From NCBI RefSeq assembly GCF_014905095.1, contig NZ_CP041165.1, forward strand, positions 1,054,001-1,118,000: DNA of 64,000 nucleotides, in the 5' to 3' direction. Origin of the DNA: Sulfurimonas marina. GTDB taxonomy: Bacteria > Campylobacterota > Campylobacteria > Campylobacterales > Sulfurimonadaceae. The translations under genes were made by a program, and so were the position numbers. This document shows positions 1-64,000 of this stretch, piece after piece. Positions within the stretch are counted from its first letter, which is position 1. Each line of letters starts with the position of its first letter. Under the pieces are notes generated by a model. That model was not told the DNA's origin. It did not search any database and saw nothing but the letters and a program-made list of their open reading frames with translations.

Positions 1-1
1 C

Positions 2-577
2 GGAAAGCGCGGAACACCTCAGGGGATGGCTCAGTTTACTCCATATCCTGACGGCTATTTTCAACTACACGGCATGACAAAAGATATTACACTCTTTGAT
101 GACGGTTTAGTTCGCAGTAACGCTTTAAGTGCCCAGCCGAAACTTGATGAAAAGTTTATTAAAAAGATCGATCAGGGGTGGTGCTTTTCAGTAACACAGA
201 GTCGTACACAAGCGGCTATTGAACACTTAGCACAGTATATTCCTGCGTTTAAAGATGCAAAGGTGGCTTCAAAACCTCTTTACGGTGCGCAACAGATACC
301 CGGAGATGATGCAGACCTTAGAGCTTCTGAAGTTTCCTTTGAGGGGGAGAGATATGCAAGATGTGAGATCGTAAAAGCATCCTCTATTCTTACTATGGCT
401 GATGCGATCGTAAAAAAACTGATAGGACTTGGTTTTGTCGATCAGGAGTTTTACGGTCAAAGAGATTTTACAACGGCTCAAACCCTCAAAAAAGAGGATG
501 TCGATCGATATGCCGAACTTACCTGTAAAGATAGAGAGTATCCAAGCTCACTTGCATATGTAAGTAACTCTTATTAA
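2..577 (+). CDS. FAD-dependent oxidoreductase-like protein, C-terminal part (5' end outside window)
   Basis: The frame is already open at the left edge (codons reading GKRGTPQG precede the first in-frame ATG at 26), so this is the C-terminal ~190 residues of a longer protein. The nucleotide-binding N-terminus is not visible. The remaining segment, with its GKRGTPQG and DGYFQLHGMTKD stretches, resembles from memory the C-terminal part of FAD-dependent (DAO-like) oxidoreductases found in Sulfurimonas-type genomes. That is an inference and the substrate is unknown. A TATAAT box for the next gene follows the stop codon closely, so the gene probably ends its own unit. Confidence 0.45.
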   Translation, partial: GKRGTPQGMAQFTPYPDGYFQLHGMTKDITLFDDGLVRSNALSAQPKLDEKFIKKIDQGWCFSVTQSRTQAAIEHLAQYIPAFKDAKVASKPLYGAQQIPGDDADLRASEVSFEGERYARCEIVKASSILTMADAIVKKLIGLGFVDQEFYGQRDFTTAQTLKKEDVDRYAELTCKDREYPSSLAYVSNSY

Positions 578-585
578 ATTCGTAG

Positions 586-591
586 TATAAT
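586..591 (+). promoter_or_regulatory. -10 box of ppsA promoter
   Basis: A perfect TATAAT lies 34 bp before the ppsA ATG in the short gap after the preceding stop. No clear -35 is present, which is usual for Campylobacterota sigma70 promoters. An AGGAG ribosome binding site follows at 613-617. Confidence 0.6.
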
Positions 592-625
592 AGGTCACTA
601 TTTCCGTGTATAGGAGTGACTTGTT

Positions 626-2998
626 ATGCAGTATATTAAGTATTTTGATCAGATAGGGATCGATGATGTAGATAGTGTAGGCGGGAAAAATGCCTCACTG
701 GGAGAGATGTATCAGAACCTCTCAAACAGCGGAGTGAAAATTCCGTATGGTTTTGCTATTACAGTTGATGCCTATAACTATTTTTTAGATGCAAACGCTT
801 TATTGGACAAGCTTCATGAACAGCTTGACACTCTAGAGCCTGATAATGTAGCCCAACTCCAAGAGCGGGCAAAAATATGTCGGGAGTTAATTCTAAACGC
901 TTCTATACCCGATGAGCTTCAAGCCGAGATACTTCAAGGGTATAAAACACTTCAACAAAGGTACGACACCTCTATAACATTAGCTGTGCGTTCCTCTGCT
1001 ACGGCCGAAGACTCACCCGAAGCCTCTTTTGCAGGACAAAACGAAACTTTTTTAAATATTTCAAATGATGAAGAACTCCTAAATGCATACAAACAGTGTA
1101 TAGCATCAAACTTTACAGACAGATCGATCCACTATAAGTACGATAACGGCTTTGAGTATTTAAAGGTATATCTGAGTGTAACGGTTATGAAAATGGTTCG
1201 CAGTGATATATCTGCCAGCGGTGTAATGTTTAGTATAGATACAGAGAGCGGTTTTGAAGATGTGGTACTGATCAACGGTGCATACGGACTAGGGGAGAAT
1301 GTGGTGCAAGGGAGTGTCGATCCCGATAACTTCTATGTGCATAAACCTACATATCAAAAAGGTTTTCGAGCTGTTTTACAAAGAACCCTCGGAAGCAAGA
1401 AAATTAAGATGAATAGACACTCCGAGAATGTTGATGTACCACAGGAGGATCGTAAACGCTATTGTGTGAGTGATGAAGATATATTACAGCTTACCGATTA
1501 TGCTATTAAGATCGAGGAACATTACTCTGCCAAAGCGGGATATAAAAAGCCTATGGATATAGAGTGGGCGAAAGATGGGGACGACGGTGCAATTTATATA
1601 GTACAGGCCCGCCCTGAAACAGTAGAATCACATCACAATAAACTTACATATGAGAGTTATAAACTAAAAGAGAGCGGGGAGTTACTGGTAAGCGGTAGTG
1701 CGGTTGGAAGAAAGATAGCCTCCGGAAAAGTGAGACGTGTAAAAGAGCTCTCTGAACTGACAACGTTTGAAGCAGGGGATGTTCTTGTAGCTGAGACCAC
1801 TACACCTGACTGGGAACCTGTTATGAAGATAGCTTCTGCCATTGTAACAAACAGAGGGGGGCGAACATGTCATGCTGCTATTATCTCACGTGAGCTTGGT
1901 ATCCCTGCTGTTGTAGGGTGTGACAATGCTACCGAGGTACTTCAAGATGGAGATTTGGTGACGGTAAGTTGTGCAGAGGGTGAAGTTGGCTTTGTCTATA
2001 AAGGGCTACTTGATTTTGAGGTTGAAGAGAGTGATCTGAGTGACGTTAAAGATACAAAAACAAAAATTATGATGAATCTGGGTAATCCCGATCTCGCATT
2101 TTCACTCTCTGCATTACCGGTAGACGGGATAGGGCTAGCTAGAATGGAGTTTATTATTAACCAGGCTATTAAAATACATCCTATGGCACTTATCCATCCA
2201 GAAAAGCTTGATACTACTACAACAGAAGCGATTGAGAAAATCAAGGGTGATGAAGATGGGCAAGAGTTCTTTATCCGTCACTTAAGTGAAGGGGTTGCGA
2301 CAATTGCTTCGAGTGTATACCCTAAACCTTGTGTAGTGCGTATGAGTGACTTTAAAACAAATGAGTATGCAGACCTTCTAGGGGGACAATTTTTTGAGCC
2401 TTTAGATGCAAACCCTATGATAGGTTTCCGTGGTGCGGCAAGATATTCCCATCCTGCATACGAAGAGGGATTTGCTTTAGAGTGTAAGGCGATGAAGCGC
2501 GTGCGTGATGAGATGGGCTTTACAAATGTGATTCTTATGATCCCTTTTTGCAGACGAGTAGAAGAGGGTGAGAGAGTAATAGCTACAATGGAGAAGTATG
2601 GACTTAAGCGCGGTGAGAATGGACTTGAGATCTATGTAATGTGTGAGATCCCTAATAATGTGATAAGTATAGACGGCTTTAGTAAAAGCTTTGACGGCTT
2701 TAGCATAGGGAGTAATGATTTAACACAACTTACTTTAGGAGTTGATCGTGATTCTGAAATTGTCGCTTTTGATTATGATGAGAGAGACGAAGGTGTACTG
2801 AAGATGATCGAGATGGCCGTAGAGGGTGCAAAGAGAAACAATCGCCATAGTGGTATATGTGGTCAAGCCCCTTCAGATTATCCGGAAATGGCAGAATACT
2901 TAGTGAAACTTGGAATTGACTCAATAAGTCTAAATCCTGACAGCGTGATTAAAACACGACAAAATGTTGCAGAGATAGAGGTGCAAGCTGGAATTTAA
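626..2998 (+). CDS. ppsA: Phosphoenolpyruvate synthase (pyruvate, water dikinase)
   Basis: A 790-residue protein of normal family length, converting pyruvate, ATP and water to PEP, AMP and phosphate. The N-terminal ATP-grasp-like domain (about 1-340, with the AVRSSATAEDSPEASFAGQ stretch) is followed by the swivelling phosphohistidine domain with GGRTCHAAII (His about 416). The C-terminal TIM-barrel PEP domain contains SGICGQAPSDYPE with the catalytic Cys near 745. The ATG at 626 has AGGAG eight bases upstream. In an autotroph running the reductive TCA cycle, this enzyme and the nifJ product (23-26 kb) together would take acetyl-CoA to PEP. Confidence 0.95.
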   Translation: MQYIKYFDQIGIDDVDSVGGKNASLGEMYQNLSNSGVKIPYGFAITVDAYNYFLDANALLDKLHEQLDTLEPDNVAQLQERAKICRELILNASIPDELQAEILQGYKTLQQRYDTSITLAVRSSATAEDSPEASFAGQNETFLNISNDEELLNAYKQCIASNFTDRSIHYKYDNGFEYLKVYLSVTVMKMVRSDISASGVMFSIDTESGFEDVVLINGAYGLGENVVQGSVDPDNFYVHKPTYQKGFRAVLQRTLGSKKIKMNRHSENVDVPQEDRKRYCVSDEDILQLTDYAIKIEEHYSAKAGYKKPMDIEWAKDGDDGAIYIVQARPETVESHHNKLTYESYKLKESGELLVSGSAVGRKIASGKVRRVKELSELTTFEAGDVLVAETTTPDWEPVMKIASAIVTNRGGRTCHAAIISRELGIPAVVGCDNATEVLQDGDLVTVSCAEGEVGFVYKGLLDFEVEESDLSDVKDTKTKIMMNLGNPDLAFSLSALPVDGIGLARMEFIINQAIKIHPMALIHPEKLDTTTTEAIEKIKGDEDGQEFFIRHLSEGVATIASSVYPKPCVVRMSDFKTNEYADLLGGQFFEPLDANPMIGFRGAARYSHPAYEEGFALECKAMKRVRDEMGFTNVILMIPFCRRVEEGERVIATMEKYGLKRGENGLEIYVMCEIPNNVISIDGFSKSFDGFSIGSNDLTQLTLGVDRDSEIVAFDYDERDEGVLKMIEMAVEGAKRNNRHSGICGQAPSDYPEMAEYLVKLGIDSISLNPDSVIKTRQNVAEIEVQAGI

Positions 2999-3032
2999 AC
3001 ACTTAATAAGCTTGTAATTAAACAAAAATTGA

Positions 3033-3038
3033 TATAAT
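3033..3038 (+). promoter_or_regulatory. -10 box of the cytochrome c peroxidase gene, possibly leaderless
   Basis: TATAAT ends only six bases before the ATG at 3045. Transcription from this box would start at or next to the A of the start codon. No Shine-Dalgarno is visible in the six intervening bases. Confidence 0.5.
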
Positions 3039-3044
3039 CCGTTT

Positions 3045-3959
3045 ATGAATAAGCTTATATTATACACATTATTAGTTTCAGAATTTCTATTTTCAGCAGA
3101 ACTAATTACTCCAATACCTACTTCTTTAGATGTTAATCAGGAAAAAGCGACATTAGGCAAAGAGTTGTTTTTTGAAACAAAACTCTCTAAAAACAATACG
3201 GTTAGCTGTGCTAACTGTCATCAATTATTTAGCGGTGGTGATGATAACTTAGTTGTCTCTACAGGGATTAACGGTGCACAAGGTTCAATAAATGCACCTA
3301 CAGTTTATAATGCAGTTTTTAATTTTCGTCAGTTTTGGGACGGAAGGGCAAAAACTTTAAAGGAACAAGCAATGGGTCCTGTTGAAAATCCTATAGAGAT
3401 GGGACACAATTTTGAAGCTTTAATTCCTGAGCTTAATCAAACCAACTATAAAGCAAAGTTTGATGCAATTTATGAAGATGGGATTACAAAAGAGAATATT
3501 GCTGATGCAATAGCTGAATTTGAAAAAACATTAATCACTCCAAATTCTCCATTTGATCGTTATCTCAAAGGGGATCAAACTGCGCTGACCCAAAAGCAAA
3601 AAGATGGTTATGAAATCTTTAAAGCAAAAGGGTGTATAGCATGTCATCACGGGGTTAATATTGGTGGTAACACTTATAATAAATTTGGTATTTTTAGTGA
3701 TAGTAACAGCTCTGATTTAGGGCGCTACAATATCACACATAGAGAACGTGATAAGTATTATTTTAAAGTGCCTTCTCTTAGAAATATCGAAAAAACGGCA
3801 CCTTATTTTCACGATGGCCGTACAGATGATTTAAGAAGAGCAGTTCTTCTAATGGCAAAGTATCAGCTAGGCCGTAAAATCACCCAGGAGGAGATAGATA
3901 AAATTGTTGCGTTTTTAAAATCTTTAAACGGTGAACTTCCACAAGATATAGAGCCGTAG
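3045..3959 (+). CDS. Di-heme cytochrome c peroxidase (CcpA/MauG family)
   Basis: A 304-residue periplasmic protein with a Sec signal peptide (residues 1-18, ending FLFSA) and two c-type heme sites: CANCH at 55-59 and CIACH at 197-201. This is the classical two-domain layout of bacterial di-heme peroxidases, which reduce hydrogen peroxide with electrons from a small cytochrome c. The conserved block around QFWDGRAKTL and the C-terminal PSLRNIEKTAPYFHDG motif support the family. The stop codon is immediately followed by the start of a GGDEF-EAL gene, so the two are probably co-transcribed. MauG-like oxidases share the fold, but the length and motifs fit the peroxidase better. Confidence 0.9.
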   Translation: MNKLILYTLLVSEFLFSAELITPIPTSLDVNQEKATLGKELFFETKLSKNNTVSCANCHQLFSGGDDNLVVSTGINGAQGSINAPTVYNAVFNFRQFWDGRAKTLKEQAMGPVENPIEMGHNFEALIPELNQTNYKAKFDAIYEDGITKENIADAIAEFEKTLITPNSPFDRYLKGDQTALTQKQKDGYEIFKAKGCIACHHGVNIGGNTYNKFGIFSDSNSSDLGRYNITHRERDKYYFKVPSLRNIEKTAPYFHDGRTDDLRRAVLLMAKYQLGRKITQEEIDKIVAFLKSLNGELPQDIEP

Positions 3960-6806
3960 ATGAAAAAGACAAACAACATAGATTCAGTAAGCGTATTATT
4001 AACGCTCTTTATCTTTTTACTTTCATTGGTATTCTATTATCTTTATAAGATAGAACAAAGTGTGGAAAATTACCATACAAACCATAATAAACTTATAGAT
4101 ATGCAACTTTTAAATAAGGGGTTTGATGATTTTTCATTAAGTTCAAGTGAACTAAGTAACTACAATCTGGTAAATGCAGAACTTGAGAAGTTCAGCAAGC
4201 TGCTTATTGAGTTAAAAAACAATATAGAAGTAGATTATCCAGACGATAAAGTTTTAGCTCAAAAGTTAGTAATTATTCAAGCAGATTTTGAAAAAAAAGA
4301 GGATGATATTGAGTATTTCAAATCACTAAACTCAGCTTTAATAAGCGGTTCACATTTTCTTTTTGATCTTCAAAGAAGTATCTCTGACTCAAAAGAGATC
4401 TCAAGCGATACTAAAAGTATAGTTAATGAAGCACTCTTTTACCTGTTTCAGTTTACTAAGAGTGACTATATAGATAAGTCGTATGTTTCAAGTAAACTTG
4501 CAAAAGTTCAACAACCGCTTGATAAAAAGAAGATAATTTTAGTAACAAATTTTTATAATCAATCTACGGTATTACTTGATACACTTACTTCATACAGAAA
4601 TATTTCCAGCGATATTAGAGCCAATAAGCTTGGTTCACTTTTAAAAGAACTAGAAACAAACCTTGATGAAAAGTATAGTTATTACCTTGTGGAACAGCAA
4701 GTAATCGCAACATTCTTTTTTATCTCTACAGTTATTATTTTAGTAGCACTTATCTTTTTCTATATGCGCTCGTTAAAAACAAAAAAAGAGTTATTGGCAT
4801 TTAATTATGCGGTACAACATAGTGATAATGCTATCGTGATGACAGATCCTGATAAAAACATAGTTTTTGTAAATGAAGTTTTTGAAAAAACGACCGGTTA
4901 TTGTAGTGATGAGGTTATTGGAGAAAATCCTCGCATTTTAAAATCGAATAAACAAGATGAACAAGTTTATGTAGATATGAAAAAACGACTGGCAAATGGA
5001 AAAAGTTGGGAAGGTGAACTTATCAACCAGAAAAAAGATGGCAGCCTCTTTTACGAAAGAGCTTCTATTATTCCAATATTCTCAAATGATAAGTTGATTA
5101 ACTATCTTGCTATAAAACTTGATATCACTGAATATATAGAACAAAATATGCGACTACAACAAGCTGCAAGTGTTTTTGAAAATACCGAAGAGGTTATTAT
5201 TATTGCAGATGAAAATGCCAATGTAGTATCTGTAAATAAGGCTTTTACTGATATCTATGGATATACGATAGATGATGTAAAAGGAACTAATCTTAGTATT
5301 TTACACTCTGGTGCTCAAGATAAAAACTATTACCTGCATATGTGGGACAAGATTCTTCACAACGACTTTTTTCGCGGAAAAATTATCAATAAGACAAAAA
5401 GCGGAGAAGAGATACCTGTATGGGTCACTATAAAGGCTATTAGAGATAAAACAGGAAAGATCAGTAACTATACTTCTGTTCAGACAGATTTAAGAGCTAT
5501 AGAAAATTCAGAAGCAAAAGCGGAGTATTTGGCATACCACGATCCATTGACAGGTCTGTATAACAGAGTTAGTTTTGAAGAGTACTTGACACAAACATTA
5601 GCCGTAGTTAAAAGACAAGATAAAAAGTTGGCAATTTTATTTATAGACCTTGACAGGTTTAAGATCATTAACGATACATTAGGACATGATATCGGGGATG
5701 AAGTACTTATTAGTGTTACAAAAAGATTGAAACATATTTTAAGAGAAAGTGACTATGTCTCAAGATGGGGCGGCGATGAGTTTGTCGTTATCCTTCAGGA
5801 TGTGCCATCGGATACTTTAATTGCAACGGTTGCTAGAAAAATTATTGACAGTATTAAAGAGCCGATCCATATTGGGTATCATAATTTTAATATCACTGCA
5901 AGTATAGGTATATCTATGTTCCCTGATAATGGAAGTGATACTAAAACTTTAATAAAATATGCAGATACTGCTATGTACCTTGCAAAAGAGAGTGGTAAAA
6001 ATAGTTTCCGTTTTTATACATCAGAGCTCTCTTTAGAAACGGAGGAGAGACTTAATATTGATATTGCATTGCATAGTGCTCTGGAAAAAAATGAGATCTA
6101 TGTTGTATTTCAACCGCAGTATAATTTAGAGACAAAAAAGATTGTATCTGTAGAGACATTGGTACGATGGGAAAATGATACACTGGGTTTTGTAGCTCCT
6201 GATAAGTTTATACCAATTGCTGAAGATAACGGTTTTATCATTGAACTTGGATATTTTATTTTTGAAGAGTCGTGTAAAGCATTCAAACAGATGAAAGCTT
6301 CCGGTTTAGAGTTACAAAGAATAGCTATTAATGTTTCTAGTATTCAATTTAAAGAACCGAACCTTCTTGAAGCTCTAATCTCTATTGTTAAAAGACATGA
6401 ACTGGAAGCTTCAGAGATTGAGATAGAGATCACTGAGCGTTTTTTAATGGAAAATACGGATAAGAATATAAAAACATTACAAAGTTTTAGAGATTACGGA
6501 TTTAAAATATCTATAGATGATTTTGGTACGGGGTACTCCTCTATGTCTTACCTGAAACAACTTCCGATCGATACAATCAAGATAGATAAATCGTTTGTTG
6601 ATGATATAGGTGAAAATAGTTCAGATAATGCAATTATAGAGGCAATTGTAGCACTTTCAAAAAAATTAAATTATTCTATTGTAGCTGAAGGGATAGAAAC
6701 AGGTTCTCAAGAACAGTTTTTAGAATCTATCAAATGTGATATTGGTCAGGGTTACCTTTTCTCACGTCCTATTTTAGTAGAGGAACTAATAGCACGCTTT
6801 CGTTAA
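3960..6806 (+). CDS. Membrane-anchored PAS-PAS-GGDEF-EAL cyclic-di-GMP enzyme
   Basis: A 948-residue protein. A transmembrane helix near 10-30, a periplasmic sensor region rich in helices (30-245) and a second membrane helix (about 247-270) are followed by two PAS domains (about 275-390 and 400-515), a GGDEF diguanylate cyclase domain and an EAL phosphodiesterase domain. The GGDEF motif is intact (RWGGDEF near 603) with an RESD inhibitory-site motif five residues before it. The EAL signature reads ETL, but the other catalytic landmarks (NVSS, EITE, DDFGTGYS, KIDKS, EGIET, QGYLFSRP) are present, so both activities are possible. The start directly abuts the peroxidase stop (TAG-ATG), implying translational coupling. 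The input signal is unknown. Confidence 0.9.
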   Translation: MKKTNNIDSVSVLLTLFIFLLSLVFYYLYKIEQSVENYHTNHNKLIDMQLLNKGFDDFSLSSSELSNYNLVNAELEKFSKLLIELKNNIEVDYPDDKVLAQKLVIIQADFEKKEDDIEYFKSLNSALISGSHFLFDLQRSISDSKEISSDTKSIVNEALFYLFQFTKSDYIDKSYVSSKLAKVQQPLDKKKIILVTNFYNQSTVLLDTLTSYRNISSDIRANKLGSLLKELETNLDEKYSYYLVEQQVIATFFFISTVIILVALIFFYMRSLKTKKELLAFNYAVQHSDNAIVMTDPDKNIVFVNEVFEKTTGYCSDEVIGENPRILKSNKQDEQVYVDMKKRLANGKSWEGELINQKKDGSLFYERASIIPIFSNDKLINYLAIKLDITEYIEQNMRLQQAASVFENTEEVIIIADENANVVSVNKAFTDIYGYTIDDVKGTNLSILHSGAQDKNYYLHMWDKILHNDFFRGKIINKTKSGEEIPVWVTIKAIRDKTGKISNYTSVQTDLRAIENSEAKAEYLAYHDPLTGLYNRVSFEEYLTQTLAVVKRQDKKLAILFIDLDRFKIINDTLGHDIGDEVLISVTKRLKHILRESDYVSRWGGDEFVVILQDVPSDTLIATVARKIIDSIKEPIHIGYHNFNITASIGISMFPDNGSDTKTLIKYADTAMYLAKESGKNSFRFYTSELSLETEERLNIDIALHSALEKNEIYVVFQPQYNLETKKIVSVETLVRWENDTLGFVAPDKFIPIAEDNGFIIELGYFIFEESCKAFKQMKASGLELQRIAINVSSIQFKEPNLLEALISIVKRHELEASEIEIEITERFLMENTDKNIKTLQSFRDYGFKISIDDFGTGYSSMSYLKQLPIDTIKIDKSFVDDIGENSSDNAIIEAIVALSKKLNYSIVAEGIETGSQEQFLESIKCDIGQGYLFSRPILVEELIARFR

Positions 6807-6874
6807 AATAGAAGTTTAAGCTTAGCTTTGTTTTCATTTGTTAGAATTTCGCTTAAAAATAAAATGGATAACGG

Positions 6875-7615
6875 ATGAAAAAAATGTTAGATCGAATAGT
6901 TGTCGGAGTAGTAGCTCTTTTGACAACTTCAAACCTTTTAGCAATGGAAAAAATAACAGTAGATACTTGGTCGGAGTATTCAAACGGTGCAGAGTTTGAT
7001 GTTGTAATGCAGGGACTGATTATGGAACTGGAGTGGACTAAAAAGTTTTCTCTGGTTACGGCAAGTGCATTAGGTATGCAGACAGAGGAGAGCACCGGTG
7101 AAAAAAAATCAACGGCAAAAGATTTAGCACTTTATCCAAAATATAATTTTATAGAGTCTACAAAGGATGGAGTACCGGGATTTTCAGTGATGGCTGGAGG
7201 TGTTTTCCCAACTGGGCATAATTTTTTAAGTTCTCCAAATAGAGCGTATCTGGCAATTGCAATGTTTCCTATGACACTTTTTAATGAGCGTGTAGCCTTT
7301 GAAGCACAATTAGGGCATCGTTATGTTCAAGTAAAAGATGACAAGGATATCAATCGTTTGCATTGGGGTGTATTTGTAGAAGCCAATATGATTGACAACT
7401 ATAATATATTTACAAATTTTTACTCGGGAACACAATATGATATAGATGTCCCTTCCTTAAGTCAGGAGTATGGACTAAGTTATGACTATAGTGATACTTT
7501 CAAGTATAAAATGCTTTTTGGAATCCAACCTGAACTAGAAGGCAGAGGCGATGCAGATACTACGGAATACTGGGGTGAACTAGGGGTTGAAATACGTTTT
7601 AGTGAATTTGACTAA
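6875..7615 (+). CDS. Probable outer-membrane beta-barrel protein, function unknown
   Basis: A 246-residue protein with an N-terminal signal peptide (basic MKKMLDR, hydrophobic core, cleavage after LLA about residue 23). The mature part shows alternating aromatic and polar strands (for example FEAQLGHRYVQV, HWGVFVEANMI, YNIFTNFYSG) and ends in FSEFD rather than a C-terminal Phe. It looks like a small outer-membrane porin or transporter-like barrel. I recognise no specific family and propose no substrate. It is separated from its neighbours by about 70 and 110 bp, so it is probably monocistronic. Confidence 0.6.
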   Translation: MKKMLDRIVVGVVALLTTSNLLAMEKITVDTWSEYSNGAEFDVVMQGLIMELEWTKKFSLVTASALGMQTEESTGEKKSTAKDLALYPKYNFIESTKDGVPGFSVMAGGVFPTGHNFLSSPNRAYLAIAMFPMTLFNERVAFEAQLGHRYVQVKDDKDINRLHWGVFVEANMIDNYNIFTNFYSGTQYDIDVPSLSQEYGLSYDYSDTFKYKMLFGIQPELEGRGDADTTEYWGELGVEIRFSEFD

Positions 7616-7728
7616 ATAATTACACATTTTTTGTACAATTTTATTAGAAGAGGTTATAGAAAAATTTAAATAGGGTACAATACATATAGTGCTTCATCTA
7701 AAGTCATCATGAAGAGAGGGAGGATAGA

Positions 7729-10041
7729 ATGCTAAATTTTTCGCAAATGTTTTATACTCAATTAGTTGATATCGCTTATAAGCAATTGAAATTTTCTTCT
7801 TTGGCAAATGTCATAAACGCTGCAGTACTTAGTTTTATTCTCTTCCCCTATGTCAATGGTGTATACCTTGGGCTTTGGTTTGAATTTGTTTTAGCCATTT
7901 CTTTATATAGATTTATTATGGCAAAACGTTATCAATCTACTCCGCAAAAATACTCAATAAAAAAGTGGAAAAAACGTTTTGTAGAGACACTCATTATATC
8001 AACACTCATATGGATTGTTGTTCCATTTTTATTTTTTATAAAAGACAATTATATGGTTCAGGCTGCTATCATAATTGTATATGCAGGGCTTAGTGCAGGT
8101 GCAATAAGTTCTCTTTCCTCTCTCACTAGAACACTTCATGTCTTCTTGGTTATGTTTTTACTGCCACTGATTATAGTACTTTTTTTACAGCAAACTCAAT
8201 TACATACGGCAATGGCATTTCTGGTCAGTTTATACTTAGGGCTTTTAATGATAATAGGGAATAAATTTCACCAAAACTATAAAGAGATCTTTAAAGTCAG
8301 CATGATGTATGAGCATGAAAAAGAAAAGTTTAGTGTATCTAAAGAACGTTTTGAAATCATTTTCCAAGGTGCACCGGTTGGCTTTGTATTCTACGATAAA
8401 AACTTGATCATCAGAGAGGTTAATCAAAAACTTGTAGATTTTTTAGAGGCACCAAGAGAGTTATTAATCGGGCTAGATCTGCATACTATTCCGGACCAAA
8501 GAATTGTACCTGCACTTAAAGATGCCATTAAAAATAAGAATGGTACATACGATGGAAAGTATATTACAAAATTTGCCAACAAAGATGTGTTTATAAATAT
8601 GCAGACATCTCCTGTGCGCGATAATTCCGGCAAAGTTATTGGGGCTGTAGGGATTGTAAATGATGTTACAGAAAAGATGCATGATCAAAGAAAGATAGAG
8701 AGACAAGCGAAGTATGATATCTTAACAGATATTCCAAACCGTTTGACACTCATCGAACAAATAGAACATGAAATTATCCGTTATAAACGTCATCGAATTA
8801 TTTTTGCAGTACTTTTTTTAGACCTTGACCATTTTAAAAATATTAACGATTCTCTTGGACATGCCATTGGCGATAAATTGTTAATTGAGATAGCACATAG
8901 GTTAAGATCAATTATACGTGATGAAGATATTGTAGCAAGGTTAGGTGGTGATGAATTTGTTGTCTTGTTACCGGATTTGTCATTAGAACAAAAAACTGCT
9001 GCAAATAAAGCTGAACATGTTTCTAAAAAAGTATATGAGAGCTTGATAAAACCTATTGTAGTAGAAGGACATTCCCTTAATATCTCTACAAGTATAGGGA
9101 TCACTTTAGCAAATTCCGAAAATGATAATGCAGATGATATTTTAAAACATGCAGATATAGCGATGTATCAGGCAAAAAAAGATGGAAGAGGCGTGAGCCG
9201 TTTTTATCAACAACAGATGGACCTTTGGATCAAGCGAAGACTGGAACTTGAAAACGGTCTGAGAGACAGTTTATATAACGATGAACTTCAAGTTTATTTT
9301 CAACCTATTGTAGAGTTTAAAAGTGGAGAAATTATTGGTGCAGAAGCACTGCTCAGATGGAACTCAAACGAGTTTGGTTCTGTTTCTCCAGAAGAGTTCA
9401 TTCCTGTGGCAGAGGAGAGCGGTTTGATCGTACAAATTGGAGATTTTGTAATGAAAAAAGCCTTTGAACAGTTTGTAAGATGGAAAAAAGAATCTAAAGG
9501 TTCAGAGTCGTTACAAAAAATTGCAATAAATATAAGTGTACGTCAATTTAACAGGGGAGATTTTATTGCAAACATTAAGAAATTAATAGATAGCAGTATG
9601 ATCGCTCCCGAGAATGTAGAACTTGAAATTGTTGAGTCTATTGTTATAGATGATGTAAAAATAGCAAAAGAGAAAATGGAGGAGCTGCGCACTTTAGGAA
9701 TAAAGCTCTCTATTGATGACTTTGGTACAGGTTACTCCTCATTGTCATACTTAAAGCAATTGCCTTTTACAACATTGAAAATCGATAAATCTTTTGTAAA
9801 AGATATAAATATAGATGCAGAGGATGATGAGTTAATTGAAACTATCTTAAATATTGCAAAAAGATTTAATCTTGAGGTAGTTGCAGAGGGTGTGGAAACA
9901 TATGAGCAAGCTCTCTTTTTAGCAGAAAAAGATTGTGAATTTTTTCAAGGATATTATTGTTCAAAAGCGGTTAACGGTGAAGCGTTTATAGATTTGCTTA
10001 ATAATAGAGAAACTTGTGTCCCTACAATTAAAAAAGATTAG
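7729..10041 (+). CDS. Membrane PAS-GGDEF-EAL cyclic-di-GMP enzyme
   Basis: A 770-residue protein. Five or six transmembrane helices (residues ~20-185) form a MASE-like membrane sensor, followed by one PAS domain (~205-325), GGDEF (~330-495) and EAL (~510-760). GGDEF is intact (ARLGGDEF near 406) and preceded by the RDED inhibitory site. The EAL domain has AEALLRW, NISVRQF, EIVES, DDFGTGYSS, KIDKSF and AEGVET, so all metal-binding positions look preserved. A strong GGGAGG ribosome binding site precedes the ATG. The paralogue at 3960 has a different, periplasmic sensor, so the two probably answer different cues. Confidence 0.9.
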   Translation: MLNFSQMFYTQLVDIAYKQLKFSSLANVINAAVLSFILFPYVNGVYLGLWFEFVLAISLYRFIMAKRYQSTPQKYSIKKWKKRFVETLIISTLIWIVVPFLFFIKDNYMVQAAIIIVYAGLSAGAISSLSSLTRTLHVFLVMFLLPLIIVLFLQQTQLHTAMAFLVSLYLGLLMIIGNKFHQNYKEIFKVSMMYEHEKEKFSVSKERFEIIFQGAPVGFVFYDKNLIIREVNQKLVDFLEAPRELLIGLDLHTIPDQRIVPALKDAIKNKNGTYDGKYITKFANKDVFINMQTSPVRDNSGKVIGAVGIVNDVTEKMHDQRKIERQAKYDILTDIPNRLTLIEQIEHEIIRYKRHRIIFAVLFLDLDHFKNINDSLGHAIGDKLLIEIAHRLRSIIRDEDIVARLGGDEFVVLLPDLSLEQKTAANKAEHVSKKVYESLIKPIVVEGHSLNISTSIGITLANSENDNADDILKHADIAMYQAKKDGRGVSRFYQQQMDLWIKRRLELENGLRDSLYNDELQVYFQPIVEFKSGEIIGAEALLRWNSNEFGSVSPEEFIPVAEESGLIVQIGDFVMKKAFEQFVRWKKESKGSESLQKIAINISVRQFNRGDFIANIKKLIDSSMIAPENVELEIVESIVIDDVKIAKEKMEELRTLGIKLSIDDFGTGYSSLSYLKQLPFTTLKIDKSFVKDINIDAEDDELIETILNIAKRFNLEVVAEGVETYEQALFLAEKDCEFFQGYYCSKAVNGEAFIDLLNNRETCVPTIKKD

Positions 10042-10113
10042 TAGTCTCTTTTTTTGAAAAAATATTTATTTTTCTTTAGATATAGTGACAAAATTTAAAA
10101 TAGAAGGAAAAAT

Positions 10114-10437
10114 ATGAGCGTACTTTTAGAGTTTGCAATGTTCCCGACAAGTGATAACTGTCGTGAAGGTTCATCAGTTTCAAAACAAGTTGCAAAAATT
10201 ATAGATGCTATAGATAAAAGCGGGGTGACTTATAAATTGACACCTATGGGGACGATTGTAGAGACTCAAACAATGCGTGAAGCTTTGGATGTAATTGAGC
10301 TTGCATATGAGCAGGTAAAAGATTGTGAGCGTGTATATAGTTCGTTAAAGTTTGATATTCGTCATAACAGTGACGATCGTCTTACAACAAAAATTAAATC
10401 TGTTGAAACCCACTTAGACAGAGATGTTAAAAAATAA
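10114..10437 (+). CDS. MTH1187/YkoF-family thiamine-binding-like protein
   Basis: A 107-residue cytoplasmic protein of the small ferredoxin-like fold family typified by MTH1187 and the YkoF half-domain. Recognisable features are the MFPTSDNCREGSSVSKQVAKI opening, the KLTPMGTIVE strand and the central helix. Members bind thiamine or its precursors, but the physiological role is poorly defined. AGAAGGA lies upstream of the ATG, with a TATAGT-like -10 near 10081. No thiamine gene is adjacent. Confidence 0.7.
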   Translation: MSVLLEFAMFPTSDNCREGSSVSKQVAKIIDAIDKSGVTYKLTPMGTIVETQTMREALDVIELAYEQVKDCERVYSSLKFDIRHNSDDRLTTKIKSVETHLDRDVKK

Positions 10438-10472
10438 TCACTTTTAATATTTTAAAATTATCTAAGATACTA

Positions 10473-10478
10473 TATAAT
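10473..10478 (+). promoter_or_regulatory. -10 box of the SulP gene
   Basis: TATAAT is placed 30 bp before the GTG start at 10509, with AAGGGA as ribosome binding site between them. This supports the GTG start. Confidence 0.5.
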
Positions 10479-10508
10479 TCCACTTATATTTTTTAAGGGA
10501 ACTCTATA

Positions 10509-12188
10509 GTGTCAAACCTTTTCGCACCAAAACTCTTCACACTTTTAAAGCAGGGTATATCAAAAGAGCAGATCTTTGCAGATATCATGGCGGGTATTAT
10601 TGTAGGTATTGTAGCCTTACCGCTTGCCATAGCTTTTGCTGTAGCATCAGGTGTTTCTCCTGAAAAAGGGATTATTACGGCAGTAGTTGCCGGATTTATT
10701 ATCTCTTTTCTAGGTGGAAGCAGGGTACAGATCGGCGGTCCTACGGGAGCGTTTATTGTTATACTCTATGCAATAGTTCAGGAGTATGGCTTTGACGGTC
10801 TGTTGATCTCAACTATAATGGCCGGTATTATATTGATCCTTTTCGGACTTTTACAGTTTGGCGGGCTATTACGCTACTTTCCGCAACCTTTAATTGTCGG
10901 TTTTACAAGCGGTATAGCCGTTGTTATTTTCTCTACACAGATTAAAGATGCTCTGGGATTAGATATTCAAAATCTTCCATCAGACTTTTTTGAGAAATGG
11001 ACACTCTACTTTCAGAGTCTGGAGACTATCAATATCTATGCACTAGCAATCACGTTAGCTACCATACTTATTACTATCTATGCAAGACATATTACGACAA
11101 AGATACCGGGTTCTTTTATAGCTATCGTAGTGCTTACTTTTGTTGTGGTTTTTTTTGATCTTCCGGTCACTACGATTGAGACTTTTTTCGGTGAAATAAA
11201 CGGCAAGATAGAGTTCTCTTTACCGCACTTTGAATGGAGTAGTTTGAGTACTTACATTGTTCCTGCATTTATTATCGCACTTTTAGGCGGTGTGGAGTCA
11301 TTACTCTCGGCAGTTGTGGCCGACGGTATGATAGGGACGAAACACAGATCAAACACTGAACTAATTGCTCAGGGTGTAGCAAACATTGTGACACCTTTTT
11401 TCGGCGGGATTGCTGCAACGGGAGCGATCGCAAGAACGGCAACAAATGTAAAAAACGGTGGACGTACACCGATAGCAGGAATAACACATGCAGTTGTGCT
11501 TCTGTTTATAATGCTCTTTTTTATCGATTTTGCAAAGCTTATTCCTATGGCTACACTTGCCGGGATACTGATCGTAGTCTCTTTTAATATGAGTGAGTAT
11601 AAAGCGTTTATCTCCATACTAAAAGGTTCATATTACGATTATATCGTTTTACTTTCTACCTTTATTTTGACGGTTGTTATAGACCTGACTGTTGCTATTG
11701 AAGTTGGGATTGTACTCTCTTCACTTCTTTTTATGAAAAGGATGGCAAGGGTTGATGGGAACTCTTTTGAAAAGAGTGATGATATAGATGATATAGACAA
11801 TTATGAAAAGCTGCCGGCCTGTGTATCAGTGTATGAGATAGGGGGCCCGCTTTTTTTTGCTTCTGCAAAACAGTATGCGCAGCAGATACAAGAGAGCGGT
11901 ATCGCCTGCAGTGTTTTAATTATCCGCATGAGGTATGTAAGTTTTATAGATGCAACGGCACTACACAACTTTAAAGAAGCTATTGGGATGTTGCGAGAAA
12001 ATGGTACTGTAATTATAACTTCCGGAACAAATGATGAAGTGTTTAAAGACCTATCAAAACATAATGTTGTAGAGATGATAGGGGAGATAAATATGCACAA
12101 AACCTTCCCGCGTGCAGTGGAGCATGCAAACAGTATTATTGATGGTTCTGGTGATGAAAAATTTTATACGCAGAAAGAATTAAAATAA
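10509..12188 (+). CDS. SulP family anion transporter with STAS domain
   Basis: A 559-residue inner-membrane permease. Roughly 10-12 transmembrane segments (residues ~25-410) carry the SulP signature region (GIIVGIVALPLAIAFAVASG and the GGPTGAF segment), followed by a cytosolic STAS domain (~435-540). SulP proteins move sulfate, bicarbonate or other anions, and the substrate cannot be read from sequence. The start is GTG with a good ribosome binding site. The 3' end overlaps by 53 bp the convergent TauE/SafE gene, which is also an anion transporter and hints at sulfur oxyanion handling, although bicarbonate uptake is an alternative in an autotroph. Confidence 0.9.
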   Translation: MSNLFAPKLFTLLKQGISKEQIFADIMAGIIVGIVALPLAIAFAVASGVSPEKGIITAVVAGFIISFLGGSRVQIGGPTGAFIVILYAIVQEYGFDGLLISTIMAGIILILFGLLQFGGLLRYFPQPLIVGFTSGIAVVIFSTQIKDALGLDIQNLPSDFFEKWTLYFQSLETINIYALAITLATILITIYARHITTKIPGSFIAIVVLTFVVVFFDLPVTTIETFFGEINGKIEFSLPHFEWSSLSTYIVPAFIIALLGGVESLLSAVVADGMIGTKHRSNTELIAQGVANIVTPFFGGIAATGAIARTATNVKNGGRTPIAGITHAVVLLFIMLFFIDFAKLIPMATLAGILIVVSFNMSEYKAFISILKGSYYDYIVLLSTFILTVVIDLTVAIEVGIVLSSLLFMKRMARVDGNSFEKSDDIDDIDNYEKLPACVSVYEIGGPLFFASAKQYAQQIQESGIACSVLIIRMRYVSFIDATALHNFKEAIGMLRENGTVIITSGTNDEVFKDLSKHNVVEMIGEINMHKTFPRAVEHANSIIDGSGDEKFYTQKELK

Positions 12189-12933
12189 GCGCTAACAATA
12201 CGATCAGTATATCACTTGCTATGAAACCGAGTAATGCGGAACCAATGGCAGCCCCGACAATAGAGCCGATAGATAGAGAGAGAAATAGTTTTTTCTCCTC
12301 TTTGAGTATAACAAAAGCTTGACTTTTACTGTAGCGTATAAAACCGACTATCATTGTTGGAAGACTAATGGCTAAAGATAAACTTCCGGCAAGTTTTACG
12401 TCGATACCGTAAAGGATTACAATAGTGGGGATAAGCAGCTCTCCACCTGCAACACCAAGAAGTGAAGCAACGATACCTATGATAAATCCTGCAAATATAC
12501 CCGCTAATATCTCTAAAAATATTGAATGAAACAAAGCCTCTTGCTGGTCACTTAAAAACCAATGTTCAAACAGAAGTACAGCAGCAAGCAATAAGAGTAT
12601 AATAAAAATGATGCGATCAAGTATCTTCTCATCAATTTTCATAGCATAACCGGCGGCGATCCAAGCACCTACTAAAGAGCCTGCTAAAAGATTAATGATG
12701 ATAGTTTTATATTCCCATATTTGTTCTAAAGGGACTTCGTACGATCGAAAAAACAATGCAAAAAAGACAACTACAAGGGATGTTGCTTTATTTAAGATAA
12801 CAGCTTTTAAGGTATCTAGTTGAAAAAGACCTTTAAGGATAGGGAGGCGGAATTCTGCCCCACCTAGGCCGATAAGCCCTGCTAAAGTTGCAACAGCACC
12901 ACCTGCACTAAATCCTTGTAAAAAACGCTTCAT
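12136..12933 (-). CDS. TauE/SafE family sulfite exporter-like membrane protein
   Basis: A 265-residue inner-membrane protein with about eight transmembrane helices in two repeats. Typical family motifs are GLIGLGGAEFRLPIL near the N-terminus and ASLLGVAGGELLIPT in the second half. Family members export sulfite, sulfoacetate or related organosulfur anions, but many are untested. The ATG has AAGGG five bases upstream. The last 53 bp lie antisense to the end of the SulP gene, so transcription of either gene through its 3' end makes overlapping RNA. Confidence 0.85.
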   Translation of the reverse strand: MKRFLQGFSAGGAVATLAGLIGLGGAEFRLPILKGLFQLDTLKAVILNKATSLVVVFFALFFRSYEVPLEQIWEYKTIIINLLAGSLVGAWIAAGYAMKIDEKILDRIIFIILLLLAAVLLFEHWFLSDQQEALFHSIFLEILAGIFAGFIIGIVASLLGVAGGELLIPTIVILYGIDVKLAGSLSLAISLPTMIVGFIRYSKSQAFVILKEEKKLFLSLSIGSIVGAAIGSALLGFIASDILIVLLALILILSAYKIFHHQNHQ

Positions 12934-12985
12934 CCTAGCCCTTGTAAAAAGTTCTTTTTCCCTTTTTTAACGGGAGTATCTTACA

Positions 12986-14383
12986 CTATGAAAGTGATTT
13001 GATAAACTCGCTCATCATCCTTACACCTGCACCTGTTCCGCCGTATGTATTTACGTCCCAAGGAGATTCAGTATAAGCACTTCCTGCAATGTCAAAGTGA
13101 AGCCATTTATCTTTGTTTTCCTCTTTAATGAAGTTATCTAGGAAAAGTCCGGCCGTGATCGCACCACCGTATGGTTTGTTTGAGATGTTACAGATATCTG
13201 CGATTTCGCTTTTGAGTTGTTTCTTGAGATGTTTGTTAAACGGAAGAGAACCGATTAACTCCCCTGAATTGTTTGCAGCATCATAAAAAGCGTGTTTAAG
13301 TGCATGTGAGTTACCCATTACACCAGTAGTGTATTGACCAAGAGCTACCATACAAGCACCCGTTAGTGTTGCAAAGTCAAAGATGTAGTCTGCTTTTACC
13401 TTCTCTTGAGCATAATCTAAAACGTCAACAAGAACTAAACGACCCTCTGCATCAGTATTACGTACTTCAATCGTTTTACCGCTTCTACTCACTAAAACAT
13501 CATCAGGTTTATACGCATCACCGCCGATCATATTTTCAACTGCACCTACAAAAGCGTGTACCTCTACATCTAGTTTTAGCTCACTGATAGCTTTGATAAT
13601 ACCAAGAACTGCACAAGCCCCCGCTTTATCCATTTTCATAGTTACCATAGATGTACCAGGTTTTAAACTTAGTCCACCTGAATCGTATGTTAAACCTTTC
13701 CCTACAAGTGTTACTACTTTTTTAGGTTTTTTCTTCGGTTTATAAGCAAGGTGGATAAGTTGTGATTCATGACGAGATGCACGACCAACTGCAAGCATAG
13801 CTCCACATTTCTCTTTTTTAAGCCCTTTTTCTCCTAGGATATTGCACTCTAGTTCATTCTCTTTTGCAAGGTTACGTGCAAGTTTTGCTAAAGTCTCAGG
13901 ATGGATATCTTCAGGGATAGTATTTACAATATCACGTGTAAAACAAGTCGCTTCAGCTACGATCACCGCCTCTTCAAAATCTTTCATTAACGCTTTGATA
14001 TCATCACATTTCAGATCGATTCTTTTAAGTGTAGATTTTTTTTGCTCTGATTTATATCTGTTAAACTCATAACCGCCTAAAATAAGACCTTCAATAACAG
14101 CTTTAATTGTTTCTTTGTTTACATCGAAAGAAGCAGATTTGGCATTAGAAGCTTTAAGCGCTTTAATAGCACTGGCAGCAGCAGTTCTGATATTGTCGTT
14201 ACTGTTATCTTCAATCCCAACTGTAAGTAGATCTTTACCGTATAAAAAACAAGTAGTGTCTTGAGCAGCTTCAAAAGCAGCTTTTTTAAGTGTCTTTTTA
14301 TAAGGATGTTTAGCAATTTCATCTTTTGTTATAAATGAAACGCTAACATCGCATTTTGTATCTTTTACTAATTCTATTTTCAT
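12986..14383 (-). CDS. pepA: Leucyl (cytosol) aminopeptidase, M17 family
   Basis: A 465-residue enzyme. The N-terminal macrodomain-like region (1-150) is divergent, as usual. The C-terminal catalytic domain holds the di-zinc motifs GKGLTYDSGGLSLKPG, MKMDKAGA and the family signature NTDAEGRLVL. It removes N-terminal residues from peptides in the cytoplasm. AAAAAGGAT precedes the ATG. It is transcribed with the upstream DUF4010 gene, which ends 28 bp before. Confidence 0.95.
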   Translation of the reverse strand: MKIELVKDTKCDVSVSFITKDEIAKHPYKKTLKKAAFEAAQDTTCFLYGKDLLTVGIEDNSNDNIRTAAASAIKALKASNAKSASFDVNKETIKAVIEGLILGGYEFNRYKSEQKKSTLKRIDLKCDDIKALMKDFEEAVIVAEATCFTRDIVNTIPEDIHPETLAKLARNLAKENELECNILGEKGLKKEKCGAMLAVGRASRHESQLIHLAYKPKKKPKKVVTLVGKGLTYDSGGLSLKPGTSMVTMKMDKAGACAVLGIIKAISELKLDVEVHAFVGAVENMIGGDAYKPDDVLVSRSGKTIEVRNTDAEGRLVLVDVLDYAQEKVKADYIFDFATLTGACMVALGQYTTGVMGNSHALKHAFYDAANNSGELIGSLPFNKHLKKQLKSEIADICNISNKPYGGAITAGLFLDNFIKEENKDKWLHFDIAGSAYTESPWDVNTYGGTGAGVRMMSEFIKSLS

Positions 14384-14411
14384 AATTTTTATCCTTTTTA
14401 AAATTTTATTT

Positions 14412-15659
14412 TTAAGCTATAAACCCGGCTGTTATAGTCAAGATCCCTAATACTAAAAGAAAAGCACCGCTGAGCATACCCGCTTTGTTCTTTGAAAAGA
14501 TATATGCATAGAGTGCTTTTAAAATATTGTTACTTCCCGTCGCAATTAAAATGGCTGTTGCAACACTCTCTATACTTACACCGAATTTAGAAGAGAGAAG
14601 TGATAAAACAAAAGGGTCAATGTCTGTAAAACCGACAATAAATGACAAGATGTTTAGTCCTAAATCTCCATACTGGTTTAGTACAAAATGGGTAAGTATC
14701 GCCATTACAATAAATAAAAATGCAAATAAAAATGCAGTACCGAGTTCAAGAGGGTTTTTATCTTCATTTTCCCCTAAGGTATCTGCTTTTTCATACTTAG
14801 ACTTATTATACAACACCAGTACAATAATACCACTTATGATAGTAAGAATTATAAAGGGAATAAGAAGTTTGTATGCAACCTCTGTATTAAACGCAAATGC
14901 AATCCCTAAAAGTCTTAAGTACATTAAAGTAGTTGCAACTACGATTGATGATGCAAAAAGATATGGTGTAGCATTTGAAGATGCTTTTTTTGCCAGTACT
15001 AATGTTGTCGCTGTACTTGAATAGATCCCTCCGAGTATCCCTGTTACAAGGTAGCCTTTGTCGTTAAAGATATATTTTTTTAGCACATACCCCACATAAG
15101 AGAATAGAGAAACGATAACCACTGCCAACCACACTTTAAAGTATGAGATAGGAATTATTTCAGATATTTGCTCTTGTGGAAGCAAGGGTAAGATTACACC
15201 GCTTAAAAGGAGTAGTTTTGCAAAAGTTTCTATCTCTCTTTCATCGAAAATAGTATAAAAGTGTTGCAGATTTTTATCTAGATTTGAGATAAAGACAACA
15301 GCAACAAAAATAATAAGTAAGAACCAGATATTAAAGTTGACAACTACTATACCGAAACTGTAAACAAGAGTGGAAAGAAGAAATAGTATCATCCCGCTAC
15401 GGTTACTTTTGAGTTTAAAAAAGTAAAAGAGGGAGAGATGGGTAAGTATTGCTACATAACCTACCATATAGAGGTATAGATTCATCTTTGCAAAGATGTA
15501 GCCTATAAGTGATATAAATGCGAAAGTTCTTACACTGCCTATCTCTCGATGAGATTCAGTATGTATCCTATGGGCTTTGATCTCAAGACCTATTAAAAAT
15601 CCTGCAATCACAACAACAATAAGTTCAACCCAAGGTGCGTGTAAGAGATTTTCCAGCAT
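14412..15659 (-). CDS. MgtC/SapB-DUF4010 family integral membrane protein
   Basis: A 415-residue protein with about 12 predicted membrane helices. The N-terminus carries the MgtC/SapB-like pattern (GFLIGLEIKAHR ... REIGSVRTFAFISLIG), and the C-terminal half matches DUF4010 (ATTLVLAKKA, TGSNNILKALYAY). MgtC relatives modulate P-type ATPases or magnesium homeostasis, but for the DUF4010 fusion type the function is unknown. It lies 19 bp after trpB on the minus strand, so it is probably read through from that operon. Confidence 0.75.
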   Translation of the reverse strand: MLENLLHAPWVELIVVVIAGFLIGLEIKAHRIHTESHREIGSVRTFAFISLIGYIFAKMNLYLYMVGYVAILTHLSLFYFFKLKSNRSGMILFLLSTLVYSFGIVVVNFNIWFLLIIFVAVVFISNLDKNLQHFYTIFDEREIETFAKLLLLSGVILPLLPQEQISEIIPISYFKVWLAVVIVSLFSYVGYVLKKYIFNDKGYLVTGILGGIYSSTATTLVLAKKASSNATPYLFASSIVVATTLMYLRLLGIAFAFNTEVAYKLLIPFIILTIISGIIVLVLYNKSKYEKADTLGENEDKNPLELGTAFLFAFLFIVMAILTHFVLNQYGDLGLNILSFIVGFTDIDPFVLSLLSSKFGVSIESVATAILIATGSNNILKALYAYIFSKNKAGMLSGAFLLVLGILTITAGFIA

Positions 15660-15678
15660 TATATTTCCGTTTTAATCC

Positions 15679-16875
15679 TTAGTCAAAATGAAGTAAATCT
15701 TTGGCTTGGATCATATCTTTATCACCTCGACCAGAAAGGTTGATAATGATAAGTTTATCTTTAATATTTGGCAGTTTTTTCAGGTACGCTACTGCATGAG
15801 ATGATTCAAATGCAGGAATAATTCCCTCTTTTTGACTTAACCATACGAAAGCATCCAGTGCTTCTTGGTCAGTTACATAGTCGTAACTAACACTTTTATT
15901 ATCATTATGAAAAGCGTGTTCAGGACCAATTCCAGGATAGTCTAGCCCTGCTGAGATAGAGTGTGCTTCAAGTATTTGTCCATCCCCATCTTGAAGAAGG
16001 TAAGACATTTGACCGTGAAGTACGCCAGGACGACCTTTTTTAAGAGAACATCCATTTTTACTGTCAATTCCAAGACCACCTGCTTCAATTCCGATACATT
16101 CTACCTCTTCATCTTCTAAAAAGTGTTGGAACATACCGATAGCGTTACTTCCGCCTCCGATACATGCAATTACATGATCAGGTAAACGGTTCTCTTTTTC
16201 AAGTATCTGTGCACGAGCTTCCCAACCGATAATCGCTTGAAAATCTCTTACCATTAAAGGATACGGGTGCGGGCCTGCAACAGTACCGATGATGTAGAAA
16301 GTATCACGAGCATTTGTAACCCAGTGACGGATAGCATCATTCATAGCATCTTTAAGTGTGCGGCTACCACTTTCAACGGCATTTACTTTTGCACCCAGAA
16401 GTTTCATACGAAAAACATTTAACTCTTGACGCTCAACATCTTTAGCACCCATAAAGATCTCACACTCTAAACCTAATAGTGCTGCAATCGTAGCTGTAGC
16501 TACACCGTGTTGTCCTGCACCTGTTTCTGCAATAACTTTCTTATAACCAAGACGTTTAGCCATAAGTCCTTGTGCGATAACATTGTTTACTTTATGCGCA
16601 CCAGTATGGTTTAGGTCTTCACGTTTAAAGTAAACCTTTGCACCGAGCTCGTTAGAGATATTTTCTGCAAAGTAAAGTGGAGAAGGGCGACCTACATAAT
16701 CTTTTAAATAGTAGTCAACTTCTGTCCAGAACTCTTTATTGAAACGAATTTCATCATACTCTTTACGCAGCTTTAAAAGTGCGGGCATAAGTGTTTCTGG
16801 AACATATCTTCCACCAAAGATACCGAAGTGACCATTTTCATCCGGATCAAATTTTGACGCAGTTGGTATATACAT
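15679..16875 (-). CDS. trpB: Tryptophan synthase beta chain
   Basis: A 398-residue PLP enzyme that joins indole and serine to make tryptophan. The PLP lysine is in the signature [14 protein letters not shown] (Lys95), the phosphate-binding glycine loop is GGGSNAIG, and the ammonium or serine site follows [13 protein letters not shown]. The length is standard for TrpB1. The ATG overlaps the apt stop by one base (TAATG), so the two are translationally coupled. No trpA is adjacent, as is common for dispersed trp genes in this phylum. Confidence 0.97.
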
Positions 16876-17426
16876 TAATTAACCTCTATTACACTATAAA
16901 CTTGAGTTTTCTCTTTTAGATTTTTGACACCGTCTAAAAATGATAACCCTATAATAAAACAACACTCTACACATTGTGCACCTGACTGATTTACAAGTGT
17001 TGCTGCTGCATTTGCAGTACCACCTGTTGCGATCAGATCATCTATTACAAGTACTTTAGCATCTTTTTGAGCACTAAAAGCATCTATATGTACCTCTATC
17101 TCATCAACACCATACTCCAAAGAGTATTTCTCAGAGATAGTGGTATATGGGAGCTTCCCTTTTTTTCTAATAGGTACAAAGCCGATCCCTAACATCTGTG
17201 CAAGAGCTGCACCAAAAATAAATCCGCGAGCATCTATCCCTGCTATATAATCGAGATTATACTCTTTATATCTGTGATAGAGATGATTCATTAAGACACC
17301 ATACGCTTCTTTGTCGTTTAAAAGAGTAGTAATATCTTTAAAGACTATTCCAGGCTGTGGAAAATCTTTAATATCTCTAATCGAGTTTTCTATAATCTTT
17401 CTTTCTGTTTGACTAAGTGTAATCAT
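16875..17426 (-). CDS. apt: Adenine phosphoribosyltransferase
   Basis: A 183-residue purine-salvage enzyme making AMP from adenine and PRPP. The PRPP-binding motif [16 protein letters not shown] is at residues 125-140, and the adenine-binding [10 protein letters not shown] loop is at 63-72. It is the second gene after the small coiled-coil protein and is coupled to trpB downstream. Position and order match the apt-rpiB-lepB-folD neighbourhood I recall from Helicobacter. Confidence 0.96.
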
Positions 17427-17436
17427 ATATTACTCC

Positions 17437-17769
17437 TTACAGTAATGCATCAATACGACCCTCGAGGGCTTTAATTTTAGAGTTTAGGCGATCAACCTCT
17501 TGTCTATGTTTTGAGTTTCTTGTTTTAAGTACTTTTAACTCATTTCTTAGTTTCGACAGTTCTTCAGTTAAAATATCTACATTTCCTAAAGCACGTTGTA
17601 ATTGGATCTGATATTTTCTGATCAGTATCTCTGCTTCTTGAAGTGTTAACTTCATTAAATCATTACTACGCTGCTCTTTATTTGTAATACTTTTGAAGTA
17701 AAACATCTTCACAAAAAGATATATTGAAGCTAACGAAAGTACAGTTAAAAGTGACCATTCCCAAAACAT
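17437..17769 (-). CDS. Small membrane-anchored coiled-coil protein
   Basis: A 110-residue protein of unknown function. One N-terminal membrane helix (about residues 3-24) is followed by a charged heptad-rich helix to the end (leucines in LTEELSKLRNELKVLKTRN and VDRLNSKIKALEGRIDAL), predicting a membrane-tethered coiled coil. It resembles the uncharacterised small proteins found beside apt in other Campylobacterota. It is the first gene after a probable promoter at 17891-17896 and a long structured leader. Confidence 0.7.
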   Translation of the reverse strand: MFWEWSLLTVLSLASIYLFVKMFYFKSITNKEQRSNDLMKLTLQEAEILIRKYQIQLQRALGNVDILTEELSKLRNELKVLKTRNSKHRQEVDRLNSKIKALEGRIDALL

Positions 17770-17799
17770 AATAAAACTTCCTTAAATTTATTTCATAAA

Positions 17800-17890
17800 T
17801 TGAAGGGACCTTCTCCCATCTATTTATGACGGAGTTGGAAGTAATTCCATCTCCTACGTTAACACTAGGTTTCCCTCAGCGGGAGGCTCA
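17800..17890 (-). ncRNA. Candidate structured RNA or leader (6S-like or attenuator-like)
   Basis: The 146-bp gap between rpiB and the coiled-coil gene is G/C-richer than other gaps and full of complementary segments. On the minus strand a two-tier hairpin is clear (GGAG-AU-GGAA-UUAC-UUCC-AA-CUCC, 17831-17854). An outer CCUCCC (about 17879-17886) can pair with a distal GGGAG (about 17812-17817), or instead form local hairpins CCUC/GAGG and GGGA/UCCC. A TATAAT at 17891-17896 would start an RNA just at the outer stem. A closing stem, an open middle and a terminal hairpin recall 6S RNA, but it is shorter than usual. A regulatory leader of the downstream operon is equally possible. Confidence 0.4.
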
Positions 17891-17896
17891 ATTATA
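17891..17896 (-). promoter_or_regulatory. -10 box before the structured RNA / apt operon
   Basis: A TATAAT on the minus strand (ATTATA on plus), within the AT-rich stretch after rpiB. It is the only good -10 in this gap and would drive the structured leader and the coiled-coil gene, apt and trpB. Confidence 0.5.
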
Positions 17897-17915
17897 AAAC
17901 TTCTAAATTAAAGTT

Positions 17916-18344
17916 TTATAGCTCTATTTTTTCAACACGTTGGCAGTGTCTACCACCGTCAAAACCACTTTCCAGCCAAGAGTTGATGATAGACTCTGCA
18001 ACACCGAGACCCACGATTCTCTCTCCGAAACATAGTATGTTTGCATCGTTGTGACCACGAGCAACCATAGCTGTGTAAGCATCGTGGCAAAGTGCCGCAC
18101 GGATCCCTTCGTGACGGTTTGCAGCCATACTCATACCGATCCCGCTACCGCAGATAAGGATACCTTGACTCCCTGTATCTTCTAAAACACTTGTTGCTAC
18201 TTTGTGAGCATAATCAGGGTAATCAACTCTCTCTTTTGAAAATGGACCAAGGTCGATCACTTCATGACCTTTCTCTTTTAAAAATTCAACTGTCCAGTTT
18301 TTTAGATCTATTCCAGCGTGGTCTGTTGCTACGTAAAATTTCAT
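17916..18344 (-). CDS. rpiB: Ribose 5-phosphate isomerase B
   Basis: A 142-residue RpiB/LacAB-family sugar isomerase interconverting ribose 5-phosphate and ribulose 5-phosphate. The active-site Cys65 lies in GILICGSGIGMSMAANR, with the conserved DHAG at 8-11 and RGHNDANIL near 96. The gene follows the M50 protease gene by 13 bp on the minus strand, within the folD-lepB-M50-rpiB run. Helicobacter homologues were long misnamed galactosidase acetyltransferase (lacA). Confidence 0.95.
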   Translation of the reverse strand: MKFYVATDHAGIDLKNWTVEFLKEKGHEVIDLGPFSKERVDYPDYAHKVATSVLEDTGSQGILICGSGIGMSMAANRHEGIRAALCHDAYTAMVARGHNDANILCFGERIVGLGVAESIINSWLESGFDGGRHCQRVEKIEL

Positions 18345-18357
18345 ATATTTTTCTCCT

Positions 18358-19035
18358 TTAAGATAATAGTAAACCGATAATAGTTTGCACCGGTAAAAGT
18401 ATGAGATAGTGGCTTAGCGGTGTCATTAAAATAATAAGTACCACAATTATGCCATATCTTTCATTTTTATAAAAAAATTCTGCGATCTCGTTTTTTCTAA
18501 ACTTCAGTGCTAAGTGTGCTAGAAAATGTGCACCGTCAAATTGTGGAATAGGGAGGATGTTAAATACCCCTAAAACCACATTGATAACAAGCAGTTGAAA
18601 AACAAGCAGATAAGTAAATAGATATACAATACCATCAGCTGTTGTCGGCGAATGCATTGCAGTAAGTGCGATCGCGGCAAAAGCTGCTAATGTAAAGTTA
18701 TATACAATTCCGGCAAGGTCTACCTGCATCGCCGCATTGTATCCACCACGGCTAATAACTGTTAAAGTGTTGATTGGTACCGGTTTTGCCCAACCAAATA
18801 AAAAGCCACTTTCAGCTCCCATAAGCATTGGTAAAAAGTACATCATTAGCGGGACTAAAATTGTTCCCACTAAATCAACATGAGCTATAGGGTTGATTGT
18901 AAGGCGACCTGCATTTTTTGCAGTTGTGTCACCATACATATAAGCAACCCAACCATGCATAATCTCATGTCCGATAATAGCAATCGCTAAGGCTACAACA
19001 GCAGCACCGATTTTCAGAAAATCAAGTAATTCCAT
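18358..19035 (-). CDS. M50 (site-2 protease family) membrane metalloprotease
   Basis: A 225-residue protein with about five or six membrane helices. The zinc motif GHEIMHG (His23, Glu24, His27) lies in the first helix, and the third ligand is in NILPIPQFDGAHFLAH near the C-terminus. This is the compact group of site-2 proteases without a PDZ domain, close to those annotated beside lepB in Helicobacter. Substrates are unknown. It overlaps the 3' end of lepB by 14 bp, implying coupled translation. Confidence 0.9.
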   Translation of the reverse strand: MELLDFLKIGAAVVALAIAIIGHEIMHGWVAYMYGDTTAKNAGRLTINPIAHVDLVGTILVPLMMYFLPMLMGAESGFLFGWAKPVPINTLTVISRGGYNAAMQVDLAGIVYNFTLAAFAAIALTAMHSPTTADGIVYLFTYLLVFQLLVINVVLGVFNILPIPQFDGAHFLAHLALKFRKNEIAEFFYKNERYGIIVVLIILMTPLSHYLILLPVQTIIGLLLS

Positions 19036-19900
19036 GGTAATCTTTGTCTACTTCTTCTCTTTCTTTAATTGCTCTGTCTATATAAGGAGACTGTTCTAAG
19101 TCGGTAGGTGTTTTACCTATACGATCCCATCTGATTTGCCAGTTTTCATCGATTGAAAAGTAGATAAACCAAGGAGTCCCTTCAATATTCTCGTATGGTA
19201 CAGCACCCCAAAAACGGCTGTCACCTGAATGATCTCTATTGTCACCGATCATATAGTATTTGTCTGCTTCTACTTTTGTATAAAATGCATTAAAAGGGAG
19301 TCTGTAGTGAGTCGGTATAGTGTCAACGTATACAGGGTTCATACTTACTTGTCTTTTTTGATATGCATATAAAAAATCTTCATAGATATTATGGTTAGGA
19401 TCGTTATGAATTCCAGGATGTTGATGTGACATCGGACTCTTAACCCATAGTCTATTCATAAGAGTTACTATTTTCTCTTTTGGGTAGTTTTTAAGGATGT
19501 AATCATCACCCTCATGAGGTCTTAAATATAACTCATTTGCATCTGTGTAAAGAACTTCATCTCCAGGTAAACCGAAACAACGTTTTACGAAGTGTGTTTT
19601 TATTTTATGAGGGGGACGAAAGATTACGATATCCCCACGTTTTGGAGTATCTCCGTCGATCAGTTTAAGGTCGTCGCTCCAAGGCATGATAGAAAGCTCT
19701 AAAAACGGGATGTGTGGCATAGGGACACCGTAGGCAAACTTTTTACCAAATAAGTGATCACCGATTAAAAGAGAGTCTTTCATACTCCCGCTTGGGATTC
19801 TAAATGCTTGAGCAATAAAAAAGATCACGAAAAGAACGATTATTATCGTTCCTGTCCATGAGTTTGAGAACTTATATGCTTTATGAAGGGCTTTTTTCAT
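19022..19900 (-). CDS. lepB: Signal peptidase I
   Basis: A 292-residue inner-membrane serine protease that removes Sec and Tat signal peptides. One N-terminal anchor (residues ~17-33) is followed by the catalytic Ser39 in PSGSMKDSL and the general-base Lys106 in VKRCFGLPGDEV. Box E is GDNRDHSGDSRFWG. The region between boxes D and E is enlarged, as in related species. Its start overlaps the folD stop by one base (TAATG). Confidence 0.96.
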   Translation of the reverse strand: MKKALHKAYKFSNSWTGTIIIVLFVIFFIAQAFRIPSGSMKDSLLIGDHLFGKKFAYGVPMPHIPFLELSIMPWSDDLKLIDGDTPKRGDIVIFRPPHKIKTHFVKRCFGLPGDEVLYTDANELYLRPHEGDDYILKNYPKEKIVTLMNRLWVKSPMSHQHPGIHNDPNHNIYEDFLYAYQKRQVSMNPVYVDTIPTHYRLPFNAFYTKVEADKYYMIGDNRDHSGDSRFWGAVPYENIEGTPWFIYFSIDENWQIRWDRIGKTPTDLEQSPYIDRAIKEREEVDKDYHGIT

Positions 19901-20772
19901 TAAGACTCTTTTGTTTCAGCCATATTTTTAGCGTTTATCTTTGCTGCTTTTAGAGTATTGCTAAGAAGCATAGCAATAGTCATCGGTCCAACACCACCTG
20001 GGCTTGGTGTAATGTATGAACTTTTTTTACTTACATTTTCAAAGTCAACATCACCGACAAGTTTTCCCTCTTTTGTTCTGCTTACACCGATATCTACGAT
20101 AACAACATCATCTTTTACCATATCTTCTGTAATAAGGTTTATAACACCAACTCCACACAGAATAATGTCTGCGTTTAAAGTGTGCTTTTTAAGATCATCT
20201 GTAAAGATATGACAAATTTCAACAGTAGCATCTGCATTTAAAAGTAGAGCAGCCATCGGTTTTCCAACGATGTTTGAAGCTCCTACTACACAACAGTTTT
20301 TCCCTTTAACATCTATGTCGTACTCGTGCAAAAGTTCCATAACTCCAAGGGGTGTACATGGTACAAAACCATCAAGGTTTGTAACAAGACGGCCAACATT
20401 ATACGGATGGAAACCATCTACATCTTTTGCTGGATCAACTAACTCTAATAGTTTAGTAGTGTCTATATGTGGAGGAAGTGGAAGTTGAATCAGGATACCG
20501 TCTACATTAGAATCGTTATTTAGTCCAATTATAGTTTTTTCAATCGCTTCTTGAGAGATTGTTTCAGGCATTTCGTGAGAAATAGAGTAAAAACCAACTC
20601 TGTCACACGCTTTTTTCTTCATATTAACATACGCTGCACTAGCAGGGTCTTGTCCAACAAGTACAACAGCTAATCCTGGTGTACATCCACATGTAGATTT
20701 CAGTTCTTTTACTTCATCACTAACTTTTTGTTCTATTTTTTTTGAGAGAGCTCTACCATCTAATAACTGCAT
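19900..20772 (-). CDS. folD: Methylenetetrahydrofolate dehydrogenase/cyclohydrolase
   Basis: A 290-residue bifunctional enzyme of one-carbon metabolism: NADP-dependent oxidation of 5,10-methylene-THF and hydrolysis to 10-formyl-THF. The catalytic Tyr48/Lys52 pair is in AAYVNMKKKAC, and the family signatures KDVDGFHPYN and PSPGGVGPMTIAML are intact. It is the first gene of the minus-strand cluster folD-lepB-M50-rpiB. A TATAAT lies 28 bp upstream of the start. Confidence 0.97.
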   Translation of the reverse strand: MQLLDGRALSKKIEQKVSDEVKELKSTCGCTPGLAVVLVGQDPASAAYVNMKKKACDRVGFYSISHEMPETISQEAIEKTIIGLNNDSNVDGILIQLPLPPHIDTTKLLELVDPAKDVDGFHPYNVGRLVTNLDGFVPCTPLGVMELLHEYDIDVKGKNCCVVGASNIVGKPMAALLLNADATVEICHIFTDDLKKHTLNADIILCGVGVINLITEDMVKDDVVIVDIGVSRTKEGKLVGDVDFENVSKKSSYITPSPGGVGPMTIAMLLSNTLKAAKINAKNMAETKES

Positions 20773-20799
20773 TTAAACCCCATAAATAAATTTTTTGTT

Positions 20800-20805
20800 A
20801 TTATA
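20800..20805 (-). promoter_or_regulatory. -10 box of folD operon
   Basis: A TATAAT on the minus strand (ATTATA on plus) in the 60-bp divergent gap between folD and the small cytochrome c gene. The predicted RNA start near 20793 leaves a ~20-nt leader. Confidence 0.5.
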
Positions 20806-20832
20806 CCTTTTTAAAATAATATTAGGCTAATA

Positions 20833-21177
20833 ATGAAGTATATACTCTTTTTAATTCTTTCAATTTCCTTATTTTCTGAGAGTAATTTTATCACTCCTAT
20901 GGAGTATGCATCATCTCTGTATAAAAATCCAAGAGGGATCGGATGTCACAGGTGTCATGGAGAAAACGGCGAAGGAAAGCTAATTGCAAATTATGTCCAT
21001 AAAGGGAAGAAAAAATCTTTTGACGGTCCAATAATCAAAGATCTGTCGTATGAAAAATTTTATAAAGCACTGAACAAAAGAAAAAAAGGGATGCCGAGAT
21101 ATTTCTTGACAGACAATGAGATCGAAGCACTTTATCTTTATCTTCATAGAAACGATAAAAAAAGTGAAAAAAAATAA
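20833..21177 (+). CDS. Small monoheme cytochrome c, periplasmic
   Basis: A 114-residue protein with a signal peptide (residues ~1-17) and one heme-binding site CHRCH near residue 39, in a class I cytochrome c fold. The likely axial Met is in GMPRYFLTDNEIEALYLYL. The basic, lysine-rich C-terminus (KKSEKK) and high pI suggest docking to an acidic partner. It could donate electrons to a terminal oxidase or to the peroxidase at 3 kb, but there is no direct evidence. It is divergent from folD and followed by a 130-bp gap. Confidence 0.85.
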   Translation: MKYILFLILSISLFSESNFITPMEYASSLYKNPRGIGCHRCHGENGEGKLIANYVHKGKKKSFDGPIIKDLSYEKFYKALNKRKKGMPRYFLTDNEIEALYLYLHRNDKKSEKK

Positions 21178-21257
21178 TAAATTCTCTTAATACTTCATTA
21201 AGTATTTTTCCATATAATTAAAAACGTTAAGTATTACTTTACGATTTTGTTATTGGA

Positions 21258-21263
21258 TATAAT
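21258..21263 (+). promoter_or_regulatory. -10 box of the citE-like / nifJ operon
   Basis: TATAAT with a T-rich upstream stretch, 45 bp before the ATG at 21308. The four genes that follow are tightly packed and have no other obvious promoter. Confidence 0.5.
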
Positions 21264-21307
21264 AAATAGTAAGTTATATACTTCAACCGTTTAGGAAACC
21301 ATAGAAT

Positions 21308-22231
21308 ATGATAGATGAAATAATAAAGAGTTATGAACAAAGAGATCTGGAAGCTTTAGACCGTTTAGCCGTACCGAGATACAGGGAGTTAAACAAAACA
21401 AAGAAGTTCCGATCGGCACTTATGCTTTCATGTAACAATATCAAGCACCTCTCAAAGATAGAATCGCTTGAGGCTGATTGTATTATGCTTAATCTTGAAG
21501 ATGGAGTAAGTAAAGAGGAGAAACCTTTTGCACTTGCGCTGTGTGCTATCTTCTTATCACGTCTGCAAAAGTGCGATAAAAAACTTGTCGTACGTGTTAA
21601 TGCTTTGGATGAGGGCGGATACGAAGAGATCACCTATCTCAATCAGTTTATGCCCGATGCTATTCGCGTGCCGAAGATAAAAACGCCCGAAGAGGTTAAA
21701 GCTGTACATGCTCTTTTAAAAGATGAGATTGAGTTGCACCTCTCGATTGAGACAGCCGAAGCATGGGCTAATTTAGCGCAGCTTTCAGTTAACGAGAGGG
21801 TAAATACTTTTTATCTCGGAATATTGGATCTCTTTGCAGATATGGGGCTCTCTCAAGGTCTAATCGATCTGGAGAATCCTACAATGCATTATATGTTAAG
21901 TCATTTTCTCATTACTTGTAAATCTATCAGAGTAAAACCGGTGAGTTTTGTGTTCCAGGATTTTAGAGACCTTGATACATTTTCAAAATGGATCGAGCTT
22001 GAAAAGTCGATGGGGTATGATGCAAAAGGGTGTATATCTCCAAATCAAGTACAACTTGCAAATAAAATATTTGTCGATAAAGAAGAGGAGATCAAACGTG
22101 CCAAAGTGATCGTAAAACTTTTTGAGATGCACCAAGAAGAGGGTATTACTGGCTTTGTAGATGAAGAATACGGTTTTATAGATGAACCGATATATAAAGG
22201 TGCATTAAAATTATTAGAGGAAGAAAATTGA
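21308..22231 (+). CDS. CitE-like HpcH/HpaI family CoA-ester lyase
   Basis: A 307-residue TIM-barrel enzyme of the citrate lyase beta / malyl-CoA lyase superfamily. Visible motifs are the N-terminal RSALMLSCNN, MLNLEDGVSKEEK (metal-site Asp), KKLVVRVNALD (substrate Arg), a core Glu in HLSIETAEAW, and KGCISPNQVQ. Citrate lyase alpha and gamma subunits are absent nearby, so this is a stand-alone lyase, possibly for citramalyl-CoA or malyl-CoA. The exact substrate is unknown. It starts an operon with thioredoxin-like, nifJ and glsA genes. Confidence 0.8.
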   Translation: MIDEIIKSYEQRDLEALDRLAVPRYRELNKTKKFRSALMLSCNNIKHLSKIESLEADCIMLNLEDGVSKEEKPFALALCAIFLSRLQKCDKKLVVRVNALDEGGYEEITYLNQFMPDAIRVPKIKTPEEVKAVHALLKDEIELHLSIETAEAWANLAQLSVNERVNTFYLGILDLFADMGLSQGLIDLENPTMHYMLSHFLITCKSIRVKPVSFVFQDFRDLDTFSKWIELEKSMGYDAKGCISPNQVQLANKIFVDKEEEIKRAKVIVKLFEMHQEEGITGFVDEEYGFIDEPIYKGALKLLEEEN

Positions 22232-23046
22232 AAAAATTATTTGTAATATTAATGTTAGTAAGTGGTTTGAGTGCCAGCACGATGTTTACCCTTAGCGGTA
22301 TTGAAAAAGTTTATCCAGTGGTAGAGATAAGCGGTAAAGACCTTCCAAAAGAGTTTAAAACAACTGCACATGAAGAGATTAGAACTATTCTTGATGAACT
22401 CGGTATCAGTTATAAAGGGTATGATCAAAGAGCTTTAGCACTTTTAATTAGTTCTAGATATATCGAAAACACTTTAGTAGTTACTATGAAGCTTGAGATC
22501 GGTGAGCAGGTAGTAAGAGCAGATTCAAAACAAAAGACATTTGCTATCACTTATGAGAGTGCAGAAAGTTTGTATATTCGTAATAAAGAAGAGATTGTAG
22601 ACCAACTTGAAGATGGTTTAATGGTACTTTTAGACAGATTTAGCGAGCAGTATATTGAAGAGAATAAGAAGATCGTAAAAGTAGATCTTAAAAATGACGA
22701 TTTTTCCAAACTCGGATATGAAACAGATTATAATGCAGCTGTTAAAAAAGCACAAAAGTTAAAAAAGCCGATCTTACTTGTACTTGTAGCAAACTACTGC
22801 CCATGGTGTAGAAAATTTGAAGAGAACGTACTTCGTAAAAAAGATGTAAATGACCTTATACAAAGCAATTATGTTCCGCTAATTATAAATAAAGAAAAAG
22901 GCGGATTTCCAAAAGAGTTAGATATCTCTTTCACACCTATTACACACTTTATAAATTACAAAACACTAAAAAGTGAAAAAATGATCGCAGGTTATAACAA
23001 TAAAGATGAATTTTTGTATACTTTAAGGAACTTTACTTCAAAATAA
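22228..23046 (+). CDS. Periplasmic thioredoxin-fold protein with CPWC motif and novel N-terminal domain
   Basis: A 272-residue exported protein. The start is a TTG overlapping the previous stop (TTGA), with GAGGAAG upstream, and is followed by a signal peptide (KKLFVILMLVSGLSAS). Residues ~20-150 form an unfamiliar alpha/beta domain. Residues ~165-270 are a thioredoxin-like domain with CPWC (YCPWCRKFEENVL) and a cis-Pro in FTPITHF. Such proteins reduce or oxidise periplasmic thiols (SoxW or DsbD-partner type), and a role in sulfur metabolism or cytochrome maturation is conceivable but unproven. Confidence 0.75.
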   Translation: MKKLFVILMLVSGLSASTMFTLSGIEKVYPVVEISGKDLPKEFKTTAHEEIRTILDELGISYKGYDQRALALLISSRYIENTLVVTMKLEIGEQVVRADSKQKTFAITYESAESLYIRNKEEIVDQLEDGLMVLLDRFSEQYIEENKKIVKVDLKNDDFSKLGYETDYNAAVKKAQKLKKPILLVLVANYCPWCRKFEENVLRKKDVNDLIQSNYVPLIINKEKGGFPKELDISFTPITHFINYKTLKSEKMIAGYNNKDEFLYTLRNFTSK

Positions 23047-23064
23047 ACTCTAAGGAGTTTTACT

Positions 23065-26000
23065 ATGAAACATCACAACGACACTATAGATGCAAATGAG
23101 GCGGTGGCACGAGTTGCTTACAAGATAAACGAAGTTATCGCAATTTATCCGATCACTCCTGCATCTGTTATGGGAGAGTTGTGTGATCTTTATGCTTCTC
23201 ATCAAGAAAAGAACATCCTAGGTACAGTCCCCGATGTTATAGAGATGCAAAGTGAAGGGGGTGCTAGCGGAGCGGTTCACGGTGCTCTTCAAAGCGGGGC
23301 ACTTACAACTACATTTACGGCCTCTCAAGGGTTACTTTTAATGATGCCAAATATGTACAAAATAGCAGGGGAGTTGACACCTACTGTTTTTCATATAGCG
23401 GCACGCTCGATCGCTGCACAGGCTCTCTCTATTTTCGGTGATCATAGTGATGTTATGAGTGTTCGTCAAACCGGTTTTGCAATGCTTTGCTCCAATTCCG
23501 TTCAAGAAGCACATGACATGACTTTGATCTCCCAATCTGCAACCCTTAAATCGCGCATTCCTTTCTTACACTTTTTTGACGGTTTTAGAACCTCTCATGA
23601 AGTGGATAAGATAGAGTTGCTTGATGATGCAACGATCAGGTATATGCTTGACGATACTCTTATACAGGCACACAGAGAAAGAGCACTTACCCCTGACCAC
23701 CCTTTTATTCGTGGTACATCGCAAAATCCCGATGTTTATTTTCAAGGGCGTGAGAGTGTCAATAGATACTACGAGATTACTCCTGAAATTGTCCAGGAGT
23801 GTATGGAGGAGTTTAAAACGCTTACAGGAAGAGAGTATCATCTCTTTGATTATGTAGGTGCAGAGGATGCTGAGCGTGTAATTATTTTAATGGGTTCAGG
23901 TGCCGAAGCTGTACACGAAACTGTAGAGTATTTAAACGAGATGGGAGAGAATGTAGGGGTGCTTAAAGTAAGACTTTACAGACCGTTTTCGATCAAACAC
24001 TTTTTATCAGCCTTGCCAAATACAGTAAAATCGATTGCCGTGCTTGATCGTACCAAAGAAGCAGGTTCTGTTGGTGAACCGCTTTATCTTGATGTAGTGA
24101 GTGCATTTAACGAAGCCAAAGAGGAGGGGAGTTTAACTTACGAGACTCCATTTATCATCGGTGGACGTTACGGGCTCTCCTCAAAAGAGTTTACACCTGC
24201 TATGATCAAAGCAATTTATGATGAGCTAAACAAAGAAAAACCGAAGATCCACTTTACGATCGGAATTAACGATGATGTAACACATACATCACTAGAGTAC
24301 GATCCAGACTTTGCATTGCCGAAAAATGGTACATTTGAAGCTATATTTTTTGGTCTAGGATCTGACGGTACGGTGGGAGCAAATAAAAATTCGATCAAGA
24401 TTATCGGTACTCAGACAGATAATTATGCCCAAGGCTATTTTGTATACGATTCTAAAAAATCGGGTTCAATGACAACATCTCACCTGCGTTTTGGACCTCA
24501 TCCGATCCATTCAACTTATTTGATTGAAAAAGCGGACTTTGTTGCGTGTCATCAAAGTGTATTTATGGAGAAGTTTGACATTCTGCAGCATGCGAAAGAG
24601 GGTGCTGTTTTTTTACTAAACTCTCCGTTTGATAAAGATCATGTATGGGAGCATCTCCCACGATCTATTCAAGAGGAGATGATACAAAAACAAATTAAAT
24701 TTTATGTTGTAGACGGTTATAAAGTCGCTCAAGAGAGTGGGATGAAGCGACGCATTAATACCGTGATGCAAACCTGTTTCTTTGCGATATCTGGAGTGTT
24801 AGAAGCCGATGAAGCTATTGCACAGATCAAAAAGTATATAGAAAAAACATACGGGAAAAAGAGTAAGGAATTAGTAGAGCTCAACTTTAAAGCAGTTGAC
24901 AGTGCACTTTCTCATCTTTTTGAAGTGCCACTCCCTAAAGAAGCAACAGGAAAAAGGGAGTTTATCTCTCCTGTAAAAGGGAAAATCAGCAAATTTGTCG
25001 CCGATGTTACGGCAAATATTATAGAGGGTCAGGGGGATGCTATCCCTGTGAGTATGATACCTGCTGATGGTACCTGGCCAAGCTCTACGACACAGTTTGA
25101 AAAACGAAATATCGCTTTAGAGATTCCTGTCTGGGATCCAGGCAGTTGTGTACAGTGTAACGAGTGTGTATTAGTATGTCCACATGCGGTAATCCGCTCA
25201 AAGTTAGTTGACGATACCCATTTAGAAAATGCACCTGAAGGTTTTAAAGCTGCTAAGACAAAAGGGAAAAGCTATCTTGAAAACGGCAACTTCACGCTTC
25301 AGATCTCGGCTGAGGATTGTACGGGGTGTTCACTCTGTACAGAGGTGTGTATAGGGCTTAACAAGGAGAGTGAAGAATTAAAAGCTATCAATATGACTCC
25401 AACTTCTCAGATAGACAAAGATAAAGAGGAGAAAATATGGGAGTACTTTTTAGAGCTTCCGGAGTTTGACAGAGACCAGTTAAACCATGCCAAAGTAAAA
25501 GACTCACAGTTTTTACAGCCTCTTTTTGAGTTCTCTGGAGCATGCCCGGGATGTGGTGAAACGCCGTACATTAAACTAGCAACTCAGCTTTTTGGTGATC
25601 GCATGATTGTGGCAAATGCTACGGGATGTTCTTCAATCTACGGAGGAAATCTTCCAACAACCCCTTGGGCAACAAACAAAGATGGTCTCGGGCCTGCATG
25701 GTCAAACTCGCTTTTTGAAGATAATGCAGAGTTCGGACTTGGATTTCGTTTGACGATCGATAAGCATGAGGTTCAGGCAAAAGAGCTTGTAGAGAGACTT
25801 CGAGGTGAGATAGGTGAAGAGTTAAGCAATGCTATCTTAAATGCAAAACAGACTGAAGAAGCAGAGATCTTTGCACAGCGTGAGCGCGTTAAAGAGTTAA
25901 AAAGCAAACTTGCAAATATACAAAATGATACGGCTCTGAGTCTTTTTAGTTTGGCCGATTATCTGGTAAAAAAATCTGTCTGGATTATCGGTGGCGACGG

Positions 26001-26613
26001 TTGGGCATACGATATAGGCTATGGAGGCTTGGACCATGTACTCGCAAGCGGAAAAAATGTCAATATACTGGTTCTGGATACACAAGTGTACTCAAATACG
26101 GGAGGGCAACAATCTAAAGCAACCCCTGAGGGTGCAGTAGCGAAGTTTGCAGCCAGCGGGAAGCCTTCAAATGCAAAAGATTTAGCCCTGATGGCTATGT
26201 CGTATGAGAATGTGTATGTAAGTCGTGTAGCGATGGGTGCTAACTATTCACAGACTGTAAAAGCGTTTGCAGAAGCAGAAGCGTATGAAGGGGTTTCAAT
26301 TATTATTGCATACTCCCATTGTATAGCGCACGGATATGATCTAAAGTACGGAATGGATCAGCAAAAACTGGCAGTTGACTGTGGGCTATGGCCAATGTTT
26401 AGATATAACCCTGAGCTGATAAAAGAGGGGAAAAATCCTATGCATTTAGATTATAAGGGGCCGAAAATTCCTGTAAAAGATTATATGTACAACGAAACAC
26501 GCTTTTCCATGGTACATCAAGCAGATGTAGGGGCGGCAGATGAGTTTCTAAATGCAGCAGAACAACATGCACAAGACCTATTTAAAAAGTATTCAAAATT
26601 GGCTGAGGATTAG
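23065..26613 (+). CDS. nifJ: Pyruvate:ferredoxin (flavodoxin) oxidoreductase, single chain
   Basis: An 1182-residue fused PFOR, oxidising pyruvate to acetyl-CoA and CO2 or, in autotrophs using the reductive TCA cycle, carboxylating acetyl-CoA. The order is alpha domain (IYPITPASVMGE), gamma domain, a two-cluster ferredoxin domain (CVQCNECVLVCPHA near 695, CTGCSLCTEVC near 751), and a C-terminal TPP domain (CPGCGETPY near 827, GGDGWAYDIGYGGL near 978, YSNTGGQQSKAT). AAGGAG precedes the ATG. The length is typical of NifJ. It is followed without a gap by glsA. Confidence 0.97.
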   Translation: MKHHNDTIDANEAVARVAYKINEVIAIYPITPASVMGELCDLYASHQEKNILGTVPDVIEMQSEGGASGAVHGALQSGALTTTFTASQGLLLMMPNMYKIAGELTPTVFHIAARSIAAQALSIFGDHSDVMSVRQTGFAMLCSNSVQEAHDMTLISQSATLKSRIPFLHFFDGFRTSHEVDKIELLDDATIRYMLDDTLIQAHRERALTPDHPFIRGTSQNPDVYFQGRESVNRYYEITPEIVQECMEEFKTLTGREYHLFDYVGAEDAERVIILMGSGAEAVHETVEYLNEMGENVGVLKVRLYRPFSIKHFLSALPNTVKSIAVLDRTKEAGSVGEPLYLDVVSAFNEAKEEGSLTYETPFIIGGRYGLSSKEFTPAMIKAIYDELNKEKPKIHFTIGINDDVTHTSLEYDPDFALPKNGTFEAIFFGLGSDGTVGANKNSIKIIGTQTDNYAQGYFVYDSKKSGSMTTSHLRFGPHPIHSTYLIEKADFVACHQSVFMEKFDILQHAKEGAVFLLNSPFDKDHVWEHLPRSIQEEMIQKQIKFYVVDGYKVAQESGMKRRINTVMQTCFFAISGVLEADEAIAQIKKYIEKTYGKKSKELVELNFKAVDSALSHLFEVPLPKEATGKREFISPVKGKISKFVADVTANIIEGQGDAIPVSMIPADGTWPSSTTQFEKRNIALEIPVWDPGSCVQCNECVLVCPHAVIRSKLVDDTHLENAPEGFKAAKTKGKSYLENGNFTLQISAEDCTGCSLCTEVCIGLNKESEELKAINMTPTSQIDKDKEEKIWEYFLELPEFDRDQLNHAKVKDSQFLQPLFEFSGACPGCGETPYIKLATQLFGDRMIVANATGCSSIYGGNLPTTPWATNKDGLGPAWSNSLFEDNAEFGLGFRLTIDKHEVQAKELVERLRGEIGEELSNAILNAKQTEEAEIFAQRERVKELKSKLANIQNDTALSLFSLADYLVKKSVWIIGGDGWAYDIGYGGLDHVLASGKNVNILVLDTQVYSNTGGQQSKATPEGAVAKFAASGKPSNAKDLALMAMSYENVYVSRVAMGANYSQTVKAFAEAEAYEGVSIIIAYSHCIAHGYDLKYGMDQQKLAVDCGLWPMFRYNPELIKEGKNPMHLDYKGPKIPVKDYMYNETRFSMVHQADVGAADEFLNAAEQHAQDLFKKYSKLAED

Positions 26614-27540
26614 ATGATGGATTATCAAAAGATATTAGAGGAGATAGCCGAGGAGGTAAAACCACTGTTACATAAAGGGAAAGTAGCTGACTATATCCCG
26701 GCACTTTCAGAAGTAGATCCTGAACATTTCGCATTTTCTATAACACTCTCTGACGGTACGCAGTACCATGTCGGAGATTCGCAAACACTATTTTCAATAC
26801 AGAGTATCTCTAAAGTTTTTACTTTTATACTCTCATTAAAGGCTTACGGTACACATATGTATGATCGCATTGGAGTTGAGCCCTCAGGTAATCCGTTTAA
26901 TTCGCTGGTGCAACTTGAATATGAACACGGCAAGCCTCGTAATCCTTTTATCAATGCAGGTGCCGTGAATGTTACAGATGCTCTTGTAAGTCACTACGGC
27001 AGTTGCGAAATAACAATTTCTGAGGTACTAAGGTTTATCCGATCTATTGCGGATGATGAGAGTATCGATTTTAGTGATAGAGTAGCTGCTTCAGAGATGG
27101 AGCACGGATTTAGAAACATGGCTTTAGCGAACCTAATGAAAAGTTTTAATAACTTTGATAACTGTGTCGAAGAGGTTGTAAAAACATATTTTAAACATTG
27201 CGCTATTGAGATGAATACCGATATGCTCTCACGTGCTATGCTTTTTCTATCAAACTATGGGAAAGATCCGATCAATGGGAAAACATATATAACTCCACAA
27301 CAGGTTAAAAGGGTTAATGCCGTGATGCTTACTTGCGGTCATTATGATGCTTCGGGTGATTTTGCTTTTCATGTTGGACTTCCCGGGAAAAGTGGTGTCG
27401 GAGGGGGTATTGTTGCTGTAATACCTGATGTGATGGGTATTGCTGTTTGGTCACCGGGATTAAATGCTCAAGGTAATTCTCTGGTGGGGACAAAAGCCTT
27501 GGAGCTTTTTACGACAAAAACAGGACTCTCTATCTTTTAA
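26614..27540 (+). CDS. glsA: Glutaminase (serine-type, GlsA family)
   Basis: A 308-residue enzyme hydrolysing glutamine to glutamate and ammonia. It has the beta-lactamase-like SxxK motif (Ser64-IS-Lys67, within SIQSISKVF), the conserved PSGNPFNSLVQLE and RNPFINAGAV segments, and the C-terminal GLPGKSGVGGGI motif. The ATG immediately follows the nifJ stop (TAG-ATG-ATG), so the gene is presumably coupled to it, an unusual pairing. The 3' end overlaps the convergent TonB-like gene by 4 bp. Confidence 0.95.
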   Translation: MMDYQKILEEIAEEVKPLLHKGKVADYIPALSEVDPEHFAFSITLSDGTQYHVGDSQTLFSIQSISKVFTFILSLKAYGTHMYDRIGVEPSGNPFNSLVQLEYEHGKPRNPFINAGAVNVTDALVSHYGSCEITISEVLRFIRSIADDESIDFSDRVAASEMEHGFRNMALANLMKSFNNFDNCVEEVVKTYFKHCAIEMNTDMLSRAMLFLSNYGKDPINGKTYITPQQVKRVNAVMLTCGHYDASGDFAFHVGLPGKSGVGGGIVAVIPDVMGIAVWSPGLNAQGNSLVGTKALELFTTKTGLSIF

Positions 27541-28415
27541 TAATGCGCTAAATGATAGTAAACATTGTAGCGGATAAGAGTCTTCTCTTTCGGGCGCGGG
27601 TACTTACTGTATGCGTACTCGATCGTCTCTTTAGTCGTGTCATCTAAAATATAATAACCACTCTTGCTTAAAAATTTAAAGTCGCTTATATCTCCATTTG
27701 GATGGAGGTAAAACTGTACAACGTTACTTCTGTTTACATTGAGATTGCGTTTGATGTTTACGCGTGCTACACGGTTAAGTACCTGTTGAGTAATACGTCT
27801 CATGATCTCTTGATTATCTAAGATATACTGCTGTTGTCCGGGAGTGAGTTTACCAAACTCTTCGCCGTAAAGCTCTTTAATGTTTTGAGAGATATTTCCG
27901 CCGTTTGCATAGCTTTTTTTCTTCTGTTTTGATTCCTCTTTAGATTTGTCTTCATAAAGCCAATCCATTGTCTCTTTAGGCTTTTTAGTCTCTTTTGTCT
28001 GGTTACGATCCTCTTGCTTTGCTAAAAGTGGAATATATGGTTTTTTCGGCGGTAATAGCTCAATTTTAGGCTTTTGTACCTCCGGTGCTTTTTCCACTTT
28101 TTTAGGTTTGTTTAATTCTGGCTTTTTAACAGGTTGTTTCGGCTCGTATTTTACAGGCGGTTGTTTTACAATCTTTTCAAGTTGTGAACCTTTTGGCATC
28201 GGCGGAGCCTCTTTAGGTTCAGGGAGTTTCTTTTTTGTAAGTCCTGAGTCCTTATGTTTTTTAGGGAGTTCTTTTAAGGAGATCTTGATCTTGTTTTCTT
28301 CTACAGGTTTTGTCTTTTTGAGCTCAGGAGAGTAGAGTGCTAATAACCAAAAAAGCAATAATATAAGAAGATGCACTAAAATAGCAACGAAAAGTGCAAA
28401 AGTAGACCTGTTCAA
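27537..28415 (-). CDS. TonB-like energy transducer
   Basis: A 292-residue protein with a short cytoplasmic start, one membrane helix (~8-28), a long Pro/Lys-rich periplasmic spacer (repeated KKPE, PKKP, PPKKP motifs, ~35-130), and a C-terminal TonB-like domain (QFYLHPNGDISDFKFLSKSG, then a helix and a final strand YNVYYHL). It fits TonB proteins that couple proton motive force through ExbB/ExbD to outer-membrane receptors. No exbBD is adjacent, so its receptor and partners are elsewhere. TolA-like proteins are an alternative. Confidence 0.75.
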   Translation of the reverse strand: MNRSTFALFVAILVHLLILLLFWLLALYSPELKKTKPVEENKIKISLKELPKKHKDSGLTKKKLPEPKEAPPMPKGSQLEKIVKQPPVKYEPKQPVKKPELNKPKKVEKAPEVQKPKIELLPPKKPYIPLLAKQEDRNQTKETKKPKETMDWLYEDKSKEESKQKKKSYANGGNISQNIKELYGEEFGKLTPGQQQYILDNQEIMRRITQQVLNRVARVNIKRNLNVNRSNVVQFYLHPNGDISDFKFLSKSGYYILDDTTKETIEYAYSKYPRPKEKTLIRYNVYYHLAHY

Positions 28416-28446
28416 GAAAATCCTATAGTTGTTTATTTATTGCAGG

Positions 28447-28452
28447 ATTATA
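28447..28452 (-). promoter_or_regulatory. -10 box of the TonB-like gene
   Basis: A minus-strand TATAAT (ATTATA on plus) in the divergent gap, 32 bp upstream of the start codon. Confidence 0.45.
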
Positions 28453-28478
28453 ACAAATCAATATTAATACAAGTTCGA

Positions 28479-28484
28479 TATAAT
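28479..28484 (+). promoter_or_regulatory. -10 box of hemL
   Basis: TATAAT 30 bp before the hemL ATG, with AGAAGG as ribosome binding site. It is back to back with the TonB-like promoter. Confidence 0.55.
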
Positions 28485-28514
28485 AAGAAAAATATTTATA
28501 GAAGGCGATTGTAA

Positions 28515-29807
28515 ATGGGTACACAAACATCTAAACAAGCATTTGAGGAAGCACAAGAACTTATACCAGGCGGTGTAAATTCTCCCGTGCGTGCATTTAA
28601 AAGTGTTGGAGGGACTCCAATCTTTATCACTGAAGGTGAGGGTGCGTATCTTAAAGATGTAGATGGAAATAAGTATGTTGATTATGTACAAAGCTGGGGG
28701 CCGTTAATTTTCGGTCATAGAGACGAGAGCATTGAGAGTGCTGTAATTGAGGCGGTAAAACATGGACTAAGCTTCGGAGCTCCTACTCAAGCAGAGACTG
28801 AACTTGCAAAACTTGTTGTAGGTCTTTTTGATTCGATCGATAAAGTAAGGTTTGTTAGCAGCGGTACAGAAGCAGTTATGAGTGCTATCCGTTTAGCGCG
28901 CGGTTTTACAAACAGAGATGACATCGTAAAATTTACGGGTTGTTATCACGGGCACAGTGACTCACTTTTAGTTGAAGCGGGAAGCGGTGCGGCAACTTTT
29001 GGATCTCCTAGTTCACCGGGTGTACCTGCTGACTTTACAAAACATACGCTTTTAGCTGAGTATAACAATATTGAGAGTGTAAAAAAATGTTTTGCAGACT
29101 CTGACAATATTGCATGTGTAATCATTGAACCAATTGCCGGGAATATGGGACTTGTTCCGGCTGATAAAGAGTTTTTACATGAGCTTCGCAAACTGTGTGA
29201 CGAGCATGGAACACTTCTAATCTTTGATGAAGTTATGTCAGGCTTTAGAGCTACTCTACGCGGAGCAGAATCTATTACAGGTGTAACACCTGACATCGTA
29301 ACACTTGGAAAAGTGATCGGTGGCGGTATGCCTGTTGGTGCTTTTGGTGCAAGAGCTGAGATTATGGCACAACTTTCACCTGAGGGTCCTGTATATCAAG
29401 CAGGAACGCTCTCAGGAAATCCTGTGGCTATGGCAGCCGGATATGCGGCACTTTCAAAACTTAAACAAAACGGCAGAGTGATCGATGTACTAAATACAAG
29501 AGCTGTAAGACTTGTAGAGGGTATGCGAGATGCAGCGGCAGAGTGCGGTGTAACTATGCAGATCGACACACGCGGAAGCATGTTTGGTTTCTTCTTCAAT
29601 GAAAACCCTGTAAAAAACTTCAATGACGCTACAAAAACGGATGCTGAACTGTTTGCAAAATTTCATGCAGGGATGTTAAAAGAGGGGTATTACTTCGCAT
29701 GTTCATTATATGAGACAGGATTTATCTCAACTGCAGTAACGGATGAGATGATCGAAGATACAATCGCTGCAAGTAAAAAAGTTTTAAAAGAGATTACAAA
29801 TGGCTAA
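28515..29807 (+). CDS. hemL: Glutamate-1-semialdehyde 2,1-aminomutase
   Basis: A 430-residue PLP enzyme forming 5-aminolevulinate in the C5 heme pathway. Its features are the N-terminal [11 protein letters not shown] motif, the catalytic PLP Lys266 in [16 protein letters not shown], and the [13 protein letters not shown] phosphate loop. The length is standard. It overlaps by 8 bp the next small membrane-protein gene, so the two are co-translated. Confidence 0.97.
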
Positions 29808-30129
29808 TGAAAATAAAACTCCAGAGGAAGAGCCTCGTTTTAAACCGCTTATAGAAGCGGCTGATCATCTCTCTTTAGGGATCTCAATTGTAGTTGCCGT
29901 ACTTATGGGTGTAGGTATAGGATGGCTTATTCAACGCTGGACGGGTGTAGCATGGACAATGTTTATCGGTGTATTTATCGGTATAGCTGCGGCAATTCTA
30001 AATGTGTATAAAGCATACTCAAAACAATATAAAGAGTATGAAGAGTTAGCAAAAGAGAGAAGTGAGCGTATGAAGCCTCATTTTGACAAAGATGAAGATG
30101 ATGAGGACTATGGTGAGAAAAACTATTAG
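29800..30129 (+). CDS. AtpZ/AtpI-type ATP synthase accessory membrane protein
   Basis: A 109-residue protein with two membrane helices (about 27-48 and 53-75) separated by a short turn, the pattern of the F0F1-associated AtpZ/AtpI family. Typical motifs are [13 protein letters not shown] and [10 protein letters not shown]. The C-terminus is strongly acidic ([13 protein letters not shown]). The atp operon is not in the window. It is coupled to hemL upstream and overlaps the following membrane gene. Confidence 0.75.
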
Positions 30130-30622
30130 TCTTTTTCTGATTGCTCAAGGTCTTATTTTACTAACATTTTTATTCTCTTTCGAAGCATTTATAAATGTAG
30201 AGGTAGCTTTTTTTAGCTCTTTTTTGATCATTATCGGCTCTTCACTTGCCTATAAAAATATGGTAAAGAAAGATATCGCTTCTGGTAAATATGAAGAGAA
30301 GCGTGATCTGCTTGATGAGATCGATGACAAGTATGAACTCTACGATGATGAGCCGATCAATGACGCACCTGTTGAAGAGTTAGACCTTAAAGAGATCGTA
30401 AAAGAGGAGAAAGCAAAGATCAAAACTTTTAGCCTCAGTTCTATGAAGTACGGTACAAAGGGGGGCTTTTCTCTACTCAGACTTGTGCCATATATATTTT
30501 TAGTTTTAGGTTTTATTGCCTTAAAAAACAATGAGATACTTAATCTCGCTTTCTACCTTCCAGCCCTTGCATTTGGGATAGTTATCGCCTCTTTGATCTC
30601 CAAGGAGATGATAGCTAAATAA
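30110..30622 (+). CDS. Membrane protein of unknown function downstream of the AtpZ-like gene
   Basis: A 170-residue protein if the ATG at 30110 is used. The frame extends to a TTG at 30083, but that would add a basic Met-rich tail encoded inside the preceding gene. AGGA lies very close to 30110 and slightly better placed for a GTG at 30113, so the start is uncertain by a few codons. Helices at the N-terminus (~6-42 in two segments) and C-terminus (~118-168) flank an acidic soluble stretch (DEIDDKYELYDDEP). I do not recognise the family. A role with ATP synthase assembly is only suggested by position. Confidence 0.65.
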   Translation: MVRKTISLFLIAQGLILLTFLFSFEAFINVEVAFFSSFLIIIGSSLAYKNMVKKDIASGKYEEKRDLLDEIDDKYELYDDEPINDAPVEELDLKEIVKEEKAKIKTFSLSSMKYGTKGGFSLLRLVPYIFLVLGFIALKNNEILNLAFYLPALAFGIVIASLISKEMIAK

Positions 30623-30713
30623 TTCTCTCTATTTCATAATTTGTTATTTTAATACTATACTAAGAGGAACTAAGTTAGATTTTAACATTTAGTTTAACTT
30701 TTGGGAGACTAGT

Positions 30714-33410
30714 ATGGGAAAGAAACTATGGCATAGTATGGATATAGAGTCGGTGTATGCTAGCACAAATACTACTGAAAACGGCTTGAGCAGTTCTGAA
30801 GCAAAAGCCAGGCTAGAGCTCTATGGACCTAATAAACTTCAAGAACAAAAGAAACAAAGTGCGTTTGTACGCTTTATTTTACAGTTTCATAATGTTTTAA
30901 TTTACGTACTTATTTGTGCTGCAATCCTTACATTCTTTCTTGATCATACAATAGACTCCATTGTTATTATAACTGTAGTACTGATCAATGCAATCATTGG
31001 GTTTATTCAAGAGAGAGGGGCTCAAAATGCTTTAGAGTCTATTCGAAAAATGCTTGCGTATACCGCTGTAGTGTTTCGTGATGAAAAAAAGCAAAAATGC
31101 AGCAGTGAAGATCTGGTTGTAGGTGATATTGTCCAGCTTGAAGCGGGAGACCGAGTATTAGCAGATATTCGCATTACCCAGGCTCATGGACTCAGTGCCG
31201 GGGAAGCTATTTTGACCGGTGAATCCGATACTGTTGAAAAGAATCCAAAAAGTGTCGACAAAGATGTGATGATCGCCGATCGAAGCTCTATGGTTTTTGC
31301 AGGGACAACAATCACCAGCGGAATAGGGCGCGGAGTTGTAGTCGCCACGGCAAATAAAACAGAACTTGGACGCATTAACAAGATGCTTAGCAGTGTACAG
31401 GTACTCACAACACCTTTAGTTGAGCAGATGGATAAGTTGGCAAAATGGCTGACTTTGTTTATATTACTCTTTTCTATCACTATTTTATATATAGGTTACT
31501 ATATAAAAGATATGCCGTTTAATGAGATATTTATCGCCGTTGTAGGCTTGTTTGTTGCCGCAATTCCTGAAGGGTTACCGGCAGTTTTGACAATTACTTT
31601 GGCTGTAGGTGTTCAGGCGATGGCCAAAAGAAATGCCATTGTACGTCAGTTACCGGCAATTGAAACGATAGGTTCGGTTTCTGTGATATGTTCTGATAAG
31701 ACGGGGACTCTTACTCAAAACGAGATGATGGTACAAACGATTCAAAGTTCAGAGATACAGTATGTAGTAAGTGGTTCAGGGTATGATCCTACAGGTGTTA
31801 TACATACAGATAAAAATGAAGAGATAGATTTAAACGAGGATCATTTTATCAAGATGATGGCAAAATGTTCGGCACTCTGTAGCGATGCGAATCTATTTAA
31901 CAATAACGGGCAATGGAGTGTTGATGGAAGTCCGACAGAGGGAGCATTAGTCGCATTTTCCCACAAAGTTGGATTTGATGCAGAAAAGATTCGTTTAGAA
32001 TATCTCAGAGCTGATTTTATCCCTTTTGATTCCAAGCACAAGTTTATGGCAACTTTGAACCACGGTCATGACAATGAATCTTTGATAGTAGTAAAAGGGG
32101 CGGCAGAGATCATTTTAAAGATGTGTAAATTTCAGTATGTCAATGATCTTCATAAAAAAGATTTAGATGAAACTTTTTGGGAAGAGATGGCGGAAGATAT
32201 GGCAAAAAAAGGGCAAAGAATTATTGCTATAGCGTATAAAAATGTTCCGCAGGAGCAATCATCACTAAGTTTCAGTGATCTTGATGATGGACTTATTTTA
32301 GTTGGTTTTACAGGAATCATTGATCCTCCTAGAGCTGAAGCTATAGAAGCTATACAGGAGTGTTACAACGGACATATTGAGGTTAAAATGATTACAGGTG
32401 ATCATACGACAACCGCTTCAGCTATTGGTAAAGCTATAGGGCTTAGATCTTCTGAAAATGTATTAAGCGGAAAAGATATTGAACACCTAAGTGATGAGGA
32501 GTTGCAAGAAGCAGTTTTAAAGACAAATATCTTTGCACGTACAACCCCTGAGCATAAACTGCGTTTGGTAAAAGCACTGCAAGAACATAATAAAGTTGTT
32601 GCAATGACGGGTGACGGCGTAAACGATGCTCCTGCACTAAAGCGTGCCAATATCGGTATTGCTATGGGTAAAAAAGGCACCGAAGCGGCAAAAGAATCGA
32701 GTGAATTTGTCCTTACTGATGATAATTTTGCTTCAATTGTCGATGCGGTAAGGGAGGGGAGAAAAGTCTATGATAATATTAAAAAGGTTATCAGTTGGAC
32801 ACTTCCGACAAATGCTTCTGAAGCTTCTGTTATTGTGATGGCTATAGTTTTTGGTATGGCAATGCCAATTACTCCTATTCAAATACTTTGGGCAAATATG
32901 ATAACTGCCGTAACGTTAGGGATTGCTTTAGCATTTGAAAAAGAGGATAAAAATATTATGAAAAGAGCTCCGCGTGCACTGAGTGATGCTATTTTAAATA
33001 AAATCGTTATCTGGCAGATCTTCTATGTGACACTTTTGTTTTTGAGTGCAATATTTGGCATTTATAGTTATGCAATAAACAGTGGGGTAGAGATCGAATA
33101 TGCCCAAACATTAGCCTTTAATACACTTATTTTTATGGAGATATTTTATCTGTTTTATGTCAGAAATATGAATACACTTACAAAAAGCTTCTTAGATATT
33201 GTCAATACTCCAGTTGCATGGGTTGCAGTAAGCGTAGTGGTTCTTGCCCAGACGATTGTGACATATGTACCGTTTTTTCAAACTGTTTTTACAACCAAAG
33301 CACTTTCATTTTCAGAAATTTCTTTAATTTTAGCAGTAGGGTTTATAATGTACGCTCTATTGGAGTTGGAGAAATATATTCGAGTGAAAACTCTCTATAA
33401 AACATCATAA
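30714..33410 (+). CDS. Calcium-type (P2A) cation-transporting P-type ATPase
   Basis: An 898-residue ATPase. Domains in order are a cation-ATPase N-terminal domain (Leu-rich LSSSEAKARLELYGPNKL), an actuator domain with LTGESD, transmembrane helix 4 with PEGLPAVLTITLAVG, the phosphorylated Asp328 in SDKTGTLTQNEM, a nucleotide domain with KGAAE, a MTGDGVNDAPAL hinge, and C-terminal helices. Helix 4 and overall length match PMR1/SERCA-like calcium pumps, which also move manganese. It has its own leader after a 91-bp gap and ends inside a 12-bp inverted repeat shared with the convergent gene. Confidence 0.9.
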   Translation: MGKKLWHSMDIESVYASTNTTENGLSSSEAKARLELYGPNKLQEQKKQSAFVRFILQFHNVLIYVLICAAILTFFLDHTIDSIVIITVVLINAIIGFIQERGAQNALESIRKMLAYTAVVFRDEKKQKCSSEDLVVGDIVQLEAGDRVLADIRITQAHGLSAGEAILTGESDTVEKNPKSVDKDVMIADRSSMVFAGTTITSGIGRGVVVATANKTELGRINKMLSSVQVLTTPLVEQMDKLAKWLTLFILLFSITILYIGYYIKDMPFNEIFIAVVGLFVAAIPEGLPAVLTITLAVGVQAMAKRNAIVRQLPAIETIGSVSVICSDKTGTLTQNEMMVQTIQSSEIQYVVSGSGYDPTGVIHTDKNEEIDLNEDHFIKMMAKCSALCSDANLFNNNGQWSVDGSPTEGALVAFSHKVGFDAEKIRLEYLRADFIPFDSKHKFMATLNHGHDNESLIVVKGAAEIILKMCKFQYVNDLHKKDLDETFWEEMAEDMAKKGQRIIAIAYKNVPQEQSSLSFSDLDDGLILVGFTGIIDPPRAEAIEAIQECYNGHIEVKMITGDHTTTASAIGKAIGLRSSENVLSGKDIEHLSDEELQEAVLKTNIFARTTPEHKLRLVKALQEHNKVVAMTGDGVNDAPALKRANIGIAMGKKGTEAAKESSEFVLTDDNFASIVDAVREGRKVYDNIKKVISWTLPTNASEASVIVMAIVFGMAMPITPIQILWANMITAVTLGIALAFEKEDKNIMKRAPRALSDAILNKIVIWQIFYVTLLFLSAIFGIYSYAINSGVEIEYAQTLAFNTLIFMEIFYLFYVRNMNTLTKSFLDIVNTPVAWVAVSVVVLAQTIVTYVPFFQTVFTTKALSFSEISLILAVGFIMYALLELEKYIRVKTLYKTS

Positions 33411-33429
33411 AAAAGAGTTTTATGATGTT
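33401..33429. terminator. 12-bp inverted repeat covering both convergent stop codons
   Basis: Arms AACATCATAAAA (33401-33412) and TTTTATGATGTT (33418-33429) pair perfectly around a 5-nt loop. Both stop codons, of the P-type ATPase (33408-33410, plus) and of the rpoD-linked gene (33420-33422, minus), lie within the arms. The stem is AT-rich, but on either strand it ends in a T-run, so it may work as a weak bidirectional terminator. Confidence 0.45.
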
Positions 33430-34106
33430 ATCATAGGGATATTGATAGTAATTGCTGTTTTACTTGCATCAAGATAGAAGTTGTAGTTCTCGGCAACTGC
33501 TTTTAACTCTGCTTCTTTTGCTGGATTTGTTTGATCTCCCGTTATCTCGATAGAGAAGATACTATACTTTTTCCCGTCAAATTTGATATGTTCACCGATT
33601 CTATAAAATACTTTTGTATCTATAGTCTCACTCTCAGAAAAATATGAGTATGTTTTATTGAGAAGTTTGATGATTGAATTTGACTCTAAAATAACTTCAG
33701 GGATCGTTGGATCGTAAGTTTTTGTATAGTTAATAGGGCTATTTATAGAGTTAGAAGAGATACATAAATCTAAAATAGTATAGATATTTGTTAACTGACC
33801 ATCCGGTTTTTTAGCATCAAGTTTGTATGATGGTGCTTGATAAAGTTTTATACCTATCTGCTCTTCATCTTCATAACCCACAGTGATACCGAAAAATCTG
33901 TATCTTCCGTACTCTAATTGCACAAATGTAGTTTTAAAGCCAAAACTTATGCTTGCATAAGTTTGTGCCAGCTCAAAAAGCTCATTCGGGTTTGCAATCC
34001 CTAGCAGAAACTGAGCTTCTGCATTTAAAGAGATTATTTTACCATTTGCATTAAATAGTATAAATGGATTGTAATCATACTCAATCCAACTTTGCTCAAA
34101 TGTCAT
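33420..34106 (-). CDS. PAS-like protein of unknown function next to rpoD
   Basis: A 228-residue soluble protein. The start resembles a PAS fold (YDYNPFILFNANGKIISLNAEAQ, then a helix), and the C-terminal half contains a GHKL-reminiscent ending (AEN...ITINIPM) without visible ATP-binding boxes. It begins 6 bp after the rpoD stop, so it is co-transcribed. It could be a degenerate sensor histidine kinase-like protein modulating a partner. No motif supports enzymatic activity. Confidence 0.6.
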   Translation of the reverse strand: MTFEQSWIEYDYNPFILFNANGKIISLNAEAQFLLGIANPNELFELAQTYASISFGFKTTFVQLEYGRYRFFGITVGYEDEEQIGIKLYQAPSYKLDAKKPDGQLTNIYTILDLCISSNSINSPINYTKTYDPTIPEVILESNSIIKLLNKTYSYFSESETIDTKVFYRIGEHIKFDGKKYSIFSIEITGDQTNPAKEAELKAVAENYNFYLDASKTAITINIPMITS

Positions 34107-34112
34107 TTATCT

Positions 34113-35969
34113 TTACTCTTCGATATAGTTTTTCAGTCTACGACCAACTTTAGGGTGTTTAAGTTTCTTGATCGCACTTGATTCGATCTGACGAACACGC
34201 TCACGTGTTACACTTAACTCTTTACCAATCTCTTCTAACGTTCTGTCACTCTCATCATCCATAATACCGAAACGAAGTTTGATAACCGCTTTTTCACGCT
34301 CGTTAAGTTGTTCAAGAACTTGCTCAATCTGAATTTTAAGGTCATCTTTGAGTATTGCCTCAGAAGGTGAAAGTGAAGTTTTATCTTCGATAAAGTCACC
34401 GAAACGTCCATCCTCTTCACTACCGATTGGCGCTTCAAGAGAGATAGGCTCTTTTGTGATCTTGATAACGTTTTTAACTTTCTCAACTGAAAGACCAACT
34501 TCTGCTGCGATTGTATCAACATCCGGCTCTTTACCATTCTCTTGGAGATGTTTACGCATAATTTTATTAATACGGTTAATAGTCTCAATCATATGGATAG
34601 GGATACGGATAGTTCTTGCCTGATCTGCGATCGCACGAGAGATTGCCTGACGAATCCACCATGTAGCGTATGTTGAAAATTTGTATCCTTTTTGATATTC
34701 AAATTTATCAACCGCTTTCATAAGACCGATATTTCCTTCCTGGATAAGGTCAAGGAACGGTAAACCTCTGTTTGTATAACGTTTAGCGATTGAAACAACA
34801 AGACGAAGATTCGATTTTGCCATTTTTGTTTTTGCTTTTTCAGAGATATTTTTACCACGTTTGATCTGTTCTAAAATATCTGCAAGTTTTTCAGGTTCCA
34901 TATCGAAACTGTTTTTACTTGCTTCTTTTGTTTGAACAAGTTTTTTAATCTCCATATATGTAGAAACCATAGTAGCTTCTGGAACCATATTTACGATATC
35001 TTCTTTTGTAAGGTCTTGAATCTTATCTACAAGAACTTTATGGTTTGCACGAAGTGTTGCATTAAATAGAGGAAGTTTATACTCAAGACGTTTAAGTTCT
35101 TTGTCGTATCCTTCATCAGATTTTAGTGCAGTTTCCATAGCTTTTACAAGCTCATTGATAAGTTTAGATGTTGGTCCTAAATCTAAAAGTTTTTCTTTTA
35201 AAACAGCTTTTTTGAAAGTAACTGAAAGTTGGTAAAGTACAATCTCTTCAGTTGTATCTCCATCTAAATCTTCAGGAGCTTTCTCTGTTAGTTTTACCCA
35301 CTCTTTTTTTGCTTTTTCTAAAGCCTTAAAGCTGGTAGTAACTTTATCTACACGAGACTTGTCTTTTGCAGATAATGTTTTTGATTCATTACTATCATCA
35401 TCATTGTCATCATCATTATCATCATCACCGTCATCCTTATCGTCTTCAAAACTTTTAAAAAGTTCTTTAACACGACGTTCACGATTAATAAGTGGTTCTT
35501 TATAATCTAAAATGAAGTTGATTAGATATGGAACTGAACAGATAGCATCGATAATGATACTTTCACCCATCTCTATCTGTTTTGAGATATCGATTTCTTC
35601 CTCTTTAGTTAAAAGTGGGATTTGTCCCATTTCACGTAAGTACATACGTACAGGTGAATCTGAACGAGACCATTCTAGTAGTTCATGCTCTTTTAAGATA
35701 TCGAATTCATCACCATCGCTATCTTCGATCATTTTTCTTTGAGCTTCTCTACGAGCTTCAGCTTCTTGATCGTTTAGTTTTTTTGCATGTTCACTTGAAG
35801 TATAGATGCATTTGTTGTGTTTGTTTAAAAGTTTGTATATGTTTTTTGCTTGAGCTGCAGTAGGTTGTTTTTCAAACAGGTCAATAATAGACTCGTATGT
35901 AAGACAATCTTTTGACTTATGCTCTTCAAAAAAGGTTTCTATTGCTTGATTGAGTTCTTTTGCCGTCAT
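34113..35969 (-). CDS. rpoD: Primary RNA polymerase sigma factor (sigma70)
   Basis: A 618-residue principal sigma factor. Region 1.1 at the N-terminus is followed by region 1.2 ([22 protein letters not shown] near 110) and a variable insertion. Region 2 contains [27 protein letters not shown] and the -10 recognition segment [17 protein letters not shown]. Region 3 and region 4 follow ([20 protein letters not shown]). The non-conserved insertion holds an Asp/Asn run (about residues 175-190) encoded by a GAT-rich repeat. A promoter at 36014-36019 drives it, and the PAS-like gene follows. Confidence 0.97.
35390..35445. repeat. Trinucleotide-rich tract in rpoD encoding Asp/Asn residues
   Basis: On the coding (minus) strand a run of GAT/GAC/AAT codons encodes a stretch of Asp and Asn with two repeats of the unit DDDN. 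It falls in the non-conserved region of sigma70, where length changes are tolerated, and could expand or contract by slippage. Confidence 0.6.
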
Positions 35970-36013
35970 GTCGGAGTATGCTCCACTTTTAGTTTAAGGA
36001 TTTTGAAAGGTGG

Positions 36014-36019
36014 ATTATA
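36014..36019 (-). promoter_or_regulatory. -10 box of rpoD
   Basis: A minus-strand TATAAT (ATTATA on plus) 44 bp before the rpoD start, in an AT-rich gap. Confidence 0.5.
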
Positions 36020-36076
36020 CCGAAATTTCTTTAATCTAACCTTTTTAAGATATAAGAAAAATTTACTTTTTATTAT

Positions 36077-36092
36077 TGGAACACCGTTTGCT
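36077..36092 (+). promoter_or_regulatory. Sigma54 (RpoN) promoter of flagellar rod genes
   Basis: TGGAACACCGTTTGCT fits the -24/-12 consensus TGGCAC-N5-TTGCW. The invariant GG (36078-36079) and GC (36090-36091) are exactly 10 bases apart. The predicted start near 36103 lies 29 bp before the ATG. Rod genes of this type are RpoN-dependent in Campylobacter and Helicobacter. Confidence 0.75.
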
Positions 36093-36131
36093 TTAACCAA
36101 GAAAATATTGAACAAATCATGAGGAAAGTGT

Positions 36132-36953
36132 ATGCAAACAGGGTATTACAGTTCTGCTGCCGGAATGGTCACGCAGTTTAACAGACTCGATACGATCGCA
36201 AATAACTTGGCAAATGTAAATACGGCAGGCTATAAAGAAGAAACTTTGGTAGTTGGTGATTTTATGCGTGTACTTAAAGAAGCGCGAGATGAACTGCCAA
36301 ATGCAAATCAGACAAAAGAGGGTGCAGCTTTTTTAAACCGTACACTCACAAAAGCACCGCAGGTTGTAGATAGTTTTACAGACTTTTCTGTAGGTGATTT
36401 GGCAAAAACTTCAAATACTCTTGATTTTGCACTCTCTAAAGATGATCTCTTTTTTGCGGTAAGAACACCTCAGGGGATCAGACTTACACGTGATGGTTCT
36501 TTCTCTTTAAATCCTGAAGGAAAACTTATCAATAAACAGGGGTATGAAGTTTTAGGCGAAGATTACCAAACTTCAAACGAAGGGATTAGATTTGCTCAAG
36601 ATGATGCTGTTATAAAAGCTGATAAAAACGGTCAAATATACACAAGTGTTCCTGGCAGTTTAAATATGGTTGCCGGACAAAAACTTTTAGTAGTACAGCC
36701 TGACAGTATTAAAGAATTAAAAAAAGATGGTGATAATCTTTACAAATTAGATAATTTAGAGAGTTTGGATGTTATTAATAACAGTGGTGCCGTAGCACAG
36801 GGATTTGTTGAAAAAAGTAATGTAAATGCCGTGAAAATGATGACGGGATTGATTGAAACAAACAGACTGATTGGGATGTATCAAAAAGCTATGGATACGC
36901 AGATGAATGATATGAACAAAGACGCAATTGAAAAAATTGCTAAAAGAGCTTAA
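36132..36953 (+). CDS. flgF: Flagellar basal-body rod protein, FlgF/FlgG type
   Basis: A 273-residue axial protein. The N-terminal rod motif (YYSSAAGMVTQFNRLDTIANNLANVNTAGYK), the central FlgG-like segment (FFAVRTPQGIRLTRDGSFSL) and the C-terminal helix (GFVEKSNVNAVKMMTGLIETNR) are all present. It is the first of two tandem rod genes and corresponds to the protein called FlgG2 or FlgF in Campylobacterota. The symbol is chosen on position and is less certain than the family. GAGGAAAG precedes the ATG, and expression is probably under sigma54. Confidence 0.88.
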   Translation: MQTGYYSSAAGMVTQFNRLDTIANNLANVNTAGYKEETLVVGDFMRVLKEARDELPNANQTKEGAAFLNRTLTKAPQVVDSFTDFSVGDLAKTSNTLDFALSKDDLFFAVRTPQGIRLTRDGSFSLNPEGKLINKQGYEVLGEDYQTSNEGIRFAQDDAVIKADKNGQIYTSVPGSLNMVAGQKLLVVQPDSIKELKKDGDNLYKLDNLESLDVINNSGAVAQGFVEKSNVNAVKMMTGLIETNRLIGMYQKAMDTQMNDMNKDAIEKIAKRA

Positions 36954-36976
36954 TTTAAGGTAAGGGGAAAAAGATT

Positions 36977-37765
36977 ATGATGCAATCATTACATACAGCT
37001 TCTACAGGAATGCTGGGGATGCAACTACAAATAGACACAACAGCGAACAACATTGCCAATGTAAACACAATTGGTTTTAAAAAGTCTCGTGCAGAGTTTG
37101 CTGATCTTATGTATCGTACAATGGAATATGCCGGTACTGCAACAAGTGATACGACACAAAGCCCGACAGGGATTGAAGTGGGGCTTGGTGTTCGTCCAAC
37201 TGCGGTAAACAAGATCTTTACAGAGGGTTCTCTAAAACAAACTGACAATCCTTTAGATATTTCGATCACTGGAAACGGATTCTTTAAAATGGAACTTCCA
37301 GACGGAACGGAAGTATACTCTAGAAACGGTGCGTTCAAACGTGATCAAAACGGTACTATCGTAAACTCTGACGGATATAAACTTATCCCTGAGATTGTAA
37401 TTCCGGAAGATGCTACAGATGTTAGTATCGGTACGGATGGTACTGTAAGTGTTGTTCAAGCAGGCCAAACACAGGCTACGATAGTTGGACAAATCAATAC
37501 TACCGCTTTTATTAACCCTGCAGGTCTTCACTCAATGGGTGATAACCTTTATGTGGAAACTGATGCTTCGGGTCAGCCTGTTGATGGTACGCCGGGACAA
37601 AATGGTCTGGGTGTAATCCGTCAAGGTTTTGTAGAACTGAGTAATGTTGAGCTTGTAGTTGAGTTAACGGACTTAATTACAGGTCAAAGAGCGTACGATG
37701 CTAACTCAAAAATCATCACAACTAGTGATGAAATGTTGCAAACTGTAAATAATTTAAAACGTTAA
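36977..37765 (+). CDS. flgG: Flagellar distal rod protein FlgG
   Basis: A 262-residue protein with all FlgG hallmarks: the MMQSLHTASTGMLGMQLQID start, ANNIANVNTIGFKKSRAEFADLMY, central FFKMELPDGTEVYSRNGAFK, and a C-terminal DLITGQRAYDANSKIITTSDEM ending in NNLKR. It is exported by the flagellar type III system and builds the distal rod. It lies 23 bp after flgF, and an inverted repeat downstream (37780-37807) probably ends the unit. Confidence 0.96.
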   Translation: MMQSLHTASTGMLGMQLQIDTTANNIANVNTIGFKKSRAEFADLMYRTMEYAGTATSDTTQSPTGIEVGLGVRPTAVNKIFTEGSLKQTDNPLDISITGNGFFKMELPDGTEVYSRNGAFKRDQNGTIVNSDGYKLIPEIVIPEDATDVSIGTDGTVSVVQAGQTQATIVGQINTTAFINPAGLHSMGDNLYVETDASGQPVDGTPGQNGLGVIRQGFVELSNVELVVELTDLITGQRAYDANSKIITTSDEMLQTVNNLKR

Positions 37766-37779
37766 TAAACCCCTAAAAT

Positions 37780-37807
37780 AGCATTGATACTTTTTAATAT
37801 CAATGCT
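37780..37807 (+). terminator. Probable terminator of flgF-flgG
   Basis: A perfect 10-bp inverted repeat AGCATTGATA/TATCAATGCT around an 8-nt loop, 15 bp after the flgG stop, followed by TCTTGCC. The T-tract is short, so the terminator may be weak. Confidence 0.5.
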
Positions 37808-37859
37808 TCTTGCCTAAATTTAACACAAAAGTTTAAAGAACTTACAATCACATTTTCGG

Positions 37860-37865
37860 TATAAT
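37860..37865 (+). promoter_or_regulatory. -10 box of leuD-leuB
   Basis: TATAAT 35 bp before the leuD ATG, with TAGGAA as ribosome binding site. Confidence 0.55.
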
Positions 37866-37900
37866 CGCGAAATTATTTAACTAAAATAGTAGGAATTTAT

Positions 37901-38407
37901 ATGCAAAAAGCAAACATAAATGGAAAAGTTTGGAGATTTGGTAAAGATATCGATACAGATTTAATTATCGCTGCGCGTTATCTAAATACTTCAGATCCGA
38001 AAGAACTTGCAAAACATGTTATGGAAGATGCAGATCCAGAATTTGTAAATAAAATGAGTGTTGGCGACGTTATAGTAGCTGATGAAAACTTTGGTTGTGG
38101 TAGTTCTCGTGAACACGCACCAATCGCACTAAAAGCTGCTGGAGTTGCTGCAGTTGTTGCTCCGACATTTGCAAGAATTTTTTACCGTAATGCTTTTAAT
38201 ATGGGACTTCCTATATTTGAATTACCAGAAGCAAGTGAAATTAATGAAGGTGATAAAATCTCTATCGATATGGATAAAGGGACAATCACAAATGAAACAA
38301 CAAACAAAACATATAACTTCACTCCAATCCCACCTTTCATGCAAGAGCTAATCGATGCAGGTGGACTTATGAGTTTTGCACAAAAAGAGATTGAGGAAGG
38401 AAAATAA
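37901..38407 (+). CDS. leuD: 3-isopropylmalate dehydratase small subunit
   Basis: A 168-residue small subunit of the aconitase-family isopropylmalate isomerase in leucine biosynthesis. It has the signature [15 protein letters not shown] near 20 and the substrate loop [15 protein letters not shown] near 65. The short form without an N-terminal extension is the LeuD2/archaeal-like type common in Campylobacterota. Its stop overlaps the leuB start (TAATG). The large subunit leuC is not in this window. Confidence 0.95.
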
Positions 38408-39474
38408 TGAAATCTTACAAAATAGCATTAATCAAAGGTGACGGTATCGGTCCTGAGATCGTAGACGAGGCTGTTAAAGTTTTAGATGCAGTAGCTTCAT
38501 GTTCAGGGTTCAGTTTAACATACGATGAACTTTTAATGGGTGGTGTAGCTTACGATATTACTGGTGATCCGTTACCACAAGAGACTATTTCAGGCTCATT
38601 AAACTCTGATGCTGTACTTTTTGGTGCAATCGGTGGAGAAAAATGGGATTCTTTACCTCGTGAAAAACGTCCTGAAAGCGGTCTTTTACGTTTTAGAAAA
38701 GAGCTTGGGGTATATGCTAACTTACGTCCGGCAGTTGTATATGATGAACTTGCAAATGCATCATCATTAAAGCCTGAGATCGTAAAAGGTGTTGATCTTA
38801 TGGTTGTTCGTGAGCTAATCGGTGGTATCTACTTCGGTGAGCCTAAAGGGCGTGACGAAAACAAAGGGTGGAACACTATGGTGTACACTAAAGACGAAAT
38901 CGTACGTATCGCTCATCAAGCATTTAAAATCGCTATGACAAGACAAAAAAGAGTATGTTCAATCGATAAAGCAAACGTACTTGACGTTTCTCAGCTTTGG
39001 AGAGAGACTGTAGAGGAAGTGGCTAAAGAGTACCCAGAAGTAGAACTTTCTCATATGTATGTTGATAATGCTGCTATGCAACTTATCCGTGATCCAAAAC
39101 AGTTCGACGTAATGCTTACAGGAAACATTTTTGGAGATATTTTATCTGATGAAGCTTCAATGCTTTCTGGTTCAATTGGATTATTACCGTCAGCTTCAGT
39201 TGGTGCTAAAATCGGTGTATATGAGCCGATCCACGGTTCAGCTCCAGATATCGCAGGTCAAGGGATTGCAAATCCAATCGCTACAATTGCATCTGCATCT
39301 ATGATGTTGCGTTATGCACTTAATGAACAAGAAGCGGCAGATAAAGTTGATGCTGCTATTAAAAGAGCTCTTAGTGAAGGGTATAGAACAGGCGATCTTG
39401 CTCAGTTTGATGCAAAAGAGGTTTGTTCAACTTCAGAGATGGGTTCTATCATCGCTAACTATATAGTAAAGTAA
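38407..39474 (+). CDS. leuB: 3-isopropylmalate dehydrogenase
   Basis: A 355-residue NAD-dependent oxidative decarboxylase. It has the substrate segment [17 protein letters not shown], the catalytic [13 protein letters not shown] Tyr region, the metal Asp segment [23 protein letters not shown], and NAD-site [15 protein letters not shown]. It is translationally coupled to leuD. Two small genes follow at 7 bp and by overlap, probably in the same transcript. Confidence 0.97.
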
Positions 39475-39481
39475 ATAGTAA

Positions 39482-39730
39482 ATGCAGACATTAACTTTAG
39501 CAAATATCTATGAACTACAGGGTTTAAAGGAGGAAGCTTTAGAGATCTATAAAGAGATTCTCAAAAAAGATCCTTCCAACTCTGAAGCAAAAATTGCTAT
39601 AAGAAGATTGTCTGGTGTAAGAAAAAAATTTTTAAAAGTAAATACTCAAATGAAAGAGTTTTTTGTAAAGATGGATACTGATGTTGAGTTTAAAGAGTTT
39701 GAAAGGTGGTTACTAAAAGCATGGAACTAA
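39482..39730 (+). CDS. Small TPR-motif protein
   Basis: An 82-residue protein whose first half is a tetratricopeptide repeat (LANIYELQGLKEEALEIYKEILKKDPSN), followed by a basic stretch and an acidic tail. It is probably a protein-protein interaction module. It starts 7 bp after leuB and its end overlaps the CiaD-like gene. Confidence 0.65.
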   Translation: MQTLTLANIYELQGLKEEALEIYKEILKKDPSNSEAKIAIRRLSGVRKKFLKVNTQMKEFFVKMDTDVEFKEFERWLLKAWN

Positions 39731-40071
39731 AAGATATGATATTATCAACTTTAGAGGAGATAGAGGAAGAAGTTTCACCTATCGATGCTCTAAAAAAAGA
39801 GGAAACTGCTTATAAAACTTTTGAACCTACAGAAAACGTAATTTCCACTAAAGAAACAGAGGAAGCAAACTCTACAAAGATGAATGTTGTAGATAATGAG
39901 CTGTTATTTTTAAAATCGATTAGAGAAAGACTATTAGTGCTTTTTGAAGGGTTTCAGGCTCCAAACAATGCCAATTTAGAAGCAAAAATAGATATGACAC
40001 TTAACTTTTTAGAGTACACTCTTGCAACAATTGATGAAAGAGTAAAAGTTTTAGAAAAGGATAAAATATAA
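39721..40071 (+). CDS. CiaD-like domain protein
   Basis: A 116-residue acidic protein from the ATG at 39721. A GTG at 39706 is an alternative and is closer to a good AAGGTGG signal inside the TPR gene. The C-terminal block (LLFLKSIRERLLVLFEGFQ, then LNFLEYTLATIDERV) resembles the CiaD-like domain, and its neighbour purU is also the neighbour of ciaD in Campylobacter jejuni, as I recall. CiaD in C. jejuni is a secreted invasion effector, but in a free-living bacterium the ancestral role is unknown. Confidence 0.6.
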   Translation: MELKDMILSTLEEIEEEVSPIDALKKEETAYKTFEPTENVISTKETEEANSTKMNVVDNELLFLKSIRERLLVLFEGFQAPNNANLEAKIDMTLNFLEYTLATIDERVKVLEKDKI

Positions 40072-40072
40072 A

Positions 40073-40906
40073 ATGAAATATCGCGTTTTAATAGATGCAA
40101 ACGATGAAAAAGGTTTGGTACATAAAGTATCGAGTGTCTTTTTTAATTACGATCTAAATATTTTATCAAACAGTGAATTTGTTGACAAAGAGAGCAACAA
40201 GTTTTTTATGCGTAGTGTTGTTGACGGCGATGTAGATAAAAATGAGCTTTCAAATGCAATAGCAGAAGTACTTCCTAAAAACTCTAGTGTAAAAGTGATC
40301 GAGCCTAAGAAAAAAAACATCATTATTATGGCGACAAAAGAGCTGCATGCACTTGGTGATATTTTAGTTCGTCATGAAGCAGGGGAGTTAGAAGCAAATA
40401 TTTTAGGTGTAGTATCGAACTATGATGCCTTAGAGCCTTTTGTATCTAAGTTTAATATCCCATATATCACTGTTTCTCACGAGGGATTAGAGCGTGCTGA
40501 GCATGAGACTAAGATCATTGAAGCAATTAATAGCTTTGAAGATGTTGACTATATTGTTTTAGCAAAATATATGAGAATTTTAACTCCAAGATTTGTAGAA
40601 GCGTTTGAAGATAAGATTATCAATATTCACCACTCTTTCTTACCTGCGTTTATCGGTGCAAACCCATATAAACAAGCGTACGATCGCGGTGTTAAGATCA
40701 TCGGGGCTACGGCACACTTTGTAAACAATAATCTTGATGAAGGGCCGATCATCGCTCAAGATACTATTCATGTAAACCATGCACATAGTTGGAGAGATAT
40801 GCAGAAAAACGGTAGAGATGTTGAAAAAGTAGTACTTTCTCGTGCATTAAAACTTGCATTAGAAGATCGTATCTTTATTTATGCAAATAGAACGGTTATC
40901 TTTTAG
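40073..40906 (+). CDS. purU: Formyltetrahydrofolate deformylase
   Basis: A 277-residue enzyme releasing formate from 10-formyl-THF to balance one-carbon pools and feed purine synthesis. The N-terminal ACT domain (residues 1-80) is followed by a formyltransferase-like domain with YIVLAKYMRILTPRF, NIHHSFLPAFIGANPYKQAY and VKIIGATAHFVNNNLDEGPII. Gene order with the CiaD-like gene supports vertical inheritance in the phylum. It is followed by trmL at 2 bp. Confidence 0.95.
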   Translation: MKYRVLIDANDEKGLVHKVSSVFFNYDLNILSNSEFVDKESNKFFMRSVVDGDVDKNELSNAIAEVLPKNSSVKVIEPKKKNIIIMATKELHALGDILVRHEAGELEANILGVVSNYDALEPFVSKFNIPYITVSHEGLERAEHETKIIEAINSFEDVDYIVLAKYMRILTPRFVEAFEDKIINIHHSFLPAFIGANPYKQAYDRGVKIIGATAHFVNNNLDEGPIIAQDTIHVNHAHSWRDMQKNGRDVEKVVLSRALKLALEDRIFIYANRTVIF

Positions 40907-40908
40907 TC

Positions 40909-41379
40909 ATGGCATTTAATTTAGTTCTTGTACATCCTCAGATCCCAAATAATACGGGTGCAATAGGTCGTCTTTGTGTAAATGCAGGGGCAAGCCTGCA
41001 CCTTATTAAACCGATTGGATTTGATATAGATGAAAAAGCGGTACGTCGTGCCGGACTTGATTACTGGGATAAGCTGGATCTGCATGTTTGGGAGTCATTA
41101 GAGCATTTTTTTGAAAATAATGAGATTACGGACAATGCATACTTTGCAACTACAAAAACAGATAAGCCTTACTTTGAAGCAACATTCAAAGATGGTGATT
41201 ATATCTTTTTTGGTAGTGAAACAGCAGGAATTCCTGAAGATGTATTGAACAAGTACAAGACGCAATGTGTAACTATCCCTATGACAAAAGATGGAAGAAG
41301 TTTAAATCTTGCAATTAGTACCGGTATCGTTTTATATGATGCTATTAGACAAACATACGACACATTCCCTAAGGCTTAA
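40909..41379 (+). CDS. trmL: tRNA (cytidine/uridine-34-2'-O)-methyltransferase
   Basis: A 156-residue SPOUT-family methyltransferase. The motifs of TrmL are present: LVHPQIPNNTGAIGRLCVNAG near 6, FGSETAGIPEDVL near 104, and MTKDGRSLNLAISTGIVLYDA near 122. It modifies the wobble base of leucine tRNAs using S-adenosylmethionine. It follows purU at 2 bp and is followed by a 41-residue membrane protein gene at 3 bp. Confidence 0.93.
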   Translation: MAFNLVLVHPQIPNNTGAIGRLCVNAGASLHLIKPIGFDIDEKAVRRAGLDYWDKLDLHVWESLEHFFENNEITDNAYFATTKTDKPYFEATFKDGDYIFFGSETAGIPEDVLNKYKTQCVTIPMTKDGRSLNLAISTGIVLYDAIRQTYDTFPKA

Positions 41380-41382
41380 GAG

Positions 41383-41508
41383 ATGACTGTTTTAGATACT
41401 ATAATGGTTATAGCTTTTATCGGCTTTATGGTATTTATATTTGGCGGTTACCACAAAACAAAATTTAAACAAAGAGAAGAACAAGAGAAAAAAAAGAAAG
41501 ATTCTTAA
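41383..41508 (+). CDS. 41-residue single-pass membrane protein
   Basis: A short gene just after trmL: MTVLDTIMVIAF, then a hydrophobic helix to FIFGG, then a basic/charged C-terminus (KFKQREEQEKKKKDS). The ATG is 3 bp after the trmL stop, close enough for coupling, with AAGAG upstream. The helix plus lysine-rich tail implies an inner-membrane protein with N-out/C-in topology. No function is known to me. The 3' end overlaps a possible minus-strand mini-gene by 4 bp. Confidence 0.55.
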   Translation: MTVLDTIMVIAFIGFMVFIFGGYHKTKFKQREEQEKKKKDS

Positions 41509-41588
41509 AATATCTTCTCTGCCCATACTTCCATTTTATTTTCAAAACGCTCAAAAAAACTTTCTGCTCTTTTTATAATAATAGACAT
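41505..41588 (-). CDS. Possible 27-residue amphipathic peptide
   Basis: A minus-strand frame of 27 codons begins MSIIIKRAESFFERF and ends in KIF. AAAAAGGGG sits about six bases before its ATG, a better ribosome binding site than chance would usually give. The peptide would be an amphipathic helix rich in Phe, Glu and Lys. There is no clear promoter. Reality as a gene is uncertain. Confidence 0.3.
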   Translation of the reverse strand: MSIIIKRAESFFERFENKMEVWAEKIF

Positions 41589-41722
41589 TTTCAACCCCTT
41601 TTTGGTGTAAACATTCTTGACGAGCAAACACTTAATGTTTAGCCGGAAAGAAATCATGTTTACTCTATTTTTTGATCTGAATTGAAAAAATATTACATCA
41701 CTGAGAAATAAAAATATAAAAA

Positions 41723-41739
41723 TATGTCAATTTGTCATA
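41723..41739. promoter_or_regulatory. Operator-like palindrome upstream of the S24 regulator
   Basis: TATGTCAATTTGTCATA is an inverted repeat of 7-bp half sites with one mismatch pair. Its centre (41731) is 38 bp upstream of the TATACT -10 box. A near-identical site (17 of 21 positions) lies before the recN-like gene at 57418-57438. It is a probable binding site of the adjacent S24 regulator. Confidence 0.55.
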
Positions 41740-41768
41740 AAAATATTGATTTTTTCAAAAAAATTGAA

Positions 41769-41774
41769 TATACT
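41769..41774 (+). promoter_or_regulatory. -10 box of the S24 regulator
   Basis: TATACT 29 bp before the ATG at 41804. AAGGAG follows as ribosome binding site. The 295-bp region 41509-41803 otherwise holds the possible mini-gene and the palindrome, plus an AAACATT/AATGTTT pair near 41610-41640. Confidence 0.5.
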
Positions 41775-41803
41775 ACTCCTATATAAATCAAAAAGGAGTC
41801 AAT

Positions 41804-42460
41804 ATGAATAGTTTTTCTGATATAGTAGAAGAGATAAAAAGTATATTATCTTCAGAATTCTCTCCAAAGAAAGTTTTTGATAAAGATGTTGCAGAGTCGA
41901 TTGGAATCTCTCAAATGAACTTTGCAACAATGAAAAGACGCAATAAGATACCTTTTGGTGAATTGTTGGACTTTTGTGCACGGAGAAGTATCTCTATTAA
42001 CTGGTTACTTTACGGACAATCACCTGAAAGTTTGGTTGGCCCTACAAATAACTATATGATCAAGTATTTTACAGATATTAACGCAAGTGCCGGCGGTGGT
42101 AGCGATAACGAATTTGAAGAGGTAGAATCGTTAGAGATCCCGCAGCAATTCGTTTTTATGCTTGGAGGTGAACGAGAGCTGCAACATATAGAAGCGATCA
42201 ATGTAAGCGGTGATTCTATGGAGCCAACTTTTAGCTATAATGATATAGTATTTATTAATAGAAACAAAACTGATATCAATCGCGGCGGTATCTTTACTAT
42301 AAGAACAGAAGCAGGATTGTTTATTAAACGTATTCAAAAAAGAATTGATGGAAAGATAGATGTAATTTCAGACAATTCTGTTTATAATACACAAACATTA
42401 GATCCCCAAGAGATTGAAGTAATAGGGCGAGTAGTTAGCCGTTTTGGGGATGTTGACTAG
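41804..42460 (+). CDS. LexA/CI-like S24 family self-cleaving transcription regulator
   Basis: A 218-residue protein. Residues 1-75 form a CI-type helix-turn-helix (KDVAESIGISQMNFATMKRR), and residues 85-218 a S24 peptidase domain. The nucleophile is Ser138 in GDSMEP and the general base is Lys175 in GLFIKRI; their spacing of 37 equals that of E. coli LexA (119/156). A candidate autocleavage Ala-Gly bond is at 96-97 in NASAGGG. This is the architecture of RecA-responsive repressors (CI, LexA, HdiR). No phage genes are adjacent. A palindrome upstream suggests autoregulation. Confidence 0.85.
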   Translation: MNSFSDIVEEIKSILSSEFSPKKVFDKDVAESIGISQMNFATMKRRNKIPFGELLDFCARRSISINWLLYGQSPESLVGPTNNYMIKYFTDINASAGGGSDNEFEEVESLEIPQQFVFMLGGERELQHIEAINVSGDSMEPTFSYNDIVFINRNKTDINRGGIFTIRTEAGLFIKRIQKRIDGKIDVISDNSVYNTQTLDPQEIEVIGRVVSRFGDVD

Positions 42461-42469
42461 GAGATTTCT

Positions 42470-43795
42470 TTGAACTATATTTATTCTGTTGTTGCAGTAA
42501 TGTTACTCAGTGGCTGTGCACAAAAAGTAGAAGTTACTCAGGAAAAAAAGATTGATACTGCACAACAAAAAGAGATAGTTCAAGAGCTTGTAGAGATTCC
42601 TCAAAAGCCAAGTTTTTATACTTCTGGAGTTCAGGAAAAAAAACTTGGAGATATAGAACTATTTATTGGTAAATATTTTAGAGCCTGGAATATAGATAAG
42701 ATCTCCATTACACAAGAGCAGGCAAAGTGGGCATATGTATACGATAACAATAAGAGTTACGGCTATACGCTCCAACCGATAACAAAAAGCTTCTTCCAAA
42801 CAATAGATGAAAATTCAAATTATGAAGCATTTTCAACTCTAAACAGATATGCAGTCACTCTAAAGCTTCTCAATGTTAGAGCACTTCCCACAGATAAGCC
42901 TGTATTTTTGGATCCTAGCAAAGCAGGTGAGGGGTATCCGTTTGATTACTTGCAAAATACCTCTATAGCTCCAAATAAACCTATATTTGTTTCACACTAT
43001 TCTAAAGATAAAAAATGGGTTTTTATAGAGTCTAGTTTTGGTTTTGGATGGGTAAAAGCAAAAGATATAGTATTTATTGACCAAAAATACACTCTATTAT
43101 GGCAAAAAGCACAGCAGATATTTTTGCTTAAAGACAATGAAACTATTTACGATCAAAACGGCAACTATCTTTTTGATTCTCGTGTAGGGATGATGCTTCC
43201 GTTGATCGATGAAGATGAGAAGAGCTATACAGTCCTTAGTGTAGCTAAATCAAAAGAGAACGAACCTCTGTTTTTACATTCAAAAATCTCTAAAGAGATA
43301 GCTCATAAAGGTATATTAGATTTTAATAGTGACAATGTTGCAGTAATTATGAATGAACTACAAAAAGGAAAATATGGTTGGGGAGGGATCTATGGTCAAC
43401 GAGACTGCTCTTCAACGCTGAGAGATTTATATACACCTTTTGGTCTTTGGCTTCCAAGAAACTCCTCTGTTCAAAGCTCTATTGGGGATGTAAAGAAACT
43501 AGATCTGCTTTCAAATGAAGAAAAAGAGCTCTTTATTAAAGAAAAAGGGATACCCTTTGAGACATTAGTATATAAAAAGGGGCATATTGCTTTGTATGTG
43601 GGGACATACAACGATCAAGCTATTATCTTTCAAAATGTTTGGGGTGTAAAGACAAAAAAAGATGAAAATGAGGGAAGATTTTTGATAGCTAAACCGGTTT
43701 TTAGTACTTTAGAAGTTGGAAAGAATCTAAAAGAGTTCGATCCTGATGCTTCGATGCTTAGCAAACTTCAAAGCATTAACCATCTTTTAGAATAA
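42470..43795 (+). CDS. SH3-domain C40 (NlpC/P60) peptidase, lipoprotein
   Basis: A 441-residue probable peptidoglycan endopeptidase. The TTG start has TAGGAG six bases upstream and gives a lipoprotein signal (LLSGC, lipid Cys at about 16). Middle SH3-like domains (~120-280) are followed by the C40 catalytic domain with Cys in GQRDCSST, His in KGHIALYVG and a downstream polar residue. It resembles the YgiB/YafL-like NLPC_P60 proteins with SH3b1. It lies 9 bp after the S24 regulator, so it may share its transcript. Confidence 0.85.
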   Translation: MNYIYSVVAVMLLSGCAQKVEVTQEKKIDTAQQKEIVQELVEIPQKPSFYTSGVQEKKLGDIELFIGKYFRAWNIDKISITQEQAKWAYVYDNNKSYGYTLQPITKSFFQTIDENSNYEAFSTLNRYAVTLKLLNVRALPTDKPVFLDPSKAGEGYPFDYLQNTSIAPNKPIFVSHYSKDKKWVFIESSFGFGWVKAKDIVFIDQKYTLLWQKAQQIFLLKDNETIYDQNGNYLFDSRVGMMLPLIDEDEKSYTVLSVAKSKENEPLFLHSKISKEIAHKGILDFNSDNVAVIMNELQKGKYGWGGIYGQRDCSSTLRDLYTPFGLWLPRNSSVQSSIGDVKKLDLLSNEEKELFIKEKGIPFETLVYKKGHIALYVGTYNDQAIIFQNVWGVKTKKDENEGRFLIAKPVFSTLEVGKNLKEFDPDASMLSKLQSINHLLE

Positions 43796-43798
43796 AGT

Positions 43799-44107
43799 TT
43801 ATGCTTTGATATCGAGTAAAGTTCCCATAACATCGTCTTGAGCTTTAATAGCTACGACATTTGCTTCTGTTGAGCGTTGTGCTACCATTTCATTTGGAAT
43901 TTCTCGAGAAAGATCTGTTTGACTTTTCTCTGAACCCGTATTATCTGCTTGACGTGTTTGCGGTGTAACACTCCCACTTTGATCATTTGTTGCTATGGTA
44001 CTGTTTGGAACAAACCCATCTGTATTTACATTTGCAACATTATTTGCAGTTGTATTTAAGAGTGTCTGACTCGTTTGAATTGATGAGATGTTATTTGAGA
44101 TATTCAT
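43799..44107 (-). CDS. Small flagellar rod-like protein
   Basis: A 102-residue protein with the two ends of a rod or hook axial protein but no middle domain: LLNTTANNVANVNTDGF near the N-terminus (rod motif) and NEMVAQRSTEANVVAIKAQDDVMGTLLDIKA at the C-terminus. Between is a Gln/Thr-rich linker. It could be an FlgB/FlgC-like subunit or an export-related mimic. It is located alone, not in a flagellar operon. The stop lies 3 bp from the convergent C40 peptidase stop. A 29-bp palindrome overlaps its promoter. Confidence 0.6.
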   Translation of the reverse strand: MNISNNISSIQTSQTLLNTTANNVANVNTDGFVPNSTIATNDQSGSVTPQTRQADNTGSEKSQTDLSREIPNEMVAQRSTEANVVAIKAQDDVMGTLLDIKA

Positions 44108-44115
44108 AGTGCACT

Positions 44116-44144
44116 CCTTCTTAGTACTATTATAGTACTAAGAA
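44116..44144 (-). promoter_or_regulatory. 29-bp palindrome with -10 box in its centre
   Basis: Arms CTTCTTAGTACT (44116-44127) and AGTACTAAGAAG (44133-44144) are perfect complements around a 5-bp centre. On the minus strand the centre reads TATAAT, a -10 box about 20 bp before the ATG at 44107. AAGGAG, the ribosome binding site, overlaps the downstream arm. It looks like an operator over a promoter, though a hairpin ending dapD is an alternative. Confidence 0.5.
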
Positions 44145-44170
44145 GATAAAAGTTATCTAATAAGAAAATA

Positions 44171-45370
44171 TTAGTGAAGATCAGCGTTAAGTTTGATCTC
44201 TCTAGTTGAGCGAGATGCAGTAACCTCACCAGTCATAGAGTTTTGTCTGAAGTGAAGACCGTTAAGACCTGCTAGTTGTTTCCCTTTGAAAACTTCACCT
44301 TGAAGTGTCACACCAGAGTTAACTTCGTTGATTTTTGCAAGTTGCTCAGGATAGATACCAACTTTTGTACCTTCTAAGATTGCAATTCCAGCATCGATGA
44401 TACACGCATCACCTAATGGGATACCACATACAGAGTTAGCACCTAAAAGACAGTTTTTACCAACAGAGATTGGGTTACCGTCAGTTCCACTTAGAACACC
44501 TAAAATAGAAGCACCACCACCAACATCTGAACCGTCACCAACGATAGCAGAAGAAGAGATACGACCTTCAACCATAGATACACCTGTAGTACCTGCATTG
44601 AAGTTGATATATGAAGCACCCGGCATTACAGTTGTACCTGCTGCTAGTTGTGCACCAAAACGTACTTTTGAAGTCTCTAAAATACGAGTATTGTCAGCTG
44701 GAATGATGTGTTGTAAGAATCTTGGGAATTTATCTACGAAATCAACGTGTGGATATTCACCAGCTAGTTTTAATTCGATCTCAAATTCTCTTAGGTAGTC
44801 AAGTTCGATTGGTTTACCGTTTGACCATGCAACATTTGGTAATGCACCAAATGCACCGTTTAGGTTGATGCTACGAAGTTCTACTTTTGCTAAACTCATA
44901 GCGTATAGTTTTAGGTAAGTTGCTTCAACGCTCTCTAAAGCAGCATCTTCATAGATAAAACATACTTTGAACTCACCGTCTTTGTAACCGTCGTTGATCA
45001 TTTGGTTGTAAAGTGCAGATACTACTTGAATGTTTTTGTGTGCATCACCGTAAGCTTCGTCGCTGTATGGTGTAAATGCATTAAGACAAGATTGTAAGAA
45101 ATCTAAGTTGATGTCAAAAACTTGCTCTTTTTGAGAAAAGTCTACTGTTAAACCTTGATCAGCTAATGCTTGAACAAAAATTGCAGCACTACCGAAGTTC
45201 TCATTCCAGTTTACTACCGGATAAGTTGCTTGTAATGCTTTGTCTGGATTTAACTGCCCTAAATCTACTCTTGCAATACCGAATGCTAAAGGATCTTTAT
45301 ACCCTTTCGTATCCTTTTTAATGTTCTCTATTAATGCTTTAAAAGCATCAGTTGTTTCAATAACTTCCAT
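44171..45370 (-). CDS. dapD: Tetrahydrodipicolinate N-succinyltransferase (long epsilon-type)
   Basis: A 399-residue enzyme of lysine/diaminopimelate synthesis, transferring succinyl from succinyl-CoA. The C-terminal half is a left-handed beta-helix with hexapeptide repeats (GTTVMPGASYINFNAGTTG, SSSAIVGDGSDVGGGASILG, and the GKNCLLGANSVCGIPLGD loop). The extended N-terminal domain (about 200 residues) is the form found in Campylobacterota rather than the short E. coli type. It has its own promoter at 45403-45408. Confidence 0.93.
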   Translation of the reverse strand: MEVIETTDAFKALIENIKKDTKGYKDPLAFGIARVDLGQLNPDKALQATYPVVNWNENFGSAAIFVQALADQGLTVDFSQKEQVFDINLDFLQSCLNAFTPYSDEAYGDAHKNIQVVSALYNQMINDGYKDGEFKVCFIYEDAALESVEATYLKLYAMSLAKVELRSINLNGAFGALPNVAWSNGKPIELDYLREFEIELKLAGEYPHVDFVDKFPRFLQHIIPADNTRILETSKVRFGAQLAAGTTVMPGASYINFNAGTTGVSMVEGRISSSAIVGDGSDVGGGASILGVLSGTDGNPISVGKNCLLGANSVCGIPLGDACIIDAGIAILEGTKVGIYPEQLAKINEVNSGVTLQGEVFKGKQLAGLNGLHFRQNSMTGEVTASRSTREIKLNADLH

Positions 45371-45402
45371 ATTATTTCCCGCTTAATTAATTTATTGGTG
45401 CA

Positions 45403-45408
45403 ATTATA
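45403..45408 (-). promoter_or_regulatory. -10 box of dapD
   Basis: A minus-strand TATAAT (ATTATA on plus) 33 bp before the dapD start, back to back with the ankyrin-gene promoter. Confidence 0.5.
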
Positions 45409-45435
45409 ATTAAAAATTACTAATGAGAATTGATA

Positions 45436-45441
45436 TATACT
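45436..45441 (+). promoter_or_regulatory. -10 box of the ankyrin gene, possibly leaderless
   Basis: TATACT ends six bases before the ATG at 45448, with no Shine-Dalgarno between. This supports the ATG over the earlier in-frame TTG at 45430, which would lie upstream of the RNA start. Confidence 0.4.
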
Positions 45442-45447
45442 TTTAGC

Positions 45448-45954
45448 ATGAATAGTAAATGGACAGAATTATTAAATAACGACGATTTTCTTGGTATAAA
45501 AAAATACCTAAAAACAGATGGTGACATCTCTGAAGTAAATGATGCAGGGGAGGGAGTACTTGCTTGTGCCATTCGTGCACGATGTGATTTTGACACACTT
45601 ATGCTTTTAATTGAGTTTGGAGCAGACCCGTTTGACTTTGACGATGAGGGTGTAAGTGTATTTGATATTGCAATCACATACGATAATAGAGAGATAGTTA
45701 AATATTTAATCGAAAAAGGTCGGGATGTAAATCAAACGACGCGAAGAAGCGGTTTTACACCGTTGATGGCTGCTGCTTGTTACGGTAGGGCAGAGATCGC
45801 AAAAATATTGGTTGAAAACGGTGTGAACCAAGATGCAAAGGATTCTAAAGGTTTTACTGCTGCAGACTTTGCAAGGAAGATGAATAAAAAATCTGTTTTA
45901 GAAGTTCTAGATTATGATGAGGATACACCAAAAAATACTAATTACGCAAGATAA
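45448..45954 (+). CDS. Ankyrin-repeat protein
   Basis: A 168-residue soluble protein of about four ankyrin repeats. The recognisable consensus helices are GFTPLMAAACYGRAEIAKILVENGV and the preceding DNREIVKYLIEKGRDVN. It is a protein-interaction scaffold, and partners are unknown. It is followed by the YkvA-like gene after 20 bp, probably in one unit. Small ankyrin proteins of this kind are common in Campylobacterota near catalase or other genes, but no such link is visible here. Confidence 0.85.
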   Translation: MNSKWTELLNNDDFLGIKKYLKTDGDISEVNDAGEGVLACAIRARCDFDTLMLLIEFGADPFDFDDEGVSVFDIAITYDNREIVKYLIEKGRDVNQTTRRSGFTPLMAAACYGRAEIAKILVENGVNQDAKDSKGFTAADFARKMNKKSVLEVLDYDEDTPKNTNYAR

Positions 45955-45974
45955 AAATAGGGGAGAGGTTCTGT

Positions 45975-46343
45975 TTGCAGAAATTAAAAAAATGGGCTAA
46001 GAGTCTAAAGCATTATCTTTTTGCACTCTATTTGGCATATCACCATAAAGATGTTCCGTTTTTAGCAAAAACGATCATAGTTATTGTAGTTTCCTATGCC
46101 CTTAGCCCAATTGACTTAATTCCAGATTTTATTCCGATTATAGGTTATCTTGATGATTTTATTTTACTGCCGTTAGCGATCTTACTTGCTATAAAGTTGG
46201 TACCTGAAGAGATTTGGGAGGAGTGTAAAACAAAAGCACACCAATCAACTTTAAAATCTCTTCCTCGCTCAAAAACAGCGGCATTAGTAGTGATTTTTAT
46301 TTGGGTAGTTGTAGCGGCTTTGGTTTACAAGTTATTTTTTTAA
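45975..46343 (+). CDS. YkvA/DUF1232 family membrane protein
   Basis: A 122-residue protein with the family core SPIDLIPDFIPIIGYLDDFILLP (residues ~43-65) and a C-terminal membrane helix (~100-120). Function unknown. The start is a TTG with GGGGAGAGG five bases upstream, better than any nearby ATG. The C-terminal helix, distal to the DUF1232 core, suggests tail anchoring. Confidence 0.8.
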   Translation: MQKLKKWAKSLKHYLFALYLAYHHKDVPFLAKTIIVIVVSYALSPIDLIPDFIPIIGYLDDFILLPLAILLAIKLVPEEIWEECKTKAHQSTLKSLPRSKTAALVVIFIWVVVAALVYKLFF

Positions 46344-46361
46344 AAGTTTGAGTAGCACTGT

Positions 46362-46553
46362 TTACTCAAAAAACTTCCCTTGTTTTTCATTGTCAAGAGG
46401 TTTACGTTTCTCTTTCGTAAGCCACTCTTGCAAAAGTGACTCAATCACTTTACTTAAACTCATTTTATATCTTACACGAGAATATTTCATAGCATCATCC
46501 CATGTAGCTCTATCTATAAGTAAACTTCTTGTCACTTCATCTTTTGGTTTCAA
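46362..46553 (-). CDS. Small ribbon-helix-helix-like protein
   Basis: A 63-residue protein starting at TTG with AAAGGAG five bases upstream, a strong signal that decides the start. The sequence (VTRSLLIDRATWDDAMKYS, then SLSKVIESLLQEWLTKEK) has the strand-helix-helix pattern of Arc/CopG-type DNA-binding proteins or of XRE-less regulators, but is not a confident match. It follows the DUF6166/HTH gene by 11 bp in a three-gene operon. It may be an antitoxin or a plasmid-type regulator. Confidence 0.55.
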   Translation of the reverse strand: MKPKDEVTRSLLIDRATWDDAMKYSRVRYKMSLSKVIESLLQEWLTKEKRKPLDNEKQGKFFE

Positions 46554-46564
46554 TAATACTCCTT

Positions 46565-47188
46565 TTACAGTTCTTGTAATAAATTAATAAAGTTTTTGTA
46601 GCTATCTACAATTTTTTGATTTTTTTGATTTGCAATATAAAATTCTATCGCTTTTTTCCCAAGTCTTGGGATCTCATTTTTTACAGCCCAGCTTGAAACG
46701 GTTCCTTCCGGAACTTCAAGGATTTCGGCTAATTGTTTTTGCGTAATGTTTAACTCTTTACATATATCCTTTACAATATTTGACTTTTGTTTCGTTTGTT
46801 TTTTAGTTGAATTTTTTACAGGTTTTTTTACCGATGCAGTTTTTTTTGTTTTAGTCTCTGAATTTTTAAAATCAGTACAATTTTTTTCGATCCATTGTAA
46901 CACTTCCGATGCACTAATTACCCAATCTCTGGTATTTAAACCTCTTACAATATCTTTTGTATATTGTTGTGCATAAGTTTCGGCTAGTTCTTCATTGCTT
47001 AATTGAGCCAACATAGAAAAGGCAAGTTGCATTGCACCTTTACTTTGATTACCCCAGTCAAATCCATTTTTAGATTGCTGATATTGTTCATATCTTGTTG
47101 GAAGTTCCAGTTCGCCATATGTAACAAACTTATTTCCAAGCAGTGTCCTATGCCCCTTAAAGACATGGTTGTTCATCGTTATTGCCAT
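46565..47188 (-). CDS. DUF6166 domain protein with helix-turn-helix domain
   Basis: A 207-residue protein of two parts. Residues 1-95 match DUF6166 (the SKNGFDWGNQSKGAMQLAFSML and NTRDWVISASEVLQWIEK segments). A Lys/Thr-rich linker (~108-138) leads to an XRE-like helix-turn-helix (VKDICKELNITQKQLAEILEVPEGTVSSW, ~140-175). The DUF6166 family is unassigned, and its members often lie on plasmids or phages. Fusion to a DNA-binding domain suggests regulation. It follows a 42-aa membrane gene by 8 bp. Confidence 0.7.
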   Translation of the reverse strand: MAITMNNHVFKGHRTLLGNKFVTYGELELPTRYEQYQQSKNGFDWGNQSKGAMQLAFSMLAQLSNEELAETYAQQYTKDIVRGLNTRDWVISASEVLQWIEKNCTDFKNSETKTKKTASVKKPVKNSTKKQTKQKSNIVKDICKELNITQKQLAEILEVPEGTVSSWAVKNEIPRLGKKAIEFYIANQKNQKIVDSYKNFINLLQEL

Positions 47189-47196
47189 TATTTCTC

Positions 47197-47325
47197 TTAT
47201 ATTTTAAAAGTATAATTATGTTTATGTTCCTCATGTTCTTCAACTTCATCAGATAAAAAAACAACTCTATAAACAACATACGCGAAAGCAAATAGCAAAA
47301 AAAGTACCAATAACCAAACTAACAT
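47197..47325 (-). CDS. 42-residue single-pass membrane protein
   Basis: A short gene on the minus strand: MLVWLLVLFLLFAFAYVVY forms one membrane helix, followed by an acidic and His-rich tail (DEVEEHEEHKHNYTF). AAGGA lies eight bases upstream of the ATG, and the stop is 8 bp before the DUF6166 gene, so it is probably the first gene of that operon. It is reminiscent of CcoQ-type small cytochrome oxidase subunits only in size. The acidic His tail could bind metal. Confidence 0.55.
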   Translation of the reverse strand: MLVWLLVLFLLFAFAYVVYRVVFLSDEVEEHEEHKHNYTFKI

Positions 47326-47374
47326 GATAAAAATCCTTGACTAATGATACTTTTAATATCGGTAAGTCTCAGAT

Positions 47375-48106
47375 TTACATTAATTTATAGCTAATATTTT
47401 GTTCCTTTAATAGCTGAGTAAACATCTCAAAGTATTTTTCTACCTCTGTAACTTCCTCTCCAATTAAAGAGAGTTCAACATTTGGTTTATTCTCTACAAA
47501 GATAGGAAGTGAAGAGAGTTCAACATGATCGGGAACCTTTTTCATAACCGAAATAAGAGTATTTTCGCTTGTATCTGCATAGAGGGTTTTTCTATGTCTT
47601 GTGCGAACTTTTGAAAAATGTTGTTTAATAGCGCTACTTAGCATAGGATGCGCCATAGACGGAAATCCCGGGACAAAGAAATAGTGATCATCTAGTGAAA
47701 AACCGGACATATTATTTACCGGATTGAAAAGGAGATCTGACTTTGGTGGAAGTTCTGCCATATGGATACGGTGTGGATACGCTTCATCACCAAATCTCTC
47801 AATAATATCGGCTAAAAATTTTTGATTTGCCTGTGTAGGTGCATTACGAAATACTTGAGAGGCAATACTACGTGTAAGATCGTCAGGAGTTGAGCCTATC
47901 CCTCCAAAAGAGAACATTACACCCTTTGGGTCCTCTTTTATCATCTTATATGTATTTGTAATCAATGTTTCATCATCTTTGATAACTAAAGAGGCAAAGA
48001 GTTCATGCCCGAACTTTGCAAGTTCCTGTTTTAAAAACTCAAAATGTTTATCTACTCTTCGACCGTTTAAGATCTCTGTTCCGATTATAACTGCATAAAA
48101 ATTCAT
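47375..48106 (-). CDS. CinA-like molybdopterin-binding domain protein
   Basis: A 243-residue protein of the MoCF/CinA N-terminal family. The signature IGTEILNGRRVDKHFEFLKQEL is at the start, with FSFGGIGSTPDDLTRSIA near 80 (the molybdopterin-type GGxGxTPDD site). It lacks the C-terminal deamidase domain of full CinA, so an NMN deamidase role is not predicted. It probably acts as a nucleotide or pyrophosphate-related hydrolase, function unproven. It follows the DUF2238 gene by 26 bp. Confidence 0.85.
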   Translation of the reverse strand: MNFYAVIIGTEILNGRRVDKHFEFLKQELAKFGHELFASLVIKDDETLITNTYKMIKEDPKGVMFSFGGIGSTPDDLTRSIASQVFRNAPTQANQKFLADIIERFGDEAYPHRIHMAELPPKSDLLFNPVNNMSGFSLDDHYFFVPGFPSMAHPMLSSAIKQHFSKVRTRHRKTLYADTSENTLISVMKKVPDHVELSSLPIFVENKPNVELSLIGEEVTEVEKYFEMFTQLLKEQNISYKLM

Positions 48107-48132
48107 GGGGCAATTATAATCTAAAAGAGGTT

Positions 48133-48729
48133 TTATTGTAAAGAACTAAGCTGTTTATTATGAAGTTTTGTAAGGGTTATAAGAGCAAGAATCCCGCCTA
48201 AAAGTGCGTAGGCCATATCTGATTGTGTATCCCATACATACCCCTGTGTCCCTAAGAAAGCTTCAGCACTGTCTCCGGTTGCCACGGCAACCCACCATTC
48301 AACCAGCTCGTATAAACTACTAATTGCCAAAATGATTGAAAGTACTATAAAGTGCAGCCACATCCCGTTTTGCACTACGTTTTTACGCAGAAGTATCTCT
48401 CTGGCTACCATAGCAGGAACAAACCCTTGAAAGATATGTCCTATCTTGTCGTAATCATTTCTTTGTGTTCCAAAAAAATCTTTTAGAGAATCAAACAAAG
48501 GTACCTCTGCATAGGTATAATGACCACCTACCATTAATACAATACAATGTGCTAATATTAAATAGTATAAAAGCGGTGTTAAGCGAAAAGAGTTATAAGT
48601 CAGAAGTAAAACAACCCCGCCAATCAGTGCAGGGGTGACTTCAAGTACCCATGTAAATTGGTCTTTAGGATTAATAAGAGACCATATCAATATTGTCAGG
48701 TAGGTGAGTATCCAGAGATATTTATTCAT
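48133..48729 (-). CDS. DUF2238 (YjdF-like) membrane protein
   Basis: A 198-residue integral membrane protein from the ATG at 48729 (MNKYLWILTYLTIL). The upstream frame to 48762 crosses the TATAAT box and is rejected. It has six membrane helices. Typical DUF2238 features are GGHYTYAEVPLFD, NDYDKIGHIFQGFVPAMVARE and the ELVEWWVA helix. The conserved Asp/His/Glu set inside the membrane suggests an enzyme or transporter. Function unknown. It is co-directional with the CinA-like gene. Confidence 0.75.
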   Translation of the reverse strand: MNKYLWILTYLTILIWSLINPKDQFTWVLEVTPALIGGVVLLLTYNSFRLTPLLYYLILAHCIVLMVGGHYTYAEVPLFDSLKDFFGTQRNDYDKIGHIFQGFVPAMVAREILLRKNVVQNGMWLHFIVLSIILAISSLYELVEWWVAVATGDSAEAFLGTQGYVWDTQSDMAYALLGGILALITLTKLHNKQLSSLQ

Positions 48730-48736
48730 AGAACAA

Positions 48737-48742
48737 ATTATA
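48737..48742 (-). promoter_or_regulatory. -10 box of the DUF2238 gene, possibly leaderless
   Basis: A minus-strand TATAAT (ATTATA on plus) ends seven bases before the A of the ATG at 48729. The predicted RNA 5' end coincides with the start codon. Confidence 0.45.
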
Positions 48743-48809
48743 GCAAACTTCATTGGAAACAAATCAGTAACAATTAGTTTTCTAAGTAACTTTCTAAGTG
48801 AAATAAAAG

Positions 48810-48815
48810 TATAAT
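48810..48815 (+). promoter_or_regulatory. -10 box of the acidic coiled-coil gene
   Basis: TATAAT 28 bp before the ATG at 48844, with AAAGAGAG as ribosome binding site. Confidence 0.5.
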
Positions 48816-48843
48816 TTCAAAAATAAACAAAAGAGAGCACAAT

Positions 48844-49116
48844 ATGTCATACGCACAAAAGTTAGAAGAACTACTTACACAAAGTGTAATTCCAGATATT
48901 AATGATAGACTTGATGAGATATTTGAAGAGATCGCAGATACAAAAGATGCAACTGATGAGGCAAAAGAGGAGATCGAAGAGCTTCGTGAATTTAAAGCTG
49001 ATCTTGAAGATGTATTAGAAGAGATCCATATGGGTGAAATCGATGAAGAAGAGTGTAAAGAGCTGATCGAAGATATTCAACAAGCACAAAGTCATTATGA
49101 AGATGATGAAGAGTAA
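48844..49116 (+). CDS. Small acidic coiled-coil protein
   Basis: A 90-residue, strongly acidic protein (about one third Asp/Glu) predicted as a helical coiled coil (INDRLDEIFEEIADTK, KEEIEELREFKADLEDVLEEI) with an acidic tail. It is cytoplasmic and has no signal peptide. It may be a structural or nucleic-acid-mimicking protein, but I recognise no family. Its own -10 box precedes it, and it lies 67 bp upstream of adk, which has a separate promoter. Confidence 0.65.
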   Translation: MSYAQKLEELLTQSVIPDINDRLDEIFEEIADTKDATDEAKEEIEELREFKADLEDVLEEIHMGEIDEEECKELIEDIQQAQSHYEDDEE

Positions 49117-49135
49117 CGATCATATCTTTTTTTAA

Positions 49136-49834
<699 letters not shown>

Positions 49835-49842
49835 ACATCTTT

Positions 49843-50694
49843 ATGACAAAAGATATAGCACTTTATCTTGGAAGTGGCGGAGCAAGGGGTTATGCACATA
49901 TAGGTGTAATCCGTGAACTTGAACGCCAGGGCTACAATATAAAGTTTATATCCGGTTCATCTATGGGTGCGCTCATAGGTGGGCTTTATGCTTCTGGAAA
50001 ACTTGACCTCTACGAAGAATGGGTTTTAAACCTTGATCCACTTGATGTTCTTAAACTTGTCGACTTTAGTTTTAAAAAGGGTGGCATAATTGAAGGTGAG
50101 AAGGTTTTTAATGTTATAGCAGATATGATAGGCAAGCCCAATATTGAAGAGTTATCTATCCCTTACGTTGCTATCGCAACAGATATCAAATCGAAACAAC
50201 CTTACTACTTTACAAAAGGTTCCCTTGTTGAAGCAATTCGTGCTTCAGTAGCAATTCCGACACTTTTTACACCTGTAATGAAAGAGGATATGGTCCTTGT
50301 TGACGGTGGAGTTTGTAACCCTTTAGGTATAGTAGAACCCAATGATAGTTCTCTTTATACTATTGCTGTAGATCTAAGCGGTGATGAGGGAATAAACAAA
50401 GAGTTTCAACTGCCAAACGGTGATAAAAATCAATTTGTAAGAAAAATACGTGATTATTTTCAAGCAAAAAAAGTTGTAAATCAAAAAATAAATTCTGTAC
50501 AGATTATTCAAGATTCAATAGAGACAATGCAAAAAATAATTGCTGATGCCCATTTAGAAAAGCAAGAACCCGATTTAACTATCTCTATACCGGGAAATTT
50601 ATGTGAATTTTACGAGTTTCATAAAGCAGAAGAGGTGATTCATTACGGAAGAGAGTCTGCCAAGTTTTCTCTTTTAAAAAGCTTTCCATCTTAA
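49843..50694 (+). CDS. Patatin-like phospholipase (RssA/NTE family)
   Basis: A 283-residue predicted acyl hydrolase with a Ser-Asp dyad. The glycine-rich oxyanion segment GSGGARGYAHIG is at 10-21, the nucleophile Ser40 lies in GSSMG (38-42), and Asp154 in VDGGVCNP. There is no signal peptide, so it is probably cytoplasmic or peripheral. It follows adk by 8 bp, so co-transcription is likely. The substrate is unknown, and the family includes lysophospholipases. Confidence 0.88.
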   Translation: MTKDIALYLGSGGARGYAHIGVIRELERQGYNIKFISGSSMGALIGGLYASGKLDLYEEWVLNLDPLDVLKLVDFSFKKGGIIEGEKVFNVIADMIGKPNIEELSIPYVAIATDIKSKQPYYFTKGSLVEAIRASVAIPTLFTPVMKEDMVLVDGGVCNPLGIVEPNDSSLYTIAVDLSGDEGINKEFQLPNGDKNQFVRKIRDYFQAKKVVNQKINSVQIIQDSIETMQKIIADAHLEKQEPDLTISIPGNLCEFYEFHKAEEVIHYGRESAKFSLLKSFPS

Positions 50695-50713
50695 AAACAA
50701 TCTATTGAGGAGT

Positions 50714-51541
50714 TTATATTTCTTTAATAGCTTTGGCTAACTCATTCTCTTTTTCTTTATTCAACATTTTGTCTGCTTCTTCTATAAATTCAATTTGTTG
50801 CTGCGTTACAAGTTGTTCTTCTTGTTTTTGTATCTGTATCTCTGCATAGGCTCTTTCAAGGGCTTCTTTTAATTTTTGAGCAGATTCTTTTAGTTCAGGG
50901 GATGAATAACCTTCGGCTGGAGGGTTAATTGTCTGATTTATTTTATCCATTATGTCTAAAAAAGTGAGTGTTTTGGGAACATAAGGTTTTGAAAGAGTTT
51001 CTTCAATAAATTCTCTTATATCAAAACTGGCATGTTTTTGCATCTCATCTATTTCGGAGTCAGACATTTGGCTAAGATGCTCAGCAATTTGGCGTTTTGT
51101 ATACTCCTCGTTTAATTGAAATGAGATCGTCATAACGGCCATCATATCGTCACCCATGGCATTGATTGCTTTTACCCATGCTTTTTTTGCATCATCATCC
51201 ATGTTTTGAGGAATCATCGGCAAAGTCTTAGCCAATCCATCTTCTGTTACACCGTCATTGTTCCAGTCATATCTTTCATAGTTATGTACAAGAAGGTTAT
51301 AAGCCCCTTCATTACTGAGAGAATCCAAATCAGAAGGGCTAAAGCCTATTGAAAATTGTTCATTTCTCGAAAGTGAGTTAATAAAATCTTTTGCTGTATC
51401 CACTTTTACATCAGCTTTTTTTGCTTTTTCATATACAGCTTCAAATGTCAAAGCATTCTTCCTGCTATCTTCTGCATTTTGATAAATATTTAACTCTTTG
51501 ACAATGCTGACATGGTTTACGTAGTCTGTTGAAGTTTCCAT
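50714..51541 (-). CDS. Protein of unknown function with a possible EF-hand loop
   Basis: A 275-residue soluble protein from the ATG at 51541 (METSTDYVNHVSI). The longer frame to 51649 adds an unlikely hydrophobic stretch without ribosome binding site. AAGG is located nine bases before the chosen ATG. A short DxNxDG loop (YDWNNDGVTEDGLAK) resembles a calcium-binding EF-hand, single and unpaired. The C-terminal third is a Gln/Lys/Glu-rich helix. No signal peptide or known domain is seen. It resembles uncharacterised Campylobacterota proteins. Confidence 0.6.
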   Translation of the reverse strand: METSTDYVNHVSIVKELNIYQNAEDSRKNALTFEAVYEKAKKADVKVDTAKDFINSLSRNEQFSIGFSPSDLDSLSNEGAYNLLVHNYERYDWNNDGVTEDGLAKTLPMIPQNMDDDAKKAWVKAINAMGDDMMAVMTISFQLNEEYTKRQIAEHLSQMSDSEIDEMQKHASFDIREFIEETLSKPYVPKTLTFLDIMDKINQTINPPAEGYSSPELKESAQKLKEALERAYAEIQIQKQEEQLVTQQQIEFIEEADKMLNKEKENELAKAIKEI

Positions 51542-51641
51542 AATGACAACCTTAAATGAAAAATAACATTTACTGTTTTTATAGATTAAAGCAAAAATAG
51601 TGCCAAGTGATTTGAGATAAATATAAGAAGGGAGGAGGGGG

Positions 51642-51668
51642 ATAAACAAAACAAGAAGTTTTGTTTAT
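51642..51668 (-). terminator. Probable terminator after the second adenylate kinase
   Basis: Arms ATAAACAAAAC (51642-51652) and GTTTTGTTTAT (51658-51668) pair perfectly around a 5-nt loop, 9 bp after the stop at 51678 on the minus strand. On that strand the arm ends in TTTTGTTTAT. It is AT-rich, and its strength is unknown. Confidence 0.45.
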
Positions 51669-51677
51669 TGATTAAAC

Positions 51678-52247
51678 TTAGATTCTCGCTTTTAGAAAGC
51701 TTTCCATTTCAGAAACAATCTCATCAATAGTTCCTTCTCCGGAAATAACTTTTAGCAGGTCTTTTTCTTTGTAGAAGTCACGGATCTCTTCAAGCGGACC
51801 CATATATACTTTCATACGGTTGTCAAACACTTCATTATTGTCATCTTCACCGCGAGCACGTCCTAAAACTCTATCACGTGCAGTTTCTTCACTTACTTCA
51901 ACTTCAATAACACTTGTAAGTCTTACATCGGGAGTATTTTGAAGGTATGTATCTAATTCCATCATCTGCTCAATACTTCTAGGGTATCCGTCAATAATAA
52001 CAATATCATTTTCAGAAGCTTTGATCGCATTTACAATTGTTTCAATTACAATTTTTATAGGAACGATTTCACCTTTAGAGATATATTGGTTGATCTCTTG
52101 ACCACGCGGAGTGTTACGGGCAACTTCAGCTCTTAACATATCTCCTGTAGAGTAGTGTGAAATCTGTTCATTATTTTTAGCAATCAGCTCAGCATCAGTT
52201 GTTTTACCGGAGCCTGGAGCCCCGATGATTAGAAACAGTTTTTTCAT
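51678..52247 (-). CDS. Adenylate kinase-like enzyme (short LID), coupled to aspS
   Basis: A 189-residue P-loop kinase with GAPGSGKT at 9-16, [19 protein letters not shown] and a short LID ([18 protein letters not shown]), lacking the long LID of the adk at 49184. The arrangement aspS followed by this kinase, overlapping by one base, is the same as in Helicobacter, where the kinase is annotated as adenylate kinase. The two proteins may therefore divide AMP phosphorylation, or this one may prefer another nucleotide. Confidence 0.85.
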
Positions 52248-54007
52248 TACGCTTTAACTTGTTCGCGGATTCTGATATGTAAGTCTCTTAGTTGCTCATT
52301 GTCAACTTGAGATGGAGCTTCAGTTAAGATACAAGAAGCTTTTTGTGTTTTAGGGAATGCGATAACGTCACGAATTGATGATTTTTTAGTAATAAGCATC
52401 ATAAGTCTGTCAAAACCGATAGCAAAACCACCGTGTGGAGGTGCACCGAATTTTAATGCATCTAGTAAGAAACCGAATTTCTCTCTAGCTTCTTCGTCAG
52501 AGATTCCAAGAAGTTTAAAGATCTCAGCTTGAACTTCCTCTTTATGGATACGGATAGAACCACCACCAAGCTCAACACCGTTAAGTACGATATCGTAAGC
52601 GATAGATTCAATATCTTCTACATCGTCTTTATCTGTATCTTTTGGCATTGTAAATGGGTGGTGAAGTGCTTTAACGCGTCCATCTTCAACTTCAAACATC
52701 GGGAAGTCTACTACCCATAAAAATTCATATTTGTTTGGATCTACAAGATTCATTTTTTCATGCTCAGCAATGAAAATTCTTAGTCTTCCCATATAATCCC
52801 ATACAGTTTTTTTATCACCTGCACCGAAGAATACTACGTCGCCAATTTCCATACCTAATCTATCGATTAACAGTTGAATATCCTCTTCACTGAAGAATTT
52901 AGTAAGTGGACCTTTAAGACCGTCTTCTTTCATTTGGAAGTAACCAAGACCTTGTGCACCGAACTTACGTACATAGTCTTCAAAAGATTTCATTTCACGT
53001 TTAGAGAATACTAAGTCAGCACCAGGAACTTTAAGTGCTTTAATACGGTTTACGTGTGGTTTTTTAGCGATATTTGTAAAGATCTCATTGTCACATCTCT
53101 CGAAAATATCGATAACGTCAACCATCTCAAGACCATATCTCATATCTGGTTTGTCTGAACCGTATTTTTCCATAGCATCTTTGTGTGTCATGCGGTTAAA
53201 CGGAGCTGTTACTTCGATGTCACATGCTTTAAACATTGCAACGATTAGATCTTCTGCAACTTTAATAACCTCTTCTTGATCACAGAAACTCATCTCAACG
53301 TCTATTTGAGTAAATTCCGGTTGACGATCAGCACGTAAATCTTCATCACGGAAACATTTAGCGATCTGGAAGTATCTATCGAATCCACCAACCATTAAAA
53401 GCTGTTTGAATAGCTGTGGTGATTGTGGAAGTGCATAAAATTCACCATTGTGTACACGAGACGGTACTAGGTAATCTCTTGCACCTTCCGGAGTAGATTT
53501 AGTTAAAATTGGAGTTTCAACCTCTAAGAAACCGTTTTCATCTAAGATGTTTCTTGCTGCGATTGCTGCTTTTGAACGAAGACGGAATGCTTCATACATT
53601 GATTGATCACGAAGTTCTAAATAACGATATTTTAAAGTTGTTTCTTCACCAACTTTTTTATCTCCGATTACAAATGGAAGTGGAGCTGACTTGTTTTCAA
53701 TAACAAGTTCATCAACAACTATCTCTATAGCACCAGTTTTAAGACGTGGGTTTGTTAAACCTTCACCACGAAGACGTACCTTACCTTTAGCTACTAAAAC
53801 GTACTCGTCTCTAACACTATCAGCAATCTTATGAGCTTCTGCGCTATCCTCTGGATCACATGTAAGCTGGATAAGTCCAGTCTTGTCACGTAAATCTATA
53901 AATATAATACCACCGTGGTCACGGTAACTGTTTGCCCAACCAACAACAGTAACCTCTTGACCGACATTTGTTTCGTTTAAATCTGTACAGTAATGAGTTC
54001 TCAACAT
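52247..54007 (-). CDS. aspS: Aspartyl-tRNA synthetase
   Basis: A 586-residue class II synthetase of the bacterial type with an extra GAD domain. An N-terminal OB anticodon domain (~1-105) is followed by motif 2 ([18 protein letters not shown]) and motif 3 ([12 protein letters not shown]). In Campylobacterota, which lack AsnRS, this enzyme is normally non-discriminating and charges both tRNA-Asp and tRNA-Asn. That is from the family, not visible here. A promoter at 54036-54041 faces it. Confidence 0.97.
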
Positions 54008-54035
54008 AGAGTCCTATCTAAAAATATTTTCGCGA

Positions 54036-54041
54036 TTATAT
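54036..54041 (-). promoter_or_regulatory. -10 box of aspS
   Basis: A minus-strand TATAAT (ATTATA on plus), 29 bp before the aspS start. It is divergent from the nadK -10 at 54053-54058 (plus strand), and the two promoters are only 11 bp apart, so they may interfere. Confidence 0.5.
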
Positions 54042-54052
54042 CGAAATAGTGT

Positions 54053-54058
54053 ATAATA
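54053..54058 (+). promoter_or_regulatory. -10 box of nadK
   Basis: TATAAT 30 bp before the TTG start at 54088. Confidence 0.5.
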
Positions 54059-54087
54059 TACAAAATTATTTATAAAAAAGAGTCTCC

Positions 54088-54942
54088 TTGCAAACAAAAA
54101 TCATAAAAAAAGTTGGTGTAATCTTACGACCGTCCACTCCAGAGCTTAAAGATGACTTCTTTAAATTGAAGTCAATTTTTGAAGCACATAAGATGGATGT
54201 ATATATAGAAAGTATTAGTGCCGGAATGATCGATGTAATGGGAATGGACTTTGAACTCTTATGTAAGCAGTGTGATGTTTTGGTTACATTGGGGGGTGAT
54301 GGGACACTGATCTCTGTAGTACGTCGTAGTTTTGACTACGATATACCGGTTTTTGGAATCCATGCCGGTAATCTTGGGTTTTTAGCAGATGTGGGTATGG
54401 ATGAGCTTGATACTTTCGTGGCAAATCTGGAGAAGGGCAAGTTCCGTATAGATGAGCGTGCAGTTCTAGAAGCGACTGTCACTAAAAACGGTGAAGATGT
54501 AACAATGTATGCATTTAACGATATAGTCTTAACCCGTCCTTCGATCTCAAACATGATCCATATAGAGACACTTGTTGATGGGAACTCTTTTAATACATAT
54601 TATGGAGACGGGGTTATTGTTTCAACTCCTACGGGTTCAACTGCATACAATCTTTCAGCAGGTGGTCCGGTACTGTTCCCTTTGACTCAGGTATTTACAC
54701 TAACACCTATCTGTCCCCACTCATTGACACAAACACCTGTTGTATTACCGGGAAAATTTCAAATAGAGATGAAGTCAACAGATAAGCGTGCACTCATTAT
54801 TATCGATGGACAAGATATGCACGAATTAGAACAAAATGAGAGTATTCATATAAAATTGGCATCACAAACAGCCAAACTGCTTCACAGAGAAGAGTTTAAC
54901 TATTTTGATGTATTAAAACAAAAACTAGGGTGGGGTGATTAA
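54088..54942 (+). CDS. nadK: NAD kinase
   Basis: A 284-residue ATP-NAD kinase producing NADP. GGDGT is at 69-73 (LGGDGTLISV), with HAGNLGFLAD near 97, AFNDIVLTRP, and the glycine-rich STPTGSTAYNLSAGGP near 190. The TTG at 54088 is chosen because the frame upstream has no other start and the next ATG would remove the conserved first strand. Overlap with the convergent next gene is 4 bp. Confidence 0.95.
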   Translation: MQTKIIKKVGVILRPSTPELKDDFFKLKSIFEAHKMDVYIESISAGMIDVMGMDFELLCKQCDVLVTLGGDGTLISVVRRSFDYDIPVFGIHAGNLGFLADVGMDELDTFVANLEKGKFRIDERAVLEATVTKNGEDVTMYAFNDIVLTRPSISNMIHIETLVDGNSFNTYYGDGVIVSTPTGSTAYNLSAGGPVLFPLTQVFTLTPICPHSLTQTPVVLPGKFQIEMKSTDKRALIIIDGQDMHELEQNESIHIKLASQTAKLLHREEFNYFDVLKQKLGWGD

Positions 54943-55703
54943 GCCTTTTTCCCGCTTCCCGGAAGAATTCTAAGTTTTGTAAGTATTGCAGAAACAATCA
55001 TAGAAACTAATAACAAGACAATTCCGTAATCCTCGCCAAACTTTCCTGCTATTTCAGCACCGTCTTCAGGATTTACAAATCCTATAAAAAAACCGATTGT
55101 AAACAATGACACAAACCATATTACTATAGACCAGCCAAGCCCTACGAAAAAGAGTGTAACACCGTTTGTCTTTGTCGATGGAATGTTTTGCGGAGCTCCG
55201 CAATGAGGACAACTCTCTGCAGTTTCATGAATCTCTTTTCCGCAACCCCTACAATAAACCATTACTTCATCCTTTTTATTTAATTCTTTATATTCTAGCA
55301 TATTTGTATCATTGAGCAAACCGGAAAAATATCTTCTTGTCATTTCATAAAATATAATAAACTTGATCCAATAATAAAAAAAGATATATATTATATGATA
55401 TAACGAAAAATCTTTACTTATTGACATAAATAATAAGATCAGATTAATTGCTCCAAAAATTTTCCATGAGAGTTCAAATACCTTTTTAGGCTCTTTAATA
55501 TCTATCTTTTTATCTATATAAGAGAGGGCATATTTTAATGACAAAAACAACATAAATAGTGTTGTTGTGTCAATAACTATAGGGTTTTCAGTGATATATT
55601 TTGAGATAAAATAGGTTAAAAGCATGCTAAAAAAAGGAAAGATTATAACTGTATAAAGAAGAAGAGTAAAAACTATATTGCTATTTGATTTTTCATTTTT
55701 CAT
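54939..55703 (-). CDS. Membrane protein with a zinc-ribbon domain
   Basis: A 254-residue protein from the ATG at 55703 (MKNEKSN). The TTG at 55745 is further upstream and beyond the promoter. It has five or so membrane helices (~15-130), then a zinc ribbon (CRGCGKEIHETAESCPHCG) and two further helices at the end. The four cysteines fit a zinc-ribbon motif. The family is unknown, and it resembles DUF2628-like proteins only in this layout. Confidence 0.6.
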   Translation of the reverse strand: MKNEKSNSNIVFTLLLYTVIIFPFFSMLLTYFISKYITENPIVIDTTTLFMLFLSLKYALSYIDKKIDIKEPKKVFELSWKIFGAINLILLFMSISKDFSLYHIIYIFFYYWIKFIIFYEMTRRYFSGLLNDTNMLEYKELNKKDEVMVYCRGCGKEIHETAESCPHCGAPQNIPSTKTNGVTLFFVGLGWSIVIWFVSLFTIGFFIGFVNPEDGAEIAGKFGEDYGIVLLLVSMIVSAILTKLRILPGSGKKA

Positions 55704-55709
55704 ATAACC

Positions 55710-55715
55710 ATTGTA
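55710..55715 (-). promoter_or_regulatory. Possible -10 box of the zinc-ribbon gene (leaderless)
   Basis: A minus-strand TACAAT ends six bases before the ATG at 55703. There is no Shine-Dalgarno in that gap. Confidence 0.35.
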
Positions 55716-55816
55716 TACTATTTTTTCTAAAAGAGCAATTGACAAAGCGTTATGTAAATAGATATACTTCGGTCGTTATATATAAGAATACATATTGAAA
55801 ATCGGGAGAAAAGAAG

Positions 55817-56563
55817 ATGAAAAAAACAGTACTATCATTTTTACTTACTTGTTTAACACTGAGTGCAGGTGAGATAAATATCGCAGTTGCAGCAAATGTC
55901 AGTTATGCTATTGATGAGTTAAAAGCAGAGTTTGCTAAAACACATCCGGATACAAAAGTAACAGTAACGTTGGGAAGCAGCGGTAAGCTTACGGCACAAA
56001 TAAAAAACGGTGCACCTTACGGTCTTTTTATGGCTGCAAATATGAAGTATCCCGAGTCTCTATATAATGACAAGATTGCTACTACAAAACCTGTAGTATA
56101 TGCACAGGGTGCTTTAGCTTACTTGAGTGATACAAAACAGGATTTTTCTAAAGGGATTGATCTACTTACAGACAAAAAGATCAAAAAGATTGCCGTAGCC
56201 AACCCAAAAACGGCACCATACGGAAAAGCTGCCATCGAAGCTATGAAAAATGGAAATATATATGATAAAGTAGAACAAAAGTTTGTTTTTGCAGAATCTA
56301 TTTCACAAACTGTTACATACGCAGTTACAGCGGCAGATATAGGTCTAATCGCAAAATCTTCACTTTACAGTAGTAAAATGAAACAATATAAAAAAGGGAT
56401 CAACTGGGTAGCGGTAGATCCTAAACTTTATACACCTATTAAACAGGGAATTGTATTGTTAAAAGATGGAAATAAGAATCCGGAGTATAAAATGTTTTAT
56501 GATTTTATCTTAAGTAAAAAAGCAAAAGATATTTTCACATCTTACGGTTATATAGTGGAGTAA
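55817..56563 (+). CDS. modA: Molybdate ABC transporter substrate-binding protein
   Basis: A 248-residue periplasmic protein with a signal peptide (about 1-18, ending LSAGEI). The ModA pattern is clear: INIAVAANVSYAIDEL, TVTLGSSGKLTAQIKNGAPYGLFMAANM, KPVVYAQGALAYL, and GLIAKSSLYSS. It binds molybdate or tungstate, but specificity cannot be read. Ribosome binding site CGGGAGAAAAG. ModB and ModC are not adjacent; modD follows at 2 bp. Confidence 0.92.
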   Translation: MKKTVLSFLLTCLTLSAGEINIAVAANVSYAIDELKAEFAKTHPDTKVTVTLGSSGKLTAQIKNGAPYGLFMAANMKYPESLYNDKIATTKPVVYAQGALAYLSDTKQDFSKGIDLLTDKKIKKIAVANPKTAPYGKAAIEAMKNGNIYDKVEQKFVFAESISQTVTYAVTAADIGLIAKSSLYSSKMKQYKKGINWVAVDPKLYTPIKQGIVLLKDGNKNPEYKMFYDFILSKKAKDIFTSYGYIVE

Positions 56564-56565
56564 TA

Positions 56566-57414
56566 ATGCGTTTATCAGATCATGAACTTTGGGAATATAT
56601 TCGTGAAGATATTCCCTATTTCGATCTTACAACCCACTTGCTTGATTCTAAAGTTCAAAATAAGCAGGCTGTTTTAAAGATCAAAACACGAGAAGATATT
56701 GTTGTAGCTTGTATAGAGGAAGCTGCACGTATAGGGGAGCTTTTAGGATGCAGGGCAACTTATGAAATAAGATCCGGTAGTTTGATAAAAGAGGGAAGCA
56801 GTTTTTTAGAACTTCAGGGAGATGCAAAAACACTTCACCAAGCATGGAGAGTGACACAGATACTTTTAGAATACTCTTGTGGTATGGCTACGGCTGCACA
56901 CAAGATGGTTCAGGAAGTAAAAGAGGTTAATGCAAAATGTGAAATATTTGTTACACGTAAAAGTTTTCCTTTTGCAAAACATTTTGTTATGCGTTCGTTA
57001 GTATCTGCAGGTGTCTTACCCCATAGGCTAGGGTTATCTGAGTCTGTTCTTATCTTTGATAATCATAGGGCACTTTATGATACGCAGGATGAGTTTGAAG
57101 CGGCAATCCCTGAGATTAAAGAGCGATGTGTTGAGAAAAAACTGGTGATTGAGTCAGATTCCCTTGAAGATGCGCAAAAAATGCTCTCTTTAGGAGCAGA
57201 TGTTATCCAAATGGATAAAACTACACCTGAAAAATTACAACAGTTAGTTGAATATAAAAACAAGTACTATCCAGCTGCAAAAATTATAGCTGCCGGCGGC
57301 ATTAATAGAAGAAATGCCAAAGAGTACGCTGCTACAGGCATTGATGCCATTGTCACAAGTTCACTATATTCTGCAGGACTTTGTGATCTCACAAGCACTT
57401 TTCAAACTTTATAA
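56566..57414 (+). CDS. modD: ModD-like (quinolinate phosphoribosyltransferase-type) protein
   Basis: A 282-residue homologue of NadC, the type called ModD when found beside mod genes. It has the NadC-like N-terminal domain and a C-terminal barrel with MATAAHKMV, FVTRKSFPFAKHF, DVIQMDKTTPEKLQQ and AAGGINRRNAKEYAATGID. The reaction of ModD is not established; a role in molybdenum uptake is inferred from the context. It abuts modA. Confidence 0.8.
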   Translation: MRLSDHELWEYIREDIPYFDLTTHLLDSKVQNKQAVLKIKTREDIVVACIEEAARIGELLGCRATYEIRSGSLIKEGSSFLELQGDAKTLHQAWRVTQILLEYSCGMATAAHKMVQEVKEVNAKCEIFVTRKSFPFAKHFVMRSLVSAGVLPHRLGLSESVLIFDNHRALYDTQDEFEAAIPEIKERCVEKKLVIESDSLEDAQKMLSLGADVIQMDKTTPEKLQQLVEYKNKYYPAAKIIAAGGINRRNAKEYAATGIDAIVTSSLYSAGLCDLTSTFQTL

Positions 57415-57417
57415 AGA

Positions 57418-57438
57418 AATATGACATTTTGTCATATT
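57418..57438. promoter_or_regulatory. Perfect palindrome upstream of the recN-like gene
   Basis: ATATGACATTTTGTCATAT (57419-57437) is the core of a perfect palindrome with 9-bp arms and a 3-bp centre. It lies 4 bp after the modD stop. It matches the S24 regulator palindrome at 17 of 21 positions, and its centre is 36 bp before the TAGAAT -10. Its weak pairing and lack of a T-run make a terminator unlikely. Confidence 0.55.
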
Positions 57439-57463
57439 CTTTTACCATTGTCTAAAAATAAGT

Positions 57464-57469
57464 TAGAAT
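57464..57469 (+). promoter_or_regulatory. -10 box of the recN-like gene
   Basis: TAGAAT, 28 bp before the GTG at 57498; GAGGA is the ribosome binding site, seven bases before the GTG. Confidence 0.45.
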
Positions 57470-57497
57470 TTTTCAAAATTAGTATGAGGATATTACT

Positions 57498-59024
57498 GTG
57501 ATAGAAAGATTTTACTTAAAAGACTACCTTAGTTTTAAAAAGACAGAACTAAATCTAAATCATGGACTTATTGTATTTTCGGGACCAAGCGGTAGCGGAA
57601 AATCTATCTTAATGGAGTCTATTCTCTCCTCTGTAGGTTTAAGCTCATGTGACGCCAGCATTTGTGAAAGTAGCGTAACATGGGATATTGACGAAGAGGA
57701 AACTGGACTTGAAAATGATGAAATCAATGTATTTAAACATACAAAAAAAGAGAAATCCAGATACTTTATAAACAATCAGGCAATATCTAAAAAATCTATC
57801 AATTCCCTTACAGGCAAATATCTTAAACATTTAAGCCTTCGTGATTTTAGCGATTTTGAAAATGAGGGTCTTTTATCGATCCTTGATCATAAAATAGGGC
57901 AAAAAGCACTCAAACTCAAACAAGATTATCAAGAAACTTATCGTGATTATATCAAGGTAAAAAAAGAGCTTGAGGTTCTCGAAGATGAAGAGAAACGCAT
58001 TGTAGAGCTCAAAGAGTTTGCACAATTCGAGATAGATAAAATTGTGAACGTTAATCCTAAAGATGGGGAAGATGAAGAGCTTTTGGAGATCAAAAAAGAG
58101 CTTTCTAAAAAAGAAAAGGCTCTTGATGTTATAGGAAATGCCAATGAGATCTTCAACTTTGAACACTTGGTCTCTTCGGCACTTGATACTTTAGATGTTG
58201 AAAGCTCATTCTTTGATGATGCCATGAATGAATTACGTGGAGTCTTAGAGAGTGCCCAGGAGAGATTTTCGGCACTCGATGAGATAGATGTAGAGGATGT
58301 GTTAAACAGAATAGAGGAATTAAGTGAGCTTAAACGCAGATACGGTTCTATAGAAGAAGCTTTGGAGTATAAAGAGCAAAAACTGCAAGAGCTGGAAAAA
58401 TATGAAAACATAGAGGTGCAAAAAGGTGATCTGCAACAACGTTTTGAGAAGTTAGATACACAAATCTATACACTTGCAGATTCACTAAGCTCTTTAAGGG
58501 AAAAAGCACTTAAAAACTTTACAAAAGAGCTAAATGGTTATCTAAAACAGCTTTATCTTAGAGATGCAGAGGTTAACTTGACAAAAGAGAAGTTAACTCC
58601 AAATGGACAAGATATACTCAGTATTAAACTTAATTCTACGGAACTTTCAAAAATAAGTACAGGTGAGTTTAACAGACTCCGTTTAGCGGTACTTGCTCTT
58701 AAATCTGAAAGTATAGAGAACTTAGGCGGTGTACTTATGCTTGATGAGATCGATGCAAATCTCAGTGGGGAGGAGTCTATGAGTGTAGCAAAAGTGTTGA
58801 AAAAATTGACAAAAAACTTCCAGATTTTTGTTATTTCTCATCAGCCGCAACTTACATCTATGGGTGATCAGCACTTTTTAGTCTATAAAGATGGTAATAT
58901 TTCAAAAACAAAAGAGTTAAGCTTTGATGAAAAAGTTGATGAGATAGCTCGTATTATTAGCGGTGATACTATCTCAAACGAAGCAAAAAGCTTTGCTCAA
59001 GAACTATTAGAGGCAAATATATGA
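57498..59024 (+). CDS. recN: RecN-like SMC-family DNA repair ATPase
   Basis: A 508-residue protein. The Walker A motif GPSGSGKS is at 29-36, a coiled coil spans about 140-340, the ABC-type signature is STGEFNRLRLAVLALK, and Walker B reads GVLMLDEIDANLSGEE, followed by the His switch VISHQPQL. It is a little shorter than E. coli RecN (553). RecN clamps DNA and promotes double-strand break repair together with RecA. The start is GTG. The palindrome upstream suggests damage-linked control. It overlaps tatD by 4 bp. Confidence 0.87.
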   Translation: MIERFYLKDYLSFKKTELNLNHGLIVFSGPSGSGKSILMESILSSVGLSSCDASICESSVTWDIDEEETGLENDEINVFKHTKKEKSRYFINNQAISKKSINSLTGKYLKHLSLRDFSDFENEGLLSILDHKIGQKALKLKQDYQETYRDYIKVKKELEVLEDEEKRIVELKEFAQFEIDKIVNVNPKDGEDEELLEIKKELSKKEKALDVIGNANEIFNFEHLVSSALDTLDVESSFFDDAMNELRGVLESAQERFSALDEIDVEDVLNRIEELSELKRRYGSIEEALEYKEQKLQELEKYENIEVQKGDLQQRFEKLDTQIYTLADSLSSLREKALKNFTKELNGYLKQLYLRDAEVNLTKEKLTPNGQDILSIKLNSTELSKISTGEFNRLRLAVLALKSESIENLGGVLMLDEIDANLSGEESMSVAKVLKKLTKNFQIFVISHQPQLTSMGDQHFLVYKDGNISKTKELSFDEKVDEIARIISGDTISNEAKSFAQELLEANI

Positions 59025-59794
59025 TTATAGATACACATATCCATTTAGACCACGATCGCTATGATGAAGACCTGGAAGAGGTTTTAGCACGTGCCAGAGA
59101 GGGCGGGGTAAAGAAGTTTATCATTCCCGGTGCCGATCCCGTAACACTTGATAAGGCTATTAGTATTGCGCAGAGATATGAAGATGTTTATTTTGCAGTC
59201 GGTGTGCACCCATATGATATGGAAAACTATACTGAGGATATCTTTCATAAATATTTAGGTCATGAAAAGTGTGTAGCAGTCGGTGAGTGCGGACTTGATT
59301 ACTTCCGTTTAGAGGGAAGTGATGAGGAGAAAGATCTCATCAAACAAAAGCAAAAAGAGGTGTTTGTAGCACAAATTCGTCTTGCTCGTGAGTATAAAAA
59401 ACCTTTAATTGTACACGTTCGTGATGCTTCAAACGATTCAAAAACAGTTCTTTTAGAAAATGATGCCGGAGATGTAGGAGGTGTACTGCATTGTTTCAAT
59501 GCCGATGAGCAGCTGCTGTCCCTTGCAAAAGAGAATTTCTATTTTGGTATAGGTGGTGTGCTTACTTTTAAAAATGCCAAGAAGCTTGTAAATGTTTTAC
59601 CAAAGATTCCTCAAGAGAAACTTGTGATTGAAACTGACGGTCCATACCTTACTCCCACACCACATAGAGGTGAGAGAAATGAACCGCTTTATACAAATTT
59701 TGTAGCACAAAAAATTGCAGAACTCTTGGATGAGGATCTTAAAAATATTGAAGAAATCACTACAAAGAATGCCCAAGAACTCTTTCATATTTAA
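59021..59794 (+). CDS. tatD: TatD-family metal-dependent deoxyribonuclease
   Basis: A 257-residue TIM-barrel hydrolase with two-metal ligands in DTHIHLDH (4-11), the bridging Glu in VGECGLDY, and the other ligands in PLIVHVRDA, VLHCFN and ETDGPYLTP. TatD-type enzymes act as 3'-5' nucleases in DNA repair and fragmentation. It overlaps recN by ATGA, so it is translationally coupled; its repair function fits. Confidence 0.93.
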   Translation: MIIDTHIHLDHDRYDEDLEEVLARAREGGVKKFIIPGADPVTLDKAISIAQRYEDVYFAVGVHPYDMENYTEDIFHKYLGHEKCVAVGECGLDYFRLEGSDEEKDLIKQKQKEVFVAQIRLAREYKKPLIVHVRDASNDSKTVLLENDAGDVGGVLHCFNADEQLLSLAKENFYFGIGGVLTFKNAKKLVNVLPKIPQEKLVIETDGPYLTPTPHRGERNEPLYTNFVAQKIAELLDEDLKNIEEITTKNAQELFHI

Positions 59795-59833
59795 TAATAT
59801 TAACACTTTTTAAAAGGCTCTATGGAAATTTTT

Positions 59834-59879
59834 AACAACTTTTGGATAAAATAAAAAAAATTTAATTACAAAAGTTGTT
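59834..59879. repeat. 10-bp inverted repeat before mltD
   Basis: Arms AACAACTTTT (59834-59843) and AAAAGTTGTT (59870-59879) match perfectly, separated by 26 bp of A/T-rich DNA with a TAAAAT box, ending one base before the ATG at 59881. It may be an operator or a leader hairpin affecting the start. Confidence 0.4.
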
Positions 59880-59880
59880 T

Positions 59881-61104
59881 ATGATCAAATATTTTTTATC
59901 TCTTTTATTACCTATATTTTTATATGCAAATTTAACATACGACGTCAATTATGACAAAGAACTAAATGTTCTAAACTCATTCGATATAGACGGCTCTTTT
60001 CTTTATGACCCGATTATGAATGATATGAAAAGCAGAACTCTTGCAAAAGATAAGCACTTCTTTAAAGCAATGGAGAATGCGTATCTTTTCATCCCTGCTA
60101 TTAAAAGTACACTTTCAAAATATAATGTACCTCAAGAGTTTTTATATCTTGCAATGGCTGAGTCAAACTTTAGAACAAAAGCTTATTCAAATAAAAGAGC
60201 AGCAGGGTTATGGCAGTTTATGCCCGGCACTGCAAAGTATTTTAAACTTCATATTGATGAGTATACGGATGAGAGACGCGATCCGATAAAATCAACTGAA
60301 GCAGCAGCAAAATATCTCTCATCTTTACATAAACGTTTTGGTAAATGGTATCTGGCTGCAATTGCATACAACTGTGGTGGCGGAAGACTTAACCGCGCTA
60401 TTAAAGATGCAGGAACAGACGACCTTAACGTACTGCTTGATGAAGAGAAAAAATATATTCCAAAAGAGAGCAGATATTACATTAGAAAGATTGTTGCTTT
60501 ATCACTTATCGGAAGTGATGAGTACTATCTGTTAAAAAGTGAGTATGAGTATCTTTTAAACAGAGCAAATGCCTACTCTCTTGCTACTATTAAGCTCTCT
60601 AGCGGTGAATCATTAGAGCGTATATCTAAGCTTTTAGGGATCCCTTTAACTGAGTTAAAAAAGCTTAACAGACATCTGAAATATGACTTTGTACCACCTT
60701 ATGCAAAAGGGTATGAGATCTATATTCCGTATATCAAGCTTTCGGAATTTAAACAAAAGTATCAATCTGAACCGATTAAAAATATCTATAAAGTGCACAA
60801 AGTGACAAAAGGTGACAACCTTTCATATATAGGGAAAAAGTATGGTGTGTCTTATAGAGTTATCAAAGATTTTAACAACTTGAAAACTTCAAGATTGCGT
60901 ATAAATCAAAAACTGATTATACCAATACCAAAAAGAAGTTCTAAACAGAGAATAGATACAAAACACTACTATATAGTGAAAAAGGGTGATTCACTAGAGT
61001 CGATCTCTAAAGCACATAAGATCAGTATTCAAAATATCCGTTCTCAAAATAATATAAGTGGTTCATTAATAAAAATCGGCGATAGGTTAAAACTTTATGA
61101 ATAA
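59881..61104 (+). CDS. mltD: Membrane-bound/periplasmic lytic transglycosylase with LysM domains
   Basis: A 407-residue exported murein hydrolase from the ATG at 59881 (the TTG at 59875 is not preferred). A signal peptide (1-16) is followed by a GH23 SLT domain with catalytic Glu94 in [11 protein letters not shown] and the [13 protein letters not shown] and [14 protein letters not shown] motifs. It ends with two LysM domains ([32 protein letters not shown]), which bind peptidoglycan. It overlaps the rlpA start by 8 bp. Confidence 0.93.
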
Positions 61105-61930
61105 AAAATATATTTATCTTTTATTATCTGTAAGTATAGTATTTGGAGGATGTAGTACAAGGGGAAAAGGGGCTTATAGAGCTACAAACTTTACCCCTGT
61201 ATCTAACTACTCTTCAAGCAGCAGTAATTATAATGCTACACCAAGTAAAAAGACATATACACACCCAACAATGAGACCGTATGTGGTAAGAGGTATTAAG
61301 TATTATCCAAGTGTTGTAAGTGTGGGTGATGACTTTCTTGGTACTGCAAGTTGGTATGGTCCGAATTTTCACGGTAAACTCACTTCAAACGGTGAAACAT
61401 ATAATATGTGGGATATGACCGCTGCGCATAAAACATTGCCGATGAATACGATCGTAAAAGTTACAAACAGACGTAACGGGAAAGTGATAGTTGTCAGGGT
61501 AAATGACAGAGGACCTTTTGTAGATAACAGAATCATAGATCTTTCAAAAGCAGCGGCAAATAAGCTGGATATGATAGGTACAGGGACTACACCTGTAAAG
61601 CTTGAAGTTTTAGGTTTTGCCGGTAAGGGTACAAAAAGAACTCCTGCAACGAAAAAAGAGCTCGATTATGAGTTGAAAAACTCTCCAAAAACAATGGATA
61701 TGGATAATTTCTCGTTACAGATCGGTTCATTTTCAAAGATAGACGGTGCACTCAAAACTCAAGAGAAGTTTGACAATACAGACGGATATCATACACTGAT
61801 AAAAGATGTAGATACACAAAACGGCAGAATATTCAAAGTAGTACTTAGTGGATTTAAAAGTGAACAAGAAGCAAGGGATTATAAAGCCCTTGGGAAATTT
61901 GAACATGCATTTATTTTAAGAGAGGATTAG
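61097..61930 (+). CDS. rlpA: Septal ring lytic transglycosylase RlpA, lipoprotein
   Basis: A 277-residue outer-membrane lipoprotein (lipobox VFGGC, Cys at 19). The double-psi beta-barrel domain carries [19 protein letters not shown] and the catalytic DRGPF motif. A C-terminal SPOR domain ([15 protein letters not shown]) recognises denuded glycan at the septum. Together with the preceding mltD it likely acts in septal wall remodelling. It lies one base before hisB. Confidence 0.93.
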
Positions 61931-62503
61931 ATGATTACAAAAACAAGAACAACAAAAGAGACAGATATTACGATCTCGCTAGAGTTAAACGGTACGGGGA
62001 AAAGTAAAATAGACACAGGTGTAGGGTTTTTAGACCATATGCTTGAGAGCTTTTCAAAACACTCTTTAATAGACTTAGAGATAAGCTGTAAAGGGGATAC
62101 ACATATCGATGATCACCACAGTGTAGAAGATGTAGGGATCGTACTTGGTGCACTGATCGCAGAAGCTATCTACCCTGTAAAAAATATGGAGCGTTTCGGA
62201 AGTGCAAACATTGTTATGGATGAAGCGTGTGTATCTTGTGATCTAGACCTTAGCAACCGTCCGTTTTTAGTATATGAACTTGACGTAGTGGGTAAAGTAG
62301 GGCACTTTGATACGGAACTCGTTGAAGAGTTTTTTAGAGCATTTGTATTAAACTCTAGAATCAGTGCACATATCATCGAGCTTCGTGGTAAAAACAAGCA
62401 CCATATTATCGAAGCAGCTTTTAAATCTGTTGCGGTAGCGATTCGTCGTGCAACTGCGATAAATGAAAGAGTTGGCATTCCAAGTACAAAAGATGTTCTA
62501 TGA
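61931..62503 (+). CDS. hisB: Imidazoleglycerol-phosphate dehydratase
   Basis: A 190-residue monofunctional HisB with no phosphatase domain. The two metal-binding motifs are DTHIDDHHSVEDVG near 60-73 and KNKHHIIEAAFKS near 155. It dehydrates IGP to imidazole-acetol phosphate in histidine synthesis. It starts directly after the rlpA stop and overlaps kdsC by 4 bp. Confidence 0.96.
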   Translation: MITKTRTTKETDITISLELNGTGKSKIDTGVGFLDHMLESFSKHSLIDLEISCKGDTHIDDHHSVEDVGIVLGALIAEAIYPVKNMERFGSANIVMDEACVSCDLDLSNRPFLVYELDVVGKVGHFDTELVEEFFRAFVLNSRISAHIIELRGKNKHHIIEAAFKSVAVAIRRATAINERVGIPSTKDVL

Positions 62504-63000
62504 TCAAACTTCTAGTTTTAGACGTTGACGGTTGTTTAACTGATGGTAAGATTATCTACTCCAGTGACGGTGCAGAGAGTAAGAACTTTAATGTAAAAGA
62601 CGGTCTTGCTATTACATCTTGGATTAGATTGGGCGGTCAGGTTGCGATTATTACGGGACGTAACTCTACGATCGTTGAAAGAAGAGCCAAAGAGCTTGGG
62701 ATTCAACACCTTTCTCAAGGAGTGAAAGATAAAGCTACACTTTTAAAAGAGCTTGTAGAGAAGTTAAACCTGCAACCTTTTGAAGTAGCTGCTATCGGTG
62801 ATGACTTTAACGACTACGAGATGCTGAACTTTGTAGGTAGAAGTTTTACCCCTAACGATGCACCTAAAGACATTCAAGTGCTTGTTGATGTTGTACTCTC
62901 TCGCAAAGGGGGAGATGGTGCTGTTAGAGAGATGATAGATATGATCATAGAACAAAATGAACAAAAAGAGCAATTTTTATCTTTATGGATCAAAGGATAG
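62500..63000 (+). CDS. kdsC: 3-deoxy-D-manno-octulosonate 8-phosphate phosphatase
   Basis: A 166-residue HAD-family phosphatase of LPS Kdo synthesis. The Asp pair is in LDVDGCLTDG (Asp8/Asp10), and the rest of the motif set is ITGRNS, KDKATLLKEL and GDDFNDYEML. It is the compact tetrameric C0 type without cap. Its stop precedes lptC by 3 bp, and it runs with lptC and lptA in an LPS module. Confidence 0.95.
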   Translation: MIKLLVLDVDGCLTDGKIIYSSDGAESKNFNVKDGLAITSWIRLGGQVAIITGRNSTIVERRAKELGIQHLSQGVKDKATLLKELVEKLNLQPFEVAAIGDDFNDYEMLNFVGRSFTPNDAPKDIQVLVDVVLSRKGGDGAVREMIDMIIEQNEQKEQFLSLWIKG

Positions 63001-63003
63001 ACC

Positions 63004-63522
63004 ATTAATATCAATCTTTTTTTCATTCTTGTCATCAGCATATTGTTGTCAATCTTTTTTTTCTTTCAACCCCAAAAGATGACACAAAAAAGATTTGATG
63101 ACGTACCTTTGTTACACATTAAAGATTTTACGATGTATGAGCTTGATCCTGCAGGGGTAAAGACATTGATGCTTGGAAGTGAAGCTTTTAGATATAATGA
63201 CAGATATACTGTCGATAACATTGATCATACCGATAAATCTAAAAAGCACATATCGAATCTAAGAGCAGATTTCGGTGTATATAAAGATAATAAACTCGAT
63301 CTAGACGGTAATGTTACGCTGGTTAGAGATGATGGTTTGAGTTATAAGACACAAGAGGCGTTTTATTATAAAGATAAAGCTCTTTTTGTAACAGATACCG
63401 ATTATGTTCTTTCGCAAGGGAAAAACACCCTTCACGGGACTTATCTGGACCATAATAATTTAACTGGTAAAATACATTCTAAAAATATAAATGCAACATA
63501 TCATATAAAAGAGGCAAAATGA
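63004..63522 (+). CDS. lptC: LPS export ABC transporter periplasmic protein LptC, ATT start
   Basis: A 172-residue inner-membrane-anchored protein linking LptB2FG to LptA. The start proposed here is ATT at 63004. AAAGGA (62992-62997) is exactly six bases upstream and the resulting N-terminus NINLFFILVISILLSIFFFFQ is a full membrane helix. The TTGs at 63043/63046 lack a ribosome binding site and would cut the helix. The periplasmic LptC/OstA-like domain follows (DGNVTLVRDDGLSYKTQEAFYY). It overlaps lptA by 4 bp. Confidence 0.8.
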   Translation: MNINLFFILVISILLSIFFFFQPQKMTQKRFDDVPLLHIKDFTMYELDPAGVKTLMLGSEAFRYNDRYTVDNIDHTDKSKKHISNLRADFGVYKDNKLDLDGNVTLVRDDGLSYKTQEAFYYKDKALFVTDTDYVLSQGKNTLHGTYLDHNNLTGKIHSKNINATYHIKEAK

Positions 63523-63998
63523 GATATATAATTTTCTTTACACTTTTAATACAAACATTTTTAAATGCTGAAGAGTTACAGATCAAGGCAAAAAGTTTTT
63601 ATGCAGATGAAAAAGCAGGATTTTCTGTTTTTGAAGGCTCTGTAAATATCGTAAAAGGGTATGATGAGCTTAATGCATCTAAAGTGACTGTATATATCGA
63701 TAAAGAAAAATCACCGACAAAGTTTATAGCAGAAGGTGACGTATCATTCAAAGTAAAAACAAAAGATGATGTAAAATATGAAGGGATAGCACAAAAAGCT
63801 ATCTATCTTCCAAATAAAAAAGAGTATAACTTTTATAAGAATGTTCATCTAAAACAACTTGGAGACAAAAAAGAGATCAAAGGTGATGAAGTTGTTCTAA
63901 ACATATCGGACAACAAAGCTTATGCAAAAGGTGCTGATAAAGAGCCTGTAATTATGATCTTTGAGTTTAAAGAAGAGACGAAAGAAGAGAACAAATGA
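63519..63998 (+). CDS. lptA: LPS transport periplasmic protein LptA
   Basis: A 159-residue periplasmic protein of the OstA/LptA beta-jellyroll family, with a signal peptide (1-17, ending FLNAEE). Typical stretches are FEGSVNIVKGYDELNASKVTVY and EGDVSFKVKTKDDVKYEG. It bridges LptC to the outer membrane LptD for lipid A transport. The C-terminus is acidic and charged. The next gene begins at 63995 in another frame (ATGATA), cut by the window edge; in relatives this is engB. Confidence 0.88.
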   Translation: MRYIIFFTLLIQTFLNAEELQIKAKSFYADEKAGFSVFEGSVNIVKGYDELNASKVTVYIDKEKSPTKFIAEGDVSFKVKTKDDVKYEGIAQKAIYLPNKKEYNFYKNVHLKQLGDKKEIKGDEVVLNISDNKAYAKGADKEPVIMIFEFKEETKEENK

Positions 63999-64000
63999 TA

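Follow-up and report, generated by a model that had tools for sequence, protein, structure and literature searches.

The window, by which we mean the whole analysed stretch of 64,000 nucleotides, is part of the Sulfurimonas marina genome (G000; one contig of 2,261,034 bases) and carries two similar palindromes, one upstream of recN and the other upstream of a gene for a regulator of the S24 peptidase type, hereafter the S24 gene. The features concerned are listed by window position; operators and promoter elements were read from the sequence.

41721..41741, no strand assigned: putative operator AATATGTCAATTTGTCATAAA upstream of the S24 gene, conserved in 64 of 69 promoters of the genus
41746..41751, + strand: -35 element TTGATT of the S24 gene (genus consensus TTGAC)
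41769..41774, + strand: -10 element TATACT of the S24 gene, 38 bp past the operator centre at 41731
41804..42460, + strand: S24 regulator gene, 218 aa, CI-type HTH plus S24 peptidase, candidate LexA substitute (domain, alignment and structure matches)
57418..57438, no strand assigned: putative operator, perfect 21-bp palindrome AATATGACA-TTT-TGTCATATT upstream of recN, matrix score 28.4
57464..57469, + strand: -10 element TAGAAT of recN, first base 36 bp past the operator centre
57498..59024, + strand: recN, 508 aa, divergent RecN, candidate target gene (TIGR00634 match)

The palindrome before recN is exact to the base, as the initial annotation had described it. Its centre (57428) lies 36 bp before the first base of TAGAAT (57464), its end 60 bp before the GTG start codon, and it is identical to the S24-gene site at 17 of 21 positions by hand count; the coordinates thus agree with the annotated spacings of 36 bp at recN and 38 bp at the S24 gene. 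The annotation had also reported no third copy in the window and had judged a chance recurrence unlikely. Indeed, with up to three mismatches the two sites are the sole matches in the window, and 100 shuffles of the window gave a mean of 0.09 matches and a maximum of 1. When each place was given the lower of the scores from two matrices, one built from genus recA promoters only and one from radA promoters only, the S24-gene site reached 21.1 and the next best place in the window 2.0, while the best score in 20 shuffled windows was 12.6. The recN product matches the RecN profile TIGR00634 over its full length, yet with 204.6 bits stays below the cut-off of 407.85, and we therefore regard it as a divergent RecN. 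A ModD/NadC-like gene (TIGR01334, over cut-off) lies immediately upstream at 56566-57414; in many other genomes of the genus, a nadK or integrase gene occupies this place.

The S24 protein

Judged by family searches, the S24 protein is not a LexA but a CI-type S24 regulator. Pfam assigns its N-terminus to Phage_CI_repr (PF07022, 22.7 bits, cut-off 22) and finds a Peptidase_S24 domain (PF00717, 67.7 bits, cut-off 23.3) but no LexA-type winged HTH (PF01726) at E ≤ 0.001, and against the LexA equivalog TIGR00498 the protein scores 23.7 bits, far from the cut-off of 110.95. It matches the PHROG 4 transcriptional repressor with an E value of 6.8e-33, and the nearest solved chains by sequence are LexA and UmuD, in the peptidase domain only and with E 5.8e-5 at best. 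In a structure search with the predicted model (mean pLDDT 87.7, pTM 0.61), the best matches were the lambda-186 hybrid repressor 7jvt (E 4.8e-10) and 186 CI, followed by LexA, with RecA-bound LexA (8trg) at E 4.3e-8. Across 34 S24 sequences from nine families, S95-A96-G97, G99, G136, S138, M139-E140-P141 and K175-R176 are invariant. The protein has the traits of an S24-family SOS regulator, namely a peptidase with a Ser-Lys dyad and an Ala-Gly scissile bond, and a common site at its own gene, recA and other repair genes. From our point of view it most probably works like LexA.

The idea of a second operator spanning the -35 and -10 elements of the S24 gene was set aside; TGNCA half-sites downstream of the -10 occur in 10 of 64 promoters. 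About 4 kb from the S24 gene, a 206-aa protein with a DUF6166 domain and a C-terminal CI-type HTH is encoded at 46565-47188 on the minus strand.

Operator sites in Sulfurimonas and related families

Throughout the 2.26-Mb genome, only four places match ATATGACANNNTGTCATAT with up to two mismatches, and these lie at recN (0 mismatches), radA (0), recA (1) and the S24 gene (2); the identities of recA and radA are certain from TIGR02012 (556 bits) and TIGR00416 (611 bits), both over cut-off. Matches with three mismatches carry no meaning on their own, because 21 places were found at up to three mismatches compared with 23 in the backward control, which was counted for this limit only. Among the 17 places with exactly three mismatches, 11 were viewed: eight are intragenic, one (L007) overlaps a gene start and two (L008 and L014) are intergenic. 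As operators, the places with exactly three mismatches were dismissed, except for L008 upstream of rmuC, which was retained through a wider pattern. With one mismatch allowed, this wider pattern occurs at 11 places in the genome versus 3 in controls, and it adds sites upstream of rmuC (PF02646, 345 bits), upstream of a gene for a Y-family DNA polymerase (PF00817, 134 bits) and in the intergenic space that separates a glyQ-like from a recG-like gene. The site L180, which is the L014 place, has no -10 at offset 36 on either side.

In the genus, an S24 orthologue at E 1e-49 or better is present in 116 of 135 genomes, and any S24 match at E ≤ 0.001 in 125. We examined recA, recN and radA promoters from 30 genomes picked for quality, together with 69 S24-gene promoters, calling a site when its score lay above the 99th percentile of shuffles and limiting the search at recN to 160 nt. 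The matrix from recA promoters only found sites in 64/69 S24-gene, 29/30 radA and 8/30 recN promoters, and one from radA promoters only in 64/69 S24-gene, 30/30 recA and 8/30 recN promoters. The shared operator pattern reads AATAT[GT][AGT]CA-WWW-TG[ACT][AC]ATATT. The direct recN site is the least conserved (9/30 when 200 nt are searched), and when up to 1,500 nt upstream of recN are taken into account, the recN transcription unit carries a site in 20 of 30 genomes. Nine of these lie immediately upstream of recN (65 to 196 nt; the weakest, in G031, scores 10.3), six upstream of an integrase gene followed by recN (with a short open frame in G004) and five before nadK-recN. At each of the 20, a search of offsets 33 to 40 from the centre gave a -10-like hexamer at 35 or 36 bp. 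The other ten genomes had no site within the searched 1,500 nt, of which one offered just 446 nt. Over the whole recN loci (134,690 nt), 20 matches scored above 8, compared with 0.55 in shuffles. The shared regulator that the initial annotation had thought plausible is thus strongly supported by the sites at recA, radA, the S24 gene and the recN unit.

The enrichment of the motif at repair genes and in orthologous promoters, proposed beforehand as a test, was likewise found. In ten other Sulfurimonas genomes, the strict pattern WWTATKDCAWWWTGHMATAWW occurs at 47 places (3 to 8 per genome), with 0 in the backward control. Besides recA, radA, the S24 gene and the recN units, its neighbours include recG (directly in 6/10 genomes, and at 340 nt in G059), a gene for a 115-codon CxxC-bearing protein (6/10 genomes), comM/yifB, rmuC, genes for a ComEA-like protein and a polysaccharide deacetylase, and an integron integrase gene; part of the strict sites precede genes without a known repair role or lack a clear target. 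The 115-codon protein (sites L202, 1580-1924, and L195, L204, L206, L242 and L244) matches a topoisomerase C-terminal repeat weakly and below threshold, and is a candidate for a new DNA-damage gene.

A LexA above the TIGR00498 cut-off was found in 0 of 135 genus genomes and in 0 of 298 sampled genomes of the phylum, whereas in each search 6 of 14 control genomes, Escherichia coli and Bacillus subtilis among them, exceeded it; the single weak LexA match in S. marina is the S24 gene itself. In the phylum sample, 134 of 298 genomes have an S24 match at 1e-20 or better. By our own count, 97 of these reach about 1e-53 or better and belong to the families f1, f4, f5 and f7-f11, plus one f2 genome (G294), and the remaining 37 are weak (1e-34 to 1e-21), all lie in f2 or f3 and are probably phage repressors. 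By comparison with named records, f1 comprises Sulfurimonas/Sulfuricurvum, f4 Sulfurovum/Nitratifractor, f7 relatives of Arcobacter and f10 Sulfurospirillum. For f2 and f3, we presume Helicobacteraceae and Campylobacteraceae as the probable identities.

The recA site was absent from all 16 promoters examined in f2, f3 and f6 (best score 5.9), with 11 of 12 genus recA promoters scored alongside reaching 16 or more. In f5, f8 and f11, where an S24 orthologue is present, a clear recA site was found in 0 of 9 promoters. The own-gene palindrome of f5 and f8 is, by eye, TTAACA-N3-TGTTAA or near it in most sequences, and their recognition-helix region reads PExxS, not QxxFAT, in an alignment judged by eye. 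Within the genus, no S24 orthologue was found in 14 genomes, all of them drafts (completeness of G056 99%, G087 94% and G033 92%); recA could be located in 12 of them and kept its site in 11, and in G122 and G069 neither recA nor an S24 orthologue was found.

Operator position relative to the -10 element

The initial annotation had noted that the two window sites lie at the same distance from their -10 elements, a remark that proved more striking than first apparent, as the spacing recurs at recA, radA, recN and other targets. Counted from the operator centre to where the best -10 hexamer begins, the spacing is precisely 36 bp for 28/30 recA, 25/29 radA and 7/8 recN promoters, and precisely 38 bp for 55/64 S24-gene promoters of the genus, while in shuffled downstream DNA only 10-24% of offsets fall between 34 and 40. 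For 26 other target promoters, the mean -10 score is 8.64 at offset 36, compared with 6.17 at the next best offset and 4.33 overall (sd 0.87). In 20 of these promoters, offset 36 itself is occupied by a hexamer with a score of at least 9.2; two further promoters have theirs at 37 and one at 35, and the three off the spacing are both promoters of a 2OG oxygenase gene and that of a 62-codon gene. At L181 and L246, a 2OG-Fe(II) oxygenase gene is divergent from comM/yifB and shares a common operator region with it, but its own side lacks a -10 at 36.

Outside the genus, 21 recA promoters of f1, f2, f4, f7, f9 and f10 were analysed with ties broken towards 36. G226 and G321 have no clear site and G143 is borderline; in the 18 promoters whose site scores at least 13.5, the hexamer at 36 is the best in nine and among the top three in six more, and the rest are G294, at 37, and G246 and G261, whose double sites were not separated by the script. 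At the S24 gene itself, the offset is 27-28 in 4/5 f4 genomes (in one via the second-best site), 7 and hence over the -10 in 5/8 genomes of the Arcobacter-type f7, and -16, after the -10, in 4/4 genomes of f9 and f10. Among other f1 genera, five sequences have as their best hexamer a TATAAT at 7, and the offset of one further sequence is 17. A hexamer at 35-36 is present in three sequences of the Sulfuricurvum type and is the best one in one of them. In the f2 genome G294, the offset is 37. The own gene thus shows variable, partly blocking positions, and the targets nearly one position at non-homologous promoters of several families. Since simple blocking needs no such spacing, the fixed 36 bp hints at contact with RNA polymerase at the targets, which could mean repression as well as activation.

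The recA and radA promoters have no -35 box and an extended -10 (TGn) in 0 of 59 cases. We dropped the idea that this marks an activator, because ordinary promoters in the window also mostly lack a -35 and carry TGn in only 3 of 27 cases (the recN and S24 promoters included); missing -35 boxes are therefore uninformative on activation.

Regulatory models and known systems

In our view, the palindrome is probably the operator of an SOS-type regulon that the S24 product runs in the place of LexA, in Sulfurimonas and in related families. A dimer of the S24 protein, the presumed binder, would bind the shared pattern and near variants of it at its own gene, recA, radA, recN, recG, rmuC and others. 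Upon DNA damage, RecA on single-stranded DNA would trigger self-cleavage of the S24 protein between Ala96 and Gly97, carried out by Ser138 and Lys175. The cleaved dimer would leave the DNA, the S24 gene would be derepressed, and transcription of the repair genes would change, most simply through release from repression, with damage induction as the expected outcome at the targets.

Several lines of evidence support this LexA-like role, namely that the sole four genome sites with at most two mismatches precede recN, radA, recA and the S24 gene; that recA-only and radA-only matrices each recover the S24-gene site; that strict sites are found with no control counterpart and next to recG, recN units, rmuC, comM and an integron integrase gene; that the recN loci hold far more matches than their shuffles; that no LexA passes the cut-off in the genus or the phylum sample; that the cleavage site and dyad are invariant; that the own-gene site takes a blocking position in f7, f9 and f10; that the recA site is missing in the families without a close orthologue; and that the structure matches include both the lambda-186 hybrid repressor and RecA-bound LexA. 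Against it stand the fixed target spacing, which exceeds the need of simple blocking, the ten of 30 genomes without a site before the recN unit, the retention of the recA site in 11 of the 12 drafts where no S24 orthologue was found, which reflects either assembly gaps or another binder, the families f5, f8 and f11 with an orthologue and no clear recA site, and the strict sites before genes without a known repair role.

The spacing is the main argument for a different division of labour, in which the S24 protein would repress its own gene but serve at the repair promoters as an activator or a dual regulator that touches RNA polymerase from a fixed place, with the operator centre near -48. On this view, cleavage driven by RecA would restrain expression instead of inducing it, or the active form would be the one bound to RecA. 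The exact 36 bp at recA, radA and recN, the peak of -10 scores at this offset in the 26 other targets, its prevalence in recA promoters of other families and the lineage-dependent own-gene offset (38, 35-37, 27-28, 7 and -16) all fit such a contact, and so does the -35 box of the Sulfurimonas own gene, which the targets lack. However, ordinary promoters of the window share this lack, own gene and targets are not cleanly distinct everywhere (a hexamer at 35-37 also occurs at the own gene of three sequences of the Sulfuricurvum type and of G294), destruction of an activator by RecA would lower recA under damage, contrary to the usual logic, and contact-dependent repression explains the spacing equally well. 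We therefore consider a polymerase-touching activator or dual regulator rather unlikely. A broader formulation holds that, in several free-living families of Campylobacterota, the response to DNA damage came under a captured phage repressor, with this repressor blocking its own promoter and contacting polymerase from 36 bp before the -10 as an activator or contact-dependent dual regulator rather than acting as a LexA-type blocker; weakened by the target-like own-gene offset in some lineages, it can be entertained only tentatively.

One could also imagine that another regulator binds the palindrome and that the S24 gene is merely one of its targets. The persistence of the recA site in drafts without a found orthologue would fit, and that the S24 protein binds the site is something we infer from co-occurrence and from co-variation of helix and operator only. 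On the other hand, the S24-gene site of other families covers or follows the -10, as is usual for an auto-repressor, families without a close orthologue lack the recA site in 16/16 promoters, and the changed recognition helix of f5 and f8 goes with a changed palindrome, which makes a separate binder improbable. A mere chance likeness of two AT-rich palindromes in one window can be set aside with near certainty: AT-rich intergenic DNA does yield many weak inverted repeats, but two sites occurred in 0 of 100 shuffles, and conservation in the genus across 30 genomes, with 47 strict sites versus 0 in controls, already refutes it.

As a LexA substitute, the S24 protein would belong to a known kind of regulator. 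In passages of PMC8565304, phage-CI-like S24 proteins are described as SOS repressors of Bacteroidetes, with tests in vitro and in vivo, and as exclusive to that phylum. They resemble the S24 protein in the peptidase, phage-type HTH, Ala-Gly bond, Ser-Lys dyad, palindromic SOS-type operators and a phylum without LexA, but belong to another phylum and have different operators, among them CTAA-N5-TTAG (PMC8565304); the Sulfurimonas case is computational. HdiR of Streptococcaceae and UmuDAb of Moraxellaceae (the latter described in part of PMC3978071) are likewise S24 regulators that substitute for an absent LexA. Their regulons appear in parts of PMC8565304 as minimal and made up mainly of error-prone polymerases, with cinA-recA under HdiR in S. 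thermophilus, whereas the Sulfurimonas sites lie at recA, radA, recN, recG and more. FddR of Francisella, a genus discussed as lacking LexA, is presented in sections of PMC13148647 as a captured phage repressor in the DNA-damage response that clusters with lambdoid repressors, with recA uninduced; in Sulfurimonas, by contrast, recA carries the most constant site.

LexA itself (TIGR00498) shares with the S24 protein the S24 domain, cleavage site, dyad, regulon content and own-gene site, but has a winged HTH in place of Phage_CI_repr and a different operator, and the fixed target spacing is particular to the S24 protein. The CI repressors of phages 186 and lambda are alike by the top structure matches and PHROG 4, yet the S24 gene is kept in most genomes of a bacterial genus, and its product has putative targets among repair genes. 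Within the phylum, parts of PMC2912397 describe H. pylori and C. jejuni as lacking lexA and the SOS response of H. pylori as probably absent. Searches of the open-licence literature yielded no paper on a LexA substitute for Sulfurimonas or for Campylobacterota at large; regulators of this kind are known there, and we came upon no published account of the S24 protein, its operators, its phylum as a host of such a regulator or the spacing rule.

The distribution suggests that an SOS-type regulon under another protein has been kept in the Sulfurimonas, Sulfurovum, Arcobacter and Sulfurospirillum types, and the sampled f2 and f3 genomes have neither a recA operator nor, with the exception of one f2 genome, a close orthologue. 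If true, this would be another independent case of an SOS network rebuilt around a phage repressor, in which the fixed spacing turns blocking versus polymerase contact into a directly testable question.

Integrons elsewhere are under LexA control, and the integron integrases with an operator in two Sulfurimonas genomes parallel them. These are assigned by TIGR02249 (cut-off 265 bits) in G002, upstream of recN, and G014, away from recN, with 390 and 420 bits; integrases in other genomes were identified by similarity of the protein start only. Both genes (L234, locus 372-1388 in G002:C1:1146300-1149400, and L237, locus 366-1349 in G014) have an operator with the -10 at exactly 36. In G002, the integrase gene lies between the operator-promoter and recN, and this promoter resembles, by eye, the recN promoter of G016.
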